A stretch of 64,000 nt of DNA from Microvenator marinus (GTDB lineage: Bacteria > Myxococcota_A > Bradymonadia > Bradymonadales > Bradymonadaceae), in the NCBI RefSeq assembly GCF_007993755.1, contig NZ_CP042467.1:558001-622000 (forward strand). The letters are read 5' to 3'. Under the pieces are notes generated by a model, which was given only the letters and a program-made list of their open reading frames with translations, was not told where the DNA came from and did no database searches. Numbering within the stretch: position 1 is the first letter of the stretch; each line of letters begins with the position of its first letter. Positions 1 to 64,000 of this stretch are shown piece by piece. Made by a program: the position numbers and the translations under genes.

Positions 1-1
1 A

Positions 2-607
2 GATGATGAATGTGCTTCTGGAGAATGTCGGTGCGGAAGCAACACAGACGACACCTGCCCTAATTCTCCTTCTCAGGGCTATTGTGCGGCCCGCTCATGC
101 GATTCTGAGAGTTGCGGGGTCGATGGGGCGTGTTTCGCTGCGGAAGCCGCTCCGCTGGACCCCAGCGTAGATTTCGACCACTGTCTGAGTAAATGCACAC
201 CTGGTTCTTGTGCAGCAGGGCTAACGTGTATCGGTGTCCCTTCTCGAGGTGAGACAGGCTTGGAGTGGAATGACGCCTGCTATTTTGAAGGCTTCGTGGC
301 CATCGGAGGCGAATGTACACAAGACTCTCAGTGCATCGGCGGCGTTTGCCTGACGGACTATTTTAGCCCTGACGAGCCTGGCTACTGTACTCGACGCTGC
401 GACGAAGACTCTTCGTGTCCCGACAACGCGGCGTGCGTCAACCTGCGCGCTGGCACGTTCTATTGTTCGTTGAAATGTGGGAGTGGCTCCGTGACCGGAA
501 ATCAAACCTGTCCATTCGATACGGCTTCACGGTTCGATGTGACATGTGCCAATTTCAACCGACCAGATGGAACGGCAGTTAGGACCTGCGCCAGTCAGCG
601 CGACTAA
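2..607 (+). CDS. Cys-rich secreted protein, 5'-truncated by window edge
   Basis: The reading frame is open from the first bases of the window to a TAA, so only the C-terminal ~201 residues are present. The sequence is dense in cysteine, with short units such as CxCG, GGVCL and CTRRCDEDSSCP, which suggests disulphide-stabilised modules in an exported protein. Such Cys-rich lipoproteins and surface proteins are common in Myxococcota. No catalytic motif is visible and the signal peptide, if any, lies outside the window. The internal ATG at 260 is not the start because the same frame with the same Cys pattern continues upstream. It ends 7 bp before the convergent pyruvate kinase gene. Function unknown. 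Confidence 0.8.
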   Translation, partial: DDECASGECRCGSNTDDTCPNSPSQGYCAARSCDSESCGVDGACFAAEAAPLDPSVDFDHCLSKCTPGSCAAGLTCIGVPSRGETGLEWNDACYFEGFVAIGGECTQDSQCIGGVCLTDYFSPDEPGYCTRRCDEDSSCPDNAACVNLRAGTFYCSLKCGSGSVTGNQTCPFDTASRFDVTCANFNRPDGTAVRTCASQRD

Positions 608-614
608 AGACGAA

Positions 615-2051
615 CTAACCGACGCGGTGGAACTTAATCAGATTAGTCTCTGCGTGCGGGCGCACAGGCGAGCCCATCACCACGATCACTTCGTCGCCAG
701 TCGTCACTTCGTGATTCTGTTTGAGAACCTCTTCAATTCGCTGAATCGCGTTTTCCGATGTGTACTGCTGGTCGCCGTCCGTGTCCGCTGAGAGATCGAG
801 CTCGATATGGTGCGGTGCGACTCCCCAGTAAAGAGCCATTTGACGGGCGAGCTTCTCATCAGGCGTACACGCGAAGATTGGCTTGTTAGGCCTGTAGGTC
901 ATCAAAAGTCGAGCAGTAGACCCCGTGAGCGTAAGCACGACGATCCCTTTGACGTCCAGTTCGTGCGCAGCGACCGCGGCGGAGCGTGCCACAGCAGCTG
1001 GGAACGTCTTCAAGTGCTCCGATGCGTCGAGTTCGAGTTTCGCGTGCCCGTGGGACTCAACTTCGTTGATGATATCAGCCATCATGCGTACCGACTGAAC
1101 TGGATACTTGCCTGACGCGGTCTCGCCGGAAAGCATGACAGCGTCGGTCCCATCGAGAACGGCGTTCGCAACGTCTGAAGCTTCAGCACGGGTGGGTCTG
1201 GAGTTTTCCGTCATCGATTCGAGCATCTGCGTCGCTGTGATGGATATCCTACCCATTGAATTCGCAATCCGAATCGCGCGTTTCTGAATGATCGGCACCT
1301 TTTGAGGAGGAAGCTCAACGCCCAAGTCCCCGCGAGCGACCATGATCCCATCCGAAACCGAAATGATGTCCTCGAGAACATCGATCGCTTGAGGTTTCTC
1401 GATCTTTGAAATGATCTTCGGGTGCCGCTTCTCCGGCATCCGGGCCCGGAGTTGGTGAATGTCGAGCGGCGACCTCACAAAACTCAGAGCTACAAAGTCG
1501 ACTCCAAGGTCGAGACCAAAGCTCAAGTCCTCTTCGTCCTTTGGCGTCAAACTGGGCGCCGAGACGGCTGCACCAGGAATGTTGATGCCCTTATTGTTCT
1601 TGAGCGTTCCACCGATCTCTACGACACAATGGACTTCGGGTCCGTGAACACCGGCGACACGGAGTTGGAGCAGACCGTCATCAAGCAGGAGAATATCACC
1701 CGCTTTGACATCCCGATGGAGCTCTTTGTATGTGGTCGAGACGCGTTCCTGGTTCCCGACGAAATCGTCCACTGAGATTGTGAAATCAGCGCCATCAACG
1801 AGCTCGATCTGCCCCTCCTCAAACTTGCCAACGCGGATTTTAGGCCCCTGCAAGTCTTGAAGAATCGCCACGGGTTTTCTGAGTTCCGCCGAAATCCTGC
1901 GAATATCTTCAAATACGCGAGCGTGGATATCGTGGGTTCCGTGCGAGAAATTCAGGCGAGCGACATTCATACCAGCCAAAATCAGCTCCGCGATCATGTC
2001 TTCGGAGGTAGAGGCTGGGCCGAGTGTGCATACAATTTTGGTGCGTCTCAT
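615..2051 (-). CDS. pyk: Pyruvate kinase
   Basis: Catalyses phosphoenolpyruvate + ADP to pyruvate + ATP, the last step of glycolysis, in the cytoplasm. The 478-residue length is normal for bacterial type enzymes. The N-terminus MRRTKIVCTLGPAS and the NFSHGTH segment form the start of the TIM barrel; the active-site signature ISKIEKPQA with the following MVARGDLGVELP (about residues 215-250) and TATQMLESM are all intact. The C-terminal allosteric domain is present. It is read alone, convergent with the Cys-rich gene and upstream of an FHA-GGDEF gene on the same strand with 59 bp between them. The start ATG is preceded by a weak GAG-type ribosome site. Confidence 0.97.
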   Translation of the reverse strand: MRRTKIVCTLGPASTSEDMIAELILAGMNVARLNFSHGTHDIHARVFEDIRRISAELRKPVAILQDLQGPKIRVGKFEEGQIELVDGADFTISVDDFVGNQERVSTTYKELHRDVKAGDILLLDDGLLQLRVAGVHGPEVHCVVEIGGTLKNNKGINIPGAAVSAPSLTPKDEEDLSFGLDLGVDFVALSFVRSPLDIHQLRARMPEKRHPKIISKIEKPQAIDVLEDIISVSDGIMVARGDLGVELPPQKVPIIQKRAIRIANSMGRISITATQMLESMTENSRPTRAEASDVANAVLDGTDAVMLSGETASGKYPVQSVRMMADIINEVESHGHAKLELDASEHLKTFPAAVARSAAVAAHELDVKGIVVLTLTGSTARLLMTYRPNKPIFACTPDEKLARQMALYWGVAPHHIELDLSADTDGDQQYTSENAIQRIEEVLKQNHEVTTGDEVIVVMGSPVRPHAETNLIKFHRVG

Positions 2052-2110
2052 ATTCTCTCAAGGGTCAGGAGACTAAGATAGAGTTTTCGCTAATTTGATT
2101 ACCGAGTGAA

Positions 2111-3019
2111 TCAGCCGATGACAATGCGGTTTCTACCGCTCTGTTTGGCTTGATACAATCTGTCGTCCGAAAGTTTGATGAACGCAAACGGGTTGACGTC
2201 AGATTCAGAAGAATTCGGCACCACCTTCTTGTACTCTTCCAGATCGGAAATTCCCATCGAGAGCGTGATCGGGATGGTGATATTATCGAAGATGAAGGGT
2301 TGGTCGGAGATAATCTTGCGGAGCTTTTCGGCCATTTGACCCGCTTTATGCTTGTCCACTTCGGGCAGCACCAGCGCAAACTCCTCTCCACCGTAGCGAG
2401 CGACGATATCGTCTCGGCGAATATGTTCTCTTATGCGCTTTGCGAGTTGGCGCAAGATATGGTCGCCGGCAAGGTGGCCGTACGTGTCATTGATGGGCTT
2501 AAAGTGGTCGATATCACACATGATGAGTGAAAGCTCCCGATCGTAGCGAAGCGAGCGGCTCATCTCACGTTCCATCTCTTTCAAGAGGAAGCGCTTATTG
2601 TAGACCTGAGTCAAACCGTCAGTCGTGGTCAGCCGGTAAATCTCGTCGTGATACTGAGCCTCCACGTTGGAACCGCTAAGAAACTTGAAGATGGTACGGC
2701 CAATCTTAATCTGGTCGCCATCCATGAGCGGTCTTTCAGAAATCGCGACGTCGTTGACGTAGGTCCCGTTCGTGGACTGAAGGTCTCGAGCGACAATCTT
2801 ATCCCCATAATTCTCGATTGTAGCGTGAGAACGAGAAATCGACTCTTCATCGATTTGGATGTCGACCTTGCTAGAACGGCCGATCACAGTGTGGGCTTGG
2901 CCTAACACGTACTTCTTGCCCAAATCGGCACCGTTGATCACCACAAGGCACGCCTCTCTTTTGGCCTGCTCCTGAGGAATCTTCGAGATTACCGTTACAA
3001 CTGTGCTATCTTTTCCCAT
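2111..3019 (-). CDS. FHA-GGDEF diguanylate cyclase
   Basis: 302 residues. An N-terminal FHA domain (about residues 35-105, with GRSSKVDIQ, SRSHATI and STNGTYVND) binds phosphothreonine peptides. It is followed by a GGDEF domain (about 130-300) whose active-site loop reads GGEEF near residue 210, the catalytically competent form. An RxxD motif (RRDD) stands exactly five residues before GGEEF, the position of the c-di-GMP inhibitory I-site. The protein should therefore make c-di-GMP, be feedback-inhibited, and be steered by Ser/Thr phosphorylation; two Ser/Thr kinases lie elsewhere in the window, though no link is shown. No membrane segment is present. The start ATG faces the divergent TonB-like gene across a 196-bp spacer. 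Confidence 0.93.
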   Translation of the reverse strand: MGKDSTVVTVISKIPQEQAKREACLVVINGADLGKKYVLGQAHTVIGRSSKVDIQIDEESISRSHATIENYGDKIVARDLQSTNGTYVNDVAISERPLMDGDQIKIGRTIFKFLSGSNVEAQYHDEIYRLTTTDGLTQVYNKRFLLKEMEREMSRSLRYDRELSLIMCDIDHFKPINDTYGHLAGDHILRQLAKRIREHIRRDDIVARYGGEEFALVLPEVDKHKAGQMAEKLRKIISDQPFIFDNITIPITLSMGISDLEEYKKVVPNSSESDVNPFAFIKLSDDRLYQAKQSGRNRIVIG

Positions 3020-3215
3020 CTAAGTGTCACACGCGGGGTGCTGCGAAATCGATCCCTAAAAAGCCATCTGTAATCGTAATACTTTTTTGCATCTTACACC
3101 GAGTTATGGCCGAACGCAAAGCGTGACATGCCAAAAGTGGTCTCTGGAAATAATTCGGAAACGTGTAGAATAACGCGGTGGCGTTTGGCGTTTTATCCGC
3201 CGAGTGCGGTGAATC

Positions 3216-4211
3216 ATGAGTCTGAAACCAACACAACGCAATTCACATCAGGGGAGTGTGGCGATCGGCTTTGTGCTTTCAGTACTCTTGCACCTGCCGC
3301 TCCTGCTACTTACGGGGCGAATGCCGACCAACGTTGAGCCGCTTCAGCCCTCGTCCATTCAAAGTCAAAACTCACTCGCCTTGAGCCTCGTCGAAGAGAT
3401 TCCAGAGGAAGAAAAAGAAGAGGAAGACCCCACAGGACAGGTGGTCTCATTTGAAAGGCCAGATGTAGAAAAGACGCCTGAGAAAGCGAGATTCATCGAC
3501 CAATACGAGTCGGAATCAGACCGCGAGCAGGTTCGAAAGGCCCTACCTGGGGCCCCTGAAACTCCCACGCCAAAACCTCAACCAAAGCCGACACCGGACT
3601 CTCAGGAAGTCGCTGAAGAACGTGCCGAGGAATCGCCCCGCAGCGCCGAAGACCCAGACCTCCCCTCCCCTTTGGAAAAGTCTGATGGCAAGAGTGAGGC
3701 TCGCGAGGCGGCCCAGGCGGCCCAGGAACAAAGGTTGAATCCGCAAGCCCTTTTTCCTCAACTCAACGATTCGCGAATCGTAAATCCGGCCGGTCAAGGC
3801 GGCTCAATCGACTACTTGAGAGACGTGGATGAGGGCGAGAAGACGCTTCTCAACAGAAAAACTGAGCGCTACTGGGCATTTTTTGACCGAGTAAAGCTGC
3901 AGATCGCGGAAGAATATTCGGCACATAAAGTCTACCAACGCCGAGATCCCACCGGAAATATCTACGGGGTGAAGGACCGATACTCAACGGTTCGCGTCAC
4001 CTTGAATTCCGATGGAAGTGTACGCCAACTGCACGTGAGCCGGCGTTCTGGCCTTGATTTCTTGGATGACGAAGCCGTCAGATCCGTGCGGGAAGCTGCG
4101 CCTTTCCACAACCCGCCCGAAGGTCTTAAGGACCAAGATGGCTTGATTCACTTTACGTTTGGCTTCTATCTAGAGATCACCAACGAGCCCAACTTCCGCA
4201 TCTTTAGATGA
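3216..4211 (+). CDS. TonB-family protein
   Basis: 331 residues. One N-terminal membrane anchor (about 15-34, VAIGFVLSVLLHLPLLLL), then a charged Glu/Pro/Lys-rich periplasmic stretch (about 60-165), then a C-terminal TonB-like beta domain (about 240-325) with the usual pattern of VRVTLNSDGSV, a SGLDFLDDEAVRSVREAAPF helix and a closing hydrophobic strand. TonB proteins couple inner-membrane proton motive force to outer-membrane receptors. No ExbB/ExbD genes are adjacent here; such genes lie at 41.7-42.8 kb with a second TonB. It may use those or be an AgmX/PglI-like envelope protein. It ends one base before the convergent regulator gene. Confidence 0.82.
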   Translation: MSLKPTQRNSHQGSVAIGFVLSVLLHLPLLLLTGRMPTNVEPLQPSSIQSQNSLALSLVEEIPEEEKEEEDPTGQVVSFERPDVEKTPEKARFIDQYESESDREQVRKALPGAPETPTPKPQPKPTPDSQEVAEERAEESPRSAEDPDLPSPLEKSDGKSEAREAAQAAQEQRLNPQALFPQLNDSRIVNPAGQGGSIDYLRDVDEGEKTLLNRKTERYWAFFDRVKLQIAEEYSAHKVYQRRDPTGNIYGVKDRYSTVRVTLNSDGSVRQLHVSRRSGLDFLDDEAVRSVREAAPFHNPPEGLKDQDGLIHFTFGFYLEITNEPNFRIFR

Positions 4212-4212
4212 A

Positions 4213-4866
4213 CTAGGCCTCTGTCACCACAATTCTAGAGGCGAGGTTTCGGCTCAGTGGAACGTCCGAATCCTGCACGCGCACGGTCATTTGCCCATCA
4301 AAGGGAAGCACATCGATCACTTCGATTGTGGAGTCCGGCACGATGCCGACACTGTTCAGGTGCCTGAGGACATCCGGCGCTTGGTCCAGAACACGGGCTA
4401 CTCGAACACTCATGCCGGGGACAATCTCATGAAGCGGGATGACGTCGCGATGGTGCACGTGACCATCAGCCGTCGGGATTGGATCCCCATGCGGATCAAA
4501 TTGCGGGTGGCCGAGGAACGCCTCCATTCGCTCGGCTAGTAGGTCACTGATGGCGTGTTCTAGGGCCTCCGCTTCGTCATGAACTTCGTCCCACGTGTAG
4601 CCGAGCGTCTCGACCAAAAACATCTCGATCAAACGGTGCTTTCGAATGACCTGTAAAGCCATTCTGCGCCCAAATTCGCTGAGTAAGGCGCCTCGATACG
4701 GTTGATACTCAACAAGCCCTTCAGTCGCCATTGACTGAAGCATACTGGTCACAGACGGCTGTGAGACATCAAGCGCACCAGCGAGCACCTTGGTGCTCAC
4801 ACGATCACCTTCCGCCTGCAAGCTGTAGATGGTCTTGAGATAGTTTTCTACCGATACGGTTGGCAT
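4213..4866 (-). CDS. DtxR/MntR-family metal-dependent repressor
   Basis: 217 residues with the three DtxR-family parts. A winged helix at the N-terminus (VENYLKTIYSL, VSQPSVTSMLQSMATEGLVEY) binds DNA. A metal-binding dimer domain follows (RKHRLIEMFLVETLGYTWDEVHDEAEALEHAIS, HPQFDPHGDPIP). A C-terminal FeoA/SH3-like domain (about 145-215) completes it. It is the last gene of the ABC importer operon, 9 bp after the second permease, so it most likely senses Mn2+ (or Fe2+/Zn2+) and represses its own operon through the palindrome at 8288-8301. The metal cannot be assigned from sequence alone. Confidence 0.93.
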   Translation of the reverse strand: MPTVSVENYLKTIYSLQAEGDRVSTKVLAGALDVSQPSVTSMLQSMATEGLVEYQPYRGALLSEFGRRMALQVIRKHRLIEMFLVETLGYTWDEVHDEAEALEHAISDLLAERMEAFLGHPQFDPHGDPIPTADGHVHHRDVIPLHEIVPGMSVRVARVLDQAPDVLRHLNSVGIVPDSTIEVIDVLPFDGQMTVRVQDSDVPLSRNLASRIVVTEA

Positions 4867-4875
4867 AGTCAGCTC

Positions 4876-5745
4876 TCAGGTCGGCTCAACTCGTGTCTCT
4901 TGGGCTCGGAAGTGCGTTCGAAGCCAATCGATCAACACTCCCGCGAAATAGACTGCACCTTGAACGCTCACAATCGCACCTGCTGTGCTCGTGTTCAAGT
5001 ACACCGAGACATAGAGTCCGATCAGGGACGTTAGAATCGAGAACACAAACGCCACAAAGATATGGGTCTTCAGCGAGCGTGCCAATAATCTTCCAAAGGC
5101 CGCAGGAACGATGAAAAAGGAAATCACCAATATCGCACCGACCGCTTCGAAACTGGCCACAGTGCCCACGGAAACGCTAGACATCAGTCCATAATGAAGC
5201 GCGGTGACAGGAATCCCTAGAGACGCCGCAAAACCCGCGTCCATTGCAGAGATCTTGAGCCAGCGGAAGAACACGATCAGTAGGGTTGAGAGAACTATTC
5301 CCGAAACCCCAAGGAGCCAAAGCGATTCATCGGTCAGGCCGAGCACGTTTCCAAAGAGGACACAGTCGGTATCGATATGCGCGTTCTTGGCCTGCGTGGA
5401 CAAGAGAATCACACCGAGCGCAAAAAAGGTGGTGAAGACGATGGCCATCGCGGCATCAGGCCGAACCCAGCGACGAGATGAGAGATTCGAGATCAGCAGA
5501 GATGCCAAGACCCCCGCAATGGCTGCCCCGGGTAAGAGCACCCACCCTGAGAGCGACCCCACAGCCAGATAAGCGATGACGATGCCAGGAAGCACGATAT
5601 GAGACATCGCGTCGGACATAAGACTAAGTCGCTTTAGGTAAAGAAACACCCCGGCAGGAACACACACCACGGATACGAGCAGCAGCGCCAAGGCGGCGCG
5701 CCACATGAAAGCTCCCCATGTCCATGGTTCGACTATCCAGTTCAT
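4876..5745 (-). CDS. Metal ABC transporter permease (ZnuB/MntB family), second subunit
   Basis: 289 residues, with about eight to nine hydrophobic segments, typical of ABC-3 family permeases for Zn2+/Mn2+/Fe2+. The N-terminal PAGVFLYLKRLSLMSDAMSH resembles the family's 'R-x-x-x-L-x-G-D-A-x-S/G-H' coupling-loop signature that contacts the ATPase. It overlaps the preceding permease by 4 bp (ATGA), so the two are translationally coupled and likely form a heterodimer in the inner membrane. The regulator gene follows directly. Confidence 0.93.
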   Translation of the reverse strand: MNWIVEPWTWGAFMWRAALALLLVSVVCVPAGVFLYLKRLSLMSDAMSHIVLPGIVIAYLAVGSLSGWVLLPGAAIAGVLASLLISNLSSRRWVRPDAAMAIVFTTFFALGVILLSTQAKNAHIDTDCVLFGNVLGLTDESLWLLGVSGIVLSTLLIVFFRWLKISAMDAGFAASLGIPVTALHYGLMSSVSVGTVASFEAVGAILVISFFIVPAAFGRLLARSLKTHIFVAFVFSILTSLIGLYVSVYLNTSTAGAIVSVQGAVYFAGVLIDWLRTHFRAQETRVEPT

Positions 5746-6602
5746 GATCTAAAGCGCCTCAAAGCGAGCGTGAAAGCAAAGATTATTGCGGCAGCGAGGA
5801 CCATCGCTGGTCCCGTTCCAACACCCGAAAACACAAAGCTCGCCCAGCCACCTATTAGGCCACTGAGTGCTCCTAAGATCGCCGAGACCACAACCGTTGC
5901 CTTCAGGCTTAACTTGAGATTCAACGCCGCGCTCGGGGCAATGACCAGCATGGCAGATGCCAGCACAGCACCGACGCTTTGTACGCTGACGACCACGACC
6001 AACCCGATCCAAAACATCGTACCCACTCGCAAAAGGTGTGGGTTCCATCCGATCGACGAGCAGAAGTCTGGATCAAAGCTCGAGACTTCAAGGGCTCGCC
6101 AGAAGATCACGATAGCCGCTGCGGATGCCACAAACACGCCAAACAACGTGAAGAATTGTGCATTGGTCATTGCAGCTGCGTTTCCAAACAAAAATCCACT
6201 CAGACCCGCTTGTGCTCCACTTGGATGAGATTGAGCGTAGGAAATCAGAAGGATCCCGAGCCCAAAATAGAACACCAACGACACTCCAATCGACGCGTCG
6301 GTGCTAGACCTTCGTCGACCCTCGAGCAAGCTAATCGTAAGTGTGGCTGCCGCAACGGAGGCGAGCGCCCCGCCATAAATCCAGGGGAGTGACTTAGTTC
6401 CTGATACGAGGAAACCCGCGGCCACGCCCGGAAGTGTGGCGTGCCCAGCGGCATCCCCAATCAATGAGAGCCTTCTCAAAACCACGAAGACTCCAAGCAG
6501 TGCTGAGGTCAAACCTACAAGCGCGGCTCCAAACGTGGCCCGGAGCCCAAATGAGCTCTCTCCGCCCAAAAGCTCAAGGGTATGGGCGATGACCTCACTC
6601 AT
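5742..6602 (-). CDS. Metal ABC transporter permease (ZnuB/MntB family), first subunit
   Basis: 286 residues, multi-spanning ABC-3 permease. It carries the same coupling signature as its neighbour (VLRRLSLIGDAAGHATLPGVAAGF, about residues 40-63). Two paralogous permeases in one operon occur in the Mn/Zn/Fe systems of the TroCD/MtsC type and suggest a heterodimeric channel. It overlaps the ATPase gene by 4 bp upstream and the second permease by 4 bp downstream, so the whole unit is tightly coupled. Confidence 0.93.
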   Translation of the reverse strand: MSEVIAHTLELLGGESSFGLRATFGAALVGLTSALLGVFVVLRRLSLIGDAAGHATLPGVAAGFLVSGTKSLPWIYGGALASVAAATLTISLLEGRRRSSTDASIGVSLVFYFGLGILLISYAQSHPSGAQAGLSGFLFGNAAAMTNAQFFTLFGVFVASAAAIVIFWRALEVSSFDPDFCSSIGWNPHLLRVGTMFWIGLVVVVSVQSVGAVLASAMLVIAPSAALNLKLSLKATVVVSAILGALSGLIGGWASFVFSGVGTGPAMVLAAAIIFAFTLALRRFRS

Positions 6603-7312
6603 GGTGCTTCCGGGAAGATCGCCACCCTTCCACCATAGGCGGACTTTACGTTTTGTGCGTTGAACACCTCCGATGTCTCACCACTGGCGACGAGCGTTTG
6701 GTTCAAGAGTATTACGCGGTCGAAATACTCTTGAACCGTTTGCAAATCGTGGTGGACGACCAGAACAGTTTTTCCATCTTGGCGAAATTGCTTCAGCACC
6801 TTCATCAAAGCGGCTTCGGAAACCGCGTCTACACCTTGGAATGGCTCATCCAAGAGTAGAAGTTCGGCCTCTTGAGCGAGCGCTCTTGCTAGAAAGACCC
6901 GCTGGGCTTGGCCGCCCGAGAGCTCACCGATTTGCCGGCTACCCAACTCCCTCAAGCCCATTCGCTCGAGAGCAGACTCAACCTTGGATTCGTCCGATTT
7001 TGAGTAGCGGCCAAAGAGTCCTAGATGAGGGTATCTGCCTTGTTTTACGACGTCCTTCACGCTCGCCGGAAAGTCCCAATCCACACTTGAACGTTGAGGC
7101 ACATAGGCAACTTTCTTCCGTTCGATGGATAGCTTCAAATCGCCAGATGTAGGTTTGAGCACTCCGGCGATGCACTTGATGAGCGTTGATTTTCCAGAAC
7201 CGTTCGGCCCTAGAATCCCCACGATTTGGTCGCCACCAATCTCAAGGGACACATCCTTCAGCGCAACGATATCATCGTACTTTACCCCCAGACCTGAGAC
7301 TTCGATCAACAT
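6599..7312 (-). CDS. Metal ABC transporter ATP-binding protein
   Basis: 237 residues. Walker A GPNGSGKST, the ABC signature LSGGQAQRVFLARALA, Walker B LLLLDEP and the switch His (VVHHDL) are all present, so the nucleotide-binding domain is complete. It energises import with the two permeases below. A longer reading from 7357 exists, but its first 15 residues overlap the binding-protein gene and do not resemble the family; the ATG at 7312 lies 4 bp after that gene's stop and begins the usual MLIEVSGLGVKYDD, so it is taken as the start. Confidence 0.94.
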   Translation of the reverse strand: MLIEVSGLGVKYDDIVALKDVSLEIGGDQIVGILGPNGSGKSTLIKCIAGVLKPTSGDLKLSIERKKVAYVPQRSSVDWDFPASVKDVVKQGRYPHLGLFGRYSKSDESKVESALERMGLRELGSRQIGELSGGQAQRVFLARALAQEAELLLLDEPFQGVDAVSEAALMKVLKQFRQDGKTVLVVHHDLQTVQEYFDRVILLNQTLVASGETSEVFNAQNVKSAYGGRVAIFPEAP

Positions 7313-7316
7313 GTTC

Positions 7317-8222
7317 TTAGGGCAATCCTTGCGTGAAGACCTGTGTCTCTCCGCCAAGAGCGTTTACGATCATGGTGACGTTGGTAGTCACCATGCCTTC
7401 GTAGTTCTCCGCTCCGCTATCCTTGACTCCAAGGCTGTCAGAATAGAGCGGCCCCGAAACCTTGACATCAGTCTCCCGAGATACCTGGTCAACCAACCCC
7501 GAATTCACCGAGGTTTCTGCAAAAACAGCCGGAATCTCGCGGGCCTTGATGAGCTTTATGACGTTCATCACGTCCCGCTGGCTCGCCTCTTGTTCAGTGC
7601 TCACCCCCTGAATTCCAACCACTTCAAACTCATAGGCGCGCCCAAAATAGTGAAAGGCGTCATGAGAAGTCACGAGCACTCGCTTAGAGGTCTGGAGCTG
7701 GGCCACCTGTTCTTTGACCCATGTATCCAGGGCTTTGAGGCGGCTTCTATATGCGTTTGCGCGGGCCTCAACCTCGTCTTTAGGTGCGATTTGAAGCTCA
7801 ACGAGTTGTTTCTCAACCCCAGAGGTAGACGTCGACCACAAACTCACATCGAACCAGAAGTGTGGGTCGATATCGGAATCGATTTTCAGCGGCTCAATGC
7901 CACTCGTTGCGACAAATACCCTAGCATCCTTGCCACCCGCGTTTCGAACAAGGTCGTCAATCCATCCCTCCAAACCGAGGCCGTTGGTCACGACGAGCGA
8001 GGCACGTGACACGTCTCGGACATCCGCAGGCGTAGGCTGATACAAGTGAGGATCAGCCCCAACGGGTACCAATGAACGCACCTTCACGTCCGGACCGGCG
8101 AGCTCTTGCACCATATCGGCAAGCATCGTCGTGGTGGTCACCACCTCATAGGAATCAGCGGGCGTAGATTTAGACTCGCATCCAAGTACAAACACGGAAA
8201 TCAGAATTGCGATCCATCTCAT
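7317..8222 (-). CDS. Metal ABC transporter substrate-binding lipoprotein (ZnuA/TroA family)
   Basis: 301 residues. It begins MRWIAILISVFVLGC, a lipoprotein signal with lipobox VLGC, so the mature protein is anchored in the membrane. The cluster A-I metal-binding fold shows the expected ligands: His in GADPHLYQP, His in DIDPHFWFD, Glu in FAETSVNS and Asp in YSDSLG. The long His-rich loop usual in zinc-specific ZnuA is absent, which slightly favours Mn2+ (inference). ATG 8222 is preferred over 8243 because GGAG stands 5 bases before it and the signal peptide starts there. First gene of the importer operon. Confidence 0.93.
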   Translation of the reverse strand: MRWIAILISVFVLGCESKSTPADSYEVVTTTTMLADMVQELAGPDVKVRSLVPVGADPHLYQPTPADVRDVSRASLVVTNGLGLEGWIDDLVRNAGGKDARVFVATSGIEPLKIDSDIDPHFWFDVSLWSTSTSGVEKQLVELQIAPKDEVEARANAYRSRLKALDTWVKEQVAQLQTSKRVLVTSHDAFHYFGRAYEFEVVGIQGVSTEQEASQRDVMNVIKLIKAREIPAVFAETSVNSGLVDQVSRETDVKVSGPLYSDSLGVKDSGAENYEGMVTTNVTMIVNALGGETQVFTQGLP

Positions 8223-8267
8223 AAACACTCCATGGCGACCCAAACTATGGCTCGCCGCACGAGAATG

Positions 8268-8301
8268 AATCTAGGCAAATAAAATATTTAGGCAAGTCTA
8301 A
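8268..8301 (-). promoter_or_regulatory. Candidate promoter and DtxR/MntR operator of the metal-importer operon
   Basis: On the minus strand a near-perfect palindrome TTAGACTTGCCTAA (8301-8288) resembles the TTAGG...CCTAA half-sites of DtxR/IdeR-type boxes. Its right half supplies a possible -35 (TTGCCT, 8295-8290), followed after 16 bp by TAGATT (8273-8268) as -10. A second TTGCCTA copy lies 17 bp further on (8278-8272). The operator overlaps the stop codon of the upstream methyltransferase gene. Binding by the regulator encoded at the end of the operon is an inference. Confidence 0.55.
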
Positions 8302-9043
8302 TTTTGTGCCGATTTTGCCATCTTTGCACTGCAAGGCTGACTTCAGGGTCCTGTGGATACGCCAGATTTAAGCCTGAAAGAATGTCTTCCAGGTCTAGAC
8401 TTGAAGCCACACTTGCGCGCTCACCCACGGTTGAAGGGGTCAATTCGTCGGCACGCCTAAACATCTCGCGCCGCGACCACGTTATGGTTTGGGAGCCCAA
8501 GACAAACGCCAATTCGTCCCAAAAGAGTGAGATGGGGTACCAAGACCGACCATCCGCTTGTTTTCTCATCTCAACTTGGTCAGGCACCACGCCACTTAGC
8601 GCAGGGTCGCGCAGCCTGAACGCCCATGCTTCCTCGTCCAGGGCAATGAAAACGGCTGCACGGCGTGATTCTTCGAGGCGAGAAAGCAAATGTTGGTGCG
8701 GTGTAGCCTCGGTATTTCCCACCATCGTACCAATCGCGACGACGAGGTCAGCATCAGGTAATGAAATCTCGCGAAAATCCCGTCTAATCAGCTCCGCATT
8801 CTCAAAATCCGTCCAGGGATGAGGGAAAGACTCCACGGCGATGTAGCGCCCTTGCCATCCACACGCGCGCAGATAACGTCCCAGGTGACCATCACCCGCC
8901 CCTAGATCAAGGAGAGACTCATGAGGCTTGATGAGATGGCGGACGACCTCGAACCGAATGTGCCTTTCGAGCGCATTTCGCCAACCCATCTTTCGCGCAG
9001 GCACCCCACTCAAGGATTCATAATAAGGTTCAGACAGTTTCAT
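8288..9043 (-). CDS. Class I SAM-dependent methyltransferase
   Basis: 251 residues. Motif I reads ESLLDLGAGDGHLGRYL (about 40-56), followed by an acidic residue at the end of strand 2 (YIAVESFP) and a motif-II-like DADLVVAIGTMVGNTEA, the normal order for a Rossmann-fold methyltransferase. The substrate is not evident. The ATG overlaps the end of the large kinase gene by 14 bp, so it is probably co-translated with it. The stop codon lies inside the metal-operon operator. Confidence 0.8.
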   Translation of the reverse strand: MKLSEPYYESLSGVPARKMGWRNALERHIRFEVVRHLIKPHESLLDLGAGDGHLGRYLRACGWQGRYIAVESFPHPWTDFENAELIRRDFREISLPDADLVVAIGTMVGNTEATPHQHLLSRLEESRRAAVFIALDEEAWAFRLRDPALSGVVPDQVEMRKQADGRSWYPISLFWDELAFVLGSQTITWSRREMFRRADELTPSTVGERASVASSLDLEDILSGLNLAYPQDPEVSLAVQRWQNRHKIRLA

Positions 9044-12000
9044 GCGTGAAAAGGTCCGTGACCCTGATGGCTAGAGTTTCGCGATTCGCGCCGTGCGCAA
9101 ATTCACGAGCCAACTTGAGGGAGGCAGAAAGGTCCGGGTCGGTACTCTCCACTGAACTTCCGAGCGGCTCGAGCTCCAGAACTTTCTCTTCGAATTTGTT
9201 CCACTTACCTTCAGCGGCAAGGCAAGCCAACATGTGGACGATGGCCGTGGCAAGGTGGCCAAGTTGCCGACTCGACTTGAAGTAGGTGTAGCACTGGTCA
9301 AAGATTCGCAAGGCTTCCGAGAATCTCGCATAATCTCTCAGTATCAGTCCAAGCGTCAGTCTCGAAACCATGCTCTCGTCCGAACCAATTGACTCGAACA
9401 ACTCGATGGACTGCATACAATAGGTCAGCGCTTGGTCGTAATCTTGGTCATGCCGAGCCAACTCTGCCATGTCATTTAGGCAATCTGCCTGACCCGCACG
9501 ATTTCCAAGTTCTTGGTAGTGCTGCATAGCCTGATTCGCGAAGTTCCGCGCGGTGTGTAGATATCCCTGACCTCGCGCAGCATCGCCGAGCGCATTCAGG
9601 GCCCGCGCGACCCCGTTTAGATTTCCTTTTGCCGCAAAGGTCATCCGCGATTCTTCAAAAAAGGTCTCAGCTTTCTTCAAGTCGCCCATAGCCTCACAGG
9701 TCCGGCCAATGCCAAGTATCGCGCGCCCTACCCCATCCACGTCATTCGCGGCCGTAAACGCCTCAAGGGCGCGTTCGAAGAGCCTCAGCGCATCTTTATA
9801 GGACCCGTGGGCGAGCTTGCCCTGGGCTTCAATCTCGAGCGCGTCTCGGAGGATCTTTGGCCAATTGTGTTTGCGAGCCTCGATCGACGCCATCTGAGCA
9901 AGCCTTGAGGCCTCGTCGAAGTGCGCGCGGTAAAGGTTTGCGCGTGCTGCAATGACTTGAGCACGACCGAAAATCAGGGATTCTCGATCCAGACCAATCT
10001 GATGGGCTGTTTGATAGGTCTTTCGGATGTGCTCTTCTGCACGGGCAAAATCGCACATCTCCACTCGAATATCGGCCGCCTCAAGCCTGTATCCAAGGGA
10101 TGCCTCCCCCTCGTCGGCCTCGGCGAGGAAGTTTGCCATCCTCTCGGAAAATGGGAACTCGTGACGCGTGTAGAGGTTGAGAAGCATTTCTGAACACGCA
10201 GCGTTTACAGCTTCCCATCGGTCGTTTTGTTTGGACCAGAGCTCCACAGATTCCCGAAGTAAACCGTGCACAAAGCTCCAGCCATCGTCCCCGAGCTGAA
10301 TCAAATCATGGGCAACTAACGTGTCCAAGAGATGAGGTTCAACATCGAGCTGCGCCAATTTGCACGCCTTCTGCCATTCGCGATTAGAGACCTCGCGGCC
10401 CAACGCCGCTGCGATCTCGAGCGCAATCCTCGAAGCCGATGTGTGCCCAGCGAGTGCGCGTTTGAGCCGGCTAGCCCAGAGTTCGAAGATATTGTTCGGA
10501 AGCTCAAGCTTTTCGCCGTGTTTGAGCACAAAGCCAGACTTGCCGAGCTGGAGCTTCGCGCTTTGGACCAGCTCTGTGACGAGCTGCACCGCGAAAAGGG
10601 GATTGCCACCGGAACGCTCCTCGACTTCGTCCGCGAGTGCGCCATCCAGACCAAGCATTTCACGCACGAGATTGTCGATCTCGAGCTCATCGAGCGGAGG
10701 TACCTCCAGATCCAACGTGGTCGGCCTTCGTTTAATCTCATCGATAAGGGATGCCTCAACCGGCTCTTGATCAATGAGGTCTTGCCGAAGCGTAAGCACA
10801 AAGAGAACTGGTAGTTCGCGCGGTCTGTCGAGAATCCAATTTAAGAAACCAAGCGCATCAGCACCCCATTGCACGTCATCAAGCACCACGACCAGAGGAC
10901 GCTTGTCGGCCACAGCCTCTAGATATCTAAGCATCAAGGCATATCGCTGGTCCGAGCGGGTCATCCTCTCGCTCGAAACATCCTCGGCCTGCCCCATCAA
11001 AACGATTTCGGCAAATTTGGAATCGCGAAGCTCGGATGTCTCAGTTTCACGCATGAGCACTTGATTGACGCGTTCACAGAGTTCGTCCTCAAAAAGGCCG
11101 ACGCATCTCATATGGCTCGAGAACATGCGTCTCAATCCGTCCATCTCCCCAGCGTTGGTGCCATGGTTAGCGACCATGAAGTTCGCCGCGCCGAGTTCTT
11201 GAGCACGTTTGGCAAGCCAGGTTGCGAGTCTGCTCTTCCCGGCACCTGGTCCACCGCGCAGAAGAACCGTTTGAGGCGTTCTGGTTTCGCGGGCGCGTCT
11301 GAGGGCTGCCCAGAGCTGATTTCGCTTGGTTTCCCTTCCGACCATTGGCAGTGCACGAATCCCGAAAAGGCCAAGACCCACGCCATAGAGCTGCGGCAAG
11401 GAGTACTGCGTATGGTTGGACTGCCACTTGGTGGGCATCGGGGGCAGCAGACGACGAATCCCACGTGCGTCCAGGTCGGTGAGAGCCTCGTTGAGGTGCG
11501 CGGCGAGCGCTGTAGTCTCGCGGATTTTGTTGTCTTGCAGGACCTGAGTGGTTTGAGGCCGGTCCATGATCGTACGTTCTAGCTCGTCCCAACTCCACTC
11601 CTCCTCAGGGTCTTCGGTGGGTGCGGTCGTTGGCCCCTTCACAGGCAACAACGTCACGGTCTTTCGTTTCCTAGACGCAGGAGGAGCCTCCATCAAGCGC
11701 AACATATGGGCCGCGTCAGCCGCCAACTGAAATCTGTCTTCTGGGGACTTCTGAAGCAGACGCATGACCCACGGCTCGAACTCCTCGGGCACCGGGATTC
11801 GAGGCTTGATGGGCCTTGGCACCTCGAGGGCATGCGCACGTGCGAAGGCGCTGGAAGACGCCTCGACAAAGGGCGGTTCCCCATCCACGAGTTCAAACGC
11901 CATACAACCAAGCGCATAGAGGTCCGTCCACGGCCCGTAGTCTCGCCAGGTACCCCGGAACTGTTCGGGCGCCATATAATGAGGTGTTCCCCAGCCCTGC

Positions 12001-12542
12001 TCTACACTTCCCGCCCGTTCGAAGCTCTCAGCAAGCCTTGCCAAACCGAAGTCCGTCAGCTTGATTCCAGGGGCCTGAGTACCGCACCCAACCAGCACGT
12101 TCGCGGGTTTGAGGTCTCGGTGAATGATTCCCTCGGCGTGGGCATGCGCGAGCGCTTCGAGCACAGTGAGGAGCGAAATCCGAATCTCATCCCAACCAAG
12201 CACGGCTTGATATTTTCGAAGGGAGCCACGAAGCGCGAGCTCCATCGCGATGTACGGACTCCCAGACACGAGTTTTCCACCGGAAGCCTCCTCGGCCTCG
12301 AGGTCGATGGCGCCGTATTCAAGGGGCGCGACAATCCCCGGGTGGTGTAGCGCTGCAACGGCCCGGACTTCGTTTCTAAAACTATCTAAATACGAGTCTT
12401 TCCGGGCACCTTCGGCAGTCACGACCTTGATGGCCACCGGCATACCCTCGGCGATATGGAGGCCAGACCAGACCTCTCCCATGCCACCGCGTCCAATGAC
12501 GTGGCGCAACTCGAACGGGCCGAGTGGGATGGGTTTATTCAC
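9030..12542 (-). CDS. Ser/Thr protein kinase fused to AAA-type ATPase and TPR repeats
   Basis: 1170 residues. An N-terminal Hanks-type kinase (about 8-275) has the glycine loop GRGGMGEVW, the VAIKVV lysine, [11 protein letters not shown] and DFGLARL, all intact. A second module begins at [12 protein letters not shown] with Walker [10 protein letters not shown] (near 430) and VVVLDDVQW as Walker B, the AAA-16/STAND-like ATPase found in adenylyl-cyclase-type regulators. The C-terminal third (about 790-1130) is helical TPR-like repeats. This kinase-ATPase-TPR architecture (similar to PknK-type proteins) is common in Myxococcota. No membrane segment is seen. Partners unknown; it is read divergently from carB across 124 bp. 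Confidence 0.92.
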
Positions 12543-12666
12543 GGAACCTCCAAGGCAAAGCGCGAGGATCGTAGCGCCTGTGCGTCAACATCGCAATGGA
12601 TCTTGCAAGGCCTCGCGATCAACGATAGATGCTCAATGGCCCGCGAACTCGCACCCAGGCAAGGTT

Positions 12667-15600
12667 ATGCCAAAGCGTACTGACATAAAAACCATTTGCA
12701 TTCTGGGCTCCGGTCCGATCGTCATCGGTCAGGCATGCGAGTTCGACTACTCGGGAACTCAAGCGATCCGCGCACTTAAGGCCGAAGGATACCGAGTTGT
12801 GCTGGTGAACTCGAATCCCGCCACGATCATGACTGATCCTGAGATGGCCGACGCCACTTATGTAGAGCCCTTGACCGTGGAGTTTGTGACTCGGGTACTC
12901 GAAAAAGAGCGGCCTGATGCCCTGCTCCCAACGATGGGCGGCCAGACGGCCTTGAATCTCGGCCTCAAACTGGCAGAAAAAGGCATTTTGGAGAGGCTCG
13001 GCGTAGAGATGGTGGGTGTGCGGCCAGACGTCATCGAGAAAGCTGAAGACCGAGAAAAATTCTTCGATGTGATGCAGTCCATCGACATTGAGCAGCCTCG
13101 TTCAGGGGTCGCAAGATCCATGGACGACGCGTGGAAGATCCTTGAACGTACAGGGTTTCCTGCCATTTTGCGCCCCAGCTTCACCATGGGCGGTGTGGGC
13201 GGAAATATCGCGTACAACCGTGCTGAGTTCGAAGAGTTTGTGAAGTGGGCGCTTCGTCAAAGCCCCACTGCTGAGGTCTTGATCGACGAAAGTTTGATTG
13301 GTTGGAAGGAGTTTGAGCTCGAGGTGATGCGGGATCGCAACGATAACGTGATGATCATCTGCGGCATTGAGAACCTCGACGCGCTCGGTGTTCACACCGG
13401 AGATTCCATCACGGTCGCCCCGATTCAGACGCTCTCGGACAGCGAGTATCACGCGATGCGAGACGATGCGCTCCGCATCATTCGAGCAATCGGCGTTGAG
13501 ACCGGCGGCTGCAATATTCAGTTTGCGGTGGACACAAAGACAGGTCGACGCGTCGTCATCGAGATGAACCCGCGCGTCTCACGCTCTTCGGCGCTCGCCT
13601 CCAAGGCTACGGGCTATCCGATTGCCAAGGTCGCCGCGCTTCTGGCCGTCGGATACACGCTCGACGAGGTCAAAAACGACATCACAGGCACCTCGGCTGC
13701 GTTTGAACCGGTCTTGGACTACGTGGTTGTGAAGTGGCCGCGTTTTGCGTTTGAGAAATTCCCGGGCACCTCGAAGCGTCTCACGACGCAGATGAAGTCC
13801 GTGGGGGAAGCGATGGCCATTGCCCGAACTTTCCCCGAGGCTCTGCTCAAGGCGGCTCGAAGCCTCGAAACGGGCGCTTACGGGCTCTCTCCGGCGACTG
13901 AAGTGCCAGAAGGTGTGGAACTTGGGGATTATTTCGGCCCGCTCTTGAGCGCCCCGACACCTCAGCGTCCGTGGCACGTGATGGACGCACTGCGTGCGGG
14001 TCTGGGCATTGACTTCATCTACGAGAAGACTGGGTTTGACCCTTGGTTCTTGCAGCAGATGGCCTCGATTGTAGCGGCGGAAGATGGACTGAAAAAGGAA
14101 CTCAGCGCTGCCACGATCAAACGAGCAAAGGTGCTCGGGCTCGATGACCGAGCGATTGCTGAGGTCACAGGCAAAACCGCGGCTGAGATACGGAGCCTTA
14201 GGCTTTCGCATGAGATCCGCCCTGTCTTCAAACAGGTGGACACGTGTGCTGGAGAGTTCGCTGCAATCACCTCGTACTTCTACTCTACGTTTGAATCTGG
14301 CGAGAACGAAGCGCTCACAGATGACGAACGTCCGATCATGATACTTGGAGGCGGTCCCAACCGCATTGGTCAGGGCATCGAGTTCGACTATTGCGCCGTC
14401 CATGCCTGCATGGCGCTGCGCAAGCAGGGATATCGAACGATCATGGTCAATTGTAATCCTGAGACCGTGAGTACGGATTACGATATTGCGGACCGTCTCT
14501 ATTTCGAGCCTCTCACCTTCGAAACGGTGATGGCCATTGTGGAGAATGAGAATCCACGCGGCGTGATTCTGCAGTTCGGAGGACAGACACCGCTCAAGCT
14601 CGCGGAACCACTCGCGGCACACGGCGTGCCAATCCTCGGCACCTCCCACGACACTATCGATCTGACCGAGGATCGCGAGCGATTCAACGTGATCGTTGAA
14701 AAACTGGGGCTCTTGCAACCCGCCGGTTCGACAGCCCAAACGTTGGCCGAAGCGACGAAAGTTGCGGAGGGTATCGGCTATCCAGTGCTCGTCAGACCGA
14801 GCTACGTCCTTGGTGGGTTGGCCATGCAAGTGGTCTACAACGAAGACGAGATGAGGGATGTGTTCGAACGCGCCAGGGTGGAGTCACACGGAAAAGGTGT
14901 GCTCATCGACAAGTTCCTCGACGACGCCATTGAAGTCGACGTGGATTGCATCTGTGACGGCGAGCACGCCGTGATAGGTGGCGTCATGGAGCATATTGAG
15001 GAAGCAGGTGTTCACTCTGGAGACTCGGCATGTGTCACGCCACCTCATCACCTTTCAGAAGCCGTTCTTCGGGTCATCCGAGAGCAAACCCTCGCTTTGG
15101 CTCGGGAGCTCAAAATCGTCGGTCTCATGAACGTTCAGTACGCCGTTCAAGATCGACGCGTCTTCATCCTTGAAGTCAACCCTCGAGCGAGTCGTACGGT
15201 CCCATTCATCTCGAAGTCTATCGGGCACCCCTTGGCTGGATACGCCGCTAGGATCATGCTCGGCGAGACCTTGAATGATATTGGCTTCACCAAAGAGATT
15301 GTGCCGCGCCATTACGCCGTCAAAGAGAGCGTCTTCCCGTTCTCGCGATTCCCAGACGTGGACACGATACTTGGACCCGAGATGCGTTCCACGGGCGAGG
15401 TCATGGGTATTGACGATGACTTCTTCCATGCCTTCATGAAGGCCCAGATCGGCGCGTCCAATGAGCCTGCTGAGAGCGGACAGGTGTTCATCAGCGTTCG
15501 CGACAAAGACAAATGGAGCGTCGTTCCGGTTGCCCGCACACTGGTCGAACTCGGCTTTGAGCTGGTCTCCACCAAGGGAACCGCACGCTACCTTAAGGAA

Positions 15601-15882
15601 AATGGCCTCGACGCTCGCGTCGTCAATAAGGTCAAAGAAGGCCAACCGCATATCGTCGACGATATTATCAACGGTGAAATCGCCATGGTTATCAACACCA
15701 CGGTCGGAACTTCAGCAGTTGCTGATTCGCGTTCGATTCGCCGGGAGACCTTAAACCGTGCTATCCCATATTTCACAACCCTTGCAGGGGCACGTGCGGC
15801 GATTCAAGCGATGGCTGAATCGAAGACCTCGGCCCCCGGGGTCAAATCATTACAAGAATTTCACGCTCTTCTGTCCCGCTGA
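12667..15882 (+). CDS. carB: Carbamoyl-phosphate synthase large subunit
   Basis: 1071 residues, the usual length. It makes carbamoyl phosphate from bicarbonate, ATP and ammonia delivered by the small subunit, for arginine and pyrimidine synthesis. It begins [26 protein letters not shown] and shows the two homologous ATP-grasp halves (the second begins at [20 protein letters not shown]) and a C-terminal MGS-like allosteric domain. The frame is open upstream to 12250, but that stretch is antisense to the kinase gene and has no CarB similarity. ATG 12667 has AGG before it. No carA is adjacent; greA follows 48 bp later. Confidence 0.97.
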
Positions 15883-15930
15883 CGAAGAGCCGAACACAGG
15901 CCAGTGATGGCCACGAACGGAAGGTAGGCA

Positions 15931-16401
15931 ATGAAAGTTCCTATGACTGCTGAAGGTTATCGCGCGCTCAGAGATGAGCTAGACCACCTCAAACGTGTGG
16001 AGCGGCACAAAATTGTAGCCGAGATCGAAGTTGCAAGAGCCCACGGCGACCTCAAAGAGAACGCCGAGTACCATGCAGCCAAAGAGAAGCAAGGCTTTGT
16101 GGAGGGCCGGATTCAAGAGATCGAAGCATATCTCTCGAACGCTGACGTCATCGACGTGGGAACGCTCTCAGGGTCGCGCGTAGTCTTCGGTGCCACAGTG
16201 ACGGTATTCGACGTAGAAGATGACGAAGAGAAGACCTACAAAATCGTGGGCGATGCTGAGGCAGACCTCAAGAACGGAAAAATCTCCTTCAAATCCCCGA
16301 TCGCCAAGGCGTTGATCGGGAAAGAGGAAGGAGATGAGGTGACCGTCAAGGCGCCAGGCGGCGACCGAGTCGTTGAGATTGTAGGCGTCCAGTTTATCTA
16401 A
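15931..16401 (+). CDS. greA: Transcription elongation factor GreA
   Basis: 156 residues. It rescues backtracked RNA polymerase by stimulating transcript cleavage. The N-terminal coiled coil carries the acidic tip ([15 protein letters not shown]) that reaches the polymerase active site through the secondary channel, followed by the FKBP-like C-terminal domain ([16 protein letters not shown]). The ribosome site GGAAGG lies 8 bases before ATG. The carB-greA adjacency is widespread in proteobacteria. It converges on lon with an 11-bp gap. Confidence 0.97.
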
Positions 16402-16412
16402 ACTCGACCCGC

Positions 16413-18821
16413 TTATTCAGCGGCGGAATCGCCCGCAGGCGCTGTAATCTCGCCATCTAGAACCAATTCGGGGAGATTCTCTACGTGACCTACGAAGAAG
16501 AACTCCAAGTCGTTCTTGATGTCTTCGGAGACGTCGAGAAGGTCCTTCTTGTTTCTCTCTGGAAGGATAACTCTCTTGATTCCTGAACGGTGCGCAGCAA
16601 GGACCTTCTCCTTAATTCCGCCCACAGGAAGCACGTTTCCACGCAGGGTAATCTCACCGGTCATGGCTACATCAGGCCGGACTTTGACACCCGTCAATAG
16701 GCTCAAGAGTGCGATGAACATGGTGATACCAGCACTCGGCCCGTCCTTAGGAATTGCGCCCGCTGGAACGTGAAGGTGGATATCGTACTGACGCATGAAC
16801 GCGGGGTCGATGTGGAAAGACTCAACGTTCGAACGGATATAGGAGAGAGCAGCACGGACAGACTCCTTCATCACATCACCAAGTTGGCCAGTGAGGACGA
16901 GCTCTCCTTTGCCTTGCTGCATCTTCGTAGCCTCGATGAAGAGGATATCGCCACCAGCAGCGGTCCACGCGAGTCCAGTAGCGACTCCGGGTTGTGCGAC
17001 GCGTTGTGCAACCTCGTACTGATATCGATCGGGTCCGAGGTACTCATCAACATCACCGGCATCAACACGAATCTTAACCTGTTCAGGCTCTCCATCGCTC
17101 GCGTCCGAGATACTTTGAGCAACCTTCACCGCTACACCACGGCAGATATCCGCCACGCGCCTTTCAAGCGTTCTTACGCCCGCCTCACGCGTGTGGTTGC
17201 GGATGATTTGGTCGAGAGCCTCGTCCGTAAGCTCCAAGTTCTCTTCGGTAATCCCGTGGCTCTCGAGCTGCTTGGGCACGAGGTATCGCCGGGAGATATG
17301 CATCTTATCCTGAGCGGTGTAGCCCGGAATTTCGATGACATCCATACGGTCACGCAACGGCGGAGAAATCGGATCCAACTGGTTCGCAGTCGCAATGAAG
17401 AGCACGTTCGAGAGGTCCACGGGGATTTCCACGTAGTGATCTGAGAACGAGCTATTTTGCTCGGGGTCAAGCACCTCAAGCAACGCCGCCGACGGATCGC
17501 CACGGAAGTCACGACCCACTTTATCGATCTCGTCGAGCATTAGAACAGGGTTATTGGTACCCGCCTTTCTAAGGGCTTGAACGATTCGGCCAGGCAATGC
17601 GCCAACGTACGTTCTTCGGTGCCCGCGAACTTCAGATTCGTCATGCACGCCGCCGAGAGAAATCCTGACGAATTTGCGGCCAAGCGCGCGCGCCACTGAG
17701 CGACCAAGGCTTGTCTTACCCACACCAGGAGGGCCTGCGAGACAAAGGATTGGGCCCTTCATGTCGTTCTTAAGCTTTCGTACAGCGAGGTACTCAACAA
17801 TGCGCTTTTTGACCTTTTCGAGGTCGTAGTGGTCTTCGTCGAGGATGACCTGAGCCTCACGAATATTTAGGTGGTCATCGGTCCCCGTCTTCCAAGGTAT
17901 ATCGAGCAGCGTCTCGAGGTACGTTCGAGTGACGCCGTACTCGCTGGAAGCCGGCTGCATCATGCGCAATCGGTTCATCTGCTTTCTGCAAACCTCTTCA
18001 ACTTCTTCAGGAAGATCGGCTTCTTCAATAGCCGTAGCGAGGTCTTCGAGATCGTTGCCCTCCCCGTCCAGCTCACCGAGCTGCTCTTTGATGGCCTTGA
18101 GTTGCTGGCGCAAGTAGTATTCGCGTTGATTTTTGTCGATCTCTTCTTTGATCTGGCTCTGGATCTTGTCCGAGACCCTTAGAACCTCAAGCTGTCGCGC
18201 GAGCAAGGTCACCACGGTCTTGAGGCGCTCCCTCAAGTCCACGGTTTCAAGGATTGCCTGCTTTTCTTCCGGCGAGATATCCATGTTCGCAGCGACGAAA
18301 TCACAGAGCTGACCCGGATCGTTGACGCCGTCGACCATCTGGCTAGCCTCTTTAGGCATTGCCGGGATGAAGTTAACCACTTGTTTCGCGGTGCTCTTCA
18401 AGTTCATGAAGAGAGCTTCAACCTCAACCTGGACAGCTTGGTCGTCGCTATCGCCCTCGTCGAGGACTTCGAAACGGCCTTTGAAGAACGGCTCGTCCGT
18501 GATGAGTTCATCGAGGCGAACGCGAGATTGGCCTTGAATGATCACGCTATAATTATCACTCGCGATCTTAACGACCTTGAGAATTCTCGCGACCGTACCG
18601 ATCGTGTAGAGATCCTCGAGATCTGGGTCGTCCGTGTCCGCATTCTTCTGTGTGAGGATTGCGATCGGTCTTTCCGACTGAACCGCGTCTTCGATCAGCT
18701 TGACGCTTTTGGCACGCCCAACGGCCAAAGGCACGACAACCTGCGGAAACAACACGGTATTTCTAAGAGGCAAGATCGAGAGTTCGTGGAAGGAACCCGG
18801 TGTATGCTTTTCTTCCGACAT
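16413..18821 (-). CDS. lon: ATP-dependent protease Lon
   Basis: 802 residues, a LonA-type soluble protease. The N-terminal LAN domain ([21 protein letters not shown]) is followed by a coiled region, an AAA+ module with Walker [10 protein letters not shown] and Walker [10 protein letters not shown], and a protease domain with the Ser-Lys dyad (KDGPSAGIT; the lysine in [11 protein letters not shown]). It degrades misfolded and short-lived regulatory proteins in the cytoplasm. The start ATG faces the divergently read MFS gene. Confidence 0.97.
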
Positions 18822-18901
18822 TAAGATTCACCAAAAAGGGGAGGCCCAACACGGGCTATGAGGTACAGTTCTTGGGCGTTCTAGCGTCAAAAAGGTCTAC
18901 T

Positions 18902-20113
18902 TTGCAAGTTCGACAACGCCACTGGGCCATAACACTCGCATTGATCTACGCATTCCAACTGGGTGCAGGTTTTGCGTACTCATATTTTCCGCGCTATCTG
19001 GCAACGCTCGGCCTCGGCGCTGCTGCCATCGGAATGCTCTTGAGCGTGACTTCTGTGGCGAGGAGCGTGTCGATGCCGGTCTGGTCTTGGTTCGCCGATT
19101 TTCCAGACAGCGAGGGCGAACACCGAGGAAGACGCTTTGTCCAAGTGCTCTTCGTGCTGGCGAGCCCGTTTCTTTTGCTCCCGTTCATCCAAAACCCATG
19201 GATCGTCGGATCGCTGCTCGTCTGGAGCTCGCTGACCTTAGGATCCACGCTGCCAATCTTAGACGTGGTGACGATGAGAGAACTCGGGGCTGGCGCGTTT
19301 GGACGCATACGCGCGTGGGGCTCTCTGGGTTTCGGACTGACGGCGGGCAGCTTCGCCCTAGCCGGCCTCTGGCTCACTCACGAGGCTCTCGCCCTTCTTA
19401 GCCCATGGGTGATCGTTGTGGGCACGCTCGCTGCGGGATTCGCGGCATTTTCAATGCCCGCCTCGAGCCCCGTCCAGGAATACACCTCCAAGGCATCGTG
19501 GAAAGACTTTTTGGTCATGCTTCGAAACCCGTGGATTTTGGTCCTCATGCCGCTCTGGAGCCTGCATTGGGCATCACAGATGCCCTACAACGTGTTCATC
19601 GTGTTTTTTGCCGAAGAACAAGGCTTTGCGAGTTGGGCACCGGGGGCCGCGGTAGCACTTGGCATCGCAGCCGAAATCGCGTTTCTGGCCCGTGGTCAAA
19701 CACTGATCGACCGACTCGGCCCTACCCTCTCCTTCGGCGTCATGGTCATCTTCACGGCATTGAGGTGGATCCTGAGCGCGTTCGCCCTGAATTCATTCGT
19801 CTTCGTTGCCCTGCAGGTATTGCACGGCCTGAGTTTTGGCGGATTTATGCTCTCCATGATGGCCGTCTTGAACAAGGAGGTCGACCCGAAGATCAGGACA
19901 AGCGCGCAGTCTTTGCTCTACGTCATCGTGTTTGGCGTTGGCGGCGCAATCGGGCAAGCCTTGAGTGGGTGGATACTGGACGAGAGCGATGGGAAGACTC
20001 TCTTTTTGGCTGCCGGCGGATTGGAGCTCCTCGTGTGTGTGCCGACCCTCATCATCATCGTGGGGTATCGAATGCGAGGCAGACACCGAAGGGTACAAAA
20101 AGAAACCTACTAG
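18902..20113 (+). CDS. MFS transporter
   Basis: About 403 residues with some 12 hydrophobic segments and an MFS_1-like/LacY-HcaT-like organisation (YFPRYLATLGLGAAAIGMLLS, then WSWFADFPD as the loop-2 motif). Substrate not assignable. The start is uncertain: an ATG at 18800 would overlap the divergent lon gene by 22 bp and add a non-hydrophobic leader, whereas a TTG at 18902 has AAAGG 8 bases upstream and directly precedes the first membrane helix. The frame ends 52 bp before the deoxynucleoside kinase. Confidence 0.8.
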   Translation: MQVRQRHWAITLALIYAFQLGAGFAYSYFPRYLATLGLGAAAIGMLLSVTSVARSVSMPVWSWFADFPDSEGEHRGRRFVQVLFVLASPFLLLPFIQNPWIVGSLLVWSSLTLGSTLPILDVVTMRELGAGAFGRIRAWGSLGFGLTAGSFALAGLWLTHEALALLSPWVIVVGTLAAGFAAFSMPASSPVQEYTSKASWKDFLVMLRNPWILVLMPLWSLHWASQMPYNVFIVFFAEEQGFASWAPGAAVALGIAAEIAFLARGQTLIDRLGPTLSFGVMVIFTALRWILSAFALNSFVFVALQVLHGLSFGGFMLSMMAVLNKEVDPKIRTSAQSLLYVIVFGVGGAIGQALSGWILDESDGKTLFLAAGGLELLVCVPTLIIIVGYRMRGRHRRVQKETY

Positions 20114-20165
20114 TTTGACCTCGGTACTTGCGTTAGACTCCGCGCGACTTTGCCTGGGAGCTTGA

Positions 20166-20852
20166 ATGCAACCGAAATTATTTGTGGCCCTTGCAGGAAA
20201 TATCGGGGCCGGAAAAAGCACGGCAGCGAAAATCATTTCGAGGCATTTTGGATTCGAACTCTTTCACGAGCCGGTGGTCGAGAATCGCTTCCTGAAGAAC
20301 TACTATAAAGACATGCGGCGCTGGAGCTTTACACTTCAAATGGAGTTCCTGCTCGCCCGCGTCGAACATCATAGAAGTATCGAGAGGCTTCCCGGTGGTT
20401 GCGTGCAAGACCGCACCCTCATTGAAGATCCGGAGATTTTCGCAAAATATCTCCACGGGCTTGGGCACATGACCGACAACGAGCTCCACCTCTATTTCGA
20501 CTATTTCCAACGATTCAATGAGCATGTTCGTCAGCCGGACCGCGTTATCCTTTTGCACACGCCCGATGTGAACGTCTTGTTGCGCCGAATTGCGGAGCGC
20601 GGGCGAGAGGAAGAGCGTGGAATCACCACTGATTTCCTGCGTGGACTCAATGGGTACTACGAGACCTTTGACCAGGTCAGCGCCAACAAGTACAACCTCG
20701 AAGTGCTCAAAATTGACGTCACGCACCGAGACTTTCGGCAGGGAGAGGAGCGCAAACGGTTCTTGGAAGAAGTTCAAGCCTTCTTGGAAGACGCACTGGA
20801 CTCCAACAACGAACTTCCGTTCATGGTAGACCCAACAGACGACCGCATCTAA
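20166..20852 (+). CDS. Deoxynucleoside kinase
   Basis: 228 residues of the dNK (dGK/dAK/thymidine kinase 2-like) family, which phosphorylates deoxynucleosides for salvage. P-loop GNIGAGKST lies at about residues 12-20, a DRTLIED motif at about 82-88 replaces the usual DRS/ERS catalytic segment, and the Arg-rich lid RRIAERGREEERGI is present. The first ATG gives the expected distance to the P-loop. Base specificity cannot be read from sequence. Confidence 0.9.
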   Translation: MQPKLFVALAGNIGAGKSTAAKIISRHFGFELFHEPVVENRFLKNYYKDMRRWSFTLQMEFLLARVEHHRSIERLPGGCVQDRTLIEDPEIFAKYLHGLGHMTDNELHLYFDYFQRFNEHVRQPDRVILLHTPDVNVLLRRIAERGREEERGITTDFLRGLNGYYETFDQVSANKYNLEVLKIDVTHRDFRQGEERKRFLEEVQAFLEDALDSNNELPFMVDPTDDRI

Positions 20853-20885
20853 ACTAGAGACTAGTTGAAACCAAAGGACCGCATT

Positions 20886-21035
20886 ATGCCAAAGCGAAAA
20901 CCTAAGAAGAAGGCTTCGTCAGGAGGCGAGGTGGAACTCCATCTCGACGAAAAATCGAAGAAGACATTTTATATCATCGGCGGGCTCTTCGCCGGACTAC
21001 TGGTGCTTTTCATCATTCTTGAGATGATGAAGTAG
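20886..21035 (+). CDS. Small single-pass membrane protein (49 aa)
   Basis: 49 residues: a very basic N-terminus (MPKRKPKKKASSGG), a short charged middle and one hydrophobic segment (about 26-45, FYIIGGLFAGLLVLFIILEMM). The basic end predicts an N-in topology. It begins 33 bp after the deoxynucleoside kinase and ends 10 bp before the convergent DHH gene, a length and position that look like a real gene rather than chance. No known family recognised; function unknown. Confidence 0.6.
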   Translation: MPKRKPKKKASSGGEVELHLDEKSKKTFYIIGGLFAGLLVLFIILEMMK

Positions 21036-21045
21036 CCCAAGAGCC

Positions 21046-22365
21046 TCAGAGCTCATCCAATGGTTCCAAATCCTCGGGAAGCTTCATGTAAAGCGCCGCT
21101 ATAAGGTCTGTGCGCGTGATGATGCCAACGATCTTGCCATCTGAGACCACAGGCAGCCGCCCAACGTCGTGTTCAATCATCAAGGAAAGCGCATCTTCGA
21201 TGGGCTCTCGGGGCGAAATCGTTGAGACTTCGTGGGTCATATGGGAGCTGACAGGCAGCCCTAGATTCTGAGAACGTTCGGCTCGTCGGACGTCGCGTTT
21301 GGACACAATTCCGCAAATCTCTTCGTCGCGAATCACTGGTGCCCCAGATATATTGTGGGTTTGAAGCACGCCGGCTACCTCACCTAGTGGTGTATCATGG
21401 GACACGGTGACCACTGGAGAGTTCATCAAGTCGCGAACGCGCGCCGGCTCCGGCGGCGTCTTACAAAGCAGGGCCTTGATTTCCTCAACCACGACTTCAG
21501 GGGTCTTGTGTTTGATTGTGGCGGCGGCGGCTCCTCGGTGCCCTCCTCCGCCAAATTGAGAGAGGATCGCGCCCATATTGACGTAAGAAACTCGGCTCCG
21601 ACCAATCACCTGAACGCGGCGATTCTTGCGGAACTCGATGACCCCAAAAATGGCGTCATGCCCTCCAAACTCCAAGACTTGCTGAACCACCGAAGACGCG
21701 CCATGGACAAATTTCTCAGTGCTTGCTTGCACAAAGGCGAATTCCACCTCATGCACGCTCTCCTCGGAAAGAGACGCCATGCATTCGACCAAGAGTTTTG
21801 ATTGTTCGTCGGAGTATTGGCGCCTCAGGAAGCGATTAACGACCCTTAGATTCGCGCCGAGGTCCAATAGAGCCGCACAAACTTTGACGTCTCGAGCCTG
21901 GGTCGACGAGAACGAGAGACGCCCCGTGTCGCTATAAATACCTAGAAGAAAAAGCGTCGCTTCTGCAGGAGAAATCGGGATGTTCTCCTCCAAAAGCCGC
22001 TCAACTAAGAGGGTCGCGCAGGCGCCTACCGGCTCGATCTGCTCCCAATCCGCCTCGATATCGAACTCAGAAGCTGGATGGTGGTCGTAGACCCTAGTTT
22101 TTGGAGTAGACGCCAGAATCTCTTCGTACTCCTTGAGGCGCCGAGCATCCCTCACGTCCACGACGATGACTTCTTCAATCTGCTCGTTCTCGACCTCAGA
22201 CGCCTGCACCAAGCCATAGAAATCTTTGTGCAGCGCGAGGAACTTCTTGACGGGTGGATTCACTACGTTGTTGGCGAGCGCGGATGCCCCATGCAGCTTG
22301 GCAGCGGCAATCGAGCTCGCGAGTGCGTCCAGGTCTGCGTTGTGATGGGTGATAACGACCTTCAT
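21046..22365 (-). CDS. DHH-family phosphoesterase with two CBS domains
   Basis: 439 residues. The N-terminal DHH domain has the metal-binding motifs THHNADLDA (about 6-14), VVVDVRD and YDHHPAS, and a DHHA1 domain with GGGGHRGAAAA (near 275), as in NrnA/RecJ-like phosphodiesterases. Two CBS domains follow (about 312-365 and 375-430), which usually bind adenine nucleotides. The same DHH-CBS block occurs fused to a tRNA nucleotidyltransferase in some deltaproteobacteria and relatives, but that domain is absent here. Likely acts on short oligonucleotides or cyclic-dinucleotide products. It overlaps the next gene upstream by 4 bp. Confidence 0.88.
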   Translation of the reverse strand: MKVVITHHNADLDALASSIAAAKLHGASALANNVVNPPVKKFLALHKDFYGLVQASEVENEQIEEVIVVDVRDARRLKEYEEILASTPKTRVYDHHPASEFDIEADWEQIEPVGACATLLVERLLEENIPISPAEATLFLLGIYSDTGRLSFSSTQARDVKVCAALLDLGANLRVVNRFLRRQYSDEQSKLLVECMASLSEESVHEVEFAFVQASTEKFVHGASSVVQQVLEFGGHDAIFGVIEFRKNRRVQVIGRSRVSYVNMGAILSQFGGGGHRGAAAATIKHKTPEVVVEEIKALLCKTPPEPARVRDLMNSPVVTVSHDTPLGEVAGVLQTHNISGAPVIRDEEICGIVSKRDVRRAERSQNLGLPVSSHMTHEVSTISPREPIEDALSLMIEHDVGRLPVVSDGKIVGIITRTDLIAALYMKLPEDLEPLDEL

Positions 22366-22907
22366 TGTAGCCCCCTGACCTCGCCAACCCGCCAGGTCCC
22401 TTCTACCAACTTCATTGGAAGCGTCAGCGGTGTTTTTGCTGCCCCCGAGCTCATCTCAACGTAAACGAGTGCGCTCGTTTCCTCGCCGACGATCCGAACG
22501 ATCGAAAACTCCGGAGTCTTTGGCAGTGCACCAAATTGAGTATCAAACACCCAACGCGCATACGTGTTGCAGTCGAGACTCGTAGTCTCGCACACTGCCT
22601 TTTGAATCTGCAGATAGAGGGCAATTTCATCGGTAGCCCGCTCCACATCGTCGCCGCCTATCTTGTCGAGATCGCCGCAGATTCCGAGCTTCTTCGCCTC
22701 TTTTGCGCGGTCGAGCACTCGCTCAAACTCGTTAGAACAATAGGCAGAATCGAGCGATGCCGTCGAAGCGTTCCAAGCGGTATCTAGGTCGGAAAAGCGC
22801 AGCGCATCTAGAAATTTTTGGGCTGCTGGCTTCGCCGGATGTTCGTTCTTGCATCCCGTGAAACCGACCGCGAGAAAACAGATGATCAGGGCCTTATGAA
22901 TGCTCAT
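22362..22907 (-). CDS. Predicted lipoprotein, unknown function
   Basis: 181 residues beginning MSIHKALIICFLAVGFTGC, a lipoprotein signal with lipobox VGFTGC. The rest is a small mixed alpha/beta domain with several cysteines (CSNEF, GICGD, VCETTSLDC), opening with KFLDALRFSDLDTAW, a pattern common to NTF2-like/DUF4878-type lipoproteins. ATG 22907 overlaps the stop of the phosphatase gene as ATGA, which decides the start over a longer reading from 22937. Role unknown. Confidence 0.7.
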   Translation of the reverse strand: MSIHKALIICFLAVGFTGCKNEHPAKPAAQKFLDALRFSDLDTAWNASTASLDSAYCSNEFERVLDRAKEAKKLGICGDLDKIGGDDVERATDEIALYLQIQKAVCETTSLDCNTYARWVFDTQFGALPKTPEFSIVRIVGEETSALVYVEMSSGAAKTPLTLPMKLVEGTWRVGEVRGLQ

Positions 22908-23350
22908 TTCCACGTCTCTATCCAAGTATCGAGACATTCATCCAAGAGATCCCGACAGATTCGAAAATGGTCCAACGATTTGCTGACGGGGTCGGCAATC
23001 TCCTTAAGCTCTCGGGCGCTGTGTTCCCACATTCTCACGATCTTTGTCCTAAGTTGAGGGTCGGAGCTCAAGACAAAAGCCTCGTGCTCCGGCGCCATCA
23101 CTACGATATCGTCTGCCACGCGTAGCATCGCCGTGTTGATTCCCTGAGAGCGGTGCTCAGAGATATCAATCCCGACCTCTTTCATGGCCTCAATCGCAAA
23201 TCGTGCGGCTTTGTGCCCGTTGAGCTTCAACGTTCCACAGGAAATCACCGCCGCCTTGATATCGCGATCTGTGAACTTCTCTTTGGCAAATCCGGCCGCC
23301 ATGGGTGAGCGACAGATATTACCTGAGCACACAAAGATAATGCGCTTCAT
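22904..23350 (-). CDS. Low-molecular-weight protein-tyrosine phosphatase family protein
   Basis: 148 residues, the family's normal size. The P-loop CSGNICRSPMAAG at the N-terminus supplies the nucleophilic Cys and the phosphate-binding Arg, and the general-acid Asp is in IADPVSKS. It removes phosphate from protein tyrosine or, in some relatives, acts on phospho-arginine or arsenate. It is embedded in a coupled run of genes with 4-bp overlaps on both sides (PLP enzyme upstream, lipoprotein downstream). Confidence 0.9.
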   Translation of the reverse strand: MKRIIFVCSGNICRSPMAAGFAKEKFTDRDIKAAVISCGTLKLNGHKAARFAIEAMKEVGIDISEHRSQGINTAMLRVADDIVVMAPEHEAFVLSSDPQLRTKIVRMWEHSARELKEIADPVSKSLDHFRICRDLLDECLDTWIETWK

Positions 23351-24441
23351 ACGGGCTCCAAAAACTCTCGATACTCTGGTGGTAGCATTTCTGGAGTAAA
23401 TTGCTCAAGGACGTCGGTGAGATCGGCACCACTCAATGTGTGCCAGTACATCACGGTCTTTGATTGCCAGTCCGAAGCCTGAGCTTCGAGAGCTGAAAAC
23501 GCCTTACCGGTGTAAGTACCTTCCAGGTTAAGGCCATACGTCTTGGCGTTGGCGATTGCGGCCTCACCAGGTGCGGTGGGGACGCCGTACGCACCGCCGA
23601 AATAGTCGCCAGTTAAGTGGTAGTCTTTGTTTGAGAGCCTTGGAACGTTTCTCATCCCTGCCTCGTAGAGGAGATCACTGACTTGGTGTCCGAGATAGGC
23701 GCAAAGTGGCTTATTGCAAATCACCTTATCTACAACTCGCACTCCGATGACCTTGGTAGCGAGTCCGGCGATTTTGAGCCCGAGGGTCAAGCCCACCAAC
23801 GTGCCGCATGTCCCTGCCGCCACGTAGATTACGTCAGGGATCGGGATGGCTTCAGCCTCACATTGGGCAGCTAGTTCAAGGGCAGCATTGACGTATCCGA
23901 CGGTACCAAGTGGTGACGAGCCGCCACCTGGAATGTAGTAAAAGTCGCGCCCAGAGCTTAGCCACTCTCGAAGTTTGACCTTGAATACCTCGGCTGGGAG
24001 GTCATTCCTGTGGTCAGCGAGCGTGAGATTGGCCCGCGTGGTCGCTATGGCCTTGATATTCTTTTGAACGTGAGGCGTGAGCGGCTGCGGAAAGTGCAAC
24101 ACGGATGGCTCCAAACCGAGCTTCCTCGCCCAGAGTGCGGTCGCCAGGGCATGGTGCGAGCCGATGGCCCCAACCGTCCACACGTGTTCCAGACCCTTCT
24201 CTAGAGCGTCAGCCAGAAGGAACTCAAGCTTTCGCAACTTGTTCCCTCCATAGAGCGCTCCACTTTGATCATCGCGCTTCACCCAAAGATCAATGCCCAT
24301 GCGGCTACCGAGTGCCTCAAAATGGTCCACGGGCGTTGGGATTGTGGCGAGGGCTCGGTATGGAATGCTAAGCGATGGGAATCGACGAAATAGTTCAGGT
24401 TGGCTCACGGTTCTATCCTCCGGTTGTGCCGCAGTGTACAT
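23347..24441 (-). CDS. PLP-dependent D-cysteine desulfhydrase / ACC deaminase family
   Basis: 364 residues of the type II PLP fold. The PLP lysine is in GALYGGNKLRKLE, followed by the Ser/His pair in AIGSHHALATA and a glycine-rich phosphate loop (AAGTCGTLVGLTLG). The family includes D-cysteine desulfhydrase, 1-aminocyclopropane-1-carboxylate deaminase and L-cysteate lyase; sequence alone does not separate them. ATG 24441 has AAGGG upstream and is preferred to a TTG at 24462. The gene overlaps the phosphatase gene by 4 bp. Confidence 0.88.
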   Translation of the reverse strand: MYTAAQPEDRTVSQPELFRRFPSLSIPYRALATIPTPVDHFEALGSRMGIDLWVKRDDQSGALYGGNKLRKLEFLLADALEKGLEHVWTVGAIGSHHALATALWARKLGLEPSVLHFPQPLTPHVQKNIKAIATTRANLTLADHRNDLPAEVFKVKLREWLSSGRDFYYIPGGGSSPLGTVGYVNAALELAAQCEAEAIPIPDVIYVAAGTCGTLVGLTLGLKIAGLATKVIGVRVVDKVICNKPLCAYLGHQVSDLLYEAGMRNVPRLSNKDYHLTGDYFGGAYGVPTAPGEAAIANAKTYGLNLEGTYTGKAFSALEAQASDWQSKTVMYWHTLSGADLTDVLEQFTPEMLPPEYREFLEPV

Positions 24442-24471
24442 TGGAAGACCACCCTTTCCCAAGAGACTAGA

Positions 24472-24777
24472 ATGAAAGATTTCAAATATGACTCAAAGAC
24501 CCAGACAGCGTGGGTGCCAAGTGATTTGGATGCAGACAGCCTCGTTCCCGCATCAGAAAGTGCAGAATGGTCCGCGGCCCTTCAAAATGGGGCCCTTTCC
24601 GATGGTCGAGCGCTCAAATCCGTCAACTATGTATTCTCCGATCCCGGTGCCGCCGAATACAACAGTTCTGCGCTCAGCTTCCTAAAGATCGGGACGTTTA
24701 CAGGAAGCCTAGACTCCCCAAAACCCTTCGGCGATGGCCCCTCCTTCTCAACAAAAGAAGATTTCGGAATCTCTTAG
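24472..24777 (+). CDS. Hypothetical protein (101 aa)
   Basis: 101 residues, starting MKDFKYDSKTQTAWVPSDLDADSL. It is polar, with no membrane segment or recognised motif. It starts 30 bp from the divergent PLP-enzyme gene and its TAG shares a 4-bp TTAG with the TAA of the opposing kinase gene, which supports its being real. A longer frame from 24400 overlaps the divergent gene and is not favoured. Function unknown. Confidence 0.6.
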   Translation: MKDFKYDSKTQTAWVPSDLDADSLVPASESAEWSAALQNGALSDGRALKSVNYVFSDPGAAEYNSSALSFLKIGTFTGSLDSPKPFGDGPSFSTKEDFGIS

Positions 24778-26321
24778 CCGATCGCGACGTAGAGAAAGAG
24801 AATCAGAAAGGTGACGAGCACAACGAGGGCCACGCCGAGGACGATCTTTCGTTGTTCAGGGTCCGCCATCATCACCTGAAACTGAGCGTTCGCCTTCTCC
24901 ACGCCGTTTTGAATCGCGGCCAGCGCAGGATGCGTGTTCTGCTTGAGTGGGAACTGATTTGGGACTTCTTTTGGCATCCAAGACGTCGGGATCGCCTGTG
25001 GCGGCTTGGGTTCAAATGACTGAGGCCCCGAGGTGCTTGGGCGAGGCAGATTGGCGGTCAACTGCGCGTCTGGGTCGTGTTGACCTGCAAAAAGTTCAGT
25101 CTTTCCGACCTCGAACTCATCTGTGACTTCGGGCGTTTGACTCGCGGCCCCAATCACCACCTTATGCTTGATGATGCTCTGCCTTAAGGTGTGCTCCTCG
25201 GAGTCTAGAGAATCCTCTTCCACTAAGAGGTCGCTTGCAGCGATTCCGAGTGTAGCGTCATCCGAGTCAGCAGGCTTCGGTTTGGCGCTCATCGCCTGAT
25301 GCCTCGGGCCCGTTGGACCGTCCATCGAGATCGGCTGCGTCGCAGGGTCTTCCATCTTCGAGACAAACTTCTCGGTTTCGAAGGGCGACTCGTCCGGAAA
25401 GAGTTTCGCAAGGAAAGCCGCCACACGATGACGCGTAAAATTAGGGGTTCGGTTGGAGAGATCCGCACTTAGCGCCAGTTCGTACTCAAACGCGTCTTCC
25501 CAACGATCCTGTCTTCGCCGTTTGAGACCCTTCATCAGAATCGATTCGAGCTCCTCGTCGAGCTCAGAGCGATGGCCTCGCGGCGGCTGAAACTTAGCCT
25601 CTCTCATGCGCGCCAACATCTTTCGCATGTCCGGCTCGTCTTCATAAGCCATGCTCGAGGTGATCATTTCGTAGAGGCAAAGTGAGACGGCAAACACATC
25701 ACTTCGACCGTCGAGCTTCTCGCCCCATGCCTGTTCCGGGGACATGTATCGAAACTTGCCCTTGATAACCCCGGCCTGGGTTTCTGGACGTGCCGCCACA
25801 GCGGCCTTCGCGACACCGAAATCTGCGACCTTGACCTCACCATTCCAGCTCACGAGGATGTTTTGAGGACTGACGTCTCGATGCACCAAATTCAGGGGCT
25901 TGCCCGTCTTCTGGTCCTTTTTCGTGTGAGCGTAATGAAGTCCCGAGAGCACCTCTCGAGCGATGTACGTGCAGACATCGAGCGGCATCGGCACACGCAT
26001 ATCGTAGGCTTGGTTCAGGATCTGAAAGAGGTCTTTTCCACGCACGTACTCCATGACGATGAAGTACTGGTCCTCATGAATTCCGAGCCCAATGACTTGG
26101 ACGATATTGACGTGTTCGAGCTGCGCTGTGAGTTTCGCTTCATCAACGAGCATTCGCAGGAAGTCTTGGTCACCCGTGTGTTTGGGGTGAATAAGCTTGA
26201 GTACGTATTGCTTCTCGAAGCCGTCAATTCCACGACTCTTGGCGATATAGATCTCGGCCATTCCGCCGACCGCCAATCGATCCACAACCTCGTAACCACC
26301 GACAATTCTAGGTGCAGCCAT
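24774..26321 (-). CDS. Membrane-anchored Ser/Thr protein kinase
   Basis: 515 residues. The kinase domain (about 8-280) has a glycine loop VGGMAEIY, the VLKLI lysine, HRDVSPQNILV (the SPQN variant characteristic of myxobacterial kinases) and ADFGVAKA. A polar linker with potential phosphorylation sites follows (about 300-470), and a single C-terminal membrane helix (LGVALVVLVTFLILFLYVAI) ends the protein with almost no periplasmic part, so it is a tail-anchored cytoplasmic kinase. Substrates unknown. Confidence 0.93.
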   Translation of the reverse strand: MAAPRIVGGYEVVDRLAVGGMAEIYIAKSRGIDGFEKQYVLKLIHPKHTGDQDFLRMLVDEAKLTAQLEHVNIVQVIGLGIHEDQYFIVMEYVRGKDLFQILNQAYDMRVPMPLDVCTYIAREVLSGLHYAHTKKDQKTGKPLNLVHRDVSPQNILVSWNGEVKVADFGVAKAAVAARPETQAGVIKGKFRYMSPEQAWGEKLDGRSDVFAVSLCLYEMITSSMAYEDEPDMRKMLARMREAKFQPPRGHRSELDEELESILMKGLKRRRQDRWEDAFEYELALSADLSNRTPNFTRHRVAAFLAKLFPDESPFETEKFVSKMEDPATQPISMDGPTGPRHQAMSAKPKPADSDDATLGIAASDLLVEEDSLDSEEHTLRQSIIKHKVVIGAASQTPEVTDEFEVGKTELFAGQHDPDAQLTANLPRPSTSGPQSFEPKPPQAIPTSWMPKEVPNQFPLKQNTHPALAAIQNGVEKANAQFQVMMADPEQRKIVLGVALVVLVTFLILFLYVAIG

Positions 26322-26381
26322 GTCAATTCAAATGCTTAGACGAATGCAGTGTAACAGACCAATAACCCTTTAAGGAAGCCT

Positions 26382-27356
26382 CTATGCGCCGCGAGACGTC
26401 ACGCTGAGCACAACTTTGCCCGTTGTGAGATTTGAAGCGACATGTTCGTGAGCCTTTTCGGTGTCTTCAATCTTGTAAACGGAATCGATGACGGGCGCGA
26501 TTTCACCGCTAAGTACCAAGGGCCAGACTTCACGCAGAAAGTATTGTGTAATATCAGCCTTTTCCTCCACACTTCGTCCCCGCAATGTGCTCCCGAGGAC
26601 CGTGATCTGGCGCGAAAGCACCCGCCGTAGATCCAGGGTCGCACTGCCTCCCCCCATCAAGCCGATAAGAACGAGGCGTCCTCCCCGAGAAAGTGCGCTG
26701 ATATTGGACTCGAGATAACCACCACCGACGGGGTCCAAGATGACGTCCACGCCCTCGCCGTCCGTCAAGTCCATGATGTGTGCCGCGAAATCTTCATTAT
26801 GGCGGTCGATGGCGTGAGCGCCGAGCTCTTCCAAAAACGCCAGTTTAGGCTGACTCGCGGTTGCGAAGACCTCGGCCCCAAACGAGCGCGCCAGCTGAAT
26901 AGCGGCGGTTCCGACACCAGACGCCCCGGCGTGCACGAGCAGACGCTCACCTTCTTGAAGTGTTGCTTCAAGAAAAATGTTTAGAAAAGCGGTGTAGAAA
27001 ACCTCAGGGATAGCGGCTGCCATCTCCAACGGAATCTCGGCGGGTACCGGGATGAGTAGAGCTGAGGGCGTTGTGACATATTCAGCATAACCGCCGCCGG
27101 GTAGGAGGCTAGCCACACGATCACCGACTTTCCAGTCTTTAACCTTGGAGCCCACCTGCGCAATTACTCCGGCGGCCTCGAGCCCCATCACTTCCGTCAC
27201 ACCTTGTGGGGGTGGGTAAAGTCCGCGACGCTGCAGGAGATCCGCGCGGTTAACCGCACTCGCGTAGACCTGGACCAGCACTTCGTCGGGGCCGGGACGG
27301 GGTGTGGGAACCTCCCCCCACACCAAATGCTCGTTTTCAACCTTAATCGCCTTCAT
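26382..27356 (-). CDS. NAD(P)H:quinone oxidoreductase, zinc-type dehydrogenase family
   Basis: 324 residues of the medium-chain reductase family (QOR/PIG3 type). The GroES-like domain (PGPDEVLVQVYASAVNRADLLQRRG) is followed by the NADPH-binding AGASGVGTAAIQLARSFGAEV. The usual Zn-binding Cys cluster is missing, as expected for quinone reductases. Closest recognisable resemblance is to PIG3/TP53I3-like enzymes acting on quinones. It is divergent from the acyl-CoA dehydrogenase with about 158 bp between. Confidence 0.92.
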   Translation of the reverse strand: MKAIKVENEHLVWGEVPTPRPGPDEVLVQVYASAVNRADLLQRRGLYPPPQGVTEVMGLEAAGVIAQVGSKVKDWKVGDRVASLLPGGGYAEYVTTPSALLIPVPAEIPLEMAAAIPEVFYTAFLNIFLEATLQEGERLLVHAGASGVGTAAIQLARSFGAEVFATASQPKLAFLEELGAHAIDRHNEDFAAHIMDLTDGEGVDVILDPVGGGYLESNISALSRGGRLVLIGLMGGGSATLDLRRVLSRQITVLGSTLRGRSVEEKADITQYFLREVWPLVLSGEIAPVIDSVYKIEDTEKAHEHVASNLTTGKVVLSVTSRGA

Positions 27357-27514
27357 TTCCTGCTCCTCTGGGGCGTCTCAGACGGTGTTTATACGCCCAA
27401 TCGTCGACTTAGGCGACCAAAGTTCTAAGTCACTGAAGGTTCCGAGTTTACCTCTCACCTCAACTTTGGTAGCACCGCCCGATATTGAATCACCATTCAT
27501 GGGAGTATCGGCAC

Positions 27515-29332
27515 ATGATGCAGCATCATTACAAAACAAATCTGAGGGACATCTTCTTCAACCTTTTCGAGCTCAATCAGATTGGGACGAAGACTTTTGG
27601 ACACGGAAAGTTCTCACACCTCGACGAAGAGACCATGCGCGATGCGCTTGCCCAACTCGAGAAGATTTGTGTTCAGGAGCTCGCTCAGAGTTTCGCCGTC
27701 TCCGACCGCGAAGGCCTTCATTTTGATGGCGAGGGCAACGTCAGACTGCCCGACGCACTCAAGAAGAGTCTGGACATCTACATGGAGACGGGATGGCACC
27801 TCCTGGAACTCCCCGAGGAATTTGGCGGATTCGGCGCACCTCCTTCCATGATCTGGGCGCAGTTTGAGATGCTCGCGGGTTCAAACCCATGCGTGCCCTT
27901 TTATCTTTTCGGTGGCTTCATCACGAAGGTCATCAACAGCCTCGGCACCGACGACCAGAAGAAGAGATTTTGCCAGACCATCGTGGACCGCGGCTGGGGC
28001 GGGTCGATGGTCCTCACCGAGCCAGACGCTGGGAGCGACGTGGGCGCCGCAACCACCAAAGCAAAAGATCTTGGTGATGGCACCTGGGCCATCGAAGGCG
28101 TCAAGCGCTTCATCACCAATGGTGATTACGATCACACTGAAAACATCATCCACCTTGTCTTGGCGCGGCCCGAAGGCGCCGGTCCAGGCACTAAAGGGCT
28201 CTCACTCTTCATCGTTCCCAAGTATTGGGTCAACGAGGACGGCTCCCTCGGCGACCGAAACGGAGTGTTTGTCACCGGGCTTGAGAAGAAGATGGGGCTC
28301 AACGCTTCGGCCACCTGCGAGCTCACGATGGGCGATCGTGGTGTTTGTCGAGGACTGCTCATGGGCAATGTCCACGACGGCATTCGTCAGATGTTCCGCG
28401 TCATCGAGCACGCCCGAATGGCGGTTGGAATGAAGTCGATGGCGACTCTTTCGACTGGCTACCTCAACGCGCTTGAATACACGAAAGAGCGCGTGCAGGG
28501 CCCGGACTTGGCCAAAGCATCTGAAAAGGACTCACCGCGTGTTCGAGTCATCGAACATCCAGACGTTCGCCGTATGCTAATGACCCAGAAAGCCTATGCT
28601 GAGGGTATGCGGGCTCTCGGATACTACACGGCCTTCATTCAAGACCAGGTCGAGCTTTTGGGCGGACACGAGTCACCGGACGCCAAGAAACTGGATAAAC
28701 TCAACGATCTCTTGCTCCCACTTGTGAAGGGATACTGCTCTGAGAAGGGATACGAGCAACTCGCCGTGTCGCTACAATGTTATGGCGGCTCAGGATACTG
28801 CAAGGACTATCCGATCGAGCAGTATATCCGCGACGCCAAGATCGACACGCTTTATGAGGGCACCACCCATATTCAATCGCTGGACCTCTTTTTCAGGAAA
28901 GTCGCACGAGATATGGGCGCTACGTTGATGGGACTAATGGCCGAGATCAATACGACGATTGAAAGCCTCTCTGAAACACCTGAACTCAGCGTTGAGATGG
29001 AGGGCCTGCGCCGTGCTCATGCGGAGGTTGGTAGCATCTTCCAAACCATGCTTGAGAAGGTCCAAGAGTCGGTCTACCACGTGGGCTTCCAAGCTAATAA
29101 GGTGTTGGAATCTCTCGCCGAGCTTGTGATGGGATGGCTTTTGGTTCGTCAGGCTCAGATCGCCCATGCCAAAGTTGCGGATGCCAAAGGTACCGACAAA
29201 GACTTCTATACCGGGAAGCTCGCCACCACTCGGTTTTACGTCAAGAATGTCCTTCCGCAGATCACTTTGAGACGAAAGCTCATCGAGGCCTCAGACCTCG
29301 ACCTGATGGACGTTCCAGAGTCGGCGTTTTAA
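27515..29332 (+). CDS. Acyl-CoA dehydrogenase
   Basis: 605 residues, the longer subtype with an extra C-terminal domain. FAD-binding features are seen in MVLTEPDAGSDVGA and the mid-domain, and the catalytic-region GGSGYCKDYPIEQYIRDAKIDTLYEGTTHIQ is intact. It catalyses the first step of beta-oxidation, passing electrons to ETF; chain length is not predictable. Start chosen at ATGATG (27515) because GGGAG precedes it by 9 bases; a second upstream ATG at 27485 lacks one. Its TAA shares a 4-bp TTAA with the convergent gene's stop. Confidence 0.95.
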   Translation: MMQHHYKTNLRDIFFNLFELNQIGTKTFGHGKFSHLDEETMRDALAQLEKICVQELAQSFAVSDREGLHFDGEGNVRLPDALKKSLDIYMETGWHLLELPEEFGGFGAPPSMIWAQFEMLAGSNPCVPFYLFGGFITKVINSLGTDDQKKRFCQTIVDRGWGGSMVLTEPDAGSDVGAATTKAKDLGDGTWAIEGVKRFITNGDYDHTENIIHLVLARPEGAGPGTKGLSLFIVPKYWVNEDGSLGDRNGVFVTGLEKKMGLNASATCELTMGDRGVCRGLLMGNVHDGIRQMFRVIEHARMAVGMKSMATLSTGYLNALEYTKERVQGPDLAKASEKDSPRVRVIEHPDVRRMLMTQKAYAEGMRALGYYTAFIQDQVELLGGHESPDAKKLDKLNDLLLPLVKGYCSEKGYEQLAVSLQCYGGSGYCKDYPIEQYIRDAKIDTLYEGTTHIQSLDLFFRKVARDMGATLMGLMAEINTTIESLSETPELSVEMEGLRRAHAEVGSIFQTMLEKVQESVYHVGFQANKVLESLAELVMGWLLVRQAQIAHAKVADAKGTDKDFYTGKLATTRFYVKNVLPQITLRRKLIEASDLDLMDVPESAF

Positions 29333-29844
29333 GCCACGCGACCGAGTCGAGCACAAAGGCATACGAGTGAGAGAAGGTCAGTCTCGACTCCCTCCCAGAA
29401 CGAGAGTCCTTCTTCGCGTGTGACGTGAAGCACCTCGTACTCTTGCTGCTGAAGCGATGTCTGACTAAGGGCGATCTGAATGTGATGAGGGCCATTGACC
29501 GTCTCGTTTTCGACGAGTTCGACGATGGTGGCGCGATCTTCAGAAATCTCCGCTAGCCACGCTTCCATATCCACCTCGCCAGACCGACTGTGCTCGAGCG
29601 TCAGGAACCAATCGTCAAAATATGCGACTGACGTACTGACCACCCTGCCCTTCTCGTCTTTGACCTTTCGGACAAAGAGCGCCTTTTCGGCCCAATCACC
29701 CCAGGTGTCATAGAGCTCATCGAGACGCGCACCACCATGAACAAAATCAGGTGGAAAGGTCTGTGTCATCGAGCGCTCGCGCTGCAAATGACGCTGGTAG
29801 ATGGATTGAACAGGACGACGAGTGATGGTGGTTTGCGTATTCAT
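29329..29844 (-). CDS. Hypothetical protein (171 aa)
   Basis: 171 residues beginning MNTQTTITRRPVQSIYQRHLQ. The body (from MTQTFPPDFVHGGARLDELYDTW) is soluble, acidic and predicted mixed alpha/beta; no signal peptide and no family recognised. The ATG at 29844 is chosen because GGAGAGG lies just before it; an ATG at 29871 is also in frame. Overlaps the convergent acyl-CoA dehydrogenase stop by 4 bp. Function unknown. Confidence 0.65.
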   Translation of the reverse strand: MNTQTTITRRPVQSIYQRHLQRERSMTQTFPPDFVHGGARLDELYDTWGDWAEKALFVRKVKDEKGRVVSTSVAYFDDWFLTLEHSRSGEVDMEAWLAEISEDRATIVELVENETVNGPHHIQIALSQTSLQQQEYEVLHVTREEGLSFWEGVETDLLSLVCLCARLGRVA

Positions 29845-30036
29845 AAGCCTCTCCGTGGCGAAAAACATCATGTACTGAACAAGTACTCCCTACTGAACAA
29901 ACTTATACTGTACAGATGACCACTGTTCAAGTTTTCACCCTACTTTTTTTCAAATAGTCTGTGAGATTGAGTTTCCGCCACAAATTGTGTAGGTGGAGTC
30001 GCGCTGCGGAGTGCGGCCAGAGTTGTGGAGTTGCCA
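29845..30036. other. Divergent intergenic region
   Basis: 192 bp between the hypothetical gene and ttcA, noticeably AT-rich in its first half (around 29890-29960), which should hold both promoters. I see several TATACT/TACTGT-like hexamers but no unambiguous -35/-10 pair, and no RNA gene or repeat. Confidence 0.4.
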
Positions 30037-30843
30037 ATGTCCAACGAAGAAATCCAAAAGATCACCCGAAGACTTCATAATCGCATGGGACGTGCGATTA
30101 AGGACTTTCAACTGCTCGAGGACCAAGACCGCGTTCTGGTATGTCTCTCTGGCGGCAAGGACTCCTACACTTTGCTCAAGCTTTTGATGGAATTGCAGTC
30201 GCGTGCGCCGGTGAAATTCGAGCTTGTGGCGTTCCACCTCGACCAAAAGCAGCCCGGATATCCAGCTGGGACCATGGAGTCTTACCTTCAAGACCTTGGG
30301 ATCGCGTGGGAGATTTGCGAGGAAGACACTTATTCGGTGGTACAGGAGAAGCTCGCGCCTGATGCAACCCCTTGCTCGCTCTGTTCAAGGCTGCGCCGTG
30401 GATTGATCTACAAGCACGCTGAGGCGCACGGGTGCAACAAGATTGCCCTTGGCCACCATCGTGATGACAGCATCGAAACGCTGCTCATGAACATGTTCCA
30501 CACCGGACAGATGCAAGGAATGCCTGCCAAATACACCACTGACGATGGGCGCTTCGAAGTGATTCGCCCCCTGATCTACGTGGCTGAACACGAGATCATC
30601 CAATACGCAGACCACGCTGGCTTTCCCATTATCCCTTGCAATCTCTGTGGCTCGATTGAAGGGCAGCGCAAGTTCATGAAGAACCTGCTCGACGACCTCG
30701 AAGGGCGTATCCCTCACGTTCGGCACAGCCTTTTGGCCTCCATGCAGAACGTACGAACCACACATTTGTTGGACCCGTCTCTCCTCGCCTCAGATGCTGA
30801 ACCCGCGCTTCCGAGCGCCGGTTGCGGCAACGAGCTCTTCTAG
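30037..30843 (+). CDS. ttcA: tRNA 2-thiocytidine(32) synthetase TtcA
   Basis: 268 residues. The PP-loop SGGKDSYTLLKLL (adenylating ATP site) and two CxxC pairs (TPCSLCSRLRRG and IPCNLCGS) that hold the iron-sulphur cluster are all present, matching TtcA, which thiolates cytidine 32 of some tRNAs. ATG 30037 has GGAG 6 bases upstream; a GTG at 30025 is an alternative. The MATE gene follows almost immediately. Confidence 0.95.
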   Translation: MSNEEIQKITRRLHNRMGRAIKDFQLLEDQDRVLVCLSGGKDSYTLLKLLMELQSRAPVKFELVAFHLDQKQPGYPAGTMESYLQDLGIAWEICEEDTYSVVQEKLAPDATPCSLCSRLRRGLIYKHAEAHGCNKIALGHHRDDSIETLLMNMFHTGQMQGMPAKYTTDDGRFEVIRPLIYVAEHEIIQYADHAGFPIIPCNLCGSIEGQRKFMKNLLDDLEGRIPHVRHSLLASMQNVRTTHLLDPSLLASDAEPALPSAGCGNELF

Positions 30844-30851
30844 AGCCACCT

Positions 30852-32267
30852 TTGAAAGTCAACGCGATCGATACCACCACGGGGCCCCTGGTCACGAAGT
30901 CCCTGCAGCTAGCCTGGCCGGCCGTGCTGCAAGCGATCTTGATCAATTTTTACGCGTTTAACGACTACCTCTTTGTTGGCATGACCGACGACCACGCGGC
31001 CACAGCCGCGCTTTCGTCGTGCTTTGCGATTCTCATCATCCAGTACACACTCACCCGCATCATTCCCACCGGCGGCACCACGCTGATCGCGCATTACACT
31101 GGCGCGAAGGATTTGGACCGTGTTGCACGCGTCTTTCGCTCTTCCATGAGTGCTAGTCTACTTTGGGGATTTGTCGTCGCGGGGGTCTCCCTGGCAGGTC
31201 TTGATTGGATCGTGGCGGTAAACAACGCTTCTCCCGAGGTTTCTGCACGCATTGCCGACTACCTCTGGGTCCTGCTCGCCAGTACTCCCGCATTTGCGCT
31301 CATGGTTGTGGTGGACGGGACGTTTCGAGCTCGGGGAAACATGAAGGTGCCGCTGACTCTAGAAGTGGCGAGTTTGGTGCTCAATACGTTTCTGAACTGG
31401 GTGTTGGTCCTTGGGAACCTGGGCGCACCGGCGATGGGTATAGAGGGTGCCGCAATTGCGACCGCGATTAGCCGCCTTCTGCCTGGCATCGTGGGGCTCC
31501 TACTTATGTTGAGAGGACATCTTGGATTCGAGGTGCTTACAAATGCACGAGCTTTAGCGTGGATTCCTGAGCTCGACCTAGTCAGACGGATGGTTCGCAT
31601 CGGCTTCTTCGAGAGTATGTCCAGTGCGCTCTATGGCGTGGTCTACATCGTGCTGAATCGAATGGCTGGTGAGCTTGGAAGCGCTGCTCAAGGTGGTCTT
31701 GGTGCGGGCTTACGTGGCATCGAATGGTTGGGATTTGCCTTCGCGGACGGGTTTCTGACCGCAAGTGTCACGGTTGTCGGCCAAAACCTTGGAGCTGGAA
31801 AGCCCAAGCGAGCATGGCACGGAGCGTGGCTCAACGCGGCCCTCTCGGCGCTCACATGTCAACTTGTGGGCGTCGCTTTCCTACTCTTCCCCCAAGAACT
31901 ATCGGCGTTGGTAACTTCGGATCCTGAGACGCTTCGATATGCCACAGAATACGTCTATATCATCGGCTGGGTGATGTGGGCGGTCGGGTTTGAAATGGCC
32001 TTCTATGGCGTCTTCACTGGCTGGGGACGTACTGAAATCACACTTTTAGTATCCGGTTTGACGAACATCTTGAGGATACCTCTTGCAGTGCTTCTGCTCT
32101 TTGGCGCGAGTTCTTTTGTCAGCGGGATGCAGTGGTCGATCTTCGGGGTTGGAAGTGCGCCGGAGGTGGTCGGCGAGTTCAGTGCGCTCGCCTGGGTGAT
32201 TGGCTCGACGGCGGTCCTTAAGGCCCTGATTTATATCGTGTACATGGCGCGCCGTCGCTCCCTCTGA
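30852..32267 (+). CDS. MATE-family multidrug/toxin efflux transporter
   Basis: About 471 residues with twelve hydrophobic segments in two homologous halves, typical MATE (NorM-like) exporters driven by Na+ or H+. It lies 8 bp after ttcA. The start is uncertain: no ATG is available before the first helix, and TTG codons at 30822 and 30852 are in frame; the latter avoids overlap with ttcA and leaves a short polar leader before TKSLQLAWPAVLQAI. The substrate is unknown. Confidence 0.88.
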   Translation: MKVNAIDTTTGPLVTKSLQLAWPAVLQAILINFYAFNDYLFVGMTDDHAATAALSSCFAILIIQYTLTRIIPTGGTTLIAHYTGAKDLDRVARVFRSSMSASLLWGFVVAGVSLAGLDWIVAVNNASPEVSARIADYLWVLLASTPAFALMVVVDGTFRARGNMKVPLTLEVASLVLNTFLNWVLVLGNLGAPAMGIEGAAIATAISRLLPGIVGLLLMLRGHLGFEVLTNARALAWIPELDLVRRMVRIGFFESMSSALYGVVYIVLNRMAGELGSAAQGGLGAGLRGIEWLGFAFADGFLTASVTVVGQNLGAGKPKRAWHGAWLNAALSALTCQLVGVAFLLFPQELSALVTSDPETLRYATEYVYIIGWVMWAVGFEMAFYGVFTGWGRTEITLLVSGLTNILRIPLAVLLLFGASSFVSGMQWSIFGVGSAPEVVGEFSALAWVIGSTAVLKALIYIVYMARRRSL

Positions 32268-32277
32268 GTCCCCTCTT

Positions 32278-32643
32278 CTACTTGTTAATCGCAACCAAGA
32301 GCAGGCAAATCCAGCCCACGATGAACGCCACGCCACCAATTGGGGTAATCGCCCCCAACATGCGAATTCCCGTAAAGGCCATCGTGTAGAGTGACCCGGA
32401 AAAAAGAAGAATGCCCGCCACAAACGACCAGCCGGCGACTGTAGCTGCTTGTGATTGCGTCTCACCCACCAACCAGGCCACAGCGAGCAATGCCAATGCG
32501 TGGTACATCTGATACTGGGCAGCCGTCTCGAAGACCTCGAAAAGTCTCGGCTCAAGTTTGCCTTTCAGCGCATGGGCACCAAAAGCACCTGCCGCTACGG
32601 AAAGCCCGCCAAAGACGCTACCCAACAATAAGAAAATCTTCAT
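32278..32643 (-). CDS. DUF423 small membrane protein
   Basis: 121 residues with four hydrophobic segments and the family pattern GSVFGGLSVAAGAFGAHALKGKL near the N-terminus, matching DUF423 (YgdD-like). Inner-membrane protein of unknown role. It follows the DUF4349 gene by 6 bp on the same strand and converges with the MATE gene with a 10-bp gap. Confidence 0.9.
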   Translation of the reverse strand: MKIFLLLGSVFGGLSVAAGAFGAHALKGKLEPRLFEVFETAAQYQMYHALALLAVAWLVGETQSQAATVAGWSFVAGILLFSGSLYTMAFTGIRMLGAITPIGGVAFIVGWICLLLVAINK

Positions 32644-32649
32644 AACGAC

Positions 32650-33402
32650 CTACTTCGATTTACGACTCGAAAAGAAACGCCAAACGCCTAAGAGCAAACC
32701 TAGGCCCACGAGGAGCGGAAAGAGCGCAAAACCTGCACGGATGAGGCCGCCCGTCACAAAGGCGGTGATTTCGGCGCCGTCCTCAAAAGCGGAAGTCACT
32801 TGGCCAAACCCGCCCGGCTTCTCCTCCATCAACACAAGGTGAATCGTGGACATTTCCACTTGGGAGTTTAAGGCCTTTGCACGCCCATCCAACGAATCGA
32901 TCTCAGCGCGAACTCGCGCGAGTTCACGTTCTATCTCGAGGATTTCTGAGACGGTCTGCGCTTGTTGAAGGAGTTCATTCAGTCTGCCTTCAAGTGCGCG
33001 CTGATTTTTTAGCTTCGCCGCGAGGTCAACCGTTTCCCCCGTCACATCCTTGGTAGAAACCGACTGCGAAACCACCTCACCAAGGCCAGCCAACGCGCTC
33101 ATCGCTGAATCGAACTTTGATTCAGGGACGCGCAAACTCATGGTCATACGACGGGTGTCGTAGTCTGAGAGTTCGCTGGTTTCTATGTATCCCTCGGCAT
33201 CGCCAATCAGTTTCTCAACTGACTTATGCGCACTTTCGAGACTCTCGAGCTCGATGGTAATCGACCCATTTTTGATGATCTGCCGAGGCGAATCGCCGTC
33301 TGCGCTCTCCTCTTGTGCGGGTGGCGGCGGTGGCTCCTGTTTAGACTGGCAACCGACTGCCAAAGCCAAAGATATCAACAATAAGAATGCCCAATATTTC
33401 AT
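32650..33402 (-). CDS. DUF4349 lipoprotein
   Basis: 250 residues. A lipoprotein signal (MKYWAFLLLISLALAVGC) is followed by a Pro/Glu linker, the DUF4349 domain (IIKNGSITIELESLESA... VPESKFDSAMSALAGLGEVVSQSV), a coiled-coil stretch (about 135-185) and a C-terminal membrane helix, so it is tethered at both ends. ATG 33402 has GGAG 5 bases upstream; the much longer frame from 33894 is antisense to the next gene and rejected. Role unknown. Confidence 0.88.
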   Translation of the reverse strand: MKYWAFLLLISLALAVGCQSKQEPPPPPAQEESADGDSPRQIIKNGSITIELESLESAHKSVEKLIGDAEGYIETSELSDYDTRRMTMSLRVPESKFDSAMSALAGLGEVVSQSVSTKDVTGETVDLAAKLKNQRALEGRLNELLQQAQTVSEILEIERELARVRAEIDSLDGRAKALNSQVEMSTIHLVLMEEKPGGFGQVTSAFEDGAEITAFVTGGLIRAGFALFPLLVGLGLLLGVWRFFSSRKSK

Positions 33403-33553
33403 TTCTACTCCATGCTCTCTGGCGAAAACATAGCAGACCACAGCGTGGAATGCTCTTTGAGAAATCTCGGACGGAGGCCTCGGGCCCACTTTGAATTTTC
33501 TCGAGAATCCACACGTCTTTATGGTTGAGATGAACGTGCCAACGGAGGCAACC

Positions 33554-34246
33554 ATGAGTAGATGTAAACATGAAATTCCAGGAAACGCGATGTACTGCCC
33601 CTTTTGCGGAGCACGTAATGAGGCCGCTCCAGTGAATATGGGACCTCTACAATCACTCATCGAGTCCTCGGACGTAGACGTAGAGCTTGACGATGTGCCC
33701 GGACGCTCACGCATTGGCGTGCTTTTGGCCGGATTGGCTCTCGCCGGCGTAATCGGGCTTACTGCGATTGTGTCGCTTACCGTTTCAGATTCAGAGCCTG
33801 CGCCAGCGCAACCAGCCGAAGTCATCGCTGAGGTTGTGGAAATCCCCGCAGAAATCACTCCGGAGTTCAGCGCACAAAACCTGCAAATCCACACCCAATC
33901 CGGCGTGGCAGAACTGAGCTATATGGGCTCACCGCTCATCGCCTTCAGTTCGCATCAAGGCAGCCGCTACGACTCAGTGGAAGAACGCGCGGAGGCCATG
34001 AAGCTTAGAATGAGTCATGCGTTTGCGTCCGAAGCGACCCCGAAATTCCGAGCCAAAATGGTGGATGGAGCGTACCAAGTGGTCTGGCAGAAAGCCGACT
34101 CGGACTTCCTCATCACCGACATCACCAGGTCAGATGTCAAGAATTGGGAGAAAGTAAACGGAAACTCGTCAGAGGCAATCCTCGCGAACCTCGTCGCGGA
34201 CCGGCTCAACTTTCTCCTTTCCTTAGAGCCCGTTCCAAGGGCTTGA
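33554..34246 (+). CDS. Zinc-ribbon single-pass membrane protein
   Basis: 230 residues. A short N-terminal zinc ribbon (C-x-H ... CPFCGARN, residues 4-22) is followed by an acidic linker, one membrane helix (about 55-77) and a C-terminal domain of about 150 residues outside. The start is fixed by GGAGG directly before ATG. No family recognised for the C-terminal domain, which resembles a secreted alpha/beta fold. Convergent with the M28 peptidase, one base apart. Confidence 0.75.
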   Translation: MSRCKHEIPGNAMYCPFCGARNEAAPVNMGPLQSLIESSDVDVELDDVPGRSRIGVLLAGLALAGVIGLTAIVSLTVSDSEPAPAQPAEVIAEVVEIPAEITPEFSAQNLQIHTQSGVAELSYMGSPLIAFSSHQGSRYDSVEERAEAMKLRMSHAFASEATPKFRAKMVDGAYQVVWQKADSDFLITDITRSDVKNWEKVNGNSSEAILANLVADRLNFLLSLEPVPRA

Positions 34247-34247
34247 A

Positions 34248-37076
34248 TTACTTCTTCGCCTCCCCGAGAACCGCATTGAGTTCCAGTGGTTTTCCATCCC
34301 TCAACACTTTCACAACGACCTCTTGGCCCGCCTTGTGTTGACGCAAAGCGAACGCGAAGTCTTGTAGTGATGTCACATCAAACTCGCCGAACTTGACGAT
34401 GATGTCGTCCTTCTTGAGCCCCGCCTTATCAGCAGCACTTCCCGGCCTAGCGCCGCTAACCTTGACCCCTGGCTGGTTTGGGTCGCCGAACGAAGGAATG
34501 GAGCCAAAGCTTGGACCGTAGCCTCTTGAGCCGTCGCCGCCGCGGTCACCCTGCGCCGTGTTCTTAAGGGCGACATAGGTGGGCGCTTCCGTTTGATTCG
34601 CCAGCTCATGGACCGCGCGCAGCGCCATCGTGGCCACGTCCACCATACCTTCGGTGTTTAGCGTCTCCGGGGTGTCGTCCGGCGTATGGTAGGCATCGTG
34701 GACGCCTGTAAAGAAGGCGAGCACAGGCACATTGGCGAGCGTAAAGGACATGTGGTCGCTCGGTCCAAATCCGCTCGGGTCCAGCATCAGGTTAAGCCCC
34801 AAGCCAGCCGATGCTCGTCGGACGGTTTCGCGAAGCGTCATCCCCGTTCCAACGCCCATCACATGTAAGGTTTTTTCCCGAAGGCGCCCCACCATATCGA
34901 GATTCACCATCGCCGCGATTTTGCGGTCCTTCAGGGGACCAGCGCCCACAAAGTGCGAGCTTCCGAGAAGTCCTGACTCCTCCGCACTAAAGCCAATGAA
35001 CACGATATCGCGTTGCCGAGGTTGATCTTTGAGCAGACGAGCCAACTCGAGCATGGTCGCGACACCAGATGCGTTATCGTCTGCTCCGGGATGCACTGCT
35101 TGAACGCCAGGCCTCATGCTCCCTTCGCCTCCCATACCTAGGTGGTCGTAGTGTGCTCCGACCACGAGCACCTCCGCGTTATCGTTTCCGGACGGTAGCA
35201 TCCCGACAATATTCGCGACTTCGCCCCGTTGACGTTCAATCTGAACCTTGAGTTTGACCTTGCCCATGTCTCGACCATTGCCCCGATACCGCTCAAGCTC
35301 CGAGACTTTGTTGCCGTAGAGGTCAATCATGGCCTGCCAAGTCAAATGCACCACAGGAATCCCGAGTTCCGACGTCACTCCCGAGAACTGAATCAGCGTA
35401 TCCGTTTCTTGGCCGCGTGGTCTTGGGTTCGCGATGATGACCGCGGCCGCACCTTGATGACGCGCCTGAATGGCCTTGTATCTAAGGTCGCTCTCTCGCA
35501 CCGGATTCTTTCCTTCGAACCGACTCTTTTCGTCGTCGCGCTCAGGCTCGTAGCGAAACATCATGACCACTTTTCCACTCACATCGATGGGCTTTTCGTC
35601 GCGGTCTTTGTAATCATCATGGTCGTACTCATTGCTTTGAATGCCCCACCCCACCCAGACCACGTCGCCTTCCACCTCACCGGAAGACGAGAAAGGGAGC
35701 GGCCTAAACGCTTTGGGACCCAGGGTCTTCTTATCGAGCTCAAACGCAGCAGTTTTGACCTTGGACGAAACTGCGACCTCAAAGGGGTCACGATACGAAC
35801 CGCCGAGAGGTGCCAAGCCGATCTCTTTGAATTGGGCCTCCAACCATTGACCTGCCTTCTCGAGGCCAGGTGTACCAAGCCCACGGCCCGCCATTTCTTC
35901 GGTAGTTAGGCTTTGAACGTCAGACATGAGTCGTTCAGCACTGATTCCGGCCGTTTTGGATTCTACGAAATCAGGCGCTACGTCTGTCCAATCGGCCACA
36001 AAGACGTTGGTTTCACCGTCTTCTTCCCCATCTCTATTCGAGGCAAAGATGAGCTTGGAGCCGTCGTAGGAAAACATCGGGAACGAATCGAAGAGAGGAC
36101 TGTAGGTAACCCTCTCAAGCCCGCTTCCATCCACGTTGATGAGGTAAAGGTCGAAGTTTCGGCCCCCTGGATCATCCATATTTGAGGAGAAGATGATTCG
36201 CTGTCCGTCGGGATGGAAATAGGGAGCAAAATTGGCCGAACCGTTGGCCAAGATCTCGCGCTTGTCCGTTCCGTCGGCATTCATCACCATAAGGTTCATT
36301 ACCCCAGGCCGCACCAAGTTCTGGTCACGTAACTTTCGGTAGTCTTCCAAATCCTCGCCGGTTGGATGGTTAGCGCGGTAGACGATCTTGGAGCCGTCTC
36401 GACTAAAGAAGGCACCACCGTCATAGCCTTCCTCGGTGGTGAGTTGCTTGAGGTCGCTCCCGTCGATATTCATCGACCAGATGTCGACATCTCCACTCCT
36501 GAGGCTGGTAAAGAGGATCCGATCCCCTTGAGGTGAGACCACAGCCTCAGCATCGTAGCCGGGGTGAGGGGCGAGCACCTCAGGGTTTTCGCCGTTCGGG
36601 CCGGCTTTGTAGATTTCGAAGTCCGCAAGCAAGGGCCAAACGTAGCCTTTCGAATGGTCAGGCTTCGGCGGACACGTCTTCTGAGTTGCATGACTTGAAC
36701 TATAAATTATCCCAGAGTTGTCTGGTAGAATGAACGAACAGGTGGTCCGGCCGAGGCCGGTAGAGACGAGGCGTTGGTTGCTTCCATCCGCCTCCATGCG
36801 GAAAATCTGATCACATTGGAAACCTTCGCGCGTAGCCTGGAAAATGATCTCTTGGCCATCGGCGGAGAAATACGCCTCCGCATTTTCCCCGCCGCTCGTA
36901 AGCTTGCGAAGATTCTGGAGTCTCCATTCACCGTTCAGTATCGTGGCTTTGGCAGCATTCGGAGGCGACTTTTCTTTTATAGGCTCGGGACTTGGTGGAT
37001 TCGTCGAGCATGAAAAAGCCGTGAGGCCCAGAAAAAGTGCCGCTGAGATTAAAATTTTCATTGGACTTTTTTGCAT
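34248..37076 (-). CDS. Lipoprotein M28 peptidase with TolB-like propeller, PA and PDZ domains
   Basis: 942 residues. A lipoprotein signal (ISAALFLGLTAFSC) leads into TolB/PD40-like beta-propeller repeats (about 45-370, e.g. GQRIIFSSNMDDPGGRNFDLY). A PA-like insert follows (HQGAAAVIIANPRP). The M28 zinc aminopeptidase domain has the metal ligands in VGAHYDHLG, HPGADDNASG, SAEESG, NLDMVG and DAYHTPDD. A C-terminal PDZ domain ends it (ARPGSAADKAGLKKDDIIVKFG). All catalytic ligands look intact, so it should cleave N-terminal residues from peptides in the envelope. ATG 37076 has AGGA; 37061 is an alternative. Confidence 0.93.
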   Translation of the reverse strand: MQKSPMKILISAALFLGLTAFSCSTNPPSPEPIKEKSPPNAAKATILNGEWRLQNLRKLTSGGENAEAYFSADGQEIIFQATREGFQCDQIFRMEADGSNQRLVSTGLGRTTCSFILPDNSGIIYSSSHATQKTCPPKPDHSKGYVWPLLADFEIYKAGPNGENPEVLAPHPGYDAEAVVSPQGDRILFTSLRSGDVDIWSMNIDGSDLKQLTTEEGYDGGAFFSRDGSKIVYRANHPTGEDLEDYRKLRDQNLVRPGVMNLMVMNADGTDKREILANGSANFAPYFHPDGQRIIFSSNMDDPGGRNFDLYLINVDGSGLERVTYSPLFDSFPMFSYDGSKLIFASNRDGEEDGETNVFVADWTDVAPDFVESKTAGISAERLMSDVQSLTTEEMAGRGLGTPGLEKAGQWLEAQFKEIGLAPLGGSYRDPFEVAVSSKVKTAAFELDKKTLGPKAFRPLPFSSSGEVEGDVVWVGWGIQSNEYDHDDYKDRDEKPIDVSGKVVMMFRYEPERDDEKSRFEGKNPVRESDLRYKAIQARHQGAAAVIIANPRPRGQETDTLIQFSGVTSELGIPVVHLTWQAMIDLYGNKVSELERYRGNGRDMGKVKLKVQIERQRGEVANIVGMLPSGNDNAEVLVVGAHYDHLGMGGEGSMRPGVQAVHPGADDNASGVATMLELARLLKDQPRQRDIVFIGFSAEESGLLGSSHFVGAGPLKDRKIAAMVNLDMVGRLREKTLHVMGVGTGMTLRETVRRASAGLGLNLMLDPSGFGPSDHMSFTLANVPVLAFFTGVHDAYHTPDDTPETLNTEGMVDVATMALRAVHELANQTEAPTYVALKNTAQGDRGGDGSRGYGPSFGSIPSFGDPNQPGVKVSGARPGSAADKAGLKKDDIIVKFGEFDVTSLQDFAFALRQHKAGQEVVVKVLRDGKPLELNAVLGEAKK

Positions 37077-37125
37077 CGGTGTTCCTGTTTATACTAGTAG
37101 TCCTAAGGGAGGACGGAATTCTGAG

Positions 37126-37731
37126 ATGAAGTACCTAATTATATTTTCAATGTCACTCGTGGGTGTGGTTGGATGTAAGTCTGAGCCCACCGATGTAATT
37201 GCGCCTAGCGCTCAGGCAGTCATGCTGCCGGCAGCCGCGCAAGTTCCCGAAGTACCGGCTGCTGAAGAAGTGGCCGCGAAAAACTCATTCCACTACTCGC
37301 CGTTTGTGGTGCAGGTCCAAGGGTCGAAGTATTTTCAGAGTATTTCGTTCAAGGACGTCGGGCTTCAGCGCCCGGAATCTGACCCCAATGACCCAGTACT
37401 AGAGGCAATTGCGGAATCTCTCTCTCTGCATCTGACCGAGGATGGAGAAGGTCTGATGACCCGCGTCGCCTACGATGAAGCGCAACTCGATCCTGGCAAC
37501 CACACAGCATGTGGCCAGAATCACATCTATGTGGACGTGTGGCGCAAAGGGGAGCGTGGCTGGGGCTACTCGCTCTGGTCGGGCTGTGGAGAAGAGTCCA
37601 ATTTCGAATGGCGAGAAATCCCTGACGCACCCGCCGGTGAGATTGTCGACGAGGTGGAGCCGCTAACCCAAGCGATTGCTGAAAGCCTAAGAGCCGCATC
37701 TAAGTCGGAGTGTTTCACCAAGGCGTGTTGA
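37126..37731 (+). CDS. Predicted lipoprotein, unknown function
   Basis: 201 residues beginning MKYLIIFSMSLVGVVGC, a lipoprotein signal with lipobox VVGC, then an Ala/Pro-rich linker and a soluble domain of about 140 residues containing several cysteines. A longer frame from 36844 exists only as antisense to the peptidase. It is transcribed toward the LpoA-like gene, 55 bp away. No family recognised. Confidence 0.72.
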   Translation: MKYLIIFSMSLVGVVGCKSEPTDVIAPSAQAVMLPAAAQVPEVPAAEEVAAKNSFHYSPFVVQVQGSKYFQSISFKDVGLQRPESDPNDPVLEAIAESLSLHLTEDGEGLMTRVAYDEAQLDPGNHTACGQNHIYVDVWRKGERGWGYSLWSGCGEESNFEWREIPDAPAGEIVDEVEPLTQAIAESLRAASKSECFTKAC

Positions 37732-37786
37732 AACTTTCCTTTAGCTCGTTCTGTGATACCTCTGAGGGGCTTATTTAGGAGTGCCT

Positions 37787-39676
37787 ATGCGGTCGATTCG
37801 ACTCTTGGGAATATGCCTCGTCCTCGGACTATCTCTGGGCTGTTCGTCGTCCAAGCCAAAATCAGAAACCATAGTGATGGAGCCAGTTAGGGCAAATTCA
37901 CCTGCGGCGCAGAAAACCTATGACGAAGGTATTGGCTACCTTGGTGAAGGCCGATGGTCCGACGCACGCGAACTCTTTCTCGGGCTTCAGTCCGAGTTTC
38001 CAGATGACCCCATTGCCGCGGTTGCCGAACTCTATATCGGCCGCGCGATGCTCGGGGACTTCGATGTTCCTGAACAGGACCTAAGAGCGGCCCTGAGTGT
38101 GTTTGCTGGCCTTGGTGCGGATGATTCTGTGGACTCCCGCGTACGATTTGCAGCGATGGTTTATCGAGGAAGCACCATGGTGCTTCTCGGCCAATCTGAA
38201 GAGGCGCTCGACTATTTGGCACGCGAAGCCAGTCCATCACTAAGCCCGAACGTCATCGAAACCGATCGCAAGGACGCGTGGGCCTTGCTTATCGAAGCAT
38301 TTAGCACTCGGAACAAGCCAGAACATACGGTCTTGGCCAGTGAACGTGCGATCTCCGAGTACGAAGCTTTGCGCACACTCGCCTTGCCGCGGGCATTTCA
38401 AGCGGTGGAAAGCGTTCCCGAGGACGTTCGTGTATCGTGGACAAGTGCTGATTCCGTGGTTCTGAGAGCGGTTTCGACCTGGCACCACGCGAGGCTTCAA
38501 ATCGCCGAAGGAAAGAACCCAGAAGATTTGAGCGAGCTCGTCGCGCGCGGTGTGATGGCTCTTCGCTCAATCGGCGAGAATGAAAAGGCTGACGAACTGG
38601 GACAATTGAGGGCAGTGCGCGCCCCATCTGGCCCATTGAGAATCGGCCTCTTACTACCACAAAGCGGTCCAAATCGTGCCGTAGGCAAACGAGCGATGCG
38701 CGGAGCCATGCTCGCGAAAGACGCATTTGACCCCGCGGTTGCAGATGGAATTACCCTGGTCGTGGCGGATGCTGCCGGAGATCTAAATGCCGCGTTTCAG
38801 ATGTTCGAAGATGCAGGCGTCGTCGGTATTGTAGGTCCCCTCGACGCGTCGAAGAATTCTGAGATTTCCTTGATGGCGCGCGAGGCCGAAATTCCGGTTC
38901 TATCCCTGACGAACGAGATTGCTCCTGATCCAGATTCATGGGTGTTTAGAAATTTCCTTGATGCTGAGACCGAGGCCAGGCTGATGGCGCAAACGGCCCG
39001 CCAGACTTTAGGTCAAACCGAGGCCCATGTTGTCTATCCCGATATCGGATACGGTCGGCGCATGGCGAGCGTCTTCCAAACAGAATTTGAGTCACTTGGC
39101 GGAACGGTTAAGAGTCACACCTATGACAGAAACGCGAGAGATTATTCATCGCTTGCTTCCAAGGTTTCCGCCCAGAAACCTCAAACAATCTTCATTCCAG
39201 ATTCGGCGTCAAAAGTCGCGGAGCTAAGCGCGTTTTTTGCCAACGCGAACGTCTGGGGCAAGTCCCAAGACTCGCGTCCTTCTACCGATGGCCGAACTCG
39301 CGTGTTCTACCTCGGTACTAGTCTTTGGCGAGACCCGCTCCTTCTCAAACAAGCTCAGACTTATGTTCAGGGCGCTATCTTCCCAGTTTGGCTCTCTGAA
39401 TCCGACCAGGCGAGGTCCCTTGTTAACGACTATAAGAACCAGTGGGAAACGGAACCAAATGACCTTGAGACCTTCACGTTTGATAGCGTCATGATGCTCA
39501 TTCATGCGTTGGAAAACACGGACGTGCGCACCGGCGAGGAGCTTCGAGAATTCCTCTTGAGGGATCTGGATTACGTTGGTGCCACAGGACGCGTTACATT
39601 CTCTGAGGATGGTGCTTCGTCTAGAACACCGACCATCCTTGAGGTTGGTGAGCAACTCAAGACCTTCGAGCCATAG
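37787..39676 (+). CDS. LpoA-like / penicillin-binding-protein activator lipoprotein
   Basis: 629 residues. The lipoprotein signal ends in LGLSLGC. The N-terminal half is TPR-like (ARELFLGLQSEFPDDPIAAVAELYIGRAML), and the C-terminal half is a periplasmic-binding fold (PLRIGLLLPQSGPNRAVGKRAMRGAMLAKDAF, GIVGPLDASKN). This is the layout of LpoA, which activates penicillin-binding proteins, and of LivK-like binding lipoproteins. Which it is cannot be decided. ATG 37787 has AGGAG 5 bases upstream. The barrel gene follows 2 bp later and is probably co-translated. Confidence 0.85.
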   Translation: MRSIRLLGICLVLGLSLGCSSSKPKSETIVMEPVRANSPAAQKTYDEGIGYLGEGRWSDARELFLGLQSEFPDDPIAAVAELYIGRAMLGDFDVPEQDLRAALSVFAGLGADDSVDSRVRFAAMVYRGSTMVLLGQSEEALDYLAREASPSLSPNVIETDRKDAWALLIEAFSTRNKPEHTVLASERAISEYEALRTLALPRAFQAVESVPEDVRVSWTSADSVVLRAVSTWHHARLQIAEGKNPEDLSELVARGVMALRSIGENEKADELGQLRAVRAPSGPLRIGLLLPQSGPNRAVGKRAMRGAMLAKDAFDPAVADGITLVVADAAGDLNAAFQMFEDAGVVGIVGPLDASKNSEISLMAREAEIPVLSLTNEIAPDPDSWVFRNFLDAETEARLMAQTARQTLGQTEAHVVYPDIGYGRRMASVFQTEFESLGGTVKSHTYDRNARDYSSLASKVSAQKPQTIFIPDSASKVAELSAFFANANVWGKSQDSRPSTDGRTRVFYLGTSLWRDPLLLKQAQTYVQGAIFPVWLSESDQARSLVNDYKNQWETEPNDLETFTFDSVMMLIHALENTDVRTGEELREFLLRDLDYVGATGRVTFSEDGASSRTPTILEVGEQLKTFEP

Positions 39677-39678
39677 CG

Positions 39679-40818
39679 ATGAGCTCGAGAATCCCCTTTC
39701 GATTTGGCCTTAGCGCGTTCCTACTTTCCTTTGTCATTGGAAGCGGGGCATCGGCCCAAGAAACTAGCGAGAACCAAGAAGACGCCCCGTTTATTGAGGA
39801 TACTTCTGAACTCAGCGAAAAATCGAAGGAGGAGTTGCGCGACGAAGGCTTTGTGTTCGGAGCCGATGCAAACTTATCAACGTCTTCTACCGCCACGCTC
39901 GTCGCGCTCATTGCAGGCTTACCAATTCACGGGATCGGCCACTTGTGGATCGACGACTCCAGAACAGGAAACACTCTGCTCATTGCAGAGGGCATTAGCA
40001 TCGCCACCATGGCGGCCGCTGGAACCTATATCTGGCTCGACTCAGGCTCAAGCAGTGCGTCCGGCTGGATGTCGAGTGTTTTTGAACTGGGCTTGAGCAG
40101 TTTTGCGATTGGATACCTGCTCGATGTGATCGGTACCGTTCAGGGCGTGGACCGAGAGTTTACCCTCAATACGCGCAATTCTCAGCGATATACAGCCGAG
40201 GCCGGTTATGGGTTTCTCAGCACAGAAGAGATCCCGACGCGCCATTTATTAAACTTCGGCCTGGGAGCTGATTTTGGGGCCTTCTACACTAAGCTCGACG
40301 CGACATCCGATATTGAGGTGGCGTCCTTGTCCGGTAGCCTGCTCTTAGGCACGAGGTTCCTTCGACTTCGGCCACAATCCTTCGTTTTTGTCGAAGCTAA
40401 AGGCGAGGTTTTTGGGTTTAGGGAAGCCGGCCCCTTTTGGAGGTCAACCGTGGAGGGCAGGCTTGGTGGCTCGCTCGATATGGGCACCTTTTTCACCCAA
40501 CTCAATCAGGTCGCGGTGGGCTTTTGGGTGGGCTACGGGCAGGATTTCCTACGTTTTGAGGAAGACTTCGCGGTGGATTTCGAGGGGGGCTCCGCGTTTC
40601 TTACTCAGCAGGCATTCATACATTTCAACGCGACCGAAAACCTCAACATCTTCTTCGGCCATGGCCGACACCCAAGCTGGTACATTCCGGCTGTGAATCG
40701 TTTGGTTGGGACCACGGATGTGGAGATCCGATATCGAACGAATTTCGGCCGCCTGAAAGTGGGCGCGACCATCGGAAGTGGCTTGGGGCTGAGTATTGGC
40801 GGCCAGATGGGCTTTTGA
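39679..40818 (+). CDS. Predicted outer-membrane beta-barrel protein
   Basis: 379 residues. A signal peptide (FGLSAFLLSFVIGSGASA) precedes an acidic stretch, two hydrophobic helices (about 73-90 and 120-150), and a C-terminal half of alternating amphipathic strands (LLNFGLGADFGAFYTKLD, LRLRPQSFVFVEAKGEVFG) ending in GGQMGF; a terminal Phe is typical of barrels. It directly follows the LpoA-like gene. No family recognised; it converges on the TonB gene with 6 bp between. Confidence 0.75.
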   Translation: MSSRIPFRFGLSAFLLSFVIGSGASAQETSENQEDAPFIEDTSELSEKSKEELRDEGFVFGADANLSTSSTATLVALIAGLPIHGIGHLWIDDSRTGNTLLIAEGISIATMAAAGTYIWLDSGSSSASGWMSSVFELGLSSFAIGYLLDVIGTVQGVDREFTLNTRNSQRYTAEAGYGFLSTEEIPTRHLLNFGLGADFGAFYTKLDATSDIEVASLSGSLLLGTRFLRLRPQSFVFVEAKGEVFGFREAGPFWRSTVEGRLGGSLDMGTFFTQLNQVAVGFWVGYGQDFLRFEEDFAVDFEGGSAFLTQQAFIHFNATENLNIFFGHGRHPSWYIPAVNRLVGTTDVEIRYRTNFGRLKVGATIGSGLGLSIGGQMGF

Positions 40819-40824
40819 GACGGA

Positions 40825-41718
40825 CTAGTAGTCTGAAAGACTGAAATCGTGGGTGATTCGAATCTTGTATTCGATGGGTTCGCAGTTCTGGGTAGCAGGC
40901 TTGAAGGTCCACTGTTTGAAAGCTTCGACGGCAGCTTCGTCCAAGCCGAAGCCGGCCCCACTTATAACTTCGACCTTACCTACCTTCCCGTTGGTCTTCA
41001 CGGTTAGCAAAGCCACCACCGCTCCCTCGATCTGGCGCCGTTTGGCTTCGGGTGGATACTTGCCCTTCACTCGGCGTCCGATCACGGGTTTGGTCGCCGG
41101 GCAGGTCCGTTTTGGAGCTGGCTTCGAATAGCCTTCACCGGTGCCGCCCTCCGCGGTCTTAATTTTTCCGAATCTCGATGGGTCGACAACCTTTGTGGTC
41201 ATTTTGCCGGTCTTGATTCCAGTTCCAGCTTTGATTTCAAAAGCCCCCGCTTCTCCCATCGAATCCATTGTCAGACCTTCTAGGTTCACAGGATCCATAG
41301 CTTCGGTAGCTTCCGGTGGCGCATCCTCCGGTGGCGGGTCGGCGTCTGTTTCTGGCTCCACTTCGGGCTCAGGCTCAGGCTCGGGTTCCGGCTCAGGCTC
41401 GGGTTCTGGCTCGGGCTCAGGTTCCACTTCGGGTTCCGGCTCAGGCTCAGGCTCAGGCTCGGGTTCCGGCTCAGGCTCGGGTTCTGGCTCAGGCTCCGGT
41501 TCCTCGTAGACCTCCATCTCGATGAACTCCGTCTCCTCTTTCTCCGGCTCGATCTTTGTGTTGAGAAGCGGTGCCACGAAAACGAGAATACCACCCGCCA
41601 CAACGTGCACGACAAAGGCCGCAATGATGCCGATTGCAGCTGTACCCAGGCGTTTGCCAGTACTCTGCCTTTCGTCGATCAAAGGGTCTTTAACTTCGAT
41701 GGGTCGTTGAGATGACAC
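40825..41718 (-). CDS. TonB energy-transducer protein with Glu-Pro repeats
   Basis: 297 residues. An N-terminal membrane anchor (about 27-52) is followed by a long periplasmic EP-dipeptide rod (about 70-128) and a C-terminal TonB domain ([23 protein letters not shown] then [27 protein letters not shown]). It is the third gene of exbB-exbD-tonB; its GTG start shares one G with the TAG stop of exbD. It should transmit proton-motive energy to outer-membrane receptors. A second TonB-like protein is encoded at 3.2-4.2 kb. Confidence 0.92.
41345..41510 (-). repeat. Tandem Glu-Pro codon repeat in tonB
   Basis: A run of near-identical 6-12 bp units (GGCTCAGGCTCGGG-type on the plus strand) encodes about 26 Glu-Pro pairs, broken by EVEPE units. 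Long EP rods are usual in TonB proteins, spanning the periplasm. Slipped-strand length changes by multiples of 6 bp are possible without frameshift. Confidence 0.85.
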
Positions 41719-42125
41719 TACTTCTTCTTCTCAATATTCAACGCGAATTTTTCAACACCATTGATCTTAATCGTGTCAATGACGTCGACGACATGTTCGT
41801 ATTTCACCGCGCGGTCTGCGGCCACAATCGCCCTGACATCGGGGTCCTTGGCTTTTTCGGCTTTAGCCCACTCACCAATCGCGTCAAGCGTCGTAACCTC
41901 ACCAGAGAGCTTGTAGGTGCCGTCTGGGAGCACTTGAATCACCATCGGAGTGGCCGCAGTAGAGCTTCCGGTCGCGGCCTTAGGCAAATCCACCTCAATC
42001 TGCTCGCGCACGATAATCGAGGTGGTGACCATGAAGATGATGAGGACCACAAGGATGATGTCCACGAGTGGCGTGACATTGATTGCGGCAATGACATCTT
42101 CGTCGTCAGTGTTAAACCCCGCCAT
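41718..42125 (-). CDS. exbD: ExbD biopolymer transport protein
   Basis: 135 residues. One N-terminal membrane helix (about 16-38) contains the key membrane Asp in [17 protein letters not shown], which carries protons in ExbD/TolR. The periplasmic domain follows ([21 protein letters not shown]). The start at 42125 is fixed by GGAGGG just upstream; it overlaps exbB by 14 bp and tonB by one base. An upstream extension to 42278 lies in exbB and is not used. Confidence 0.94.
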
Positions 42126-42759
42126 CTTGCCCTCCTCTCTCCGCGCCGCGCAGATGTGAGACCAGGCTTCGGCCAAGGAGCTCTGCCTGACTTGCGGTGC
42201 CCTTCGTTTTACCCTTGAACACGTTGTACGCCATGACCGCTGGGATAGCCACGAGGATGCCCACGCCGGTAGCCACAAGTGCCTCAGCGATAGCAGCCAT
42301 CACGAGTTTAGCGCCTTCGTCAGTACCAGCAGCGAGGTTATCGAACGCGTTGATGATACCGACAACAGTACCAAAGAGTCCGATGAAAGGCGCGTTAGAC
42401 CCGACGGTCGCTAGGAAACCAAGACCTTTGTCGTAACGGACTTTCTCCGTTGCAAGTGCACCTGCAAGGAGGTCTTCAACGGCTGCAGGACCGCGTTCGT
42501 GGTGGCGCAATCCAAAAAGAACCACGCGTGCTTCCATGGCGTCGGACCCAGAAAGCAACTCAGCCGCGGCTTTGTAGTCTTTTTTGTCGAGAGCATCATT
42601 GAACTTGGTGCGCAGTTCGTGGATGTCGATGGCGCGCTGCTTGTAAAAGCGAAGCCTCTCCAACATCACGTAAATACAAGCAAAGCTCAAAAGGACGAGG
42701 ACCCAGAGCACCCATTCGGCGCCGATACGTGTAAATTGCAATAAAAAGTGAGTTAACAT
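42112..42759 (-). CDS. exbB: ExbB/TolQ-type proton channel protein
   Basis: 215 residues with three membrane helices (about 12-32, 118-140, 160-185) and the conserved motifs LGFLATVGSNAPFIGLFGTVVGIINAF and ALVATGVGILVAIPAVMAYN of MotA/TolQ/ExbB proteins. With ExbD it forms the proton-driven motor that powers the TonB encoded downstream. It is the first gene of a coupled three-gene operon; the promoter should lie in the 69 bp to the channel gene. Confidence 0.94.
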   Translation of the reverse strand: MLTHFLLQFTRIGAEWVLWVLVLLSFACIYVMLERLRFYKQRAIDIHELRTKFNDALDKKDYKAAAELLSGSDAMEARVVLFGLRHHERGPAAVEDLLAGALATEKVRYDKGLGFLATVGSNAPFIGLFGTVVGIINAFDNLAAGTDEGAKLVMAAIAEALVATGVGILVAIPAVMAYNVFKGKTKGTASQAELLGRSLVSHLRGAERGGQDGGV

Positions 42760-42828
42760 GTATAAACCACACAGATGATAAGAAGCCTAAGCAATGTTTC
42801 GATGCAAGGTTTGGCAGGTAGTTGCGCC

Positions 42829-44241
42829 CTACTCAAGAAGTTTCGACTTTTCGGACGCCGCGACGATGAGAATATGGCCAGGAGAAATCTCCACATCGGG
42901 ACCCGGATTGACGATTAACCGCTCTTCGTCACGGCCTATGGCAATCAGCGTCGCGTCAAAATTGGCCTTTAAAATGCTCATCGCCTGACTCACCGTTTTT
43001 CCGTGGACAACTTTCGGCGCCTCAATTCGATAGAATTGATGCCCAAATTTCGAAGTAAGAAGTTCCCCGAGTACCGTAGATATTCCACGATTCCGAACAA
43101 CTGACCCGATAATATTACCTACGTACTCGTCAGTGACGATGATCTCTTCGACACCCGCGCTCTTCAGGCTGGTTTCGTTGTCGCGGTTAAGCAACTGAAC
43201 CGTCGTATGAATATCGCCATTTAGCTTTTCAATCAGCATGGCAGCCAGGACCGTGCGAGCGTCTCGATCTTGGCTCGAGCGCGCCTCTTTGCTTTCGTCA
43301 GCCAAGAGCACAGCAATATTTGCGGTTCGAATACTTGCCGATTCCAAAACGTCCAGTTTGGTATAATCCCCCACGATCACGTGTAGCGCATGCGGATGGT
43401 TGAGGAAGAGATTCGTCTGGTCGAGTTCCGGGGTCTCGCTCACCACGATCACATTCTTGCACGCACGATCGTGTAGGAGCTCTTCGATAATCAGCGGTGC
43501 GGAGTGATTCCAACCACAAATCACGGCATGACCGTTCAATTCATCTAGTTCCATAGATCGAACCTTTATCCTCGAAAGGGTGTCCACCATGACGGCGGAG
43601 ACGGTACCTGTAAAGATCGCAAAAACGGTGAGACCGGCGAGCATGAGCGTGAGCGTGATGACGCGTCCCAATGGAGTTTGAGGATCTCCTCCGATAGGCT
43701 CGGAGCCTACAAGGGTCATGGTTGCGTACCAAAACGCATTTTCGATCGTCGCAAAATCGGGATTGATGGCGCCTTCAGAGAGTCGCATGGACGCGCCACC
43801 CATCAGGACCGCCACGGTCACTCCGATTCCTAGAATCACGTACTCCAGACGCACGAGCTTCGCCCTTGAGCCTCGGAGCTGGCGTACCAGAAACACGCCA
43901 ACCCGGAAGAGTCTGAGGAGACTCAGAAGTCGAATAAATCTCAAGCCCCTGAAGATCGGAATCACCGCGAGCAGGTCGATCCAGTAGGTCTTGAAGAAGT
44001 TGCGCTTCTTCTTCTCCACCCAAAATCGAATGCTGAGCTCCACCACAAAGATGCCTGTGATGATATCGTTGATCACCATGAGTCTTTGGGCCACGAGTGA
44101 GTCAGCGGCGCTAAGCGAGAGCTCGACCAAGAGTAAGGTCACCGAGATAAGGATCAGCACCCCAACCGCCACCTCGGTGATGGTGTGGTGAATGAATTCC
44201 CCTGCTCTCTCGCGCAACGTTATCTTGGATTTTCGCGCCAC
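42829..44241 (-). CDS. Voltage-sensor ion channel with RCK/TrkA-type domains
   Basis: About 470 residues. Six hydrophobic helices are seen, with an Arg-rich S4 (RGLRFIRLLSLLRLFRVG) and a pore helix. Two cytosolic TrkA-N-like Rossmann domains follow (GHAVICGWNHSAPLII and later), and a TrkA-C-like domain at the end. It resembles Kv/BK-type potassium channels, but the filter reads LVGSEPIG instead of TVGYGD, so selectivity is uncertain. The start is uncertain: the longest frame (from 44325) would overlap the divergent gene; a GTG at 44241 with GGAAAGG close by leaves promoter room. Confidence 0.85.
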   Translation of the reverse strand: MARKSKITLRERAGEFIHHTITEVAVGVLILISVTLLLVELSLSAADSLVAQRLMVINDIITGIFVVELSIRFWVEKKKRNFFKTYWIDLLAVIPIFRGLRFIRLLSLLRLFRVGVFLVRQLRGSRAKLVRLEYVILGIGVTVAVLMGGASMRLSEGAINPDFATIENAFWYATMTLVGSEPIGGDPQTPLGRVITLTLMLAGLTVFAIFTGTVSAVMVDTLSRIKVRSMELDELNGHAVICGWNHSAPLIIEELLHDRACKNVIVVSETPELDQTNLFLNHPHALHVIVGDYTKLDVLESASIRTANIAVLLADESKEARSSQDRDARTVLAAMLIEKLNGDIHTTVQLLNRDNETSLKSAGVEEIIVTDEYVGNIIGSVVRNRGISTVLGELLTSKFGHQFYRIEAPKVVHGKTVSQAMSILKANFDATLIAIGRDEERLIVNPGPDVEISPGHILIVAASEKSKLLE

Positions 44242-44314
44242 GACCTTTCCGTTTAGAGTGCTCAATGCGCGGAACCTTGCTATAGGATCCGAAAGCTGAC
44301 AAGCGAGTCCGACC

Positions 44315-45211
44315 ATGGCCCACAAAAGTGTAAATCACCAAGCATCATTAATCGCGGGGGTAGTTCTCTCCCTTCTTTGCGCCGGCGGCGTCTATTACGG
44401 GCTATCTTCAACCGTGGTTGAGGTGACGAAGGACGACCTCGGACTGCCACCACTTGAGATTTCAACGCCTAAGCTTGTGGCGGAGCGAAAAGCTGGCGAG
44501 CCTGAGAAACGTTCGACTACACATGAGACGGCCCTGGTTCAAAGTATCTACCGTCTGCATCAGCTGCAATTCGGCGACCCAAATCCAGACACTGTTGAAG
44601 AGGCTGCGTTTGAGCTCATGCACAACGTGAACGAGCTCGCCCTGGCCTATGGCAGCTACCGCCATATCTTGCACGCTGTAGACCCCGTGATCCACGGCTG
44701 CCAGAACGCTCTCGAGGAGGTTCAGAGCGGCCTAAAATCGGGCTCGATGAGTGTTGAAGCTCTCAAGACTGCCGAGGCGCCTGGATTAGACGAATACAAG
44801 AAGACGTGCGGAAGTGTTTACCCAATCCTTCTCCAGCTCAAGCTGGTGGACGAGAAGGGAATCTGGAGCGACCCGAATGCTCCCATCATCTTTTCGATAC
44901 TCAATCGGCTTCGGATGGCAGCCCTTAGCGAAGACCGCATTCCTGCGACCGAACTCCTGACGCCCTACGAAATGGAGATTCTCTATCTTTGGCGTTTCCA
45001 CAGTCCTGCGTTTTCGTCGGAAGACAAGATGCAGTTTGCGCAGATGGCTGAACGTGATCTGCCTGGAACCCTCGCCGAAGAGTGGATTGCCCAGGTTGCG
45101 TACGAAAGTGGTGATATGGCTAGGGCACGCGACTTCTACCAAGAAGCGTGCAAAAAACGCAAAGGTGACAAGATCTTGGAGCGAAAATGCCGTCTAGCGG
45201 ACACTCTATGA
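44315..45211 (+). CDS. Membrane-anchored helical protein, unknown
   Basis: 298 residues. An N-terminal hydrophobic anchor (about 12-30, LIAGVVLSLLCAGGVYYGL) is followed by an almost wholly helical periplasmic region ending with AQVAYESGDMARARDFYQEACKKRKG, which resembles a TPR unit. No catalytic motif. Read divergently from the channel gene with a very small spacer. Function unknown. Confidence 0.7.
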   Translation: MAHKSVNHQASLIAGVVLSLLCAGGVYYGLSSTVVEVTKDDLGLPPLEISTPKLVAERKAGEPEKRSTTHETALVQSIYRLHQLQFGDPNPDTVEEAAFELMHNVNELALAYGSYRHILHAVDPVIHGCQNALEEVQSGLKSGSMSVEALKTAEAPGLDEYKKTCGSVYPILLQLKLVDEKGIWSDPNAPIIFSILNRLRMAALSEDRIPATELLTPYEMEILYLWRFHSPAFSSEDKMQFAQMAERDLPGTLAEEWIAQVAYESGDMARARDFYQEACKKRKGDKILERKCRLADTL

Positions 45212-45270
45212 GTTAATTTTGCACGGAAATCCATACGACACTTCGCTCAAAATTTGTTACTCTTCGAATC

Positions 45271-45861
45271 ATGAGCAAATCCCAATTCGAAAGAACGCCT
45301 ACGACCCGCACAGACACACTGCTCGTTTCTGACAAACGTGTGATGGAGCAATTCCTACGTGCGGTTGAGAAGACGCTGGAATCAGCTGAGGAAGCTGCCA
45401 CGTTTGCAGGTGCGATTTCGGACGCGGACTTAAGCCTGGCATTGGTTCGACTCGAGCAGATTCAAAACACAGTCGAGCGCGCTCATCGCATCGTTCAGGC
45501 ACGCCTAGATGACAAGCCTGTCGAAGATTTTCGGTCCGACGAATTCGACTTGCTCGGTGAATTTGCGGATTTTGAGTCCAGCGCCGTCATCGACGATTCG
45601 GACATGGACGCTCAGCTCGATGATGACGAGCCCGTGGAAGGCCTTATCTCGGTTGCTGAGAGCGCCGATATCCTCGGTCTTTCCATGGACGAAGTCATCG
45701 CGCTCATGAATAGCGGTGAGCTTCAGGCTATCGCCAATCCAGGCGGTCAAATCATGCTGGAAGAAGTGGCCGTACGCGCGCGAAAGCCCAAAGAGGCGGA
45801 GCCCTCCTCGGACTCAGAGCTTGAGGATTTTGACGATATCCTCGACCGACTCTTCGAATAA
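45271..45861 (+). CDS. Acidic protein with C-terminal excisionase-like HTH
   Basis: 196 residues. The N-terminal half is helical and acidic. Residues about 128-172 (ISVAESADILGLSMDEVIALMNSGELQAI) match the helix-turn-helix of excisionase/HTH_17-type proteins, and the tail is very acidic. It may be a DNA-binding regulator, but is not near a recombinase of its own and lies outside the left att repeat. The end of a broken RhuM gene abuts its stop codon on the other strand. Confidence 0.65.
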   Translation: MSKSQFERTPTTRTDTLLVSDKRVMEQFLRAVEKTLESAEEAATFAGAISDADLSLALVRLEQIQNTVERAHRIVQARLDDKPVEDFRSDEFDLLGEFADFESSAVIDDSDMDAQLDDDEPVEGLISVAESADILGLSMDEVIALMNSGELQAIANPGGQIMLEEVAVRARKPKEAEPSSDSELEDFDDILDRLFE

Positions 45862-46127
45862 ACTTCATACTTCCCTTTTCTCGTCCTTGCTCCTGCGGTT
45901 CGAACTATTCGAAGTTTTCTAATAGTTGCCGCCTCAACCAACTCACCTAACGCAAAGATCTCTTTGAGATGATGGTTTATCGTGGGCACTTCCACCCCAA
46001 AGAGCTCAGCCATCTGGAGTTGTGTAAGTCAGAACGACTCGTCTTCGTAGTAAACCTCGACCCTGACCTTACCAGTCGACGACTCGTAAAAGATCAAGTC
46101 TCCAAGGAGAGTTTCGTCACTACTCAT
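45862..46127 (-). pseudogene. RhuM-family protein remnant, nonsense-mutated and truncated
   Basis: On the minus strand, from an ATG at 46127, the translation runs MSSDETLLGDLIFYESS then KVRVEVYYEDESF, a TGA, then LTQLQMAELFGVEVPTINHHL. In RhuM/virulence-associated proteins this position reads W-LTQxQMAELFGV, so TGA at 46031-46029 replaces the conserved Trp codon TGG by one base. The reading continues to about KLRIVRTAGARTRKGKYEV and then runs into the convergent gene, so the C-terminal two thirds are lost. Intact relatives are often in mobile islands. It lies just outside the left repeat, so it belongs to an older event. Confidence 0.82.
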
Positions 46128-46153
46128 AAAAACTCCATGGTGATTAAGAAAAC

Positions 46154-46248
46154 GAGAAAAGCCCTGAACTAGAAACATGTTCTAATTCAGGGCTTTATCG
46201 AGTGGAGCTGACGGGGCTCGAACCCGTGACCTCGTGACTGCCAGTCAA
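46154..46248. repeat. Left att repeat with displaced tRNA-Ala 3' fragment and terminator copy
   Basis: Direct copy of 54701-54795 with a single mismatch (46194 T versus 54741 C). Bases 46203-46248 correspond to nucleotides 28-73 of the minus-strand tRNA-Ala; 46154-46193 hold a duplicate of its hairpin terminator. The 5' part of the tRNA is missing, so this fragment cannot be functional. It marks the distal end of the integrated element, next to the integrase gene. Confidence 0.95.
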
Positions 46249-46352
46249 CGGGTATGGTCGGAATGCGCGAATAACCGACATCAAAGGGGCTTGCAATAAT
46301 GCGGGTTTAGTATCAGTCTAGATTCAATCGGCGTTAAAGATATTGACGTCGC

Positions 46353-46374
46353 TTTGCTACTAGATTGCTACTAT
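46353..46374 (+). repeat. Candidate integrase arm site (left copy)
   Basis: A 22-bp sequence containing two TTGCTACT-type units, matched at 19 of 22 positions by 54657-54678 near the other end in the same orientation. Paired repeats just inside both att cores are typical of arm-type binding sites for tyrosine integrases. It overlaps the first bases of the integrase gene, so it could also let Int repress itself. Inference. Confidence 0.5.
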
Positions 46375-47524
46375 GCCCAGATTGACCAAAACCTTGATTG
46401 AACGTGCGACATGCGACCCAGGTAAGCAGATCACGCTTTACATGGACTCACAGGTAAAAGCGTTTGGGGTGCGAGTCTACGCTTCAGGTTCGAAGTACTA
46501 CTTCATCAACCCGATGATTAACGGGCAACGCACGTACCGCCAGAAGCCAATCTACGAGTTCGCTACGGTCGAAGACGCGAGAGCTTGGGCGATCAATCTG
46601 CGGAGACGTCTTCGAGCTGGCGAGACCGCCGAAGAGATTGAGGCAGCTCCAAAACAGCAACTTCAAGCTCCAGAATTCTTCGAACTCTTCCTGAAGGAAT
46701 ACTCGGAGGTCATGAAGAAGTCTGCCGCAACCGATCGGCGCTATGTCAACAACTTCCTGATACCAGCATTCAAGCGCAAAAGGATTGAGAAGATCTCCGC
46801 AAACGACCTCCAAGAGCTCAGAAACAAGATCACTGCCGATGGCGGCCGAAAACATACCGCTAATCGAGTCAGGTCTCTCTTTCGCAAAGCATGGAAATGG
46901 GGACAGCAATATGGGCACATTGACGCTTCCCTTCCCGACCCGGCAAGGCACGTCGAGAAGTTCCGGGAGAAACCGCGTGACCGCTATCTGAAGGATGAAG
47001 AGATTGTAAGACTCTTTGATGAGCTCGAGCGTGAAGAGCCAGAACTCTATCTGGCTGTGGAGCTCGCTCTTGCGACTGGATGCAGAAAGATGGAGACCTT
47101 GGCGATGCAATGGAGTTGGATTGACTTCGGAGCCAAGACCACGATTCGAATTCCTGAAACCAAGAACGGAACGTCGCACCTGGTACCGCTCAACGAACGC
47201 GTGGCGGGCATGCTCCGAGACCGCAAGTCAGTATCCATTTCCCCTTACGTGTTTCCGGGAAGATTCGAAGACGACCACCGGAAGGACTTCAAGACCGCAT
47301 GGAAGCGAGTTCGTGATGCGGCAAAGATTCCCGATGTCCGTTGGCATGATCTCAGAAGAACCGTTGGGACTCGGATGGCTCAGAACGGAACCGACCTCTA
47401 TACCATCGCCAAGACCTTGAATCATAAGTCCCTCGCATCGACCCAGACCTATGCGAAGTTATCGACTGAAACGACTCGGGCAGCTCTGGAGAGCATCGAC
47501 CGCAAGAGAGGCAACGATGAATGA
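46373..47524 (+). CDS. int: Tyrosine-type site-specific integrase
   Basis: 383 residues. The N-terminal domain (about 5-75, DSQVKAFGVRVYASGSKYYF) resembles the arm-binding DUF4102-like domain of P4/phage integrases, then a core-binding SAM-like domain (about 95-190) and the catalytic domain. The catalytic set is R238 (ATGCRKME), H325 and R328 (WHDLRR), H351 (NHKS) and nucleophile Y360 (TQTYAKLS). It drives insertion and excision at the tRNA-Ala site. It is 124 bp inside the left repeat and overlaps the next gene by 8 bp. Confidence 0.97.
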   Translation: MPRLTKTLIERATCDPGKQITLYMDSQVKAFGVRVYASGSKYYFINPMINGQRTYRQKPIYEFATVEDARAWAINLRRRLRAGETAEEIEAAPKQQLQAPEFFELFLKEYSEVMKKSAATDRRYVNNFLIPAFKRKRIEKISANDLQELRNKITADGGRKHTANRVRSLFRKAWKWGQQYGHIDASLPDPARHVEKFREKPRDRYLKDEEIVRLFDELEREEPELYLAVELALATGCRKMETLAMQWSWIDFGAKTTIRIPETKNGTSHLVPLNERVAGMLRDRKSVSISPYVFPGRFEDDHRKDFKTAWKRVRDAAKIPDVRWHDLRRTVGTRMAQNGTDLYTIAKTLNHKSLASTQTYAKLSTETTRAALESIDRKRGNDE

Positions 47525-48164
47525 AGTTGCTCTCAGAAAGGCCTACGACTTCTTCATCTACAGTTACCAGCTGGAGGTTGAAAGGAGTCTTGCTATTGAC
47601 TTCAGGCGTGAGGAGGTCGAAGCCCTAGAACGCATCTGCAAAGCGGTGGATGACATTGAGACCAAGACTAGGAAGCGGGATCGGGACCGGGCATGGAATC
47701 GTTTCTACAAGGCGCTTGATGCCGACTATCCCCAGATTAAACGCTTCAAGCATGACTTCGAAACGGTCAAGAAATGGAACCCGGAAGCTCAGTGTTTTGA
47801 AGAAGTGCCCAAGTTGGCAAACGCGCTTAGCACACGAGCCTGTATTCGTGCTCATTTGAGTCTTGGGAGTGTCACGATCGGCAGACCGGAAGAGCCATTG
47901 CGGGAGACTGTGGCCTACCTTGTGGCAGCAGAATTGCGCTGGGGTGAGCCTGGAACACTTGCGGAGATCTACCAGCGAATTCAAGCGCGCCTTCCAGAAC
48001 ATGTCACCACAGAGACGATCAGAAAGGCGCATGAAAAGTTCATGGAGAACATTCTAACCGATGACTTCGAGCGGGAAGACTACCCGGACCTCGAAGACAT
48101 GCTCGCACCGCCCTGGGAGAAGATGGGCATGACACATGAGGATTGGATGAGACGCATGCACTGA
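47517..48164 (+). CDS. Unknown protein coupled to integrase
   Basis: 215 residues, MNEVALRKAYDFFIYSYQLEVERSLAIDF at the start, mostly helical and charged, with a C-terminal acidic tail. Overlap of 8 bp with int (ATG inside its last codons) argues for translational coupling and for this start rather than an upstream one at 47451. No known family recognised. Partnership with the recombinase, for instance as a directionality or accessory factor, is only suggested by position. Confidence 0.72.
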   Translation: MNEVALRKAYDFFIYSYQLEVERSLAIDFRREEVEALERICKAVDDIETKTRKRDRDRAWNRFYKALDADYPQIKRFKHDFETVKKWNPEAQCFEEVPKLANALSTRACIRAHLSLGSVTIGRPEEPLRETVAYLVAAELRWGEPGTLAEIYQRIQARLPEHVTTETIRKAHEKFMENILTDDFEREDYPDLEDMLAPPWEKMGMTHEDWMRRMH

Positions 48165-48304
48165 CAAGAAAAGCGAAGAGCCCGACGCGCCAACGTCGAG
48201 CCCTTCAATGTGTTTAACTGGGTTGAGACCCAGCGCCCCACAGGAACCCGCATTATAGCGGTACGGGCGTCAAGATCTCAACCCCAAAACCCAAAGGGGT
48301 TATT
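48165..48304 (+). other. Structured gap after the integrase pair
   Basis: 140 bp holding short inverted repeats: TGGGTTGAGACCCAG-like hairpin near 48220, CCCGCATTATAGCGGTACGGG near 48250, and CCCC...GGGG just before the next ATG. None has a clear U-run, so a classical terminator is not evident. These may limit transcription into the next genes. Confidence 0.35.
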
Positions 48305-48490
48305 ATGAGGAAGATCGAAGATGTTCTGAACGATGATGCGCTTCCAATTCTATCTGGGGACATTGCAGACGGGCAAACGTTGCAACGTTTGATTGAGCAG
48401 AGCCTCAAGATGGATGCCCAAGAGTTCCACACCTGGGTGCAAGGTTACGCCGAAGTCTACTGCCAAGATTCAACCATAAAGACGCTCTAA
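48305..48490 (+). CDS. Small unknown protein (61 aa)
   Basis: 61 residues, acidic, predicted helical, beginning MRKIEDVLNDDALPIL. AAGGGG stands 6 bases before ATG, a good ribosome site, which supports it as a real gene. No motif recognised. It precedes the excisionase-like gene by 112 bp. Confidence 0.55.
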   Translation: MRKIEDVLNDDALPILSGDIADGQTLQRLIEQSLKMDAQEFHTWVQGYAEVYCQDSTIKTL

Positions 48491-48602
48491 GCCTCTATTC
48501 ATGCGGCTCAGGCTGACAACGTCCCAAAACAGGATACTTGTTTCCGTTGTGGCGCGCCCAAAAGCTGGTGAATCTGCGTGAGTGTAGACAAAGGAGAAAC
48601 CC

Positions 48603-48812
48603 ATGAACATGAAGTTAGTTGACACCAATACCCTTTCGAAGATGTTCCCGGCGATCAAGGCGTCGTCCTGGGTGAGCATGCGCCACCGTGGAGTTGGGCC
48701 GCGATTCGTCAAGCTCGGGAACCGAGTCTTTTACGATATCGATGATGTTGAGGCGTGGTTCGAATCAAACAAGGTCTCTTCCACCGCCGAAGCAGCGAAC
48801 AGAAATCACTAA
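48603..48812 (+). CDS. AlpA/excisionase-like DNA-binding protein
   Basis: 69 residues with a winged-helix/HTH_17 pattern: LVDTNTLSKMFPAIK then SMRHRGVGPRFVKLGNRVFY and DIDDVEAWFESNK. This R-G-x-GP-x-x-x-K-x-G-x-x-V-x-Y-x-x-x-D-x-x-x-W signature is common to AlpA and Xis proteins of prophages and satellites, which bend DNA for excision or activate satellite genes. AAAGGAG precedes ATG by 7 bases. Confidence 0.85.
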   Translation: MNMKLVDTNTLSKMFPAIKASSWVSMRHRGVGPRFVKLGNRVFYDIDDVEAWFESNKVSSTAEAANRNH

Positions 48813-48830
48813 CCCAAGAAACACGAAAAG

Positions 48831-48850
48831 CCCGGCGGCAACCGGGCTAA
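48831..48850. terminator. GC-rich hairpin upstream of the primase gene
   Basis: A perfect 7-bp stem AGCCCGG/CCGGGCT with a 6-base loop. On the minus strand it is followed by TTTCGTGTTT, so it best suits a minus-strand terminator; on the plus strand no U-run follows. It lies between the excisionase-like and primase genes. Confidence 0.45.
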
Positions 48851-48924
48851 ACGCGTCGTCAAGTACAGACAGGAAACGCTCCCAAGAGTCTGCACTTGAT
48901 GACCCTAAATGTCAAGGAGTGCAA

Positions 48925-50205
48925 ATGGACTTATCAGAGAAAGCTCGAAGGGAATACGGGGAGATGGAAGACTATCTTCGCTCCAAAGGCGTCGAGCTCA
49001 ATCGTAGTGGGATGGCATGTTGCCCGTTCCATGATGACAAGAACCCTTCATTCAGCGTCAAGGATGACCGCTGGACATGCTGGGCCGGATGCGGCAACGG
49101 GGGCTTGATTGACCTTGTGGCGAAGTTCGAAGGTCGGGAGCCGCGCGAGATATGCTCGGAGCTTGGGAAGAAGTACCCTTCGGAGGGGCTACGAAAGAAC
49201 TCTAAGAAGTCTGGGTCCAAGCAAACGCCGAAGCCAAAGGCCCAGGCTCCAACACCGAAGCCGAAACCGAAGCCTGAAAAGCTAGACCACCCACACCAGA
49301 ACCACCCGCACTTTCGAGGCTGGCGCTCAACGCTTCTGTCACGAATGCTCGATTATGGGATTCCACTAACCGAGCCCTATCGTGGAATTCCCGCAGAATT
49401 GCTCCAAGGGCTTGTCTATGGTTTCACGGCCGAGGATTGGGACAAGGCACGCCGCGCAGTGATTCGAGATCTTAGACGCTACGTTCCGTTTGATATCCAG
49501 CCCCTGATTCCAGAAGCATATCGAATTGCAAACAAGGTTGGGGATACATGGCATCGCTACCAAAGGTTTCTCGTGTTTCCCTATTGGGACACTCAGTATC
49601 ACTTCCACCCGCTAACCGGGAATGAGGAGCCGTGGGAATGCTTCTATGACCCTTCTGACGAAGAAGAGAAGCGGCAATACGAGTACAGAACGCCCTATGA
49701 CCCAGAATCCTCGTGGCGAGTGCGCGGGCTTGTAGAGCTCCGATTCAGGAACGCCACCGAAGGCGCTCCCAAACAGGCACGCTACACACAGACCAAGCTG
49801 TTTGGGGCAACACGGATTCCCTATCTTTCGAACCCCGTACTACTCCGACTTGCGACCCAAGACGTGGAAGCTCACAAGCACACGCTCTATGTGTGTGAAG
49901 GGGAATGGGACACGTTGAGCGTATGGGCAAGGGGCAGGGTCGCAATCGGCATTCCGGGTACATCTTCGTGGAATGATGGGTGGTGTAAGCACTGGAATCG
50001 GTGCGGAAACGTGGTGGTCCTGAGTGACCCAGACAATGCCGGGGACGAACTCTGGCAACGAATTGTAGCCGCGTGCGTGAAGACTCATGGCCCACGTTGG
50101 ACACGCAAAAGACTAAGGCGCCAGTTCAACGAAGCTGGCGACATCAACGAATTACTACAAAGGTACCAAGACGGCACCGACTCAGAGGGAAACACTCATG
50201 GATGA
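48925..50205 (+). CDS. DNA primase with CHC2 zinc finger and TOPRIM-like domain
   Basis: 426 residues. A CHC2 zinc finger is formed by C33, H36, C52 and C56 (MACCPFHDDKNPSFS ... WTCWAGCG). A Lys/Pro-rich linker (about 92-120) follows. A TOPRIM-like domain has the catalytic Glu in YVCEGEWDT (near 324) and DPD in LSDPDNAGDE (near 368). It would make primers for the element's own replication. AAGGAG 7 bases before ATG 48925 fixes the start; an upstream frame to 48688 has no similarity. It overlaps the ATPase gene by 8 bp. Confidence 0.93.
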   Translation: MDLSEKARREYGEMEDYLRSKGVELNRSGMACCPFHDDKNPSFSVKDDRWTCWAGCGNGGLIDLVAKFEGREPREICSELGKKYPSEGLRKNSKKSGSKQTPKPKAQAPTPKPKPKPEKLDHPHQNHPHFRGWRSTLLSRMLDYGIPLTEPYRGIPAELLQGLVYGFTAEDWDKARRAVIRDLRRYVPFDIQPLIPEAYRIANKVGDTWHRYQRFLVFPYWDTQYHFHPLTGNEEPWECFYDPSDEEEKRQYEYRTPYDPESSWRVRGLVELRFRNATEGAPKQARYTQTKLFGATRIPYLSNPVLLRLATQDVEAHKHTLYVCEGEWDTLSVWARGRVAIGIPGTSSWNDGWCKHWNRCGNVVVLSDPDNAGDELWQRIVAACVKTHGPRWTRKRLRRQFNEAGDINELLQRYQDGTDSEGNTHG

Positions 50206-51826
50206 TATTTTCAAAGGCATGAATACCCAGCTACCTAATGTTGACGATGTCGAAAAGCCGCCCCTTAAACCCAACAATAGGCCGCTGAAGAAGAGACCTA
50301 GGGTGAGGTTGGATGAGGACAGAGGTGATGCATTAGATAAGGCCAACGTGATACTTAAAGCTCTTCGGGAGCATGCCGACTATCGCTTTTATGTGAATGA
50401 AGACACCAACGGAATTGTGCAAATCAATGGCCGCGATGTAATCGCAATGGACCATGTGACAAAGTTCCAACACCGTATTCAGCAAGAGATGGTCCTTTAC
50501 TATCCTGTGGAGGAGGGAGAGAAATTGTGGAACGTGCCACCTAAGGATGCCGTGCAATCGCTCATCGAGCGTGAGGAGTGGCCATATCTACGCAAACTGA
50601 AACGAATCGCGAGATTTCCGATTTTTGTCGGGGAAGATTTCGAGCTCTTTGACCGCGAGGGTTACGACCCTGCCTCAGGGACTTACGGCATGGAAGGAAT
50701 GTTGAAAGTAAAGGACATGACTCTTGAAGAAGCGAAAGACATCCTCATTAACAAGCTCCTGCGAGATGATGGCGGGCCAGGACTTGACCCAGAAGATCCT
50801 CCAGGATTTCCATTTGTGGACGAGTCTGACTTGGCAAATGCAATCGGTATGGCATTGACACCACTAGTTCTTCCAGCCATCCGAGACCGGAACGACAATG
50901 CTTGTGTTCCAGTATTTATGATAGATGCATCCACTCAAGGCACAGGTAAAACGATCCTAGCAGAGTCCTTGTTGACACCGGAGCTCCGCAACGTGTCGAT
51001 TCCAAAAACGGAGGAGGAGTTCCAAAAGGCGCTGGGGTCAATCATTGGTACGAAACGTGATGTGCTCTTCTTCGACAACATCTTAGACGGAGCGACATTT
51101 GGCTATCCAACACTCGCGGCAATGACAACCCAAGCCGGACGCGCTTCAATGCGCAGGCTCGGAGTAAATCAAATGATAGAGGGTCGTTTTTCAGGAATCA
51201 TAATCGCCACTGGCAACAACCTACAAGTTGATGCCGATGCGCGTAGACGCACGATGTTGATTCAACTTCATTCCTCTCTGGAGAATCCCGACCAGCGCGT
51301 TTGTAAGACCGATCCAAAGTCCTATGCTAAAAAGAACCGGTCCCTCATTCACTCTGCCTTGATAGAGCTTGTTAAGAACTGGAAGGTCAAAGGCTGTCCT
51401 AGCGGTTCGATTGTCATGGGTTCGTTTGGCGAGTTCACAAGAGTTGTTGGCGGAATACTTGATGCGGCTGGTATTCCCGGATTCGCTGGCAACACTGATC
51501 GATTGAGGGAGCGGGTTGACGACGGAGGTTGGACAGACTTCACTGCCGCGATCGGAGCAGAGTTCGAAGCGAAGCGGCTCGATCTGGAGGGCGTGACAGC
51601 TCGAAACCTTGTGAAGTATTGTGAGGAAAATGATATCGACCTTCCCGCGCGACTCGCAAGTGGCAACGGCGCCGATAGGTCTTTCGGGCGGCAGGTTAAA
51701 CAATACATCAGGGGGCCGAAAAACATGGGCGGATGGATGTGGGAGTTCATAGGTTCCCCAGCATCTAAACGGTCAGCATATCGCGTCCGTCGTTATCAGG
51801 CTCCGTTGGCTCGTGAAGAAGATTGA
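50198..51826 (+). CDS. AAA-type ATPase, probable replicative helicase
   Basis: 542 residues. Walker A-like STQGTGKT (near 248-252), Walker B VLFFDN (near 290) and a later IIATGNNLQVDADARRR (about 335-351) supply a sensor Asn and arginine fingers, the arrangement of hexameric AAA/superfamily-III helicases in phages and plasmids. The first 230 residues have no recognised domain. The 8-bp overlap with the primase gene and position next to the iteron array suggest the pair acts as initiator, primase and helicase. Exact family not identified. Confidence 0.82.
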   Translation: MDDIFKGMNTQLPNVDDVEKPPLKPNNRPLKKRPRVRLDEDRGDALDKANVILKALREHADYRFYVNEDTNGIVQINGRDVIAMDHVTKFQHRIQQEMVLYYPVEEGEKLWNVPPKDAVQSLIEREEWPYLRKLKRIARFPIFVGEDFELFDREGYDPASGTYGMEGMLKVKDMTLEEAKDILINKLLRDDGGPGLDPEDPPGFPFVDESDLANAIGMALTPLVLPAIRDRNDNACVPVFMIDASTQGTGKTILAESLLTPELRNVSIPKTEEEFQKALGSIIGTKRDVLFFDNILDGATFGYPTLAAMTTQAGRASMRRLGVNQMIEGRFSGIIIATGNNLQVDADARRRTMLIQLHSSLENPDQRVCKTDPKSYAKKNRSLIHSALIELVKNWKVKGCPSGSIVMGSFGEFTRVVGGILDAAGIPGFAGNTDRLRERVDDGGWTDFTAAIGAEFEAKRLDLEGVTARNLVKYCEENDIDLPARLASGNGADRSFGRQVKQYIRGPKNMGGWMWEFIGSPASKRSAYRVRRYQAPLAREED

Positions 51827-51837
51827 AATTCCCGCGG

Positions 51838-52080
51838 GTAACCAAAGAAAAAACCCGCAAAACCCGCATAACAACCTCAAACCCTTAGTATTGCTAGGGA
51901 GCAGAGATGCGGGTTTTATTTTCAAGACCCGCAATGTCCCGCAATGTCCCGCATGAGTTGTAGATGTTTGCGGGTTATGCGGGGACGCATGCGGGTTAGC
52001 GGCTCAAAACCCGCAGCATGTTTCCCTCTTTTTTCAATGACTTGTGAACATCCTGCGGGTTATGCGGGTTATTTTGCGGA
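51838..52080. repeat. Iteron array, putative replication origin of the element
   Basis: About twelve copies of the heptamer TGCGGGT (or one-base variants) on both strands: as ACCCGCA/TCCCGCA at 51853, 51862, 51927, 51937, 51947, 52009 and as TGCGGGT/TGCGGGG at 51908, 51969, 51978, 51990, 52054, 52063, with a partial at 52075. Several lie 9-10 bp apart, one helical turn. A T-rich stretch (52021-52045) lies between clusters and could unwind. It directly follows primase and ATPase genes, as in P4-type origins. The function is inference. Confidence 0.7.
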
Positions 52081-52224
52081 TCTTCTACACACGCGCACGC
52101 ACACCCGGGGTCTCATTCATTAGCAAACGAAAGGGGCTACACGGCAGGGCTGTTCGAAAGATGCACGTCATTTTCATTTTTGATACAATCTGAGCCGTAG
52201 ACTTGAAACACCGAGGCTCTCAGA
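52081..52224. other. Non-coding spacer before the TerS-like gene
   Basis: Contains a GT/CA-alternating stretch (acacgcgcacgcacac-like, near 52090) and a TACAAT -10-like hexamer near 52184, which may serve the next gene; no matching -35 is clear. No ORF or repeat. Confidence 0.4.
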
Positions 52225-52671
52225 ATGGGCAAGCAACGCACGAAGAAGAAACACGCATTCCTCACACACTACAAGCAACATGGAAGTGTGACACGAGCCG
52301 CAGAAGCGGCAGGTTATGCGCAACCCGGACCTTGTTACAGGTATCTCAAGACCGGAGATGATGGCGAGTATCTGGACCCTATTGTCCGGAGCATGCTCGG
52401 AACACCCGAGCCTGAAGAGCCGGAGCAAGTGACACTACCGTCCAACGTACTGAAGCTGGTCCCGAAAGCAGACCGCGAAGTCACGCCAACGATTGAAGGT
52501 GTGCAAGCGTTGCTCTGGAGTATCGCCAACGACCAACTCACGGCAGCGGGGCCGCGTGTCCAGGCAGCGAGCATTCTACTCAAAGACCTAAGAGAGACGG
52601 TGGAAGAAGAGTACGAATCACCAGAAGATATTGTTGAAGACATTCGTCGTGCTCTTTACGTCCCGCGCTAA
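52225..52671 (+). CDS. Terminase-small-subunit-like DNA-binding protein
   Basis: 148 residues. The N-terminus KKKHAFLTHYKQHGSVTRAAEAAGY with GPCYRYLKTGDD is a helix-turn-helix of the kind found in phage terminase small subunits, where it recognises the packaging site. The C-terminal part is helical and acidic (QAASILLKDLRETVEEEYESPEDI). GAGG lies 8 bases before ATG. No terminase large subunit is in the element, as in PICI satellites that redirect a helper phage's terminase. It could instead be another HTH protein. Confidence 0.6.
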   Translation: MGKQRTKKKHAFLTHYKQHGSVTRAAEAAGYAQPGPCYRYLKTGDDGEYLDPIVRSMLGTPEPEEPEQVTLPSNVLKLVPKADREVTPTIEGVQALLWSIANDQLTAAGPRVQAASILLKDLRETVEEEYESPEDIVEDIRRALYVPR

Positions 52672-52722
52672 TCGCCAAAAATACATAAACTTTCGCCAAA
52701 TTATTGGTAAACAGGGGTAAAC
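52672..52722 (+). promoter_or_regulatory. Direct-repeat operator-like region
   Basis: Two TCGCCAAA copies (52672-52679 and 52693-52700) lie exactly 21 bp apart, and two GGTAAAC copies (52706-52712 and 52716-52722) lie 10 bp apart, all on the same strand and spaced by whole helical turns. They stand upstream of the RHH-like gene, so autoregulation by that protein is likely. TTATGATT at 52739 could be the -10 of its promoter. Confidence 0.5.
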
Positions 52723-52752
52723 CCACGATCTGCGGTCTGTTATGATTCACTC

Positions 52753-53148
52753 ATGACAAGGCAGAAATACATCCAACTTGAGTTCTCAGAGACCGACCGC
52801 GCATTTCTTCGAAGGTTGCGCATCGCAATGGGTGTGAAAACCAACTCGAAGGCAATCCGCGCGCTAATCAAAGAAGCGGACGCCCAAGAGCGCATTGAGC
52901 CCGTCACCATTCCGACCATTGTCACCGTTAGCCTTCCAGCGCGCACCGCCGAAATTCATCGCACTACATGCGTTCTGAGCGACCATGACATGGTTCGACT
53001 TCGAACTCTTCAAGTAAAACTCGGATGCACAACCCGGATGGCGACCATTCGCCAACTTATCTGGGACGCATTCCTATACCTAATCGAGGGACCCAGAGAT
53101 GAGCAAAGCAACCAAAGCTCAAGAGAGACAACGCGACGCGTTGCTTAG
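52753..53148 (+). CDS. Tandem ribbon-helix-helix-like DNA-binding protein
   Basis: 131 residues with an internal duplication. Residues 5-45 (YIQLEFSETDRAFLRRLRIAMGVKTNSKAIRALIKEA) and about 74-115 (CVLSDHDMVRLRTLQVKLGCTTRMATIRQLIWDAF) each show a beta strand and two helices like RHH (Arc/MetJ-type) units. A single chain would thus supply both halves of a DNA-binding dimer. No clear ribosome site is seen. Candidate repressor of the downstream block. Confidence 0.6.
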   Translation: MTRQKYIQLEFSETDRAFLRRLRIAMGVKTNSKAIRALIKEADAQERIEPVTIPTIVTVSLPARTAEIHRTTCVLSDHDMVRLRTLQVKLGCTTRMATIRQLIWDAFLYLIEGPRDEQSNQSSRETTRRVA

Positions 53149-53734
53149 AGAGATTGTAGCGTTTCCCGGACAAAGGGAGCGCGATTATGGAGCGCCACCA
53201 GAGGACATTGATCCTATTGGAGCGTTTACCGCCGACGTGGTGATCTTCCATCGTGGAGTCATCGCATGGGACGACGAAGGGCGTTGTGTACGCCTCAGCT
53301 TGGAGAATCCGAGCTTCGAGACCGAGCCGGGTAGCAACTGCCTTCGACTATGCGCCAAAGACCTACCTGGGCGAATTGGAGCGCATACCATGCGCGGACA
53401 ATCCGACCTTCTGATGGTTTGGCTTGAAGACGGGCGTTGCTACGTCACCGACCTTCTACTTCCAGAAATGCCATTCCACCGACGCCACGCATGGGATCTG
53501 AGCTTAGAGCAGGCAGAATCGAACCTTGCCGAACTCGAAGCAATCCGAGTCCGGAAAGACAAGGCCGAGAAAGACAGGCGACTTCTGAGAGCCGAACAAC
53601 TCCGCGAATCTGCAAGGCTCGCTGAGCTCGAAGCCAAACTTGAGGCTGAAACTGTATTGACCGAGCAACAGGCGCTTGAAGCGCGCTTGAAGACTCTTGA
53701 AACCTTGAAGGTGAAACATGAAGAACACGACTGA
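53099..53734 (+). CDS. Unknown protein with C-terminal coiled coil
   Basis: 211 residues. A globular N-terminal domain (about 1-135, containing GRCVRLSLENPSFET and GRCYVTDLLLPEM) precedes a long charged coiled coil (about 140-211, rich in LEAELK-type heptads). It overlaps the RHH-like gene by 50 bp and the next gene by 17 bp. No homologous family recognised. Confidence 0.65.
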   Translation: MSKATKAQERQRDALLREIVAFPGQRERDYGAPPEDIDPIGAFTADVVIFHRGVIAWDDEGRCVRLSLENPSFETEPGSNCLRLCAKDLPGRIGAHTMRGQSDLLMVWLEDGRCYVTDLLLPEMPFHRRHAWDLSLEQAESNLAELEAIRVRKDKAEKDRRLLRAEQLRESARLAELEAKLEAETVLTEQQALEARLKTLETLKVKHEEHD

Positions 53735-53939
53735 CAAACAACTCTTGAGGCGCGCCACGGCTGTTCACCGGGACATGCTCAAACAGGCCGAGAAATTCGG
53801 TGTAAGCGCTTCTCAGTACGACGTAACGAAGCTGCTCCACACAAGCGAAAGCGGCAAGGTGAAGGTGTTGATTGACGCCACAGAGCGTCTCGCGATTGCC
53901 ATCGCCAAACGTCGCCGGATTATCATTTGCGAGAAGTGA
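53718..53939 (+). CDS. Small basic unknown protein (73 aa)
   Basis: 73 residues, basic, helical (MKNTTDKQLLRRATAVHRDM), ending KRRRIIICEK. AAGGTG lies 6 bases before ATG inside the previous gene, so translation is coupled. A DNA- or RNA-binding role is possible from its charge but not shown. Confidence 0.6.
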   Translation: MKNTTDKQLLRRATAVHRDMLKQAEKFGVSASQYDVTKLLHTSESGKVKVLIDATERLAIAIAKRRRIIICEK

Positions 53940-53941
53940 TG

Positions 53942-54031
53942 CGCGAAGGGGTTTGCCATATCCCCCTTGGACCCAGAGCCTGCCTGGTGCGCATCTGGTA
54001 GGCCGCTTGCCCGTGAGCGACACCACACGGG
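53942..54031 (+). other. Two hairpins between unknown genes
   Basis: AAGGGG/CCCCTT (53946-53951 with 53963-53968) and CCCGTG/CACGGG (54010-54015 with 54026-54031), the latter with a 10-base loop, in a 107-bp gap. They could be a structured leader, processing site or part of a packaging or regulatory RNA. No U-run follows. Confidence 0.35.
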
Positions 54032-54046
54032 AACTTTTGCGAGCTG

Positions 54047-54286
54047 ATGATGGAATGCACTTACAAGCAAATCTTCAACTTGAACCATATCGCATGTTGG
54101 TTTGTCGAGCATAACGCACACGAAACAAGGCTACTCGCCGACGGCGTGTTGGTGCTCAAGTGTTCTAGCTTACAGGCAGCTCAAAAAGAACTAGGTCGTG
54201 TCTACACTGCCATAGGGTCAGGCTTACGAGCCGCGGCCATTGTGGAGCTAGAACACTCAAACGAACTCCATCTTGTGTTTTACTAG
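54047..54286 (+). CDS. Small unknown protein (79 aa)
   Basis: 79 residues beginning MMECTYKQIFNLNHIACWF, with alternating hydrophobic strands and no membrane segment. No strong ribosome site. It is followed 3 bp later by the last gene of the element. Function unknown. Confidence 0.5.
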   Translation: MMECTYKQIFNLNHIACWFVEHNAHETRLLADGVLVLKCSSLQAAQKELGRVYTAIGSGLRAAAIVELEHSNELHLVFY

Positions 54287-54289
54287 CAA

Positions 54290-54640
54290 ATGAAGCCACC
54301 CGAGCATGTCATTCTGATAGGCCGAAAGCTGATAGCCTATGACGGCTCTAACGCCTACGTAGCGCAACTCTACTTCAAACACGGCGCTTTGCTTCTCTCT
54401 TGCCCAGAAACGCAATGGGAGCCGTCACCAGCGCATGACCTGAGCGCCGATTGTGCGAAGCTCGTGCAGCTCGGAGAAGGCGCGCTAGCCTATGACACAC
54501 AAGGGACCGCGTACCACGTTGGGAGCGAAGAGGCTCGCGTTTGCGCGCATCTTGAATGGAATCCGGTGTTATCCCGAGCAAGGGCCGAGAACCAAAACAG
54601 GGAGTACCTGGACACGCTCAGGGCGAAGTTTGCGAAGTAG
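54290..54640 (+). CDS. Unknown protein (116 aa), last gene of element
   Basis: 116 residues, beta-rich N-terminal part (VILIGRKLIAYDGSNAYVAQLYFKHGALLLSC) and a charged helical C-terminus. It sits 3 bp after the preceding gene and 16 bp before the right arm-like repeat. Cargo of satellites is often placed at this end, so it may be an accessory function; nothing identifies it. Confidence 0.55.
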   Translation: MKPPEHVILIGRKLIAYDGSNAYVAQLYFKHGALLLSCPETQWEPSPAHDLSADCAKLVQLGEGALAYDTQGTAYHVGSEEARVCAHLEWNPVLSRARAENQNREYLDTLRAKFAK

Positions 54641-54656
54641 AAAAATCGGTGCCTAT

Positions 54657-54678
54657 TTTGCTACCAATTTGCTACTAT
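54657..54678 (+). repeat. Candidate integrase arm site (right copy)
   Basis: Matches 46353-46374 at 19 of 22 positions in the same orientation (TTGCTAC ... TTGCTACTAT). It is 22 bp inside the right core repeat. See the left copy. Confidence 0.5.
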
Positions 54679-54700
54679 TCAGACCGCTTGCGCCAAGAAA

Positions 54701-54740
54701 GAGAAAAGCCCTGAACTAGAAACATGTTCTAATTCAGGGC
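54701..54740 (-). terminator. Rho-independent terminator of tRNA-Ala
   Basis: On the minus strand GCCCTGAA pairs with TTCAGGGC, with inner TAGAA/TTCTA pairs around a short loop, followed by TTTTCTCTTT. It lies 9 bases after the tRNA 3' end. The same structure is duplicated at 46154-46193. Confidence 0.8.
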
Positions 54741-54795
54741 CTTATCGAGTGGAGCTGACGGGGCTCGAACCCGTGACCTCGTGACTGCCAGTCAA
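54701..54795. repeat. Right att repeat within the intact tRNA-Ala gene
   Basis: Second copy of the 95-bp direct repeat. It comprises nucleotides 28-73 of the tRNA (54750-54795) and 49 bp downstream of it with the terminator. Recombination between the copies would leave one full tRNA and an 8547-bp circle. Confidence 0.95.
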
Positions 54796-54822
54796 GCGCT
54801 CTCCCAGCTGAGCTACAGCCCC
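54750..54822 (-). tRNA. tRNA-Ala (GGC anticodon)
   Basis: The cloverleaf folds on the minus strand: acceptor GGGGCTG/CAGCTCC with the G3:U70 pair that identifies alanine tRNAs, D-arm GCTC AGCTGGGA GAGC, anticodon loop CTGGCAG with GGC, T-arm ACGGG TTCGAGC CCCGT and discriminator A. CCA is not encoded. One anticodon-stem pair, U28-C42, is mismatched. The 3' part comes from the att repeat, so the gene remains functional after integration. Confidence 0.96.
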
Positions 54823-54835
54823 TCGAGTGGAGGGT

Positions 54836-54864
54836 GATATAATGAAGACTAGGCGGCCTGTCAA
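54836..54864 (-). promoter_or_regulatory. tRNA-Ala promoter
   Basis: On the minus strand TTGACA (54864-54859), a 17-bp spacer and TATATC (54841-54836), giving a start about 7 bp before the tRNA. The perfect -35 and normal spacing fit a strong housekeeping promoter. It lies just after the mscS stop codon. Confidence 0.75.
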
Positions 54865-54865
54865 T

Positions 54866-55708
54866 TCATATTTGGGCCTCTGGAAGAGAAATCTCCGCTC
54901 CATCTTTGCCTCGGAAACGCAAGACCCTTTGTGGCAAAGGTATTTCGATTCCAGCTTCGTTTAACGCCCGCTTGACGTCCATGTACATCGAGTTTCGGAG
55001 CTCGATGTAATTCTCGCGCACAACCCAAACCGAGAACTGAATGTCGAGCATAGACTCTCCAAACCCCCGAAATATGAAGAGCGGCTGCGGCTCGTCGAGG
55101 CAGAGCGGATTCTCAGCGGCGACGTTCATCAAGACTTCGCGCACGTGGTCTACGTCTTCTTCCATACCCACGCGAATCTGCAAATCGAACCGACGCACCG
55201 GAAAATGCGTCAGATTTGTGAAGGTTGTTTTCAAGAGTGTTTCGTTCGGCACACGGACGGCTAAGTTGTCATAGGTTCTAATTCGCACGGAAAGGAGGTC
55301 AATCGCGACCACCTCGCCCGTGGTCTCGGCGATTTGAAGGATGTCTCCGACCACAAACGGCCGCTCGCCCAAGAGAAAGAGTCCAGAGATGATGTTTGAC
55401 GCAGAGGTTTGGGCCGCGAATCCAATCGCAACGGTCAAGATCCCGGCCGCGCCGAGTAGGACCTTGAGGTCAAAGCCCAGATAGCTCAGGGTAAGTCCCA
55501 CCAAGAGTACCACAAAGAATGTGTGTGAGACTCGCCTGAGCACGATAGCGTGGCGCTCACCGGCCTTTCTGGCCGTAATGCGCCCCACCAACACGCTGAG
55601 CCAGTGCGCAATCACCAGTCCCACCAGAAAGAGAGTGAGCGCGGAACCCCAGACCATCAATCTGCGCGTCGTGAAATAGGCAATGATTTCGTTAAGGAAT
55701 TCTTCCAT
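54866..55708 (-). CDS. Small-conductance mechanosensitive channel MscS family
   Basis: 280 residues. Three N-terminal helices precede the pore-lining segment (LKVLLGAAGILTVAIGFAAQTSASNIISGLFLL) and the cytoplasmic vestibule with PNETLLKTTFTNLTHFPVRRFDLQIRVG. It opens on membrane tension to release solutes. The start at 55708 is 3 bp after the upstream gene's stop; the frame continues upstream within that gene but with no channel features. Confidence 0.92.
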   Translation of the reverse strand: MEEFLNEIIAYFTTRRLMVWGSALTLFLVGLVIAHWLSVLVGRITARKAGERHAIVLRRVSHTFFVVLLVGLTLSYLGFDLKVLLGAAGILTVAIGFAAQTSASNIISGLFLLGERPFVVGDILQIAETTGEVVAIDLLSVRIRTYDNLAVRVPNETLLKTTFTNLTHFPVRRFDLQIRVGMEEDVDHVREVLMNVAAENPLCLDEPQPLFIFRGFGESMLDIQFSVWVVRENYIELRNSMYMDVKRALNEAGIEIPLPQRVLRFRGKDGAEISLPEAQI

Positions 55709-55710
55709 GA

Positions 55711-56550
55711 CTATCCCAGGAGCTTGTGAAGTGCGCGAACAAGGACGTTTGACGTAGGTTCTGCGCGAGGAAGCGTGATTTTTTCGGCTCGCTCGGCTTC
55801 CTTGGGCGCCGAAGGTCCAAGCTTTAGGTGCGCCATATTCCCACGCTCCTCCGCGACCAAAGAGATGCCTTCGGTCCAGAACCGCTCTCTCGCGTCTTGA
55901 TAGAGCGTCAGAACAGGCACCGGAATGTTGATGCGTTCGATTAGCATAGGGGTCTGTGTGGCATTTCGCACGGAAACCCGTGTCAACGCGCGCGCATGAT
56001 ACGCCTGAACGTCCTCCAACGAGGTTCTCCCGGCAGTCCGGCTTGCGTAGGCGAGCTCGCCGTCTTGTACATCGCCAAACCAGGTGTCGGAAGGTCTGTA
56101 GGTCGGGATTTCCAAGATGGGGAGCGCGGTTTGGGTCTCGATGCATAGCCAGAGTGGCGTGCTCACATAAAAGACGACCTCATCATGCGCTCCCAACCAC
56201 GTGGGCGTCTCCGGCCTAACCACCACGCTTCTATCCGCGAGCGACGGGTAAATCCTGAGCTTCCTGCCTTCCCACGACGTCGCGAATCGCGCGATATGCT
56301 TTGGATCCAGCGGCTCCGGGGCGCTCTGAGTCTTTATGAGGTTCGCTCGCTCTTCGAGTGGGTTTTTGCCCTGATCCCAAACGAATTTCCATTCGTGTGG
56401 CGCGTGAGAAATCCACGCGTTCAAGGGGCCAATCTCCAACGAGAATACGGACGTGTCGTCAAAGTCGATCAGGCCCCATCCATCAAATCCTCTGATTTTT
56501 TCCGTTACAACTCGCGTTTTCACATCACAATCCAGCTCAGCGGGGATCAT
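55711..56550 (-). CDS. DUF432-like protein paired with mscS
   Basis: 279 residues of beta-rich protein. Segments such as RSVVVRPETPTWLGAHDEVVFYVSTPLWLCIE and LEIPTYRPSDTWFGDVQDGELAYASRT resemble DUF432. The family is recalled, not searched. It immediately precedes and is transcribed with the mscS gene, which suggests a partner role, perhaps modulating the channel. No catalytic motif. It overlaps the upstream gene by 4 bp. Confidence 0.7.
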   Translation of the reverse strand: MIPAELDCDVKTRVVTEKIRGFDGWGLIDFDDTSVFSLEIGPLNAWISHAPHEWKFVWDQGKNPLEERANLIKTQSAPEPLDPKHIARFATSWEGRKLRIYPSLADRSVVVRPETPTWLGAHDEVVFYVSTPLWLCIETQTALPILEIPTYRPSDTWFGDVQDGELAYASRTAGRTSLEDVQAYHARALTRVSVRNATQTPMLIERINIPVPVLTLYQDARERFWTEGISLVAEERGNMAHLKLGPSAPKEAERAEKITLPRAEPTSNVLVRALHKLLG

Positions 56551-58583
56551 TGGGGACGAATGACGTGCTCCTTATACTTGCCGCCATTCCAAGTGACAAC
56601 GAGCACGCTATTTCCGCGTCTCCACGCAGCGATCCACCAATCACCCCGTTTGATGCCTGAATCGGGAGGAACCTCGTCAATGCGCCAGCCTCTGCCGTCG
56701 CGGACAAGACGAAAACCGATTGCGTCTATCTCAGCGCGAGATAGGTAACCCTTTGGCGGGGAGCTGAGGACATCGGCACGGAGTTCCACACGGTCGTCTG
56801 CACCTTCACTGAGTTCAAAAATCGCTTCGCCGCGCCGCGCGTCCACCAGATAGAGAGCCAGCGTTTCCCCTTCTGCCATTCGGCGCTGGAAAGGCAAATC
56901 ACCCGACGATTTCGCCCAATCCATTTGAGCCTCCGGGCTTCGAATACCAATGAAAGCTCCGTTTATCGGGGACCCCGTGGAGTCCAATACAAAGACTTGC
57001 CTTGTAAACTGTCTTGAAAGTTCAACGGAGGTCGACTCTCCAGTCGCCCTTCCCTCCTCCTCTCCAAGGCCTGGCGCTGAGGCACGCCATTTGGGGGCTT
57101 CTACGTCATTCCAAAGCGAGGCCCTCGCGAGCCAATTCTCGCCATCCTTCATCACCTCAATCTGCGTGGTCCTTCCCTCGAACTCAATCTGAAGGCTCGG
57201 CTTTTCCGCCGACCTGATCCCAAAAACGTGTTCCTTCGGAGGCGGTGGTGAAATGGATGCATCTCGCCCAAGTTCGAATTGCACGCGCGCCAAGCCCGCA
57301 GCCATCTTCAGATCGGCATTAGTTGGACCCGCCGGGCAATAGACACGGAAGTCTCCAGGCTTCAGTACGTCATGAGCGCAAAGGGTGTCGCCTTGAGAAA
57401 AAACAACATCATGAACGCGGTTTTCCGACTCGACCCTAACGAGTTCATTGCCACCGGACGCAGCGCTTAAGTCGAGTTCCACTCGGGAGCCGGAAACCGA
57501 GGTCCAAGGGGATTCGAACCTACCCATGATGGCACGAGCTCTAGCCGAAGCTGGAGCCGTGTTGTCGCGCCATTCACCCGCAGAATTCGTGACGCCTCCG
57601 CCCGAGTCAAAATCGCTTTCCCAGACGACCCGCGCCCCCTCCACGGGCTCCTCGCTAGAGCCAAGCGCCACAAAGGTTCTGGGTGTGCCTCGCTTAAGGA
57701 CAAGGCTGACGTTGCCGCGCCCCGTGGCGCGCCGGGCCTCAAAATCAGGGTGCCGAGCGACCAGTCGAGCTTCGGGAGAAGGAAGATGGTCTGAGATGAA
57801 TCGTCCATCGGCGCCCGTCTCCACCAATTCGTGCGGCGCGCAAACCCCATCCGTACACGAATCGACGAGGACCACTGCCCCCTCAATGGGTTCGCCAGTT
57901 TCTGCCAAGACCTCCCCTTCAATGGAACTTCCCTCCTTGAGCACGACTTCTACTGAGCGAACCTCAGCGGAATGAAAAATCTCGAGGTGAGAGGCCAGAT
58001 AGCCAGGAGCTGTCACGCTCAGAGCGTACTCGCCTTCAGGAAGGCACCGGACCGTAAGTCCATCCGTTGAGGTCTCCCCTTTTAAGAACACAAACCCTAC
58101 GAACTCGAGACCTATCCGAACCTGAGCTTCTAAACGTTGCCCGAACTCGTTTCGCACCAAGAGAGAAAGCGGAGAGCCTGCCACAACTTCAAGTGTTTTG
58201 GCGTCAGCCTCAAGGGCGCCCCAAAAACATCGATCACCCGCACTAGCCCTTACCTCAAGCGTTGGAATTTCCTCGTCTTCGTAGGTTAGCGGCAACGGAA
58301 AAAGCCCGTTTGGAGATTCGGCTTGGAAATCGGCATCTACGCCGGGACCACCGAGCCAAAGAGAGACCGACCCTTCAGCGCCCCGCACTTCGATAATACG
58401 CCCATCGCGAGTGCTTACGAGGGTTGGCGAGGGTTCAGGCTCGGCAACAGAAACCTCGACTTTATCTGGCTTCTCTTCGTGCGTTGACTCAACGGGTGGC
58501 GCCTCTTCGGCGTCATCACTCGCGAACCAGAGCACCGCAAGGCCCACACAAATCATCGCAACTATGACGAGCGCTTTCTTCAA
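56547..58583 (-). CDS. Large secreted protein with carboxypeptidase-regulatory-like repeats
   Basis: 678 residues. An N-terminal membrane or signal segment (KKALVIVAMICVGLAVLWFA) and a Glu-rich linker precede several beta domains of CarboxypepD_reg/Ig-like type (SSIEGEVLAETGEPIEGAVVLVD, GADGRFISDHLPSPEARL). A C-terminal PDZ-like piece is suggested by WRIDEVPPDSGIKRGDWWIAAWR. Likely an envelope scaffold without catalysis. It heads a unit with the DUF432 and mscS genes; its 4-bp overlap with the next gene supports co-translation. Confidence 0.75.
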   Translation of the reverse strand: MKKALVIVAMICVGLAVLWFASDDAEEAPPVESTHEEKPDKVEVSVAEPEPSPTLVSTRDGRIIEVRGAEGSVSLWLGGPGVDADFQAESPNGLFPLPLTYEDEEIPTLEVRASAGDRCFWGALEADAKTLEVVAGSPLSLLVRNEFGQRLEAQVRIGLEFVGFVFLKGETSTDGLTVRCLPEGEYALSVTAPGYLASHLEIFHSAEVRSVEVVLKEGSSIEGEVLAETGEPIEGAVVLVDSCTDGVCAPHELVETGADGRFISDHLPSPEARLVARHPDFEARRATGRGNVSLVLKRGTPRTFVALGSSEEPVEGARVVWESDFDSGGGVTNSAGEWRDNTAPASARARAIMGRFESPWTSVSGSRVELDLSAASGGNELVRVESENRVHDVVFSQGDTLCAHDVLKPGDFRVYCPAGPTNADLKMAAGLARVQFELGRDASISPPPPKEHVFGIRSAEKPSLQIEFEGRTTQIEVMKDGENWLARASLWNDVEAPKWRASAPGLGEEEGRATGESTSVELSRQFTRQVFVLDSTGSPINGAFIGIRSPEAQMDWAKSSGDLPFQRRMAEGETLALYLVDARRGEAIFELSEGADDRVELRADVLSSPPKGYLSRAEIDAIGFRLVRDGRGWRIDEVPPDSGIKRGDWWIAAWRRGNSVLVVTWNGGKYKEHVIRPQ

Positions 58584-58666
58584 ATCTCAACCAAGGCGCA
58601 AAATTCCACTTGGGTTGCGGCGCATCCTGTGTACATTAACCGCGAGCCCTCTCTTAAGGATCTAAC

Positions 58667-60028
58667 ATGTTTCAGAAAGTATTGATTGCCAACCGTGGCG
58701 AGATTTCGTGTCGAATTTCCAAAACCCTTCGGGATCTGGGTATTGCAAGCGTCGCCATCTATAGCGAGGCGGATGAAGGCGCAAAACACGCGAAGGCAGC
58801 CGATGAGGCGTTCCTCGTAGGTCCAGCGCACGTCACCGAGAGCTATCTCAACATCGACCGGATTATCGAAGTTGCGATCGAGTCGGGCTGTGATGCCGTT
58901 CACCCTGGCTATGGCCTTCTGAGCGAGAACTCCGAATTTGTACAGCGGGTCAAGAGCGCTGGAATGACCTTCATCGGGCCATCCGAAGAAGTCATGAAAC
59001 TGATGGGCGACAAAGCCGCAGCACGTGCGTTCGCAATCGAGGCCGGAGTGCCTGTGGTTCCCGGAACGGATGGCGAAATCGAAGGAGAAGATGCCGCCGT
59101 GGCGTTCGCCGAAGAGTTTGGATACCCCCTCCTCGTCAAGGCCGCGGCCGGCGGCGGCGGAATCGGAATGAAGCTCGCTCGCAAGGAAAAACAACTCCGC
59201 AAAGCCGTGCAAGAGTGCGTGCGTCGCGGCGAGTCGTCGTTCGGTAGTGGTCGAATCTATCTTGAGCGCTATGTGGAAAACCCGCGGCACATCGAGATCC
59301 AGGTCTTTGGCGACTCCCACGGCAATGTGATTCACCTTTTTGAGCGCGAATGCAGCGTGCAAAGGCGTCACCAGAAGGTCATCGAGGAATCTCCAAGCAT
59401 GATGATGACCAGGTTTGAAGGGCTTCGTGAACGTATGTGTGATGCTGCGGTAAAGCTGGCCAAAGCCGCCAACTACACCAACGCGGGAACCGTTGAATTC
59501 ATCGTGTCCCCTGACGGCGATTTCTACTTCATCGAAATGAACACGCGTCTGCAGGTCGAACACCCTGTAACCGAGGCCATCACTGGATTAGACCTCGTTG
59601 AATGGCAACTCCGAGTGGCTGCGGGTGAAAAGCTTCCAAAATCGCAAGACGAAGTTCAGACGTGTGGCCACGCCATCGAGGCCCGAATCTATGCTGAGGC
59701 TCCTTTCAAGATGTTCATGCCGCAGCCTGGCCGTATCACAGACTACAAGGAGCCCTCGGGCGAATCCGTAAGAGTTGATAGCGGTGTGCAAGGCGAGTGG
59801 GATGTGACGCCCTTCTACGACCCGCTGGTGGCCAAACTCCTGACACACGGTGAGGACAGGACTCAAGCAATCGAGCGCATGAAAGCTGCCTTAGGTGACT
59901 ACGTGATTGGCGGATTGGTCAACAATATCGAGATGCACAAACTTGTCTTGGATGCGGACGCCTTCAGAAACGGTGAAGTGCACACAAGTTGGCTCGAAGA
60001 GTGGATCAAGGACGTTCCGCAAGGTTGA
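58667..60028 (+). CDS. accC: Biotin carboxylase subunit
   Basis: 453 residues, the normal length. It carboxylates biotin on a carrier protein using ATP and bicarbonate. Features are the N-terminal KVLIANRGEISCRISKTLRDLGI, ATP-grasp with KAAAGGGGIGMKLARK, ERDCSVQRRHQK-type (here ERECSVQRRHQK) and EFIVSPDGDFYFIEMNTRLQVEHPVTE. It is followed by a tiny biotin carrier gene, so it probably serves an acyl-CoA carboxylase (acetyl or propionyl) whose transferase is elsewhere. Confidence 0.96.
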   Translation: MFQKVLIANRGEISCRISKTLRDLGIASVAIYSEADEGAKHAKAADEAFLVGPAHVTESYLNIDRIIEVAIESGCDAVHPGYGLLSENSEFVQRVKSAGMTFIGPSEEVMKLMGDKAAARAFAIEAGVPVVPGTDGEIEGEDAAVAFAEEFGYPLLVKAAAGGGGIGMKLARKEKQLRKAVQECVRRGESSFGSGRIYLERYVENPRHIEIQVFGDSHGNVIHLFERECSVQRRHQKVIEESPSMMMTRFEGLRERMCDAAVKLAKAANYTNAGTVEFIVSPDGDFYFIEMNTRLQVEHPVTEAITGLDLVEWQLRVAAGEKLPKSQDEVQTCGHAIEARIYAEAPFKMFMPQPGRITDYKEPSGESVRVDSGVQGEWDVTPFYDPLVAKLLTHGEDRTQAIERMKAALGDYVIGGLVNNIEMHKLVLDADAFRNGEVHTSWLEEWIKDVPQG

Positions 60029-60093
60029 CGCTGATATGCGGTTCCCATTACAACACCATTTGTGAATCAAAACATGCTACGGAGCGCATAAAC

Positions 60094-60315
60094 ATGGCAC
60101 ATGATATCAAAGCCCATATCACGGGCACCCTTTGGAAACTTGAAGTTGAAGTGGGCGATGAGGTCGAAGAAGACGACGACTTTCTCATCCTGGAATCCAT
60201 GAAAATGGAGATGCCCATCGCTGCCGAGTACGATTGCGTCGTGACTGAAATCCTTGTGAATGAAGGTGACTCAGTGAGCGAAGGCCAAGTCCTACTTCGC
60301 GTCGAAAAAAGCTAA
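60094..60315 (+). CDS. Short biotin carboxyl carrier protein (73 aa)
   Basis: 73 residues comprising only the biotinyl-lipoyl domain, with the biotin lysine in LESMKMEMPIAAE. Usual AccB proteins are about 150-170 residues with an N-terminal extension that is absent here; similar 70-residue carriers are known for actinobacterial acyl-CoA carboxylases. GGAG lies 9 bases before ATG. It is 65 bp after accC. Its TAA shares 4 bp with the convergent murD stop. Confidence 0.9.
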   Translation: MAHDIKAHITGTLWKLEVEVGDEVEEDDDFLILESMKMEMPIAAEYDCVVTEILVNEGDSVSEGQVLLRVEKS

Positions 60316-61772
60316 GCCAGCTTTCTTGCCGCCTCGGCGAAGACCTCGCCACGATGCGCATAACTCTTAAACATATCAAAGCTAGAACATGCGGGGCTCA
60401 ACACGATGCTTGCGGGCGTTTGTGCGAGCGCTAGCGCCTTGTCTACGGCATCTTCCATCGATGAGGCATCCTGCACCTCGAGAACGCCGGCGAGCTGGAG
60501 CTCAGCCTTCATCCGCTCTTTGATCTCTCCAATGACAACAACCTTCGCCTTTTTGTGAGCTAGCAGGTGCGTCCATTGTTCCAAAGGCAGGCCCTTTTCT
60601 ACACCTCCGGCGATGACGACCAGGTTCCCCTCAGCACTTCTTAGACCTGCCATAGAAGCGTGAGCGTTTGTTGCCTTTGAATCGTCGTAGAACCTAAGGC
60701 CGCTTTTCTCGTGCACGAGCTGCATTCTGTGGGCGAGAGGCTTAAACGAGTCGATGCCTTGCTGAATGGTATCCCAGCTCACACCAAGCACCCTCGCGAC
60801 CTGTGCTGCGGCCATGATGTTCATCACGTTATGGCGCCCTCGCAACTCCGTCGAGGAAAGGTCTAATACGCCACTATCAGCCTCAAAAACTCGAATTTCA
60901 TCCGACCATAAAAACGGAACACCCTGTACCGCATTGCGCTCCATAAACGGAACATCTCGTACCGCAATAGACTCACGATACTGAACGTCCCGTACCGCAT
61001 CACCAGCAAATTCCGAGACATTGCGTACTGGTTTATCTTGACCATTTCCGCCACACACCGCGTCTACGATGTAATTTCTCATCGGCCCGCTGTAGGCATC
61101 TGCCCAGCCCGCTAGAACATGGTCGTTTAGATTGAAGACCATCACATCATCGGAAGCTGCGTTCTCAACGAGCACCCGCTCTGCCGCGATGATTTCCTCC
61201 ATCGAAGTGAAATAATCCAGATGGTCTTCCGCGATATTCGTAAACGCGTTCGCCCGCGCCCGAAAACACTTGGAACTCCAGAGTTGAAACTCGGAGATTT
61301 CGGCCACGATCACATGCCCTGCCCCATGCTTTGTGATGGCTTCAGACAAGGGTATGCCGATATTTCCCGCTGCCATCCCGGGTATGCCCGCGACGTCCAA
61401 GATATGCGAGATCAGCGATGTGGTCGTGGTTTTTCCATCCGTGCCAGTCACACTCACAAAGTCGCATTCTGCCAACTCGTAGGCGAGGTCTATCTCGGAG
61501 TAGATTTGAACGCCTGGTGGAAGTCGTTCAAACACGGGCAAACTCGGCTTGAGACCGGGTGAAGGAATGACGACTTCAGCCCCTTCAAGCGCATTTTGAC
61601 CGAACTTGAGTTCAACAGAAGGATGCAGAACCAGGTTTTCGGCCCAGGGACCAAACTCCCGTGAATCACTGGCGACCACCGACTTTCCCAGTTCGGCAAG
61701 GCGATTGGCCGCAGCTACTCCGCTAACGCCGAGCCCCCAAACTGCAAATTTCGACGCATCGAGCAAGCTCAC
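60312..61772 (-). CDS. murD: UDP-N-acetylmuramoylalanine--D-glutamate ligase
   Basis: 486 residues. It adds D-glutamate to UDP-MurNAc-L-Ala in peptidoglycan synthesis. The N-terminal Rossmann-like domain, the ATP site TGTDGKTTTTSLI, AEISEFQL and NIAEDHLDYF, and the DSKATNAHA motif of the C-terminal domain are as expected. About 30-40 residues longer than most, because of an in-frame tandem repeat in the central domain (60900-61031). It overlaps the MurC-like gene by 4 bp. Confidence 0.94.
   Translation of the reverse strand: MSLLDASKFAVWGLGVSGVAAANRLAELGKSVVASDSREFGPWAENLVLHPSVELKFGQNALEGAEVVIPSPGLKPSLPVFERLPPGVQIYSEIDLAYELAECDFVSVTGTDGKTTTTSLISHILDVAGIPGMAAGNIGIPLSEAITKHGAGHVIVAEISEFQLWSSKCFRARANAFTNIAEDHLDYFTSMEEIIAAERVLVENAASDDVMVFNLNDHVLAGWADAYSGPMRNYIVDAVCGGNGQDKPVRNVSEFAGDAVRDVQYRESIAVRDVPFMERNAVQGVPFLWSDEIRVFEADSGVLDLSSTELRGRHNVMNIMAAAQVARVLGVSWDTIQQGIDSFKPLAHRMQLVHEKSGLRFYDDSKATNAHASMAGLRSAEGNLVVIAGGVEKGLPLEQWTHLLAHKKAKVVVIGEIKERMKAELQLAGVLEVQDASSMEDAVDKALALAQTPASIVLSPACSSFDMFKSYAHRGEVFAEAARKLA
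60900..61031 (-). repeat. Four in-frame 33-bp tandem repeats inside murD
   Basis: Four units of 33 bp at 61031-60999, 60998-60966, 60965-60933 and 60932-60900, each starting GCGGTAC (or CCAGTAC). They translate as PVRNVSEFAGD, AVRDVQYRESI, AVRDVPFMERN and AVQGVPFLWSD. They lie in the central domain between strands and preserve the frame. Confidence 0.9.
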
Positions 61773-63223
61773 GGAGCTTCCTCACGCGGATGTGATAGCG
61801 GTCCACTGACCTCGCCAAGTGCCGGTGTTCCCTCACTACGAGCCGCATTCCGAGCCATCTCGGCGGCGATTTCGTCGGCCATTCGGAAGAAGTCGTCTCC
61901 ACCAAAAAAGAGTGCCTTATCGTCTGGCTTCAAGGTCTTGTAGAGGTAGTCAGGGATATCGCGTTGGTCGTCAATGTACGTGACCTTGAGACCATTCTCG
62001 CGAATCCGGTCCACCACAGTTTGAGTATCCACACCCGGAATCGGGTCTTCCTCTGCGGCGTACATCTTGGTGATGATGACCTCATCACTTCCTTTGAAAG
62101 CTGCGCCGTATTCGTGCTGCAGGTACTTGATGAGCGAGTATCGATACGGCTTAAAGATACTGATGATGCGCCCATCCACGAGGTCTCTCGCGGACTCGAG
62201 TACTTTGCGCATGCAGGTTGGGTGTGAGTTATAATCCTTCACAAAGGTCACCCCGCCCCCGTGAACGATAGTGAAACGATTTTCCATGCCGGAATAGGTC
62301 GATATGGCGTCCTGAATAGTGGGTATATCGACTCCCACTCGAATCGCCACTGCGATAGCAGCCATCGCGTTCACCACATTGTACCGACCGGGCAAGTTCA
62401 GTTCGAACTCCCCTATGACCTCGCCGCGCCGAATCGCCTTAAAGCGAATCGGCAGCTGCCCATTTCCATCGAGAACGCCTTTGTACTCGGTCTCGTGCTC
62501 AACACTGTAGCCCGTTGGTCGCAACTGCACCTTGGACGCAAGCTGCCGATTTCCTTCGCAATCAAGGTTCAGGAAGACTTCCTTGAGTTTCGGGTTCTCC
62601 TGAATGTAGCGAGTCATGCTGGCGATGATATCGTTCAAATCATCGTAATAATTGAGGTGGTCCAGCTCCAGAAAGTTACAGACGACGAGGTCCGTTGGAA
62701 CGTTATGATGTGAGCCGTCGCTTTCATCAACTTCTACCACCATCCAAGGGTGTTCGACCTTACCTGGCGCCCGCGCGTTGGTCCCAAAGTTGTTCAGCAT
62801 GCCTCCGATGATGAAGCCCGGCTCGAGTCCTGCCTTCTCCAGAATCCATGCGATCATGCTCGAAACCGTTCCCTTGCCGTGAGTGCCAGTGACCCCGATG
62901 GTCCGGAAATCATCGATGAGCGCCGCGAGCACGTGCGAGCGATGCACAACGGGAATCCCCTTCTCTTTGGCCGCCACGAGCTCCACGTTCGTCTCTGGGA
63001 TCGCCGTTGAAACCACGACGAGGTCCACACCCTCCACGTTCTGAGGCATATGGCCGATAAAGACCTTCATACCTTCATTTCGAACAGCTTCGGTGAGCGC
63101 ACTCTCCCGCACATCAGAGCCCGATACCTGGTAGCCGCGTCCGTTCAGGATTCTCGCGACACCAGACACTCCAATCCCACCGATCCCAAGTAAGTGGACC
63201 CGCTTCACATTTTCCAAAATCAT
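61769..63223 (-). CDS. MurC/Mpl-family ligase with atypical P-loop
   Basis: 484 residues. The N-terminal Rossmann domain (VHLLGIGGIGVSGVARIL, GSDVRES) and overall order follow MurC (UDP-MurNAc-L-alanine ligase); AWILEKAGLEPGFIIGGMLNNFG is closer to Mpl. The ATP loop is GVTGTHGKGTVSSM, where MurC has GKTT; GKG is as in FolC. VDESDGS, MENRFTIV and KDYNSHPTCMRK follow. Its substrate is thus unsure, but the 4-bp overlap with murD fits a cell-wall role. Confidence 0.85.
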   Translation of the reverse strand: MILENVKRVHLLGIGGIGVSGVARILNGRGYQVSGSDVRESALTEAVRNEGMKVFIGHMPQNVEGVDLVVVSTAIPETNVELVAAKEKGIPVVHRSHVLAALIDDFRTIGVTGTHGKGTVSSMIAWILEKAGLEPGFIIGGMLNNFGTNARAPGKVEHPWMVVEVDESDGSHHNVPTDLVVCNFLELDHLNYYDDLNDIIASMTRYIQENPKLKEVFLNLDCEGNRQLASKVQLRPTGYSVEHETEYKGVLDGNGQLPIRFKAIRRGEVIGEFELNLPGRYNVVNAMAAIAVAIRVGVDIPTIQDAISTYSGMENRFTIVHGGGVTFVKDYNSHPTCMRKVLESARDLVDGRIISIFKPYRYSLIKYLQHEYGAAFKGSDEVIITKMYAAEEDPIPGVDTQTVVDRIRENGLKVTYIDDQRDIPDYLYKTLKPDDKALFFGGDDFFRMADEIAAEMARNAARSEGTPALGEVSGPLSHPREEAP

Positions 63224-63232
63224 GTTCTTTCT

Positions 63233-64000
63233 CTACTTAGGTTCGGGAGCATCAGGCTTCATCTTGCCTTGTTTTTTCATCTCTTCGATCAGTTCGGGGG
63301 AGACCATCGTGCCCTTTGGCTGAGGCAACTTGGCCACATTCGGGCGCTCAATCGCAAGGTTTGGCGCCATCTTGACCTCGGAGACGATGTTCAGTTTCCC
63401 AAATTTGTCTACCTGATGGAAGTCTCCCCGCGGCTCAGTGGACCATCCGTACGCGTGAGTCTTGCCTGCCTCTGGTCGGTCAAATCGGTAGAAATTGACG
63501 GCCCAGGAGTCCCCAACATTGGCTGACTTGAAGCCTGGAATCTCTTGCAACGGAATCGAGATTTCAGCGGTCCATGATTGGTCTTCTTTGTCGTCGTTCA
63601 ACGTGCCTTCGACATGGACAGCTGACTTTAGACCCTCGAGGTTCACGGCACGCGCGCGGTCGATCTGCTCCTGCCGTGTCCCCTCCCCTTTTCCAAGTTG
63701 GTCTTTGAAGTGTGCGTCAAAAATCACGTTGTTCGGTGTGATTTGGAGCTCGAGATAATCCTTTCCATCTCCGTCCACATCTAGGAAAAGCTCAAGAACT
63801 TCTTCCGTCCAGGTATCGGAATCCCGCTCCGTAAGCTTACCCCAGATATTCTTGTCACTCATTCGAGCGCCAATATGAAGGTGGGTATCGCTCACGAAAC
63901 CCTTGACGATGGTGTTGACCATTGGCGCCGACCCAAAGGGCTTGAGGCGAATACCTGGAATGGAGCTCCACACAGGCTCGTCGAGCTTGCCGTCAACCTG
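63233..64000 (-). CDS. CBM9-like (carbohydrate-binding family 9-like) protein, 5'-truncated
   Basis: The reading frame runs off the right edge, so at least 255 C-terminal residues are present. The visible start of the domain VDGKLDEPVWSSIPGIRL and SDTHLHIGARMSDKNIWG, then VLELFLDVDGDGKDYLELQITPNNVIFDA, fit the CBM9-like fold found in secreted proteins that bind sugars. The C-terminal tail is Lys/Pro-rich (KGTMVSPELIEEMKKQGKMKPDAPEPK). The internal GTG at 63973 is not the start. Ends 9 bp before the MurC-like gene. Confidence 0.85.
   Translation of the reverse strand, partial: QVDGKLDEPVWSSIPGIRLKPFGSAPMVNTIVKGFVSDTHLHIGARMSDKNIWGKLTERDSDTWTEEVLELFLDVDGDGKDYLELQITPNNVIFDAHFKDQLGKGEGTRQEQIDRARAVNLEGLKSAVHVEGTLNDDKEDQSWTAEISIPLQEIPGFKSANVGDSWAVNFYRFDRPEAGKTHAYGWSTEPRGDFHQVDKFGKLNIVSEVKMAPNLAIERPNVAKLPQPKGTMVSPELIEEMKKQGKMKPDAPEPK

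Follow-up and report, generated by a model that had tools for sequence, protein, structure and literature searches.

The segment between positions 46154 and 54795 of the 64-kb stretch of Microvenator marinus chromosome that was analysed (the window, from whose first letter all positions are counted) raises the question of what kind of mobile element has entered a tRNA-Ala gene at this site, and whether it needs a helper phage. An earlier note, made from the sequence without knowledge of its origin, had proposed a new satellite lineage that depends on such a helper, in a myxobacterium-like host; the latter guess fits the placement of the host in the Myxococcota.

Borders and gene content of the element at tRNA-Ala

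The borders of the element, here termed E1, are real. It is flanked by direct repeats of 95 bp with 99% identity (98 bp at 98%), spaced 8,547 bp apart, of which the left copy (attL, 46154-46248) reproduces the 3' end of tRNA-Ala together with its terminator and the right copy (attR, 54701-54795) covers the last 47 nt, at the 3' end, of the tRNA gene itself. That gene, tRNA-Ala(ggc), lies intact at the right border (54749-54822, minus strand) and is the sole match to Rfam. All of the features expected of a tyrosine-integrase integrative element are thus present, namely an integrase, an excisionase-type protein, att repeats at the 3' end of a tRNA gene and an intact tRNA. In a search for an empty site, the left flanking gene had no relative among the other 57 genomes searched.

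The protein genes of E1 all lie on the plus strand. The first encodes a tyrosine integrase of 383 residues (46373-47524; PF00589, E 4.4e-29; phrog_1, E 7e-68), the end of which is overlapped by a 215-aa ORF of unassigned function (47517-48164). These are followed by a 61-aa ORF (48305-48490), a 69-aa AlpA/Xis-type HTH protein (48603-48812; HTH_17 and phrog_66, both E 5e-4), a 426-aa primase with CHC2 zinc finger and TOPRIM domains (48925-50205; PF01807, E 5e-9; PF13155, Toprim_2, E 2e-5) and a 542-aa DUF5906-like replicative helicase ATPase (50198-51826), for which the DUF5906 match (PF19263, E 0.005) is below the Pfam cut-off and phrog_10537 (E 2e-33) provides support. The integrase, AlpA/Xis-like protein, primase and AAA ATPase named in the earlier note are in this way backed by Pfam and PHROGs, and the tandem ribbon-helix-helix (RHH)-like protein that it described (131 aa, 52753-53148) does show two such repeats on inspection.

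The remaining genes are less readily assigned. A 148-aa HTH protein (52225-52671) had been called TerS-like, and this call is weak: the match to phrog_4044 (terminase small subunit, E 0.012) spans 37 residues, is not significant and does not recur in the homologue from the sister element described below. A 211-aa protein of unassigned function (53099-53734) has a predicted coiled-coil C-terminus, modelled as a helix over residues 136-210 with a pLDDT of about 80-90. The structure predictions for the TerS-like and 211-aa proteins, made from two-row alignments, gave pLDDT values of 48.5 and 51.9, respectively, too low for a fold search. Downstream lie a 73-aa protein (53718-53939) and a 116-aa protein (54290-54640), both of unassigned function, and between them a 79-aa ORF in what proves to be a variable slot (54047-54286).

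None of the ORFs tested against Pfam, PHROGs and NCBIfam matched a capsid, portal, tail, lysis, relaxase or T4SS family, which bears out the absence of capsid, tail, lysis, relaxase and T4SS genes already noted. The nearest approach to a structural match is given by the sub-threshold TerS and coiled-coil similarities. With PADLOC, the best match to a defence gene had an E of 0.023 and is not convincing. The protein genes do share one strand, as the earlier note described; the exception is a predicted antisense RNA, which would be transcribed from the opposite strand of 48168-48281.

A sister element at tRNA-Pro

When the E1 ATPase was used to search the single-contig, 5.85-Mb host chromosome, a second locus, E2, came up at 68% identity; its att repeats are 94% identical over 68 bp (89% over about 100 bp) and lie 8,804 bp apart at tRNA-Pro(tgg). 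The gene order of E2 is that of E1: integrase; a 192-aa ORF that is unrelated to the 215-aa ORF whose place it takes; a 139-aa ORF related to the 61-aa one, the latter corresponding to both ends of its homologue with about 77 internal residues absent; an AlpA-type protein (phrog_66, E 1e-9); primase; and ATPase. After the ATPase come the origin, the TerS-like and RHH genes and homologues of the 211-, 73- and 116-aa proteins. An unrelated ORF of 77 aa takes the place of the 79-aa ORF. The earlier note had looked to relatives at tRNA-Ala that share the integrase-primase-ATPase-origin block; E2 supplies this block in the same order, but at tRNA-Pro(TGG) and with an integrase that is only 22% identical to that of E1.

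Eight genes are syntenic between the two elements, with protein identities of 46-74% that mostly lie at 66-74%. The primase (74% aligned identity), the 73-aa protein (74%), the TerS-like protein (73%), the 211-aa protein (71%) and the ATPase (66%) lie in this upper range, the RHH-like (50%) and 116-aa (46%) proteins below it. At fourfold-degenerate sites only 210 of 528 positions are identical (40%), which is near saturation. Proteins this similar above synonymous sites this divergent indicate that the common genes are under purifying selection; they diverged long ago and have been maintained as functional genes. The difference in the integrase and in two further slots suggests exchange.

Structural or conjugation genes in full-length relatives had been named in advance as evidence against the proposal. 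None was matched in E2, which has tRNA borders of its own, and the presence of such a full-length relative on the same chromosome supports a self-contained integrative element more strongly than the earlier note could. With two diverged and complete copies on one chromosome, comparison can also serve to define the functional core, the control RNA and the origin of such an element, and would offer a case for studying the coexistence of related satellites in a single cell.

Iteron origin and predicted antisense RNA

The iteron array reported in the earlier note is well supported, with 12 copies of TGCGGG in 284 bp of E1 against 0.4 expected from shuffles, and 8 copies of TGCGGGTT against 0.02. 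The origin is placed at 51852-52070, where 12 iterons of the form TGCGGG(TT) occur in both orientations. All 10 copies of TGCGGGTT in the window fall within E1, one of them near attL. In E2, 12 copies of TGCGGG occur in 371 bp (0.34 expected), and their orientation and spacing run nearly parallel to those of E1, with a pair 9 bp apart, one inverted copy and then triplets, of three copies at 10 bp and three at 9-12 bp. The layout is thus kept, but the bases beside the iteron core differ, being mostly TT in E1 and AGTT or TCTTTT in E2.

The most conserved stretch between E1 and E2 is noncoding (48197-48337, 94% identity, compared with 40% at fourfold-degenerate coding sites). On its minus strand lies a predicted antisense RNA of about 78 nt, ctRNA1 (48168-48245), comprising a 5' stem, a 7-bp hairpin with a CUCA loop and a terminator hairpin of 15 bp (48207-48174) within about 80 nt of the promoter. 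The latter, also predicted (48252-48281, minus strand), reads TTGAGA, an 18-nt spacer and TATAAT (11 of 12 consensus positions), and is the same in E2; in both elements a copy of TGCGGGTT begins at the last T of the TATAAT box. When 143 kb of chromosome were scanned for a promoter (at least 10/12) combined with a terminator, only the two ctRNA1 copies were found, and none in 60 element shuffles. The two RNAs have similar predicted folds (z -5.5 and -4.9). Through base-pairing to the 61/139-aa gene's leader, ctRNA1 may silence the element or control its copy number.

It is unlikely, though worth weighing, that the block 48168-48337 holds no antisense RNA gene and is instead a recombination tract or a DNA operator or packaging site, a reading that bears on this part only and fits a satellite as well as a plasmid. 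Such an origin would suit an identity of 94% that far exceeds the rest of the element, as well as the inverted repeats in the block, which a protein could bind, and only two sequences are known. Against it stand the better folding of the minus than of the plus strand, the occurrence in both elements of an 11/12 promoter and a terminator at the right distance, absent from shuffles, and the terminator arms themselves, which differ between E1 and E2 yet pair. Four of the five variable pairs are retained, two by double change and two via G-U pairs that are valid on the minus strand only, counts that, with n=2 sequences, carry no statistical force.

Beyond ctRNA1, a second conserved noncoding block (48817-48900, 85-93%) precedes the primase and contains a long hairpin and a minus-strand terminator (48848-48829); it is possibly a second antisense RNA or an operator, its promoter being unconvincing. 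A third block (53967-54031, plus strand, 86%) forms a hairpin with a terminator-like end. In comparisons outside the host, a 28-mer of the antisense RNA had no match, a 19-mer found in a viral contig falls in an unrelated prophage ORF, and covariance-model matches in other genomes, at 28-38 bits against 104-109 for E1 and E2, were taken as chance hairpins.

Classification, rival readings and relatives

Among known satellites, the phage-inducible chromosomal minimalist islands (PICMIs) of Vibrionaceae have a gene core of integrase, AlpA (PF05930/PF12728) and DUF3987/DUF5906 primase and sit at fis, the type element measuring 6.1 kb; a further defining trait is their packaging, as a concatemer, into helper particles that are left unmodified (PMC10803314). 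E1 and E2 resemble them in being small, in combining an integrase and AlpA (PF12728) with a DUF5906-type protein, and in having no capsid-remodelling genes (PMC10803314). They differ in their sites at tRNA-Ala and tRNA-Pro, in their size of 8.5-8.8 kb, and in possessing a separate CHC2/TOPRIM primase, an iteron origin, a TerS-like protein and a predicted antisense RNA. The phage-inducible chromosomal islands (PICIs) are recognised by a conserved order of integrase, master regulator and replication module, by the lack of structural and lytic genes, by a size of about 12-15 kb, by PICI-exclusive orthologous genes and by induction and packaging that depend on a phage (PMC6092414). The order of integrase, AlpA regulator, replication genes, origin and TerS-like gene in E1 and E2 is that of Gram-negative PICIs (PMC6092414), and phage structural and lytic genes are likewise lacking; however, at 8,547 and 8,804 bp the two elements are smaller, and no PICI-specific gene was as yet recognised in them, the TerS-like and 211-aa proteins lacking relatives in phages, viral contigs and the other Myxococcota genomes sampled. 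With P4-like satellites they share an integrase, an AlpA-type protein and primase and helicase functions (PMC8628076). Pfam, PHROGs and NCBIfam scans gave no match in E1 or E2 to psu, sid or delta of P4. Immunity in P4 is RNA-based; in E1 and E2, by contrast, the predicted RNA lies on the opposite strand, and primase and helicase are separate proteins. As regards ICEs, IMEs and AICEs, no relaxase, T4SS or FtsK/TraB-type transfer gene was found in either element. Since the PICI size, the fis site of PICMIs, the P4 genes and the transfer genes are all missing, E1 and E2 are classed as new satellite-like tRNA integrative elements, which would work most like a PICMI or a PICI and, by the tests done, are members of neither.

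The likeliest reading is that of a helper-dependent satellite, with an integrative plasmid as its main rival, and our judgement is evenly balanced as to whether E1 and E2 indeed belong to a new family, so far of two members, whose small integrative mobile elements are phage satellites of this kind. On this reading a phage signal would derepress the element, a circle of about 8.5 kb would be released by AlpA and Int, primase and helicase would copy it starting at the iteron origin, and a helper terminase, directed by the TerS-like protein or by some site on the DNA, would package it, probably as a concatemer. The antisense RNA lies opposite the leader of the 61/139-aa gene, and its promoter overlaps an iteron; it would hold the element silent or fix its copy number, and because the two versions are nearly identical, the RNA of E1 should also affect E2 and vice versa. 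In favour are the tRNA borders, the synteny and selection seen in the comparison with E2, the conserved iteron layout, the paired promoter and terminator of ctRNA1, the possession of the PICMI gene core (PMC10803314) and a 5,977-bp relative at tRNA-Thr described below. Against it are the TerS similarity, which is not significant and is gone in the E2 copy, the failure to find a terminase, portal or cos/pac partner, the lack of relatives of the TerS-like and 211-aa proteins, the limitation of the antisense-RNA evidence to two sequences, and the occurrence of a comparable replication module in the integrative plasmid pCM32. The earlier claim stands as regards a self-contained integrative element; a new satellite lineage with a helper phage is something we infer, no packaging partner having been found.

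A resident helper was likewise not encountered: the host genome contains no portal (PF04860), TerL_ATPase (PF03354) or true phrog_2 terminase, and the exclusion extends to these three classes. The sole phrog_2 match, a 674-aa ORF beside RecBC-type genes, is RecD-like and no terminase. The lack of a resident helper does not refute a satellite, because PICMI satellites exploit virulent phages (PMC10803314).

A somewhat less probable, but substantial, alternative is a cryptic plasmid or mobilizable element that integrates and is controlled by iterons; it would be excised, replicated and held to its copy number by the antisense RNA, and would move passively (by transformation or generalized transduction) or through oriT-like mobilization by conjugation machinery supplied by another element. 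Antisense RNA plus iterons is an arrangement typical of plasmid copy control, and the failure to find a helper phage by the three host-genome markers also fits. Furthermore, pCM32 of Saccharopolyspora endophytica carries a primase, a DUF5906-like ATPase, an HTH protein and an integrase in a row, although it also has a Zot-domain protein and a prim-pol, neither of which occurs in E1 or E2, and distant relatives of the ATPase were found on small plasmids. Weighing against a plasmid are the satellite gene order, in which AlpA is present and a TerS-like HTH protein comes after the origin, the lack of any relaxase, FtsK/TraB, partition or toxin-antitoxin gene in E1 or E2, and the lack of a DNA-level match among 72,556 plasmids. 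A decayed prophage that has lost its structural genes and kept its integration and replication functions would account for the small size and the phage-type integrase, primase and helicase, but is very improbable, as decay is not expected to produce the same outcome twice, here two long-diverged copies with the same gene set and order, strong selection, near-saturated synonymous sites and intact att pairs.

The sister at tRNA-Pro, the conserved iteron layout and the near-identical predicted antisense RNA appear to be new, and in the full-text collection searched no paper mentions Myxococcota together with 'phage satellite'. Of 379 sampled Myxococcota genomes, this one is alone in encoding the TerS-like and 211-aa proteins, and searches of viral contigs, phages and plasmids gave no relatives; a tblastn match of the former in a faecal phage contig proved to be RecA and is due to chance. 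Scans with the primase gave partial similarity only, chiefly to the CHC2 zinc finger. So far, the CHC2 primase, the antisense RNA and the TerS-RHH-211-73 block are private to E1 and E2. The ATPase family is wider, with a match in 53 of the 379 genomes, and one of the 18 neighbourhoods read is a complete minimal element in another Myxococcota genome (G229, region L134, 6155-12188), 5,977 bp in size, with perfect 57-bp repeats at tRNA-Thr. As in E1 and E2, an integrase, AlpA and a DUF5906-like ATPase lie between the tRNA repeats, which makes the integrase-AlpA-helicase core a mobile module in the phylum. It differs in that its ATPase is distant from that of E1 (phmmer E 2e-17), in that no CHC2 primase, TerS-like or 211-aa gene was detected, and in the presence of an Xre-type repressor.

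A related element and a further possible one in other genomes

A minimal cousin of the satellite-like element at tRNA-Ala(GGC) (E1) and its sister at tRNA-Pro(TGG) on the same chromosome (E2) is present in a different Myxococcota genome, G229. This 5,977-bp element (L134 6155-12188, G229:C141) lies at tRNA-Thr(cgt) and is bounded by perfect 57-bp repeats. It encodes an integrase, AlpA, a DUF5906-like ATPase and a repressor of the Xre type, alongside small ORFs. A further possible integrative element is found in genome G025, where tRNA-Ala(cgc) adjoins an integrase and an 840-aa DUF5906-family protein (L113 5941-9689, G025:C69); no second border was found for this candidate within region L113.

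Differences and conservation between E1 and E2

The 61-aa ORF of E1 (48305-48490) corresponds to approximately the first 10 and the last 52 residues of a 139-aa protein of E2 (L007 7049-7468), with the intervening ca. 77 residues absent in frame. The E2 primase linker contains a 27-bp tandem repeat encoding proline-rich units (L007 8181-8315), which is missing from the E1 primase. The noncoding block that follows the 73-aa gene is 86% conserved (53967-54031 in E1, L007 12959-13033 in E2) and shows, on the plus strand, a hairpin together with a terminator-like end.

Follow-up and report, generated by a model that had tools for sequence, protein, structure and literature searches.

A mirror-symmetric array of TGCGGG sites as the probable replication origin of an integrative element in Microvenator marinus

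An array of twelve TGCGGG sites, six on each strand and spread over 215 bp, is most probably the replication origin of an 8.5-kb integrative element of Microvenator marinus and would be read by the element's own helicase-initiator; judging from the sequence and from analogy, we give this reading a probability of roughly 0.88. The array was studied in the window, by which we mean the whole 64,000-nucleotide stretch of DNA that was analysed, and coordinates refer to the window unless another locus is named. Very probably, the origin is of the same kind as that proven for a Streptomyces plasmid with a distantly related replication protein. The original prediction had already proposed an origin at this place. 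Three lines of evidence now support the proposal and make it the best reading of the array: a second array behind the paralogous helicase gene of the same genome, arrays behind distant homologues of the helicase, and experiments on the plasmid pWTY27, where the array is required and is bound by RepA (PMC3583192). The main feature of the array, which the original prediction did not contain, is the mirror pairing of its sites about position 51961.

The element is integrated in tRNA-Ala and is bracketed by 98-bp direct repeats (98% identical) at 46151 and 54698. Its repeats, integration site and principal genes are the following.

46151–46248: left attachment repeat, 98 bp
46373–47524, plus strand: tyrosine integrase
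47493–48164, plus strand: ORF without assigned function
48305–48490, plus strand: small ORF, first in the replication operon
48603–48812, plus strand: small HTH protein, AlpA/excisionase-like (weak match)
48925–50205, plus strand: DNA primase with CHC2 zinc finger and Toprim domains (start codon placed from the paralogue)
50198–51826, plus strand: initiator-helicase, pWTY27 RepA-like, with Walker A GTGKT and an ATGNN motif
52225–52671, plus strand: HTH protein, weakly small-terminase-like (phrog_4044, E 0.012)
52753–53148, plus strand: small ORF, possibly ribbon-helix-helix (weak match; PF17414, E 0.22)
54698–54795: right attachment repeat, overlapping tRNA-Ala
54749–54822, minus strand: tRNA-Ala (GGC), the integration site

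Further small genes lie beyond the HTH gene. No structural phage genes were recognised among the element proteins searched, and the PADLOC defence models gave no match to the cargo genes. Neither Pfam nor NCBIfam holds an adequate model for the helicase family: the score of the window helicase against DUF5906 (Pfam PF19263) is 17.9 bits, under the curated cut-off of 27.6, and DUF5906 matches one of 18 helicase homologues even at an E-value of 0.01. Close helicase relatives were not found by peptide-pattern searches of the genome and viral collections, and profile searches against solved structures yielded nothing meaningful. Structure predictions made from two sequences each were too poor to be informative, with a pLDDT of 32 for the helicase and 48 for the HTH protein.

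The region directly behind the helicase gene contains the following features.

51854–52068: putative origin array, 12 TGCGGG sites, 215 bp (from site search, mirror test and shuffles)
51854, 51863, 51928, 51938, 51948 and 52010, minus strand: sites reading CCCGCA
51908, 51969, 51978, 51990, 52054 and 52063, plus strand: sites reading TGCGGG
51859–51917, plus strand: hairpin from the left sites, then a T-rich tail (RNA fold z −4.3; paralogue z −8.6)
52021–52036, plus strand: T-rich stretch, a possible melting site, in the right 44-bp spacer (65–70% AT)
52075–52081, plus strand: degenerate thirteenth site TGCGGAT (intact in the paralogue at L009:10079)

Between 51838 and 52080 there are nine exact TGCGGGT heptamers, out of 21 in the whole window (8.3 expected). 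The "around a dozen" heptamers in both orientations of the original prediction become exactly 12 when TGCGGG is taken as the core, and nine of these extend to the full heptamer. From the rest of the window, 0.13 copies of TGCGGG are expected in 243 bp (Poisson P ~4e-20 for 12), and when the 243-bp region was shuffled the maximum for any hexamer was 5 copies. A comparable cluster had been said to be missing elsewhere in the window, and this is borne out, with the runner-up hexamer per 250 bp, GGCTCA, reaching nine copies near 41361. These nine copies (~41361–41610) lie outside the element, near exbB/exbD-like genes, and are possibly a coding repeat. In the genome, the heptamer TGCGGGT is scattered (882 copies in 5.85 Mb). 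Close same-strand TGCGGG pairs number 33 genome-wide, 13 of them inside the array and the paralogue array. The two-orientation cluster pattern, which requires two same-strand sites and then one in the opposite orientation, has 13 genome matches, all 13 in the array or its paralogue; the reversed control pattern has none.

The first site begins 28 bp past the stop codon of the helicase gene. From left to right, the sites are oriented − − + − − − + + + − + +, with start-to-start gaps of 9, 45, 20, 10, 10, 21, 9, 12, 20, 44 and 9 bp. All twelve sites have a mirror partner on the opposite strand within 1 bp, with the centre at 51961, and this full pairing was reached in none of 5000 shuffles of gaps and orientations; a separate mirror run on the array that allowed 2 bp came out at 1 of 2000 shuffles. 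Many of the sites had been described as 9–10 bp apart; both gaps are seen, but the runs contain a 12-bp step as well. Similarly, the T-rich stretch that the sites were said to surround is present, but it lies off-centre, within the 44-bp spacer on the right. Of the spacers, the one at 52020–52050 is the richest in AT, and the centre of the array is occupied by sites. A second motif shared within the 45-bp spacers was sought by aligning four half-arrays, and none was convincing.

A whole-genome search found one further copy of the helicase, in an 8.8-kb element (locus L009) that is integrated in tRNA-Pro between 78-bp att repeats of its own and encodes a different integrase. The gene order is the same in both elements (integrase, small genes, primase, helicase, array, HTH gene), and the identity between them is 66% for the helicase, 72% for the primase and 73% for the HTH gene. 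At the equivalent place the paralogue carries twelve TGCGGG sites, and the 5.85-Mb genome has no third array of this kind. Sites one to nine agree between the two arrays in order and orientation and, within 2 bp, in spacing; the intervening letters differ, being of the TGCGGGTTA/TTT type in the window and TGCGGGTCTTTT and TGCGGGAGTT in the paralogue. In an alignment of the two arrays, 63 of 72 positions are identical within the sites, as opposed to 73 of 155 in the intervening DNA. The site missing in each element survives in degenerate form, as TGCGGAT at 52075 in the window and as CTCCCGAT in the paralogue, the latter lying, when the sequence is read by eye, near the position of window site 52010. 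Mirror symmetry in the paralogue involves ten of its twelve sites (6 of 5000 shuffles). Within the primase gene of the paralogue, 27-bp tandem repeats (L009:7181–7315) give a proline-lysine-rich linker, which is shorter in the window element.

Is an array of this kind known to serve as an origin? The window helicase aligns in tblastn with RepA of pWTY27 at 28.7% identity (E 3e-27, residues 114–441), with motifs shared in the alignment. The minimal replicon of pWTY27 consists of repA, annotated at 621–2237, repB for a primase/polymerase, and 300 bp at 321–620 directly 3′ of repA; removal of the 300 bp abolishes replication, RepA gives shifts and footprints on this segment, and a linear plasmid is likewise sustained by the locus, which was taken as bidirectional replication (PMC3583192). 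We found ten GTGGGA sites in the pWTY27 array, with gaps of 11, 18, 38, 9, 74, 9, 38, 18 and 11, and all ten are mirror-symmetric (0 of 2000 shuffles). The published model is a long stem-loop, to which this mirrored-site reading is an alternative. Array necessity and RepA binding are experimental for pWTY27 only and would extend to the window element by analogy. Four other actinobacterial plasmids with helicase homologues, pCM32 and three Streptomyces plasmids, also have an array at the equivalent spot.

More distant relatives were collected by a phylum-wide search, in which 18 of 377 genomes had a helicase match. Array windows, defined as those with seven or more copies of one hexamer and with copies on both strands, were scanned in 21 non-redundant loci of helicase homologues, and 44 of the 45 such windows start between −900 and +600 bp from the helicase stop codon. 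The words vary among the arrays (CCCACG, GCGGGA, AGGTTC, AGTCTC, GGGAAC, CCCGCA, GAAGAC, CCTCAC, ATCTGC, AGCCCC, CGTTCA). Mirror symmetry recurs with unrelated words, at 10/10 sites in L065 (GAAGAC), 12/13 in L055 and 10/11 in L054, each in 0 of 2000 shuffles. It is not significant in several arrays (G021, L050, L074), about nine of the 21 phylum loci have no clear array, and none was found with the helicase homologues of the four lytic phages DSS3P8, MD18, phiAsp2 and phiCbK. In L054 and L060, a two-strand array lies within the helicase ORF itself, past the part that encodes the helicase domain. In genome G021, two similar distant-helicase loci (L010 and L012) share a CCCACG array, and each of them takes up a contig of ~3.4 kb.

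The mirrored pattern alone, searched against 2.9 million viral contigs, gave one match, ~18 bp past the stop codon of a helicase-like gene whose N-terminal domain is unrelated (BT4734-like_N). This CCCGCA/TGCGGG array (L027:3528–3672, IMGVR_UViG_3300042541_001213) belongs to a tailed-phage contig and lies between the helicase gene and HNH-TerS-TerL genes. Relatives of the primase in viral contigs gave local matches, and no arrays were reached through them.

The neighbourhood of this sole viral-contig array is one of the points that could be taken to indicate a packaging site (pac/cos-like), which the HTH protein (52225–52671) would bind while a helper phage packages the element; the HTH gene also follows the array in both elements and has its weak match to a small terminase. 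Among the homologous loci, however, the common neighbour is the helicase, and no HTH gene of this type was found behind their arrays; pWTY27 and other plasmids have the array beside other genes, and in pWTY27 it is required for replication (PMC3583192). We therefore consider a packaging site very unlikely. The same comparison bears on a partition (centromere-like) site, for which the product of 52753–53148, small and possibly ribbon-helix-helix, would be the binding protein. Some partition sites typically have short repeats arrayed on both strands, and the weak PF17414 match points in this direction, but no ParA-type ATPase was recognised among the element proteins searched and across loci the array tracks the helicase rather than the 52753–53148 gene, which leaves a partition site with hardly any probability.

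An origin read by the helicase is also to be seen together with single copies of the word elsewhere in the element, at the following two places.

48174–48281, minus strand: candidate antisense RNA gene, promoter TTGAGA-18-TATAAT (48281–48252), terminator stem 48207–48174
46293–46307, plus strand: single box GCAATAATGCGGGTT upstream of the integrase, a near-copy (14/15) of the box at 48245–48259

The best promoter-like match in both elements (11/12) runs leftward from 48281, and a TGCGGGT box follows directly after its −10 hexamer. Within ~80 nt there is a strong terminator-like stem, the sequence of which differs between the elements while the pairing is kept. The segment 48174–48281 looks like a gene for an RNA antisense to the leader of the replication operon; it occurs twice in the genome, once per element, with its counterpart at about L009:5910–6025 on the minus strand. 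The box upstream of the integrase is absent from the integrase leader of the paralogue. Rfam held no family fitting the array or the candidate antisense RNA, a Thr_leader match being far below threshold.

These boxes, at two promoter-like sites, and the strong left-site hairpin with its T's in both elements would also suit an array that takes no part in replication initiation and acts instead, at the junction of the replication operon with the operon after it, as an operator cluster or a bidirectional transcription terminator. Yet one stem suffices for a terminator, as against twelve mirror-paired sites at one-turn spacing, and the homologous array of pWTY27 is required for replication (PMC3583192). 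As the sole function of the array, regulation of this sort is highly improbable. A secondary terminator role stays compatible with an origin: given the left-site hairpin and its T-rich tail, the array may, besides its main role, terminate transcription of rep.

How might such an origin work? The helicase (50198–51826) would bind the sites, probably through its C-terminal region as placed from the alignment, and would assemble complexes on the two mirrored half-arrays. It would then open the DNA in or beside the 44–45-bp spacers, the primase (48925–50205) would lay primers, and the host polymerase would drive two forks in opposite directions. Through the single word copies at the antisense-RNA and integrase promoters, the same protein may couple replication to the control of its own operon.

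What looks new here is the breadth, namely an initiator family lacking a Pfam or NCBIfam model and one recurring origin layout in Streptomyces plasmids and in elements of the phylum. We tentatively propose, at somewhat less than even odds, that a single broad initiator family, unmodelled in both databases, includes the window helicase and pWTY27 RepA; that in this family the 3′ end of the helicase gene carries two mirrored half-arrays of lineage-variable words of 6–9 bp, which are a loading platform for two helicase rings; and that the same word at the antisense-RNA promoter of both elements is a feedback switch. Primase, helicase and 215 bp would make up a candidate minimal replicon for an element from a poorly studied bacterial group. 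Plasmids and integrated elements are tied together by one helicase family with a common origin layout, and the fast-changing words beside a conserved helicase offer a natural data set on how an initiator chooses its DNA word.

In layout, as far as the sequence alone tells, the window element resembles both pWTY27 and the phage-inducible chromosomal islands (PICI/SaPI). With pWTY27 it shares a homologous RepA helicase (~29% over ~330 residues), a primase gene upstream, and a two-strand array with full mirror symmetry immediately 3′ of the repA/helicase gene. The orientation order is a pair, an inverted single, a pair, the centre and the mirror image in pWTY27, and a pair, an inverted single, a triple, the centre and the mirror image in the window element. 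The centre is accordingly a 74-bp gap flanked by pairs in the former and a short one flanked by triples in the latter, and longer and shorter spacers come in the opposite order. The pWTY27 word is GTGGGAAC, unlike TGCGGG; RepB is a primase-polymerase whereas the window primase is of the CHC2-Toprim type; and pWTY27 is an autonomous plasmid whereas the window element is integrated. PICIs are described as having their origin just behind the 3′ end of rep, where an AT-rich region is framed by two sets of iterons, and in some of them a terS gene lies close by (PMC6092414). The window element likewise has chromosomal integration with an integrase and att repeats, primase and rep genes followed by the putative origin, two iteron sets, and a possible terS-like gene next to it (the phrog_4044 match); in contrast to the AT-rich centre of PICI origins, the centre of the window array is filled by sites. 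SaPI Rep showed no sequence match to the helicase in the solved-structure search. With satellite phage P4, known for its alpha protein and its ori and crr, the window element has in common that it is integrated and satellite-like, that it encodes primase and helicase functions, and that it carries short repeats. The P4 alpha protein fuses primase and helicase in one chain (PMC7145576), which in the window element are encoded by separate genes, and no P4-like family was detected in the element. The original prediction had likened the array to those of plasmids and of P4-type satellites; the plasmid likeness is upheld by pWTY27, whereas "P4-type" is less exact, because the primase and helicase genes are separate and the origin lies 3′ of the helicase as in PICIs and pWTY27. 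The closest model for the array is that of pWTY27 and the PICIs rather than P4.
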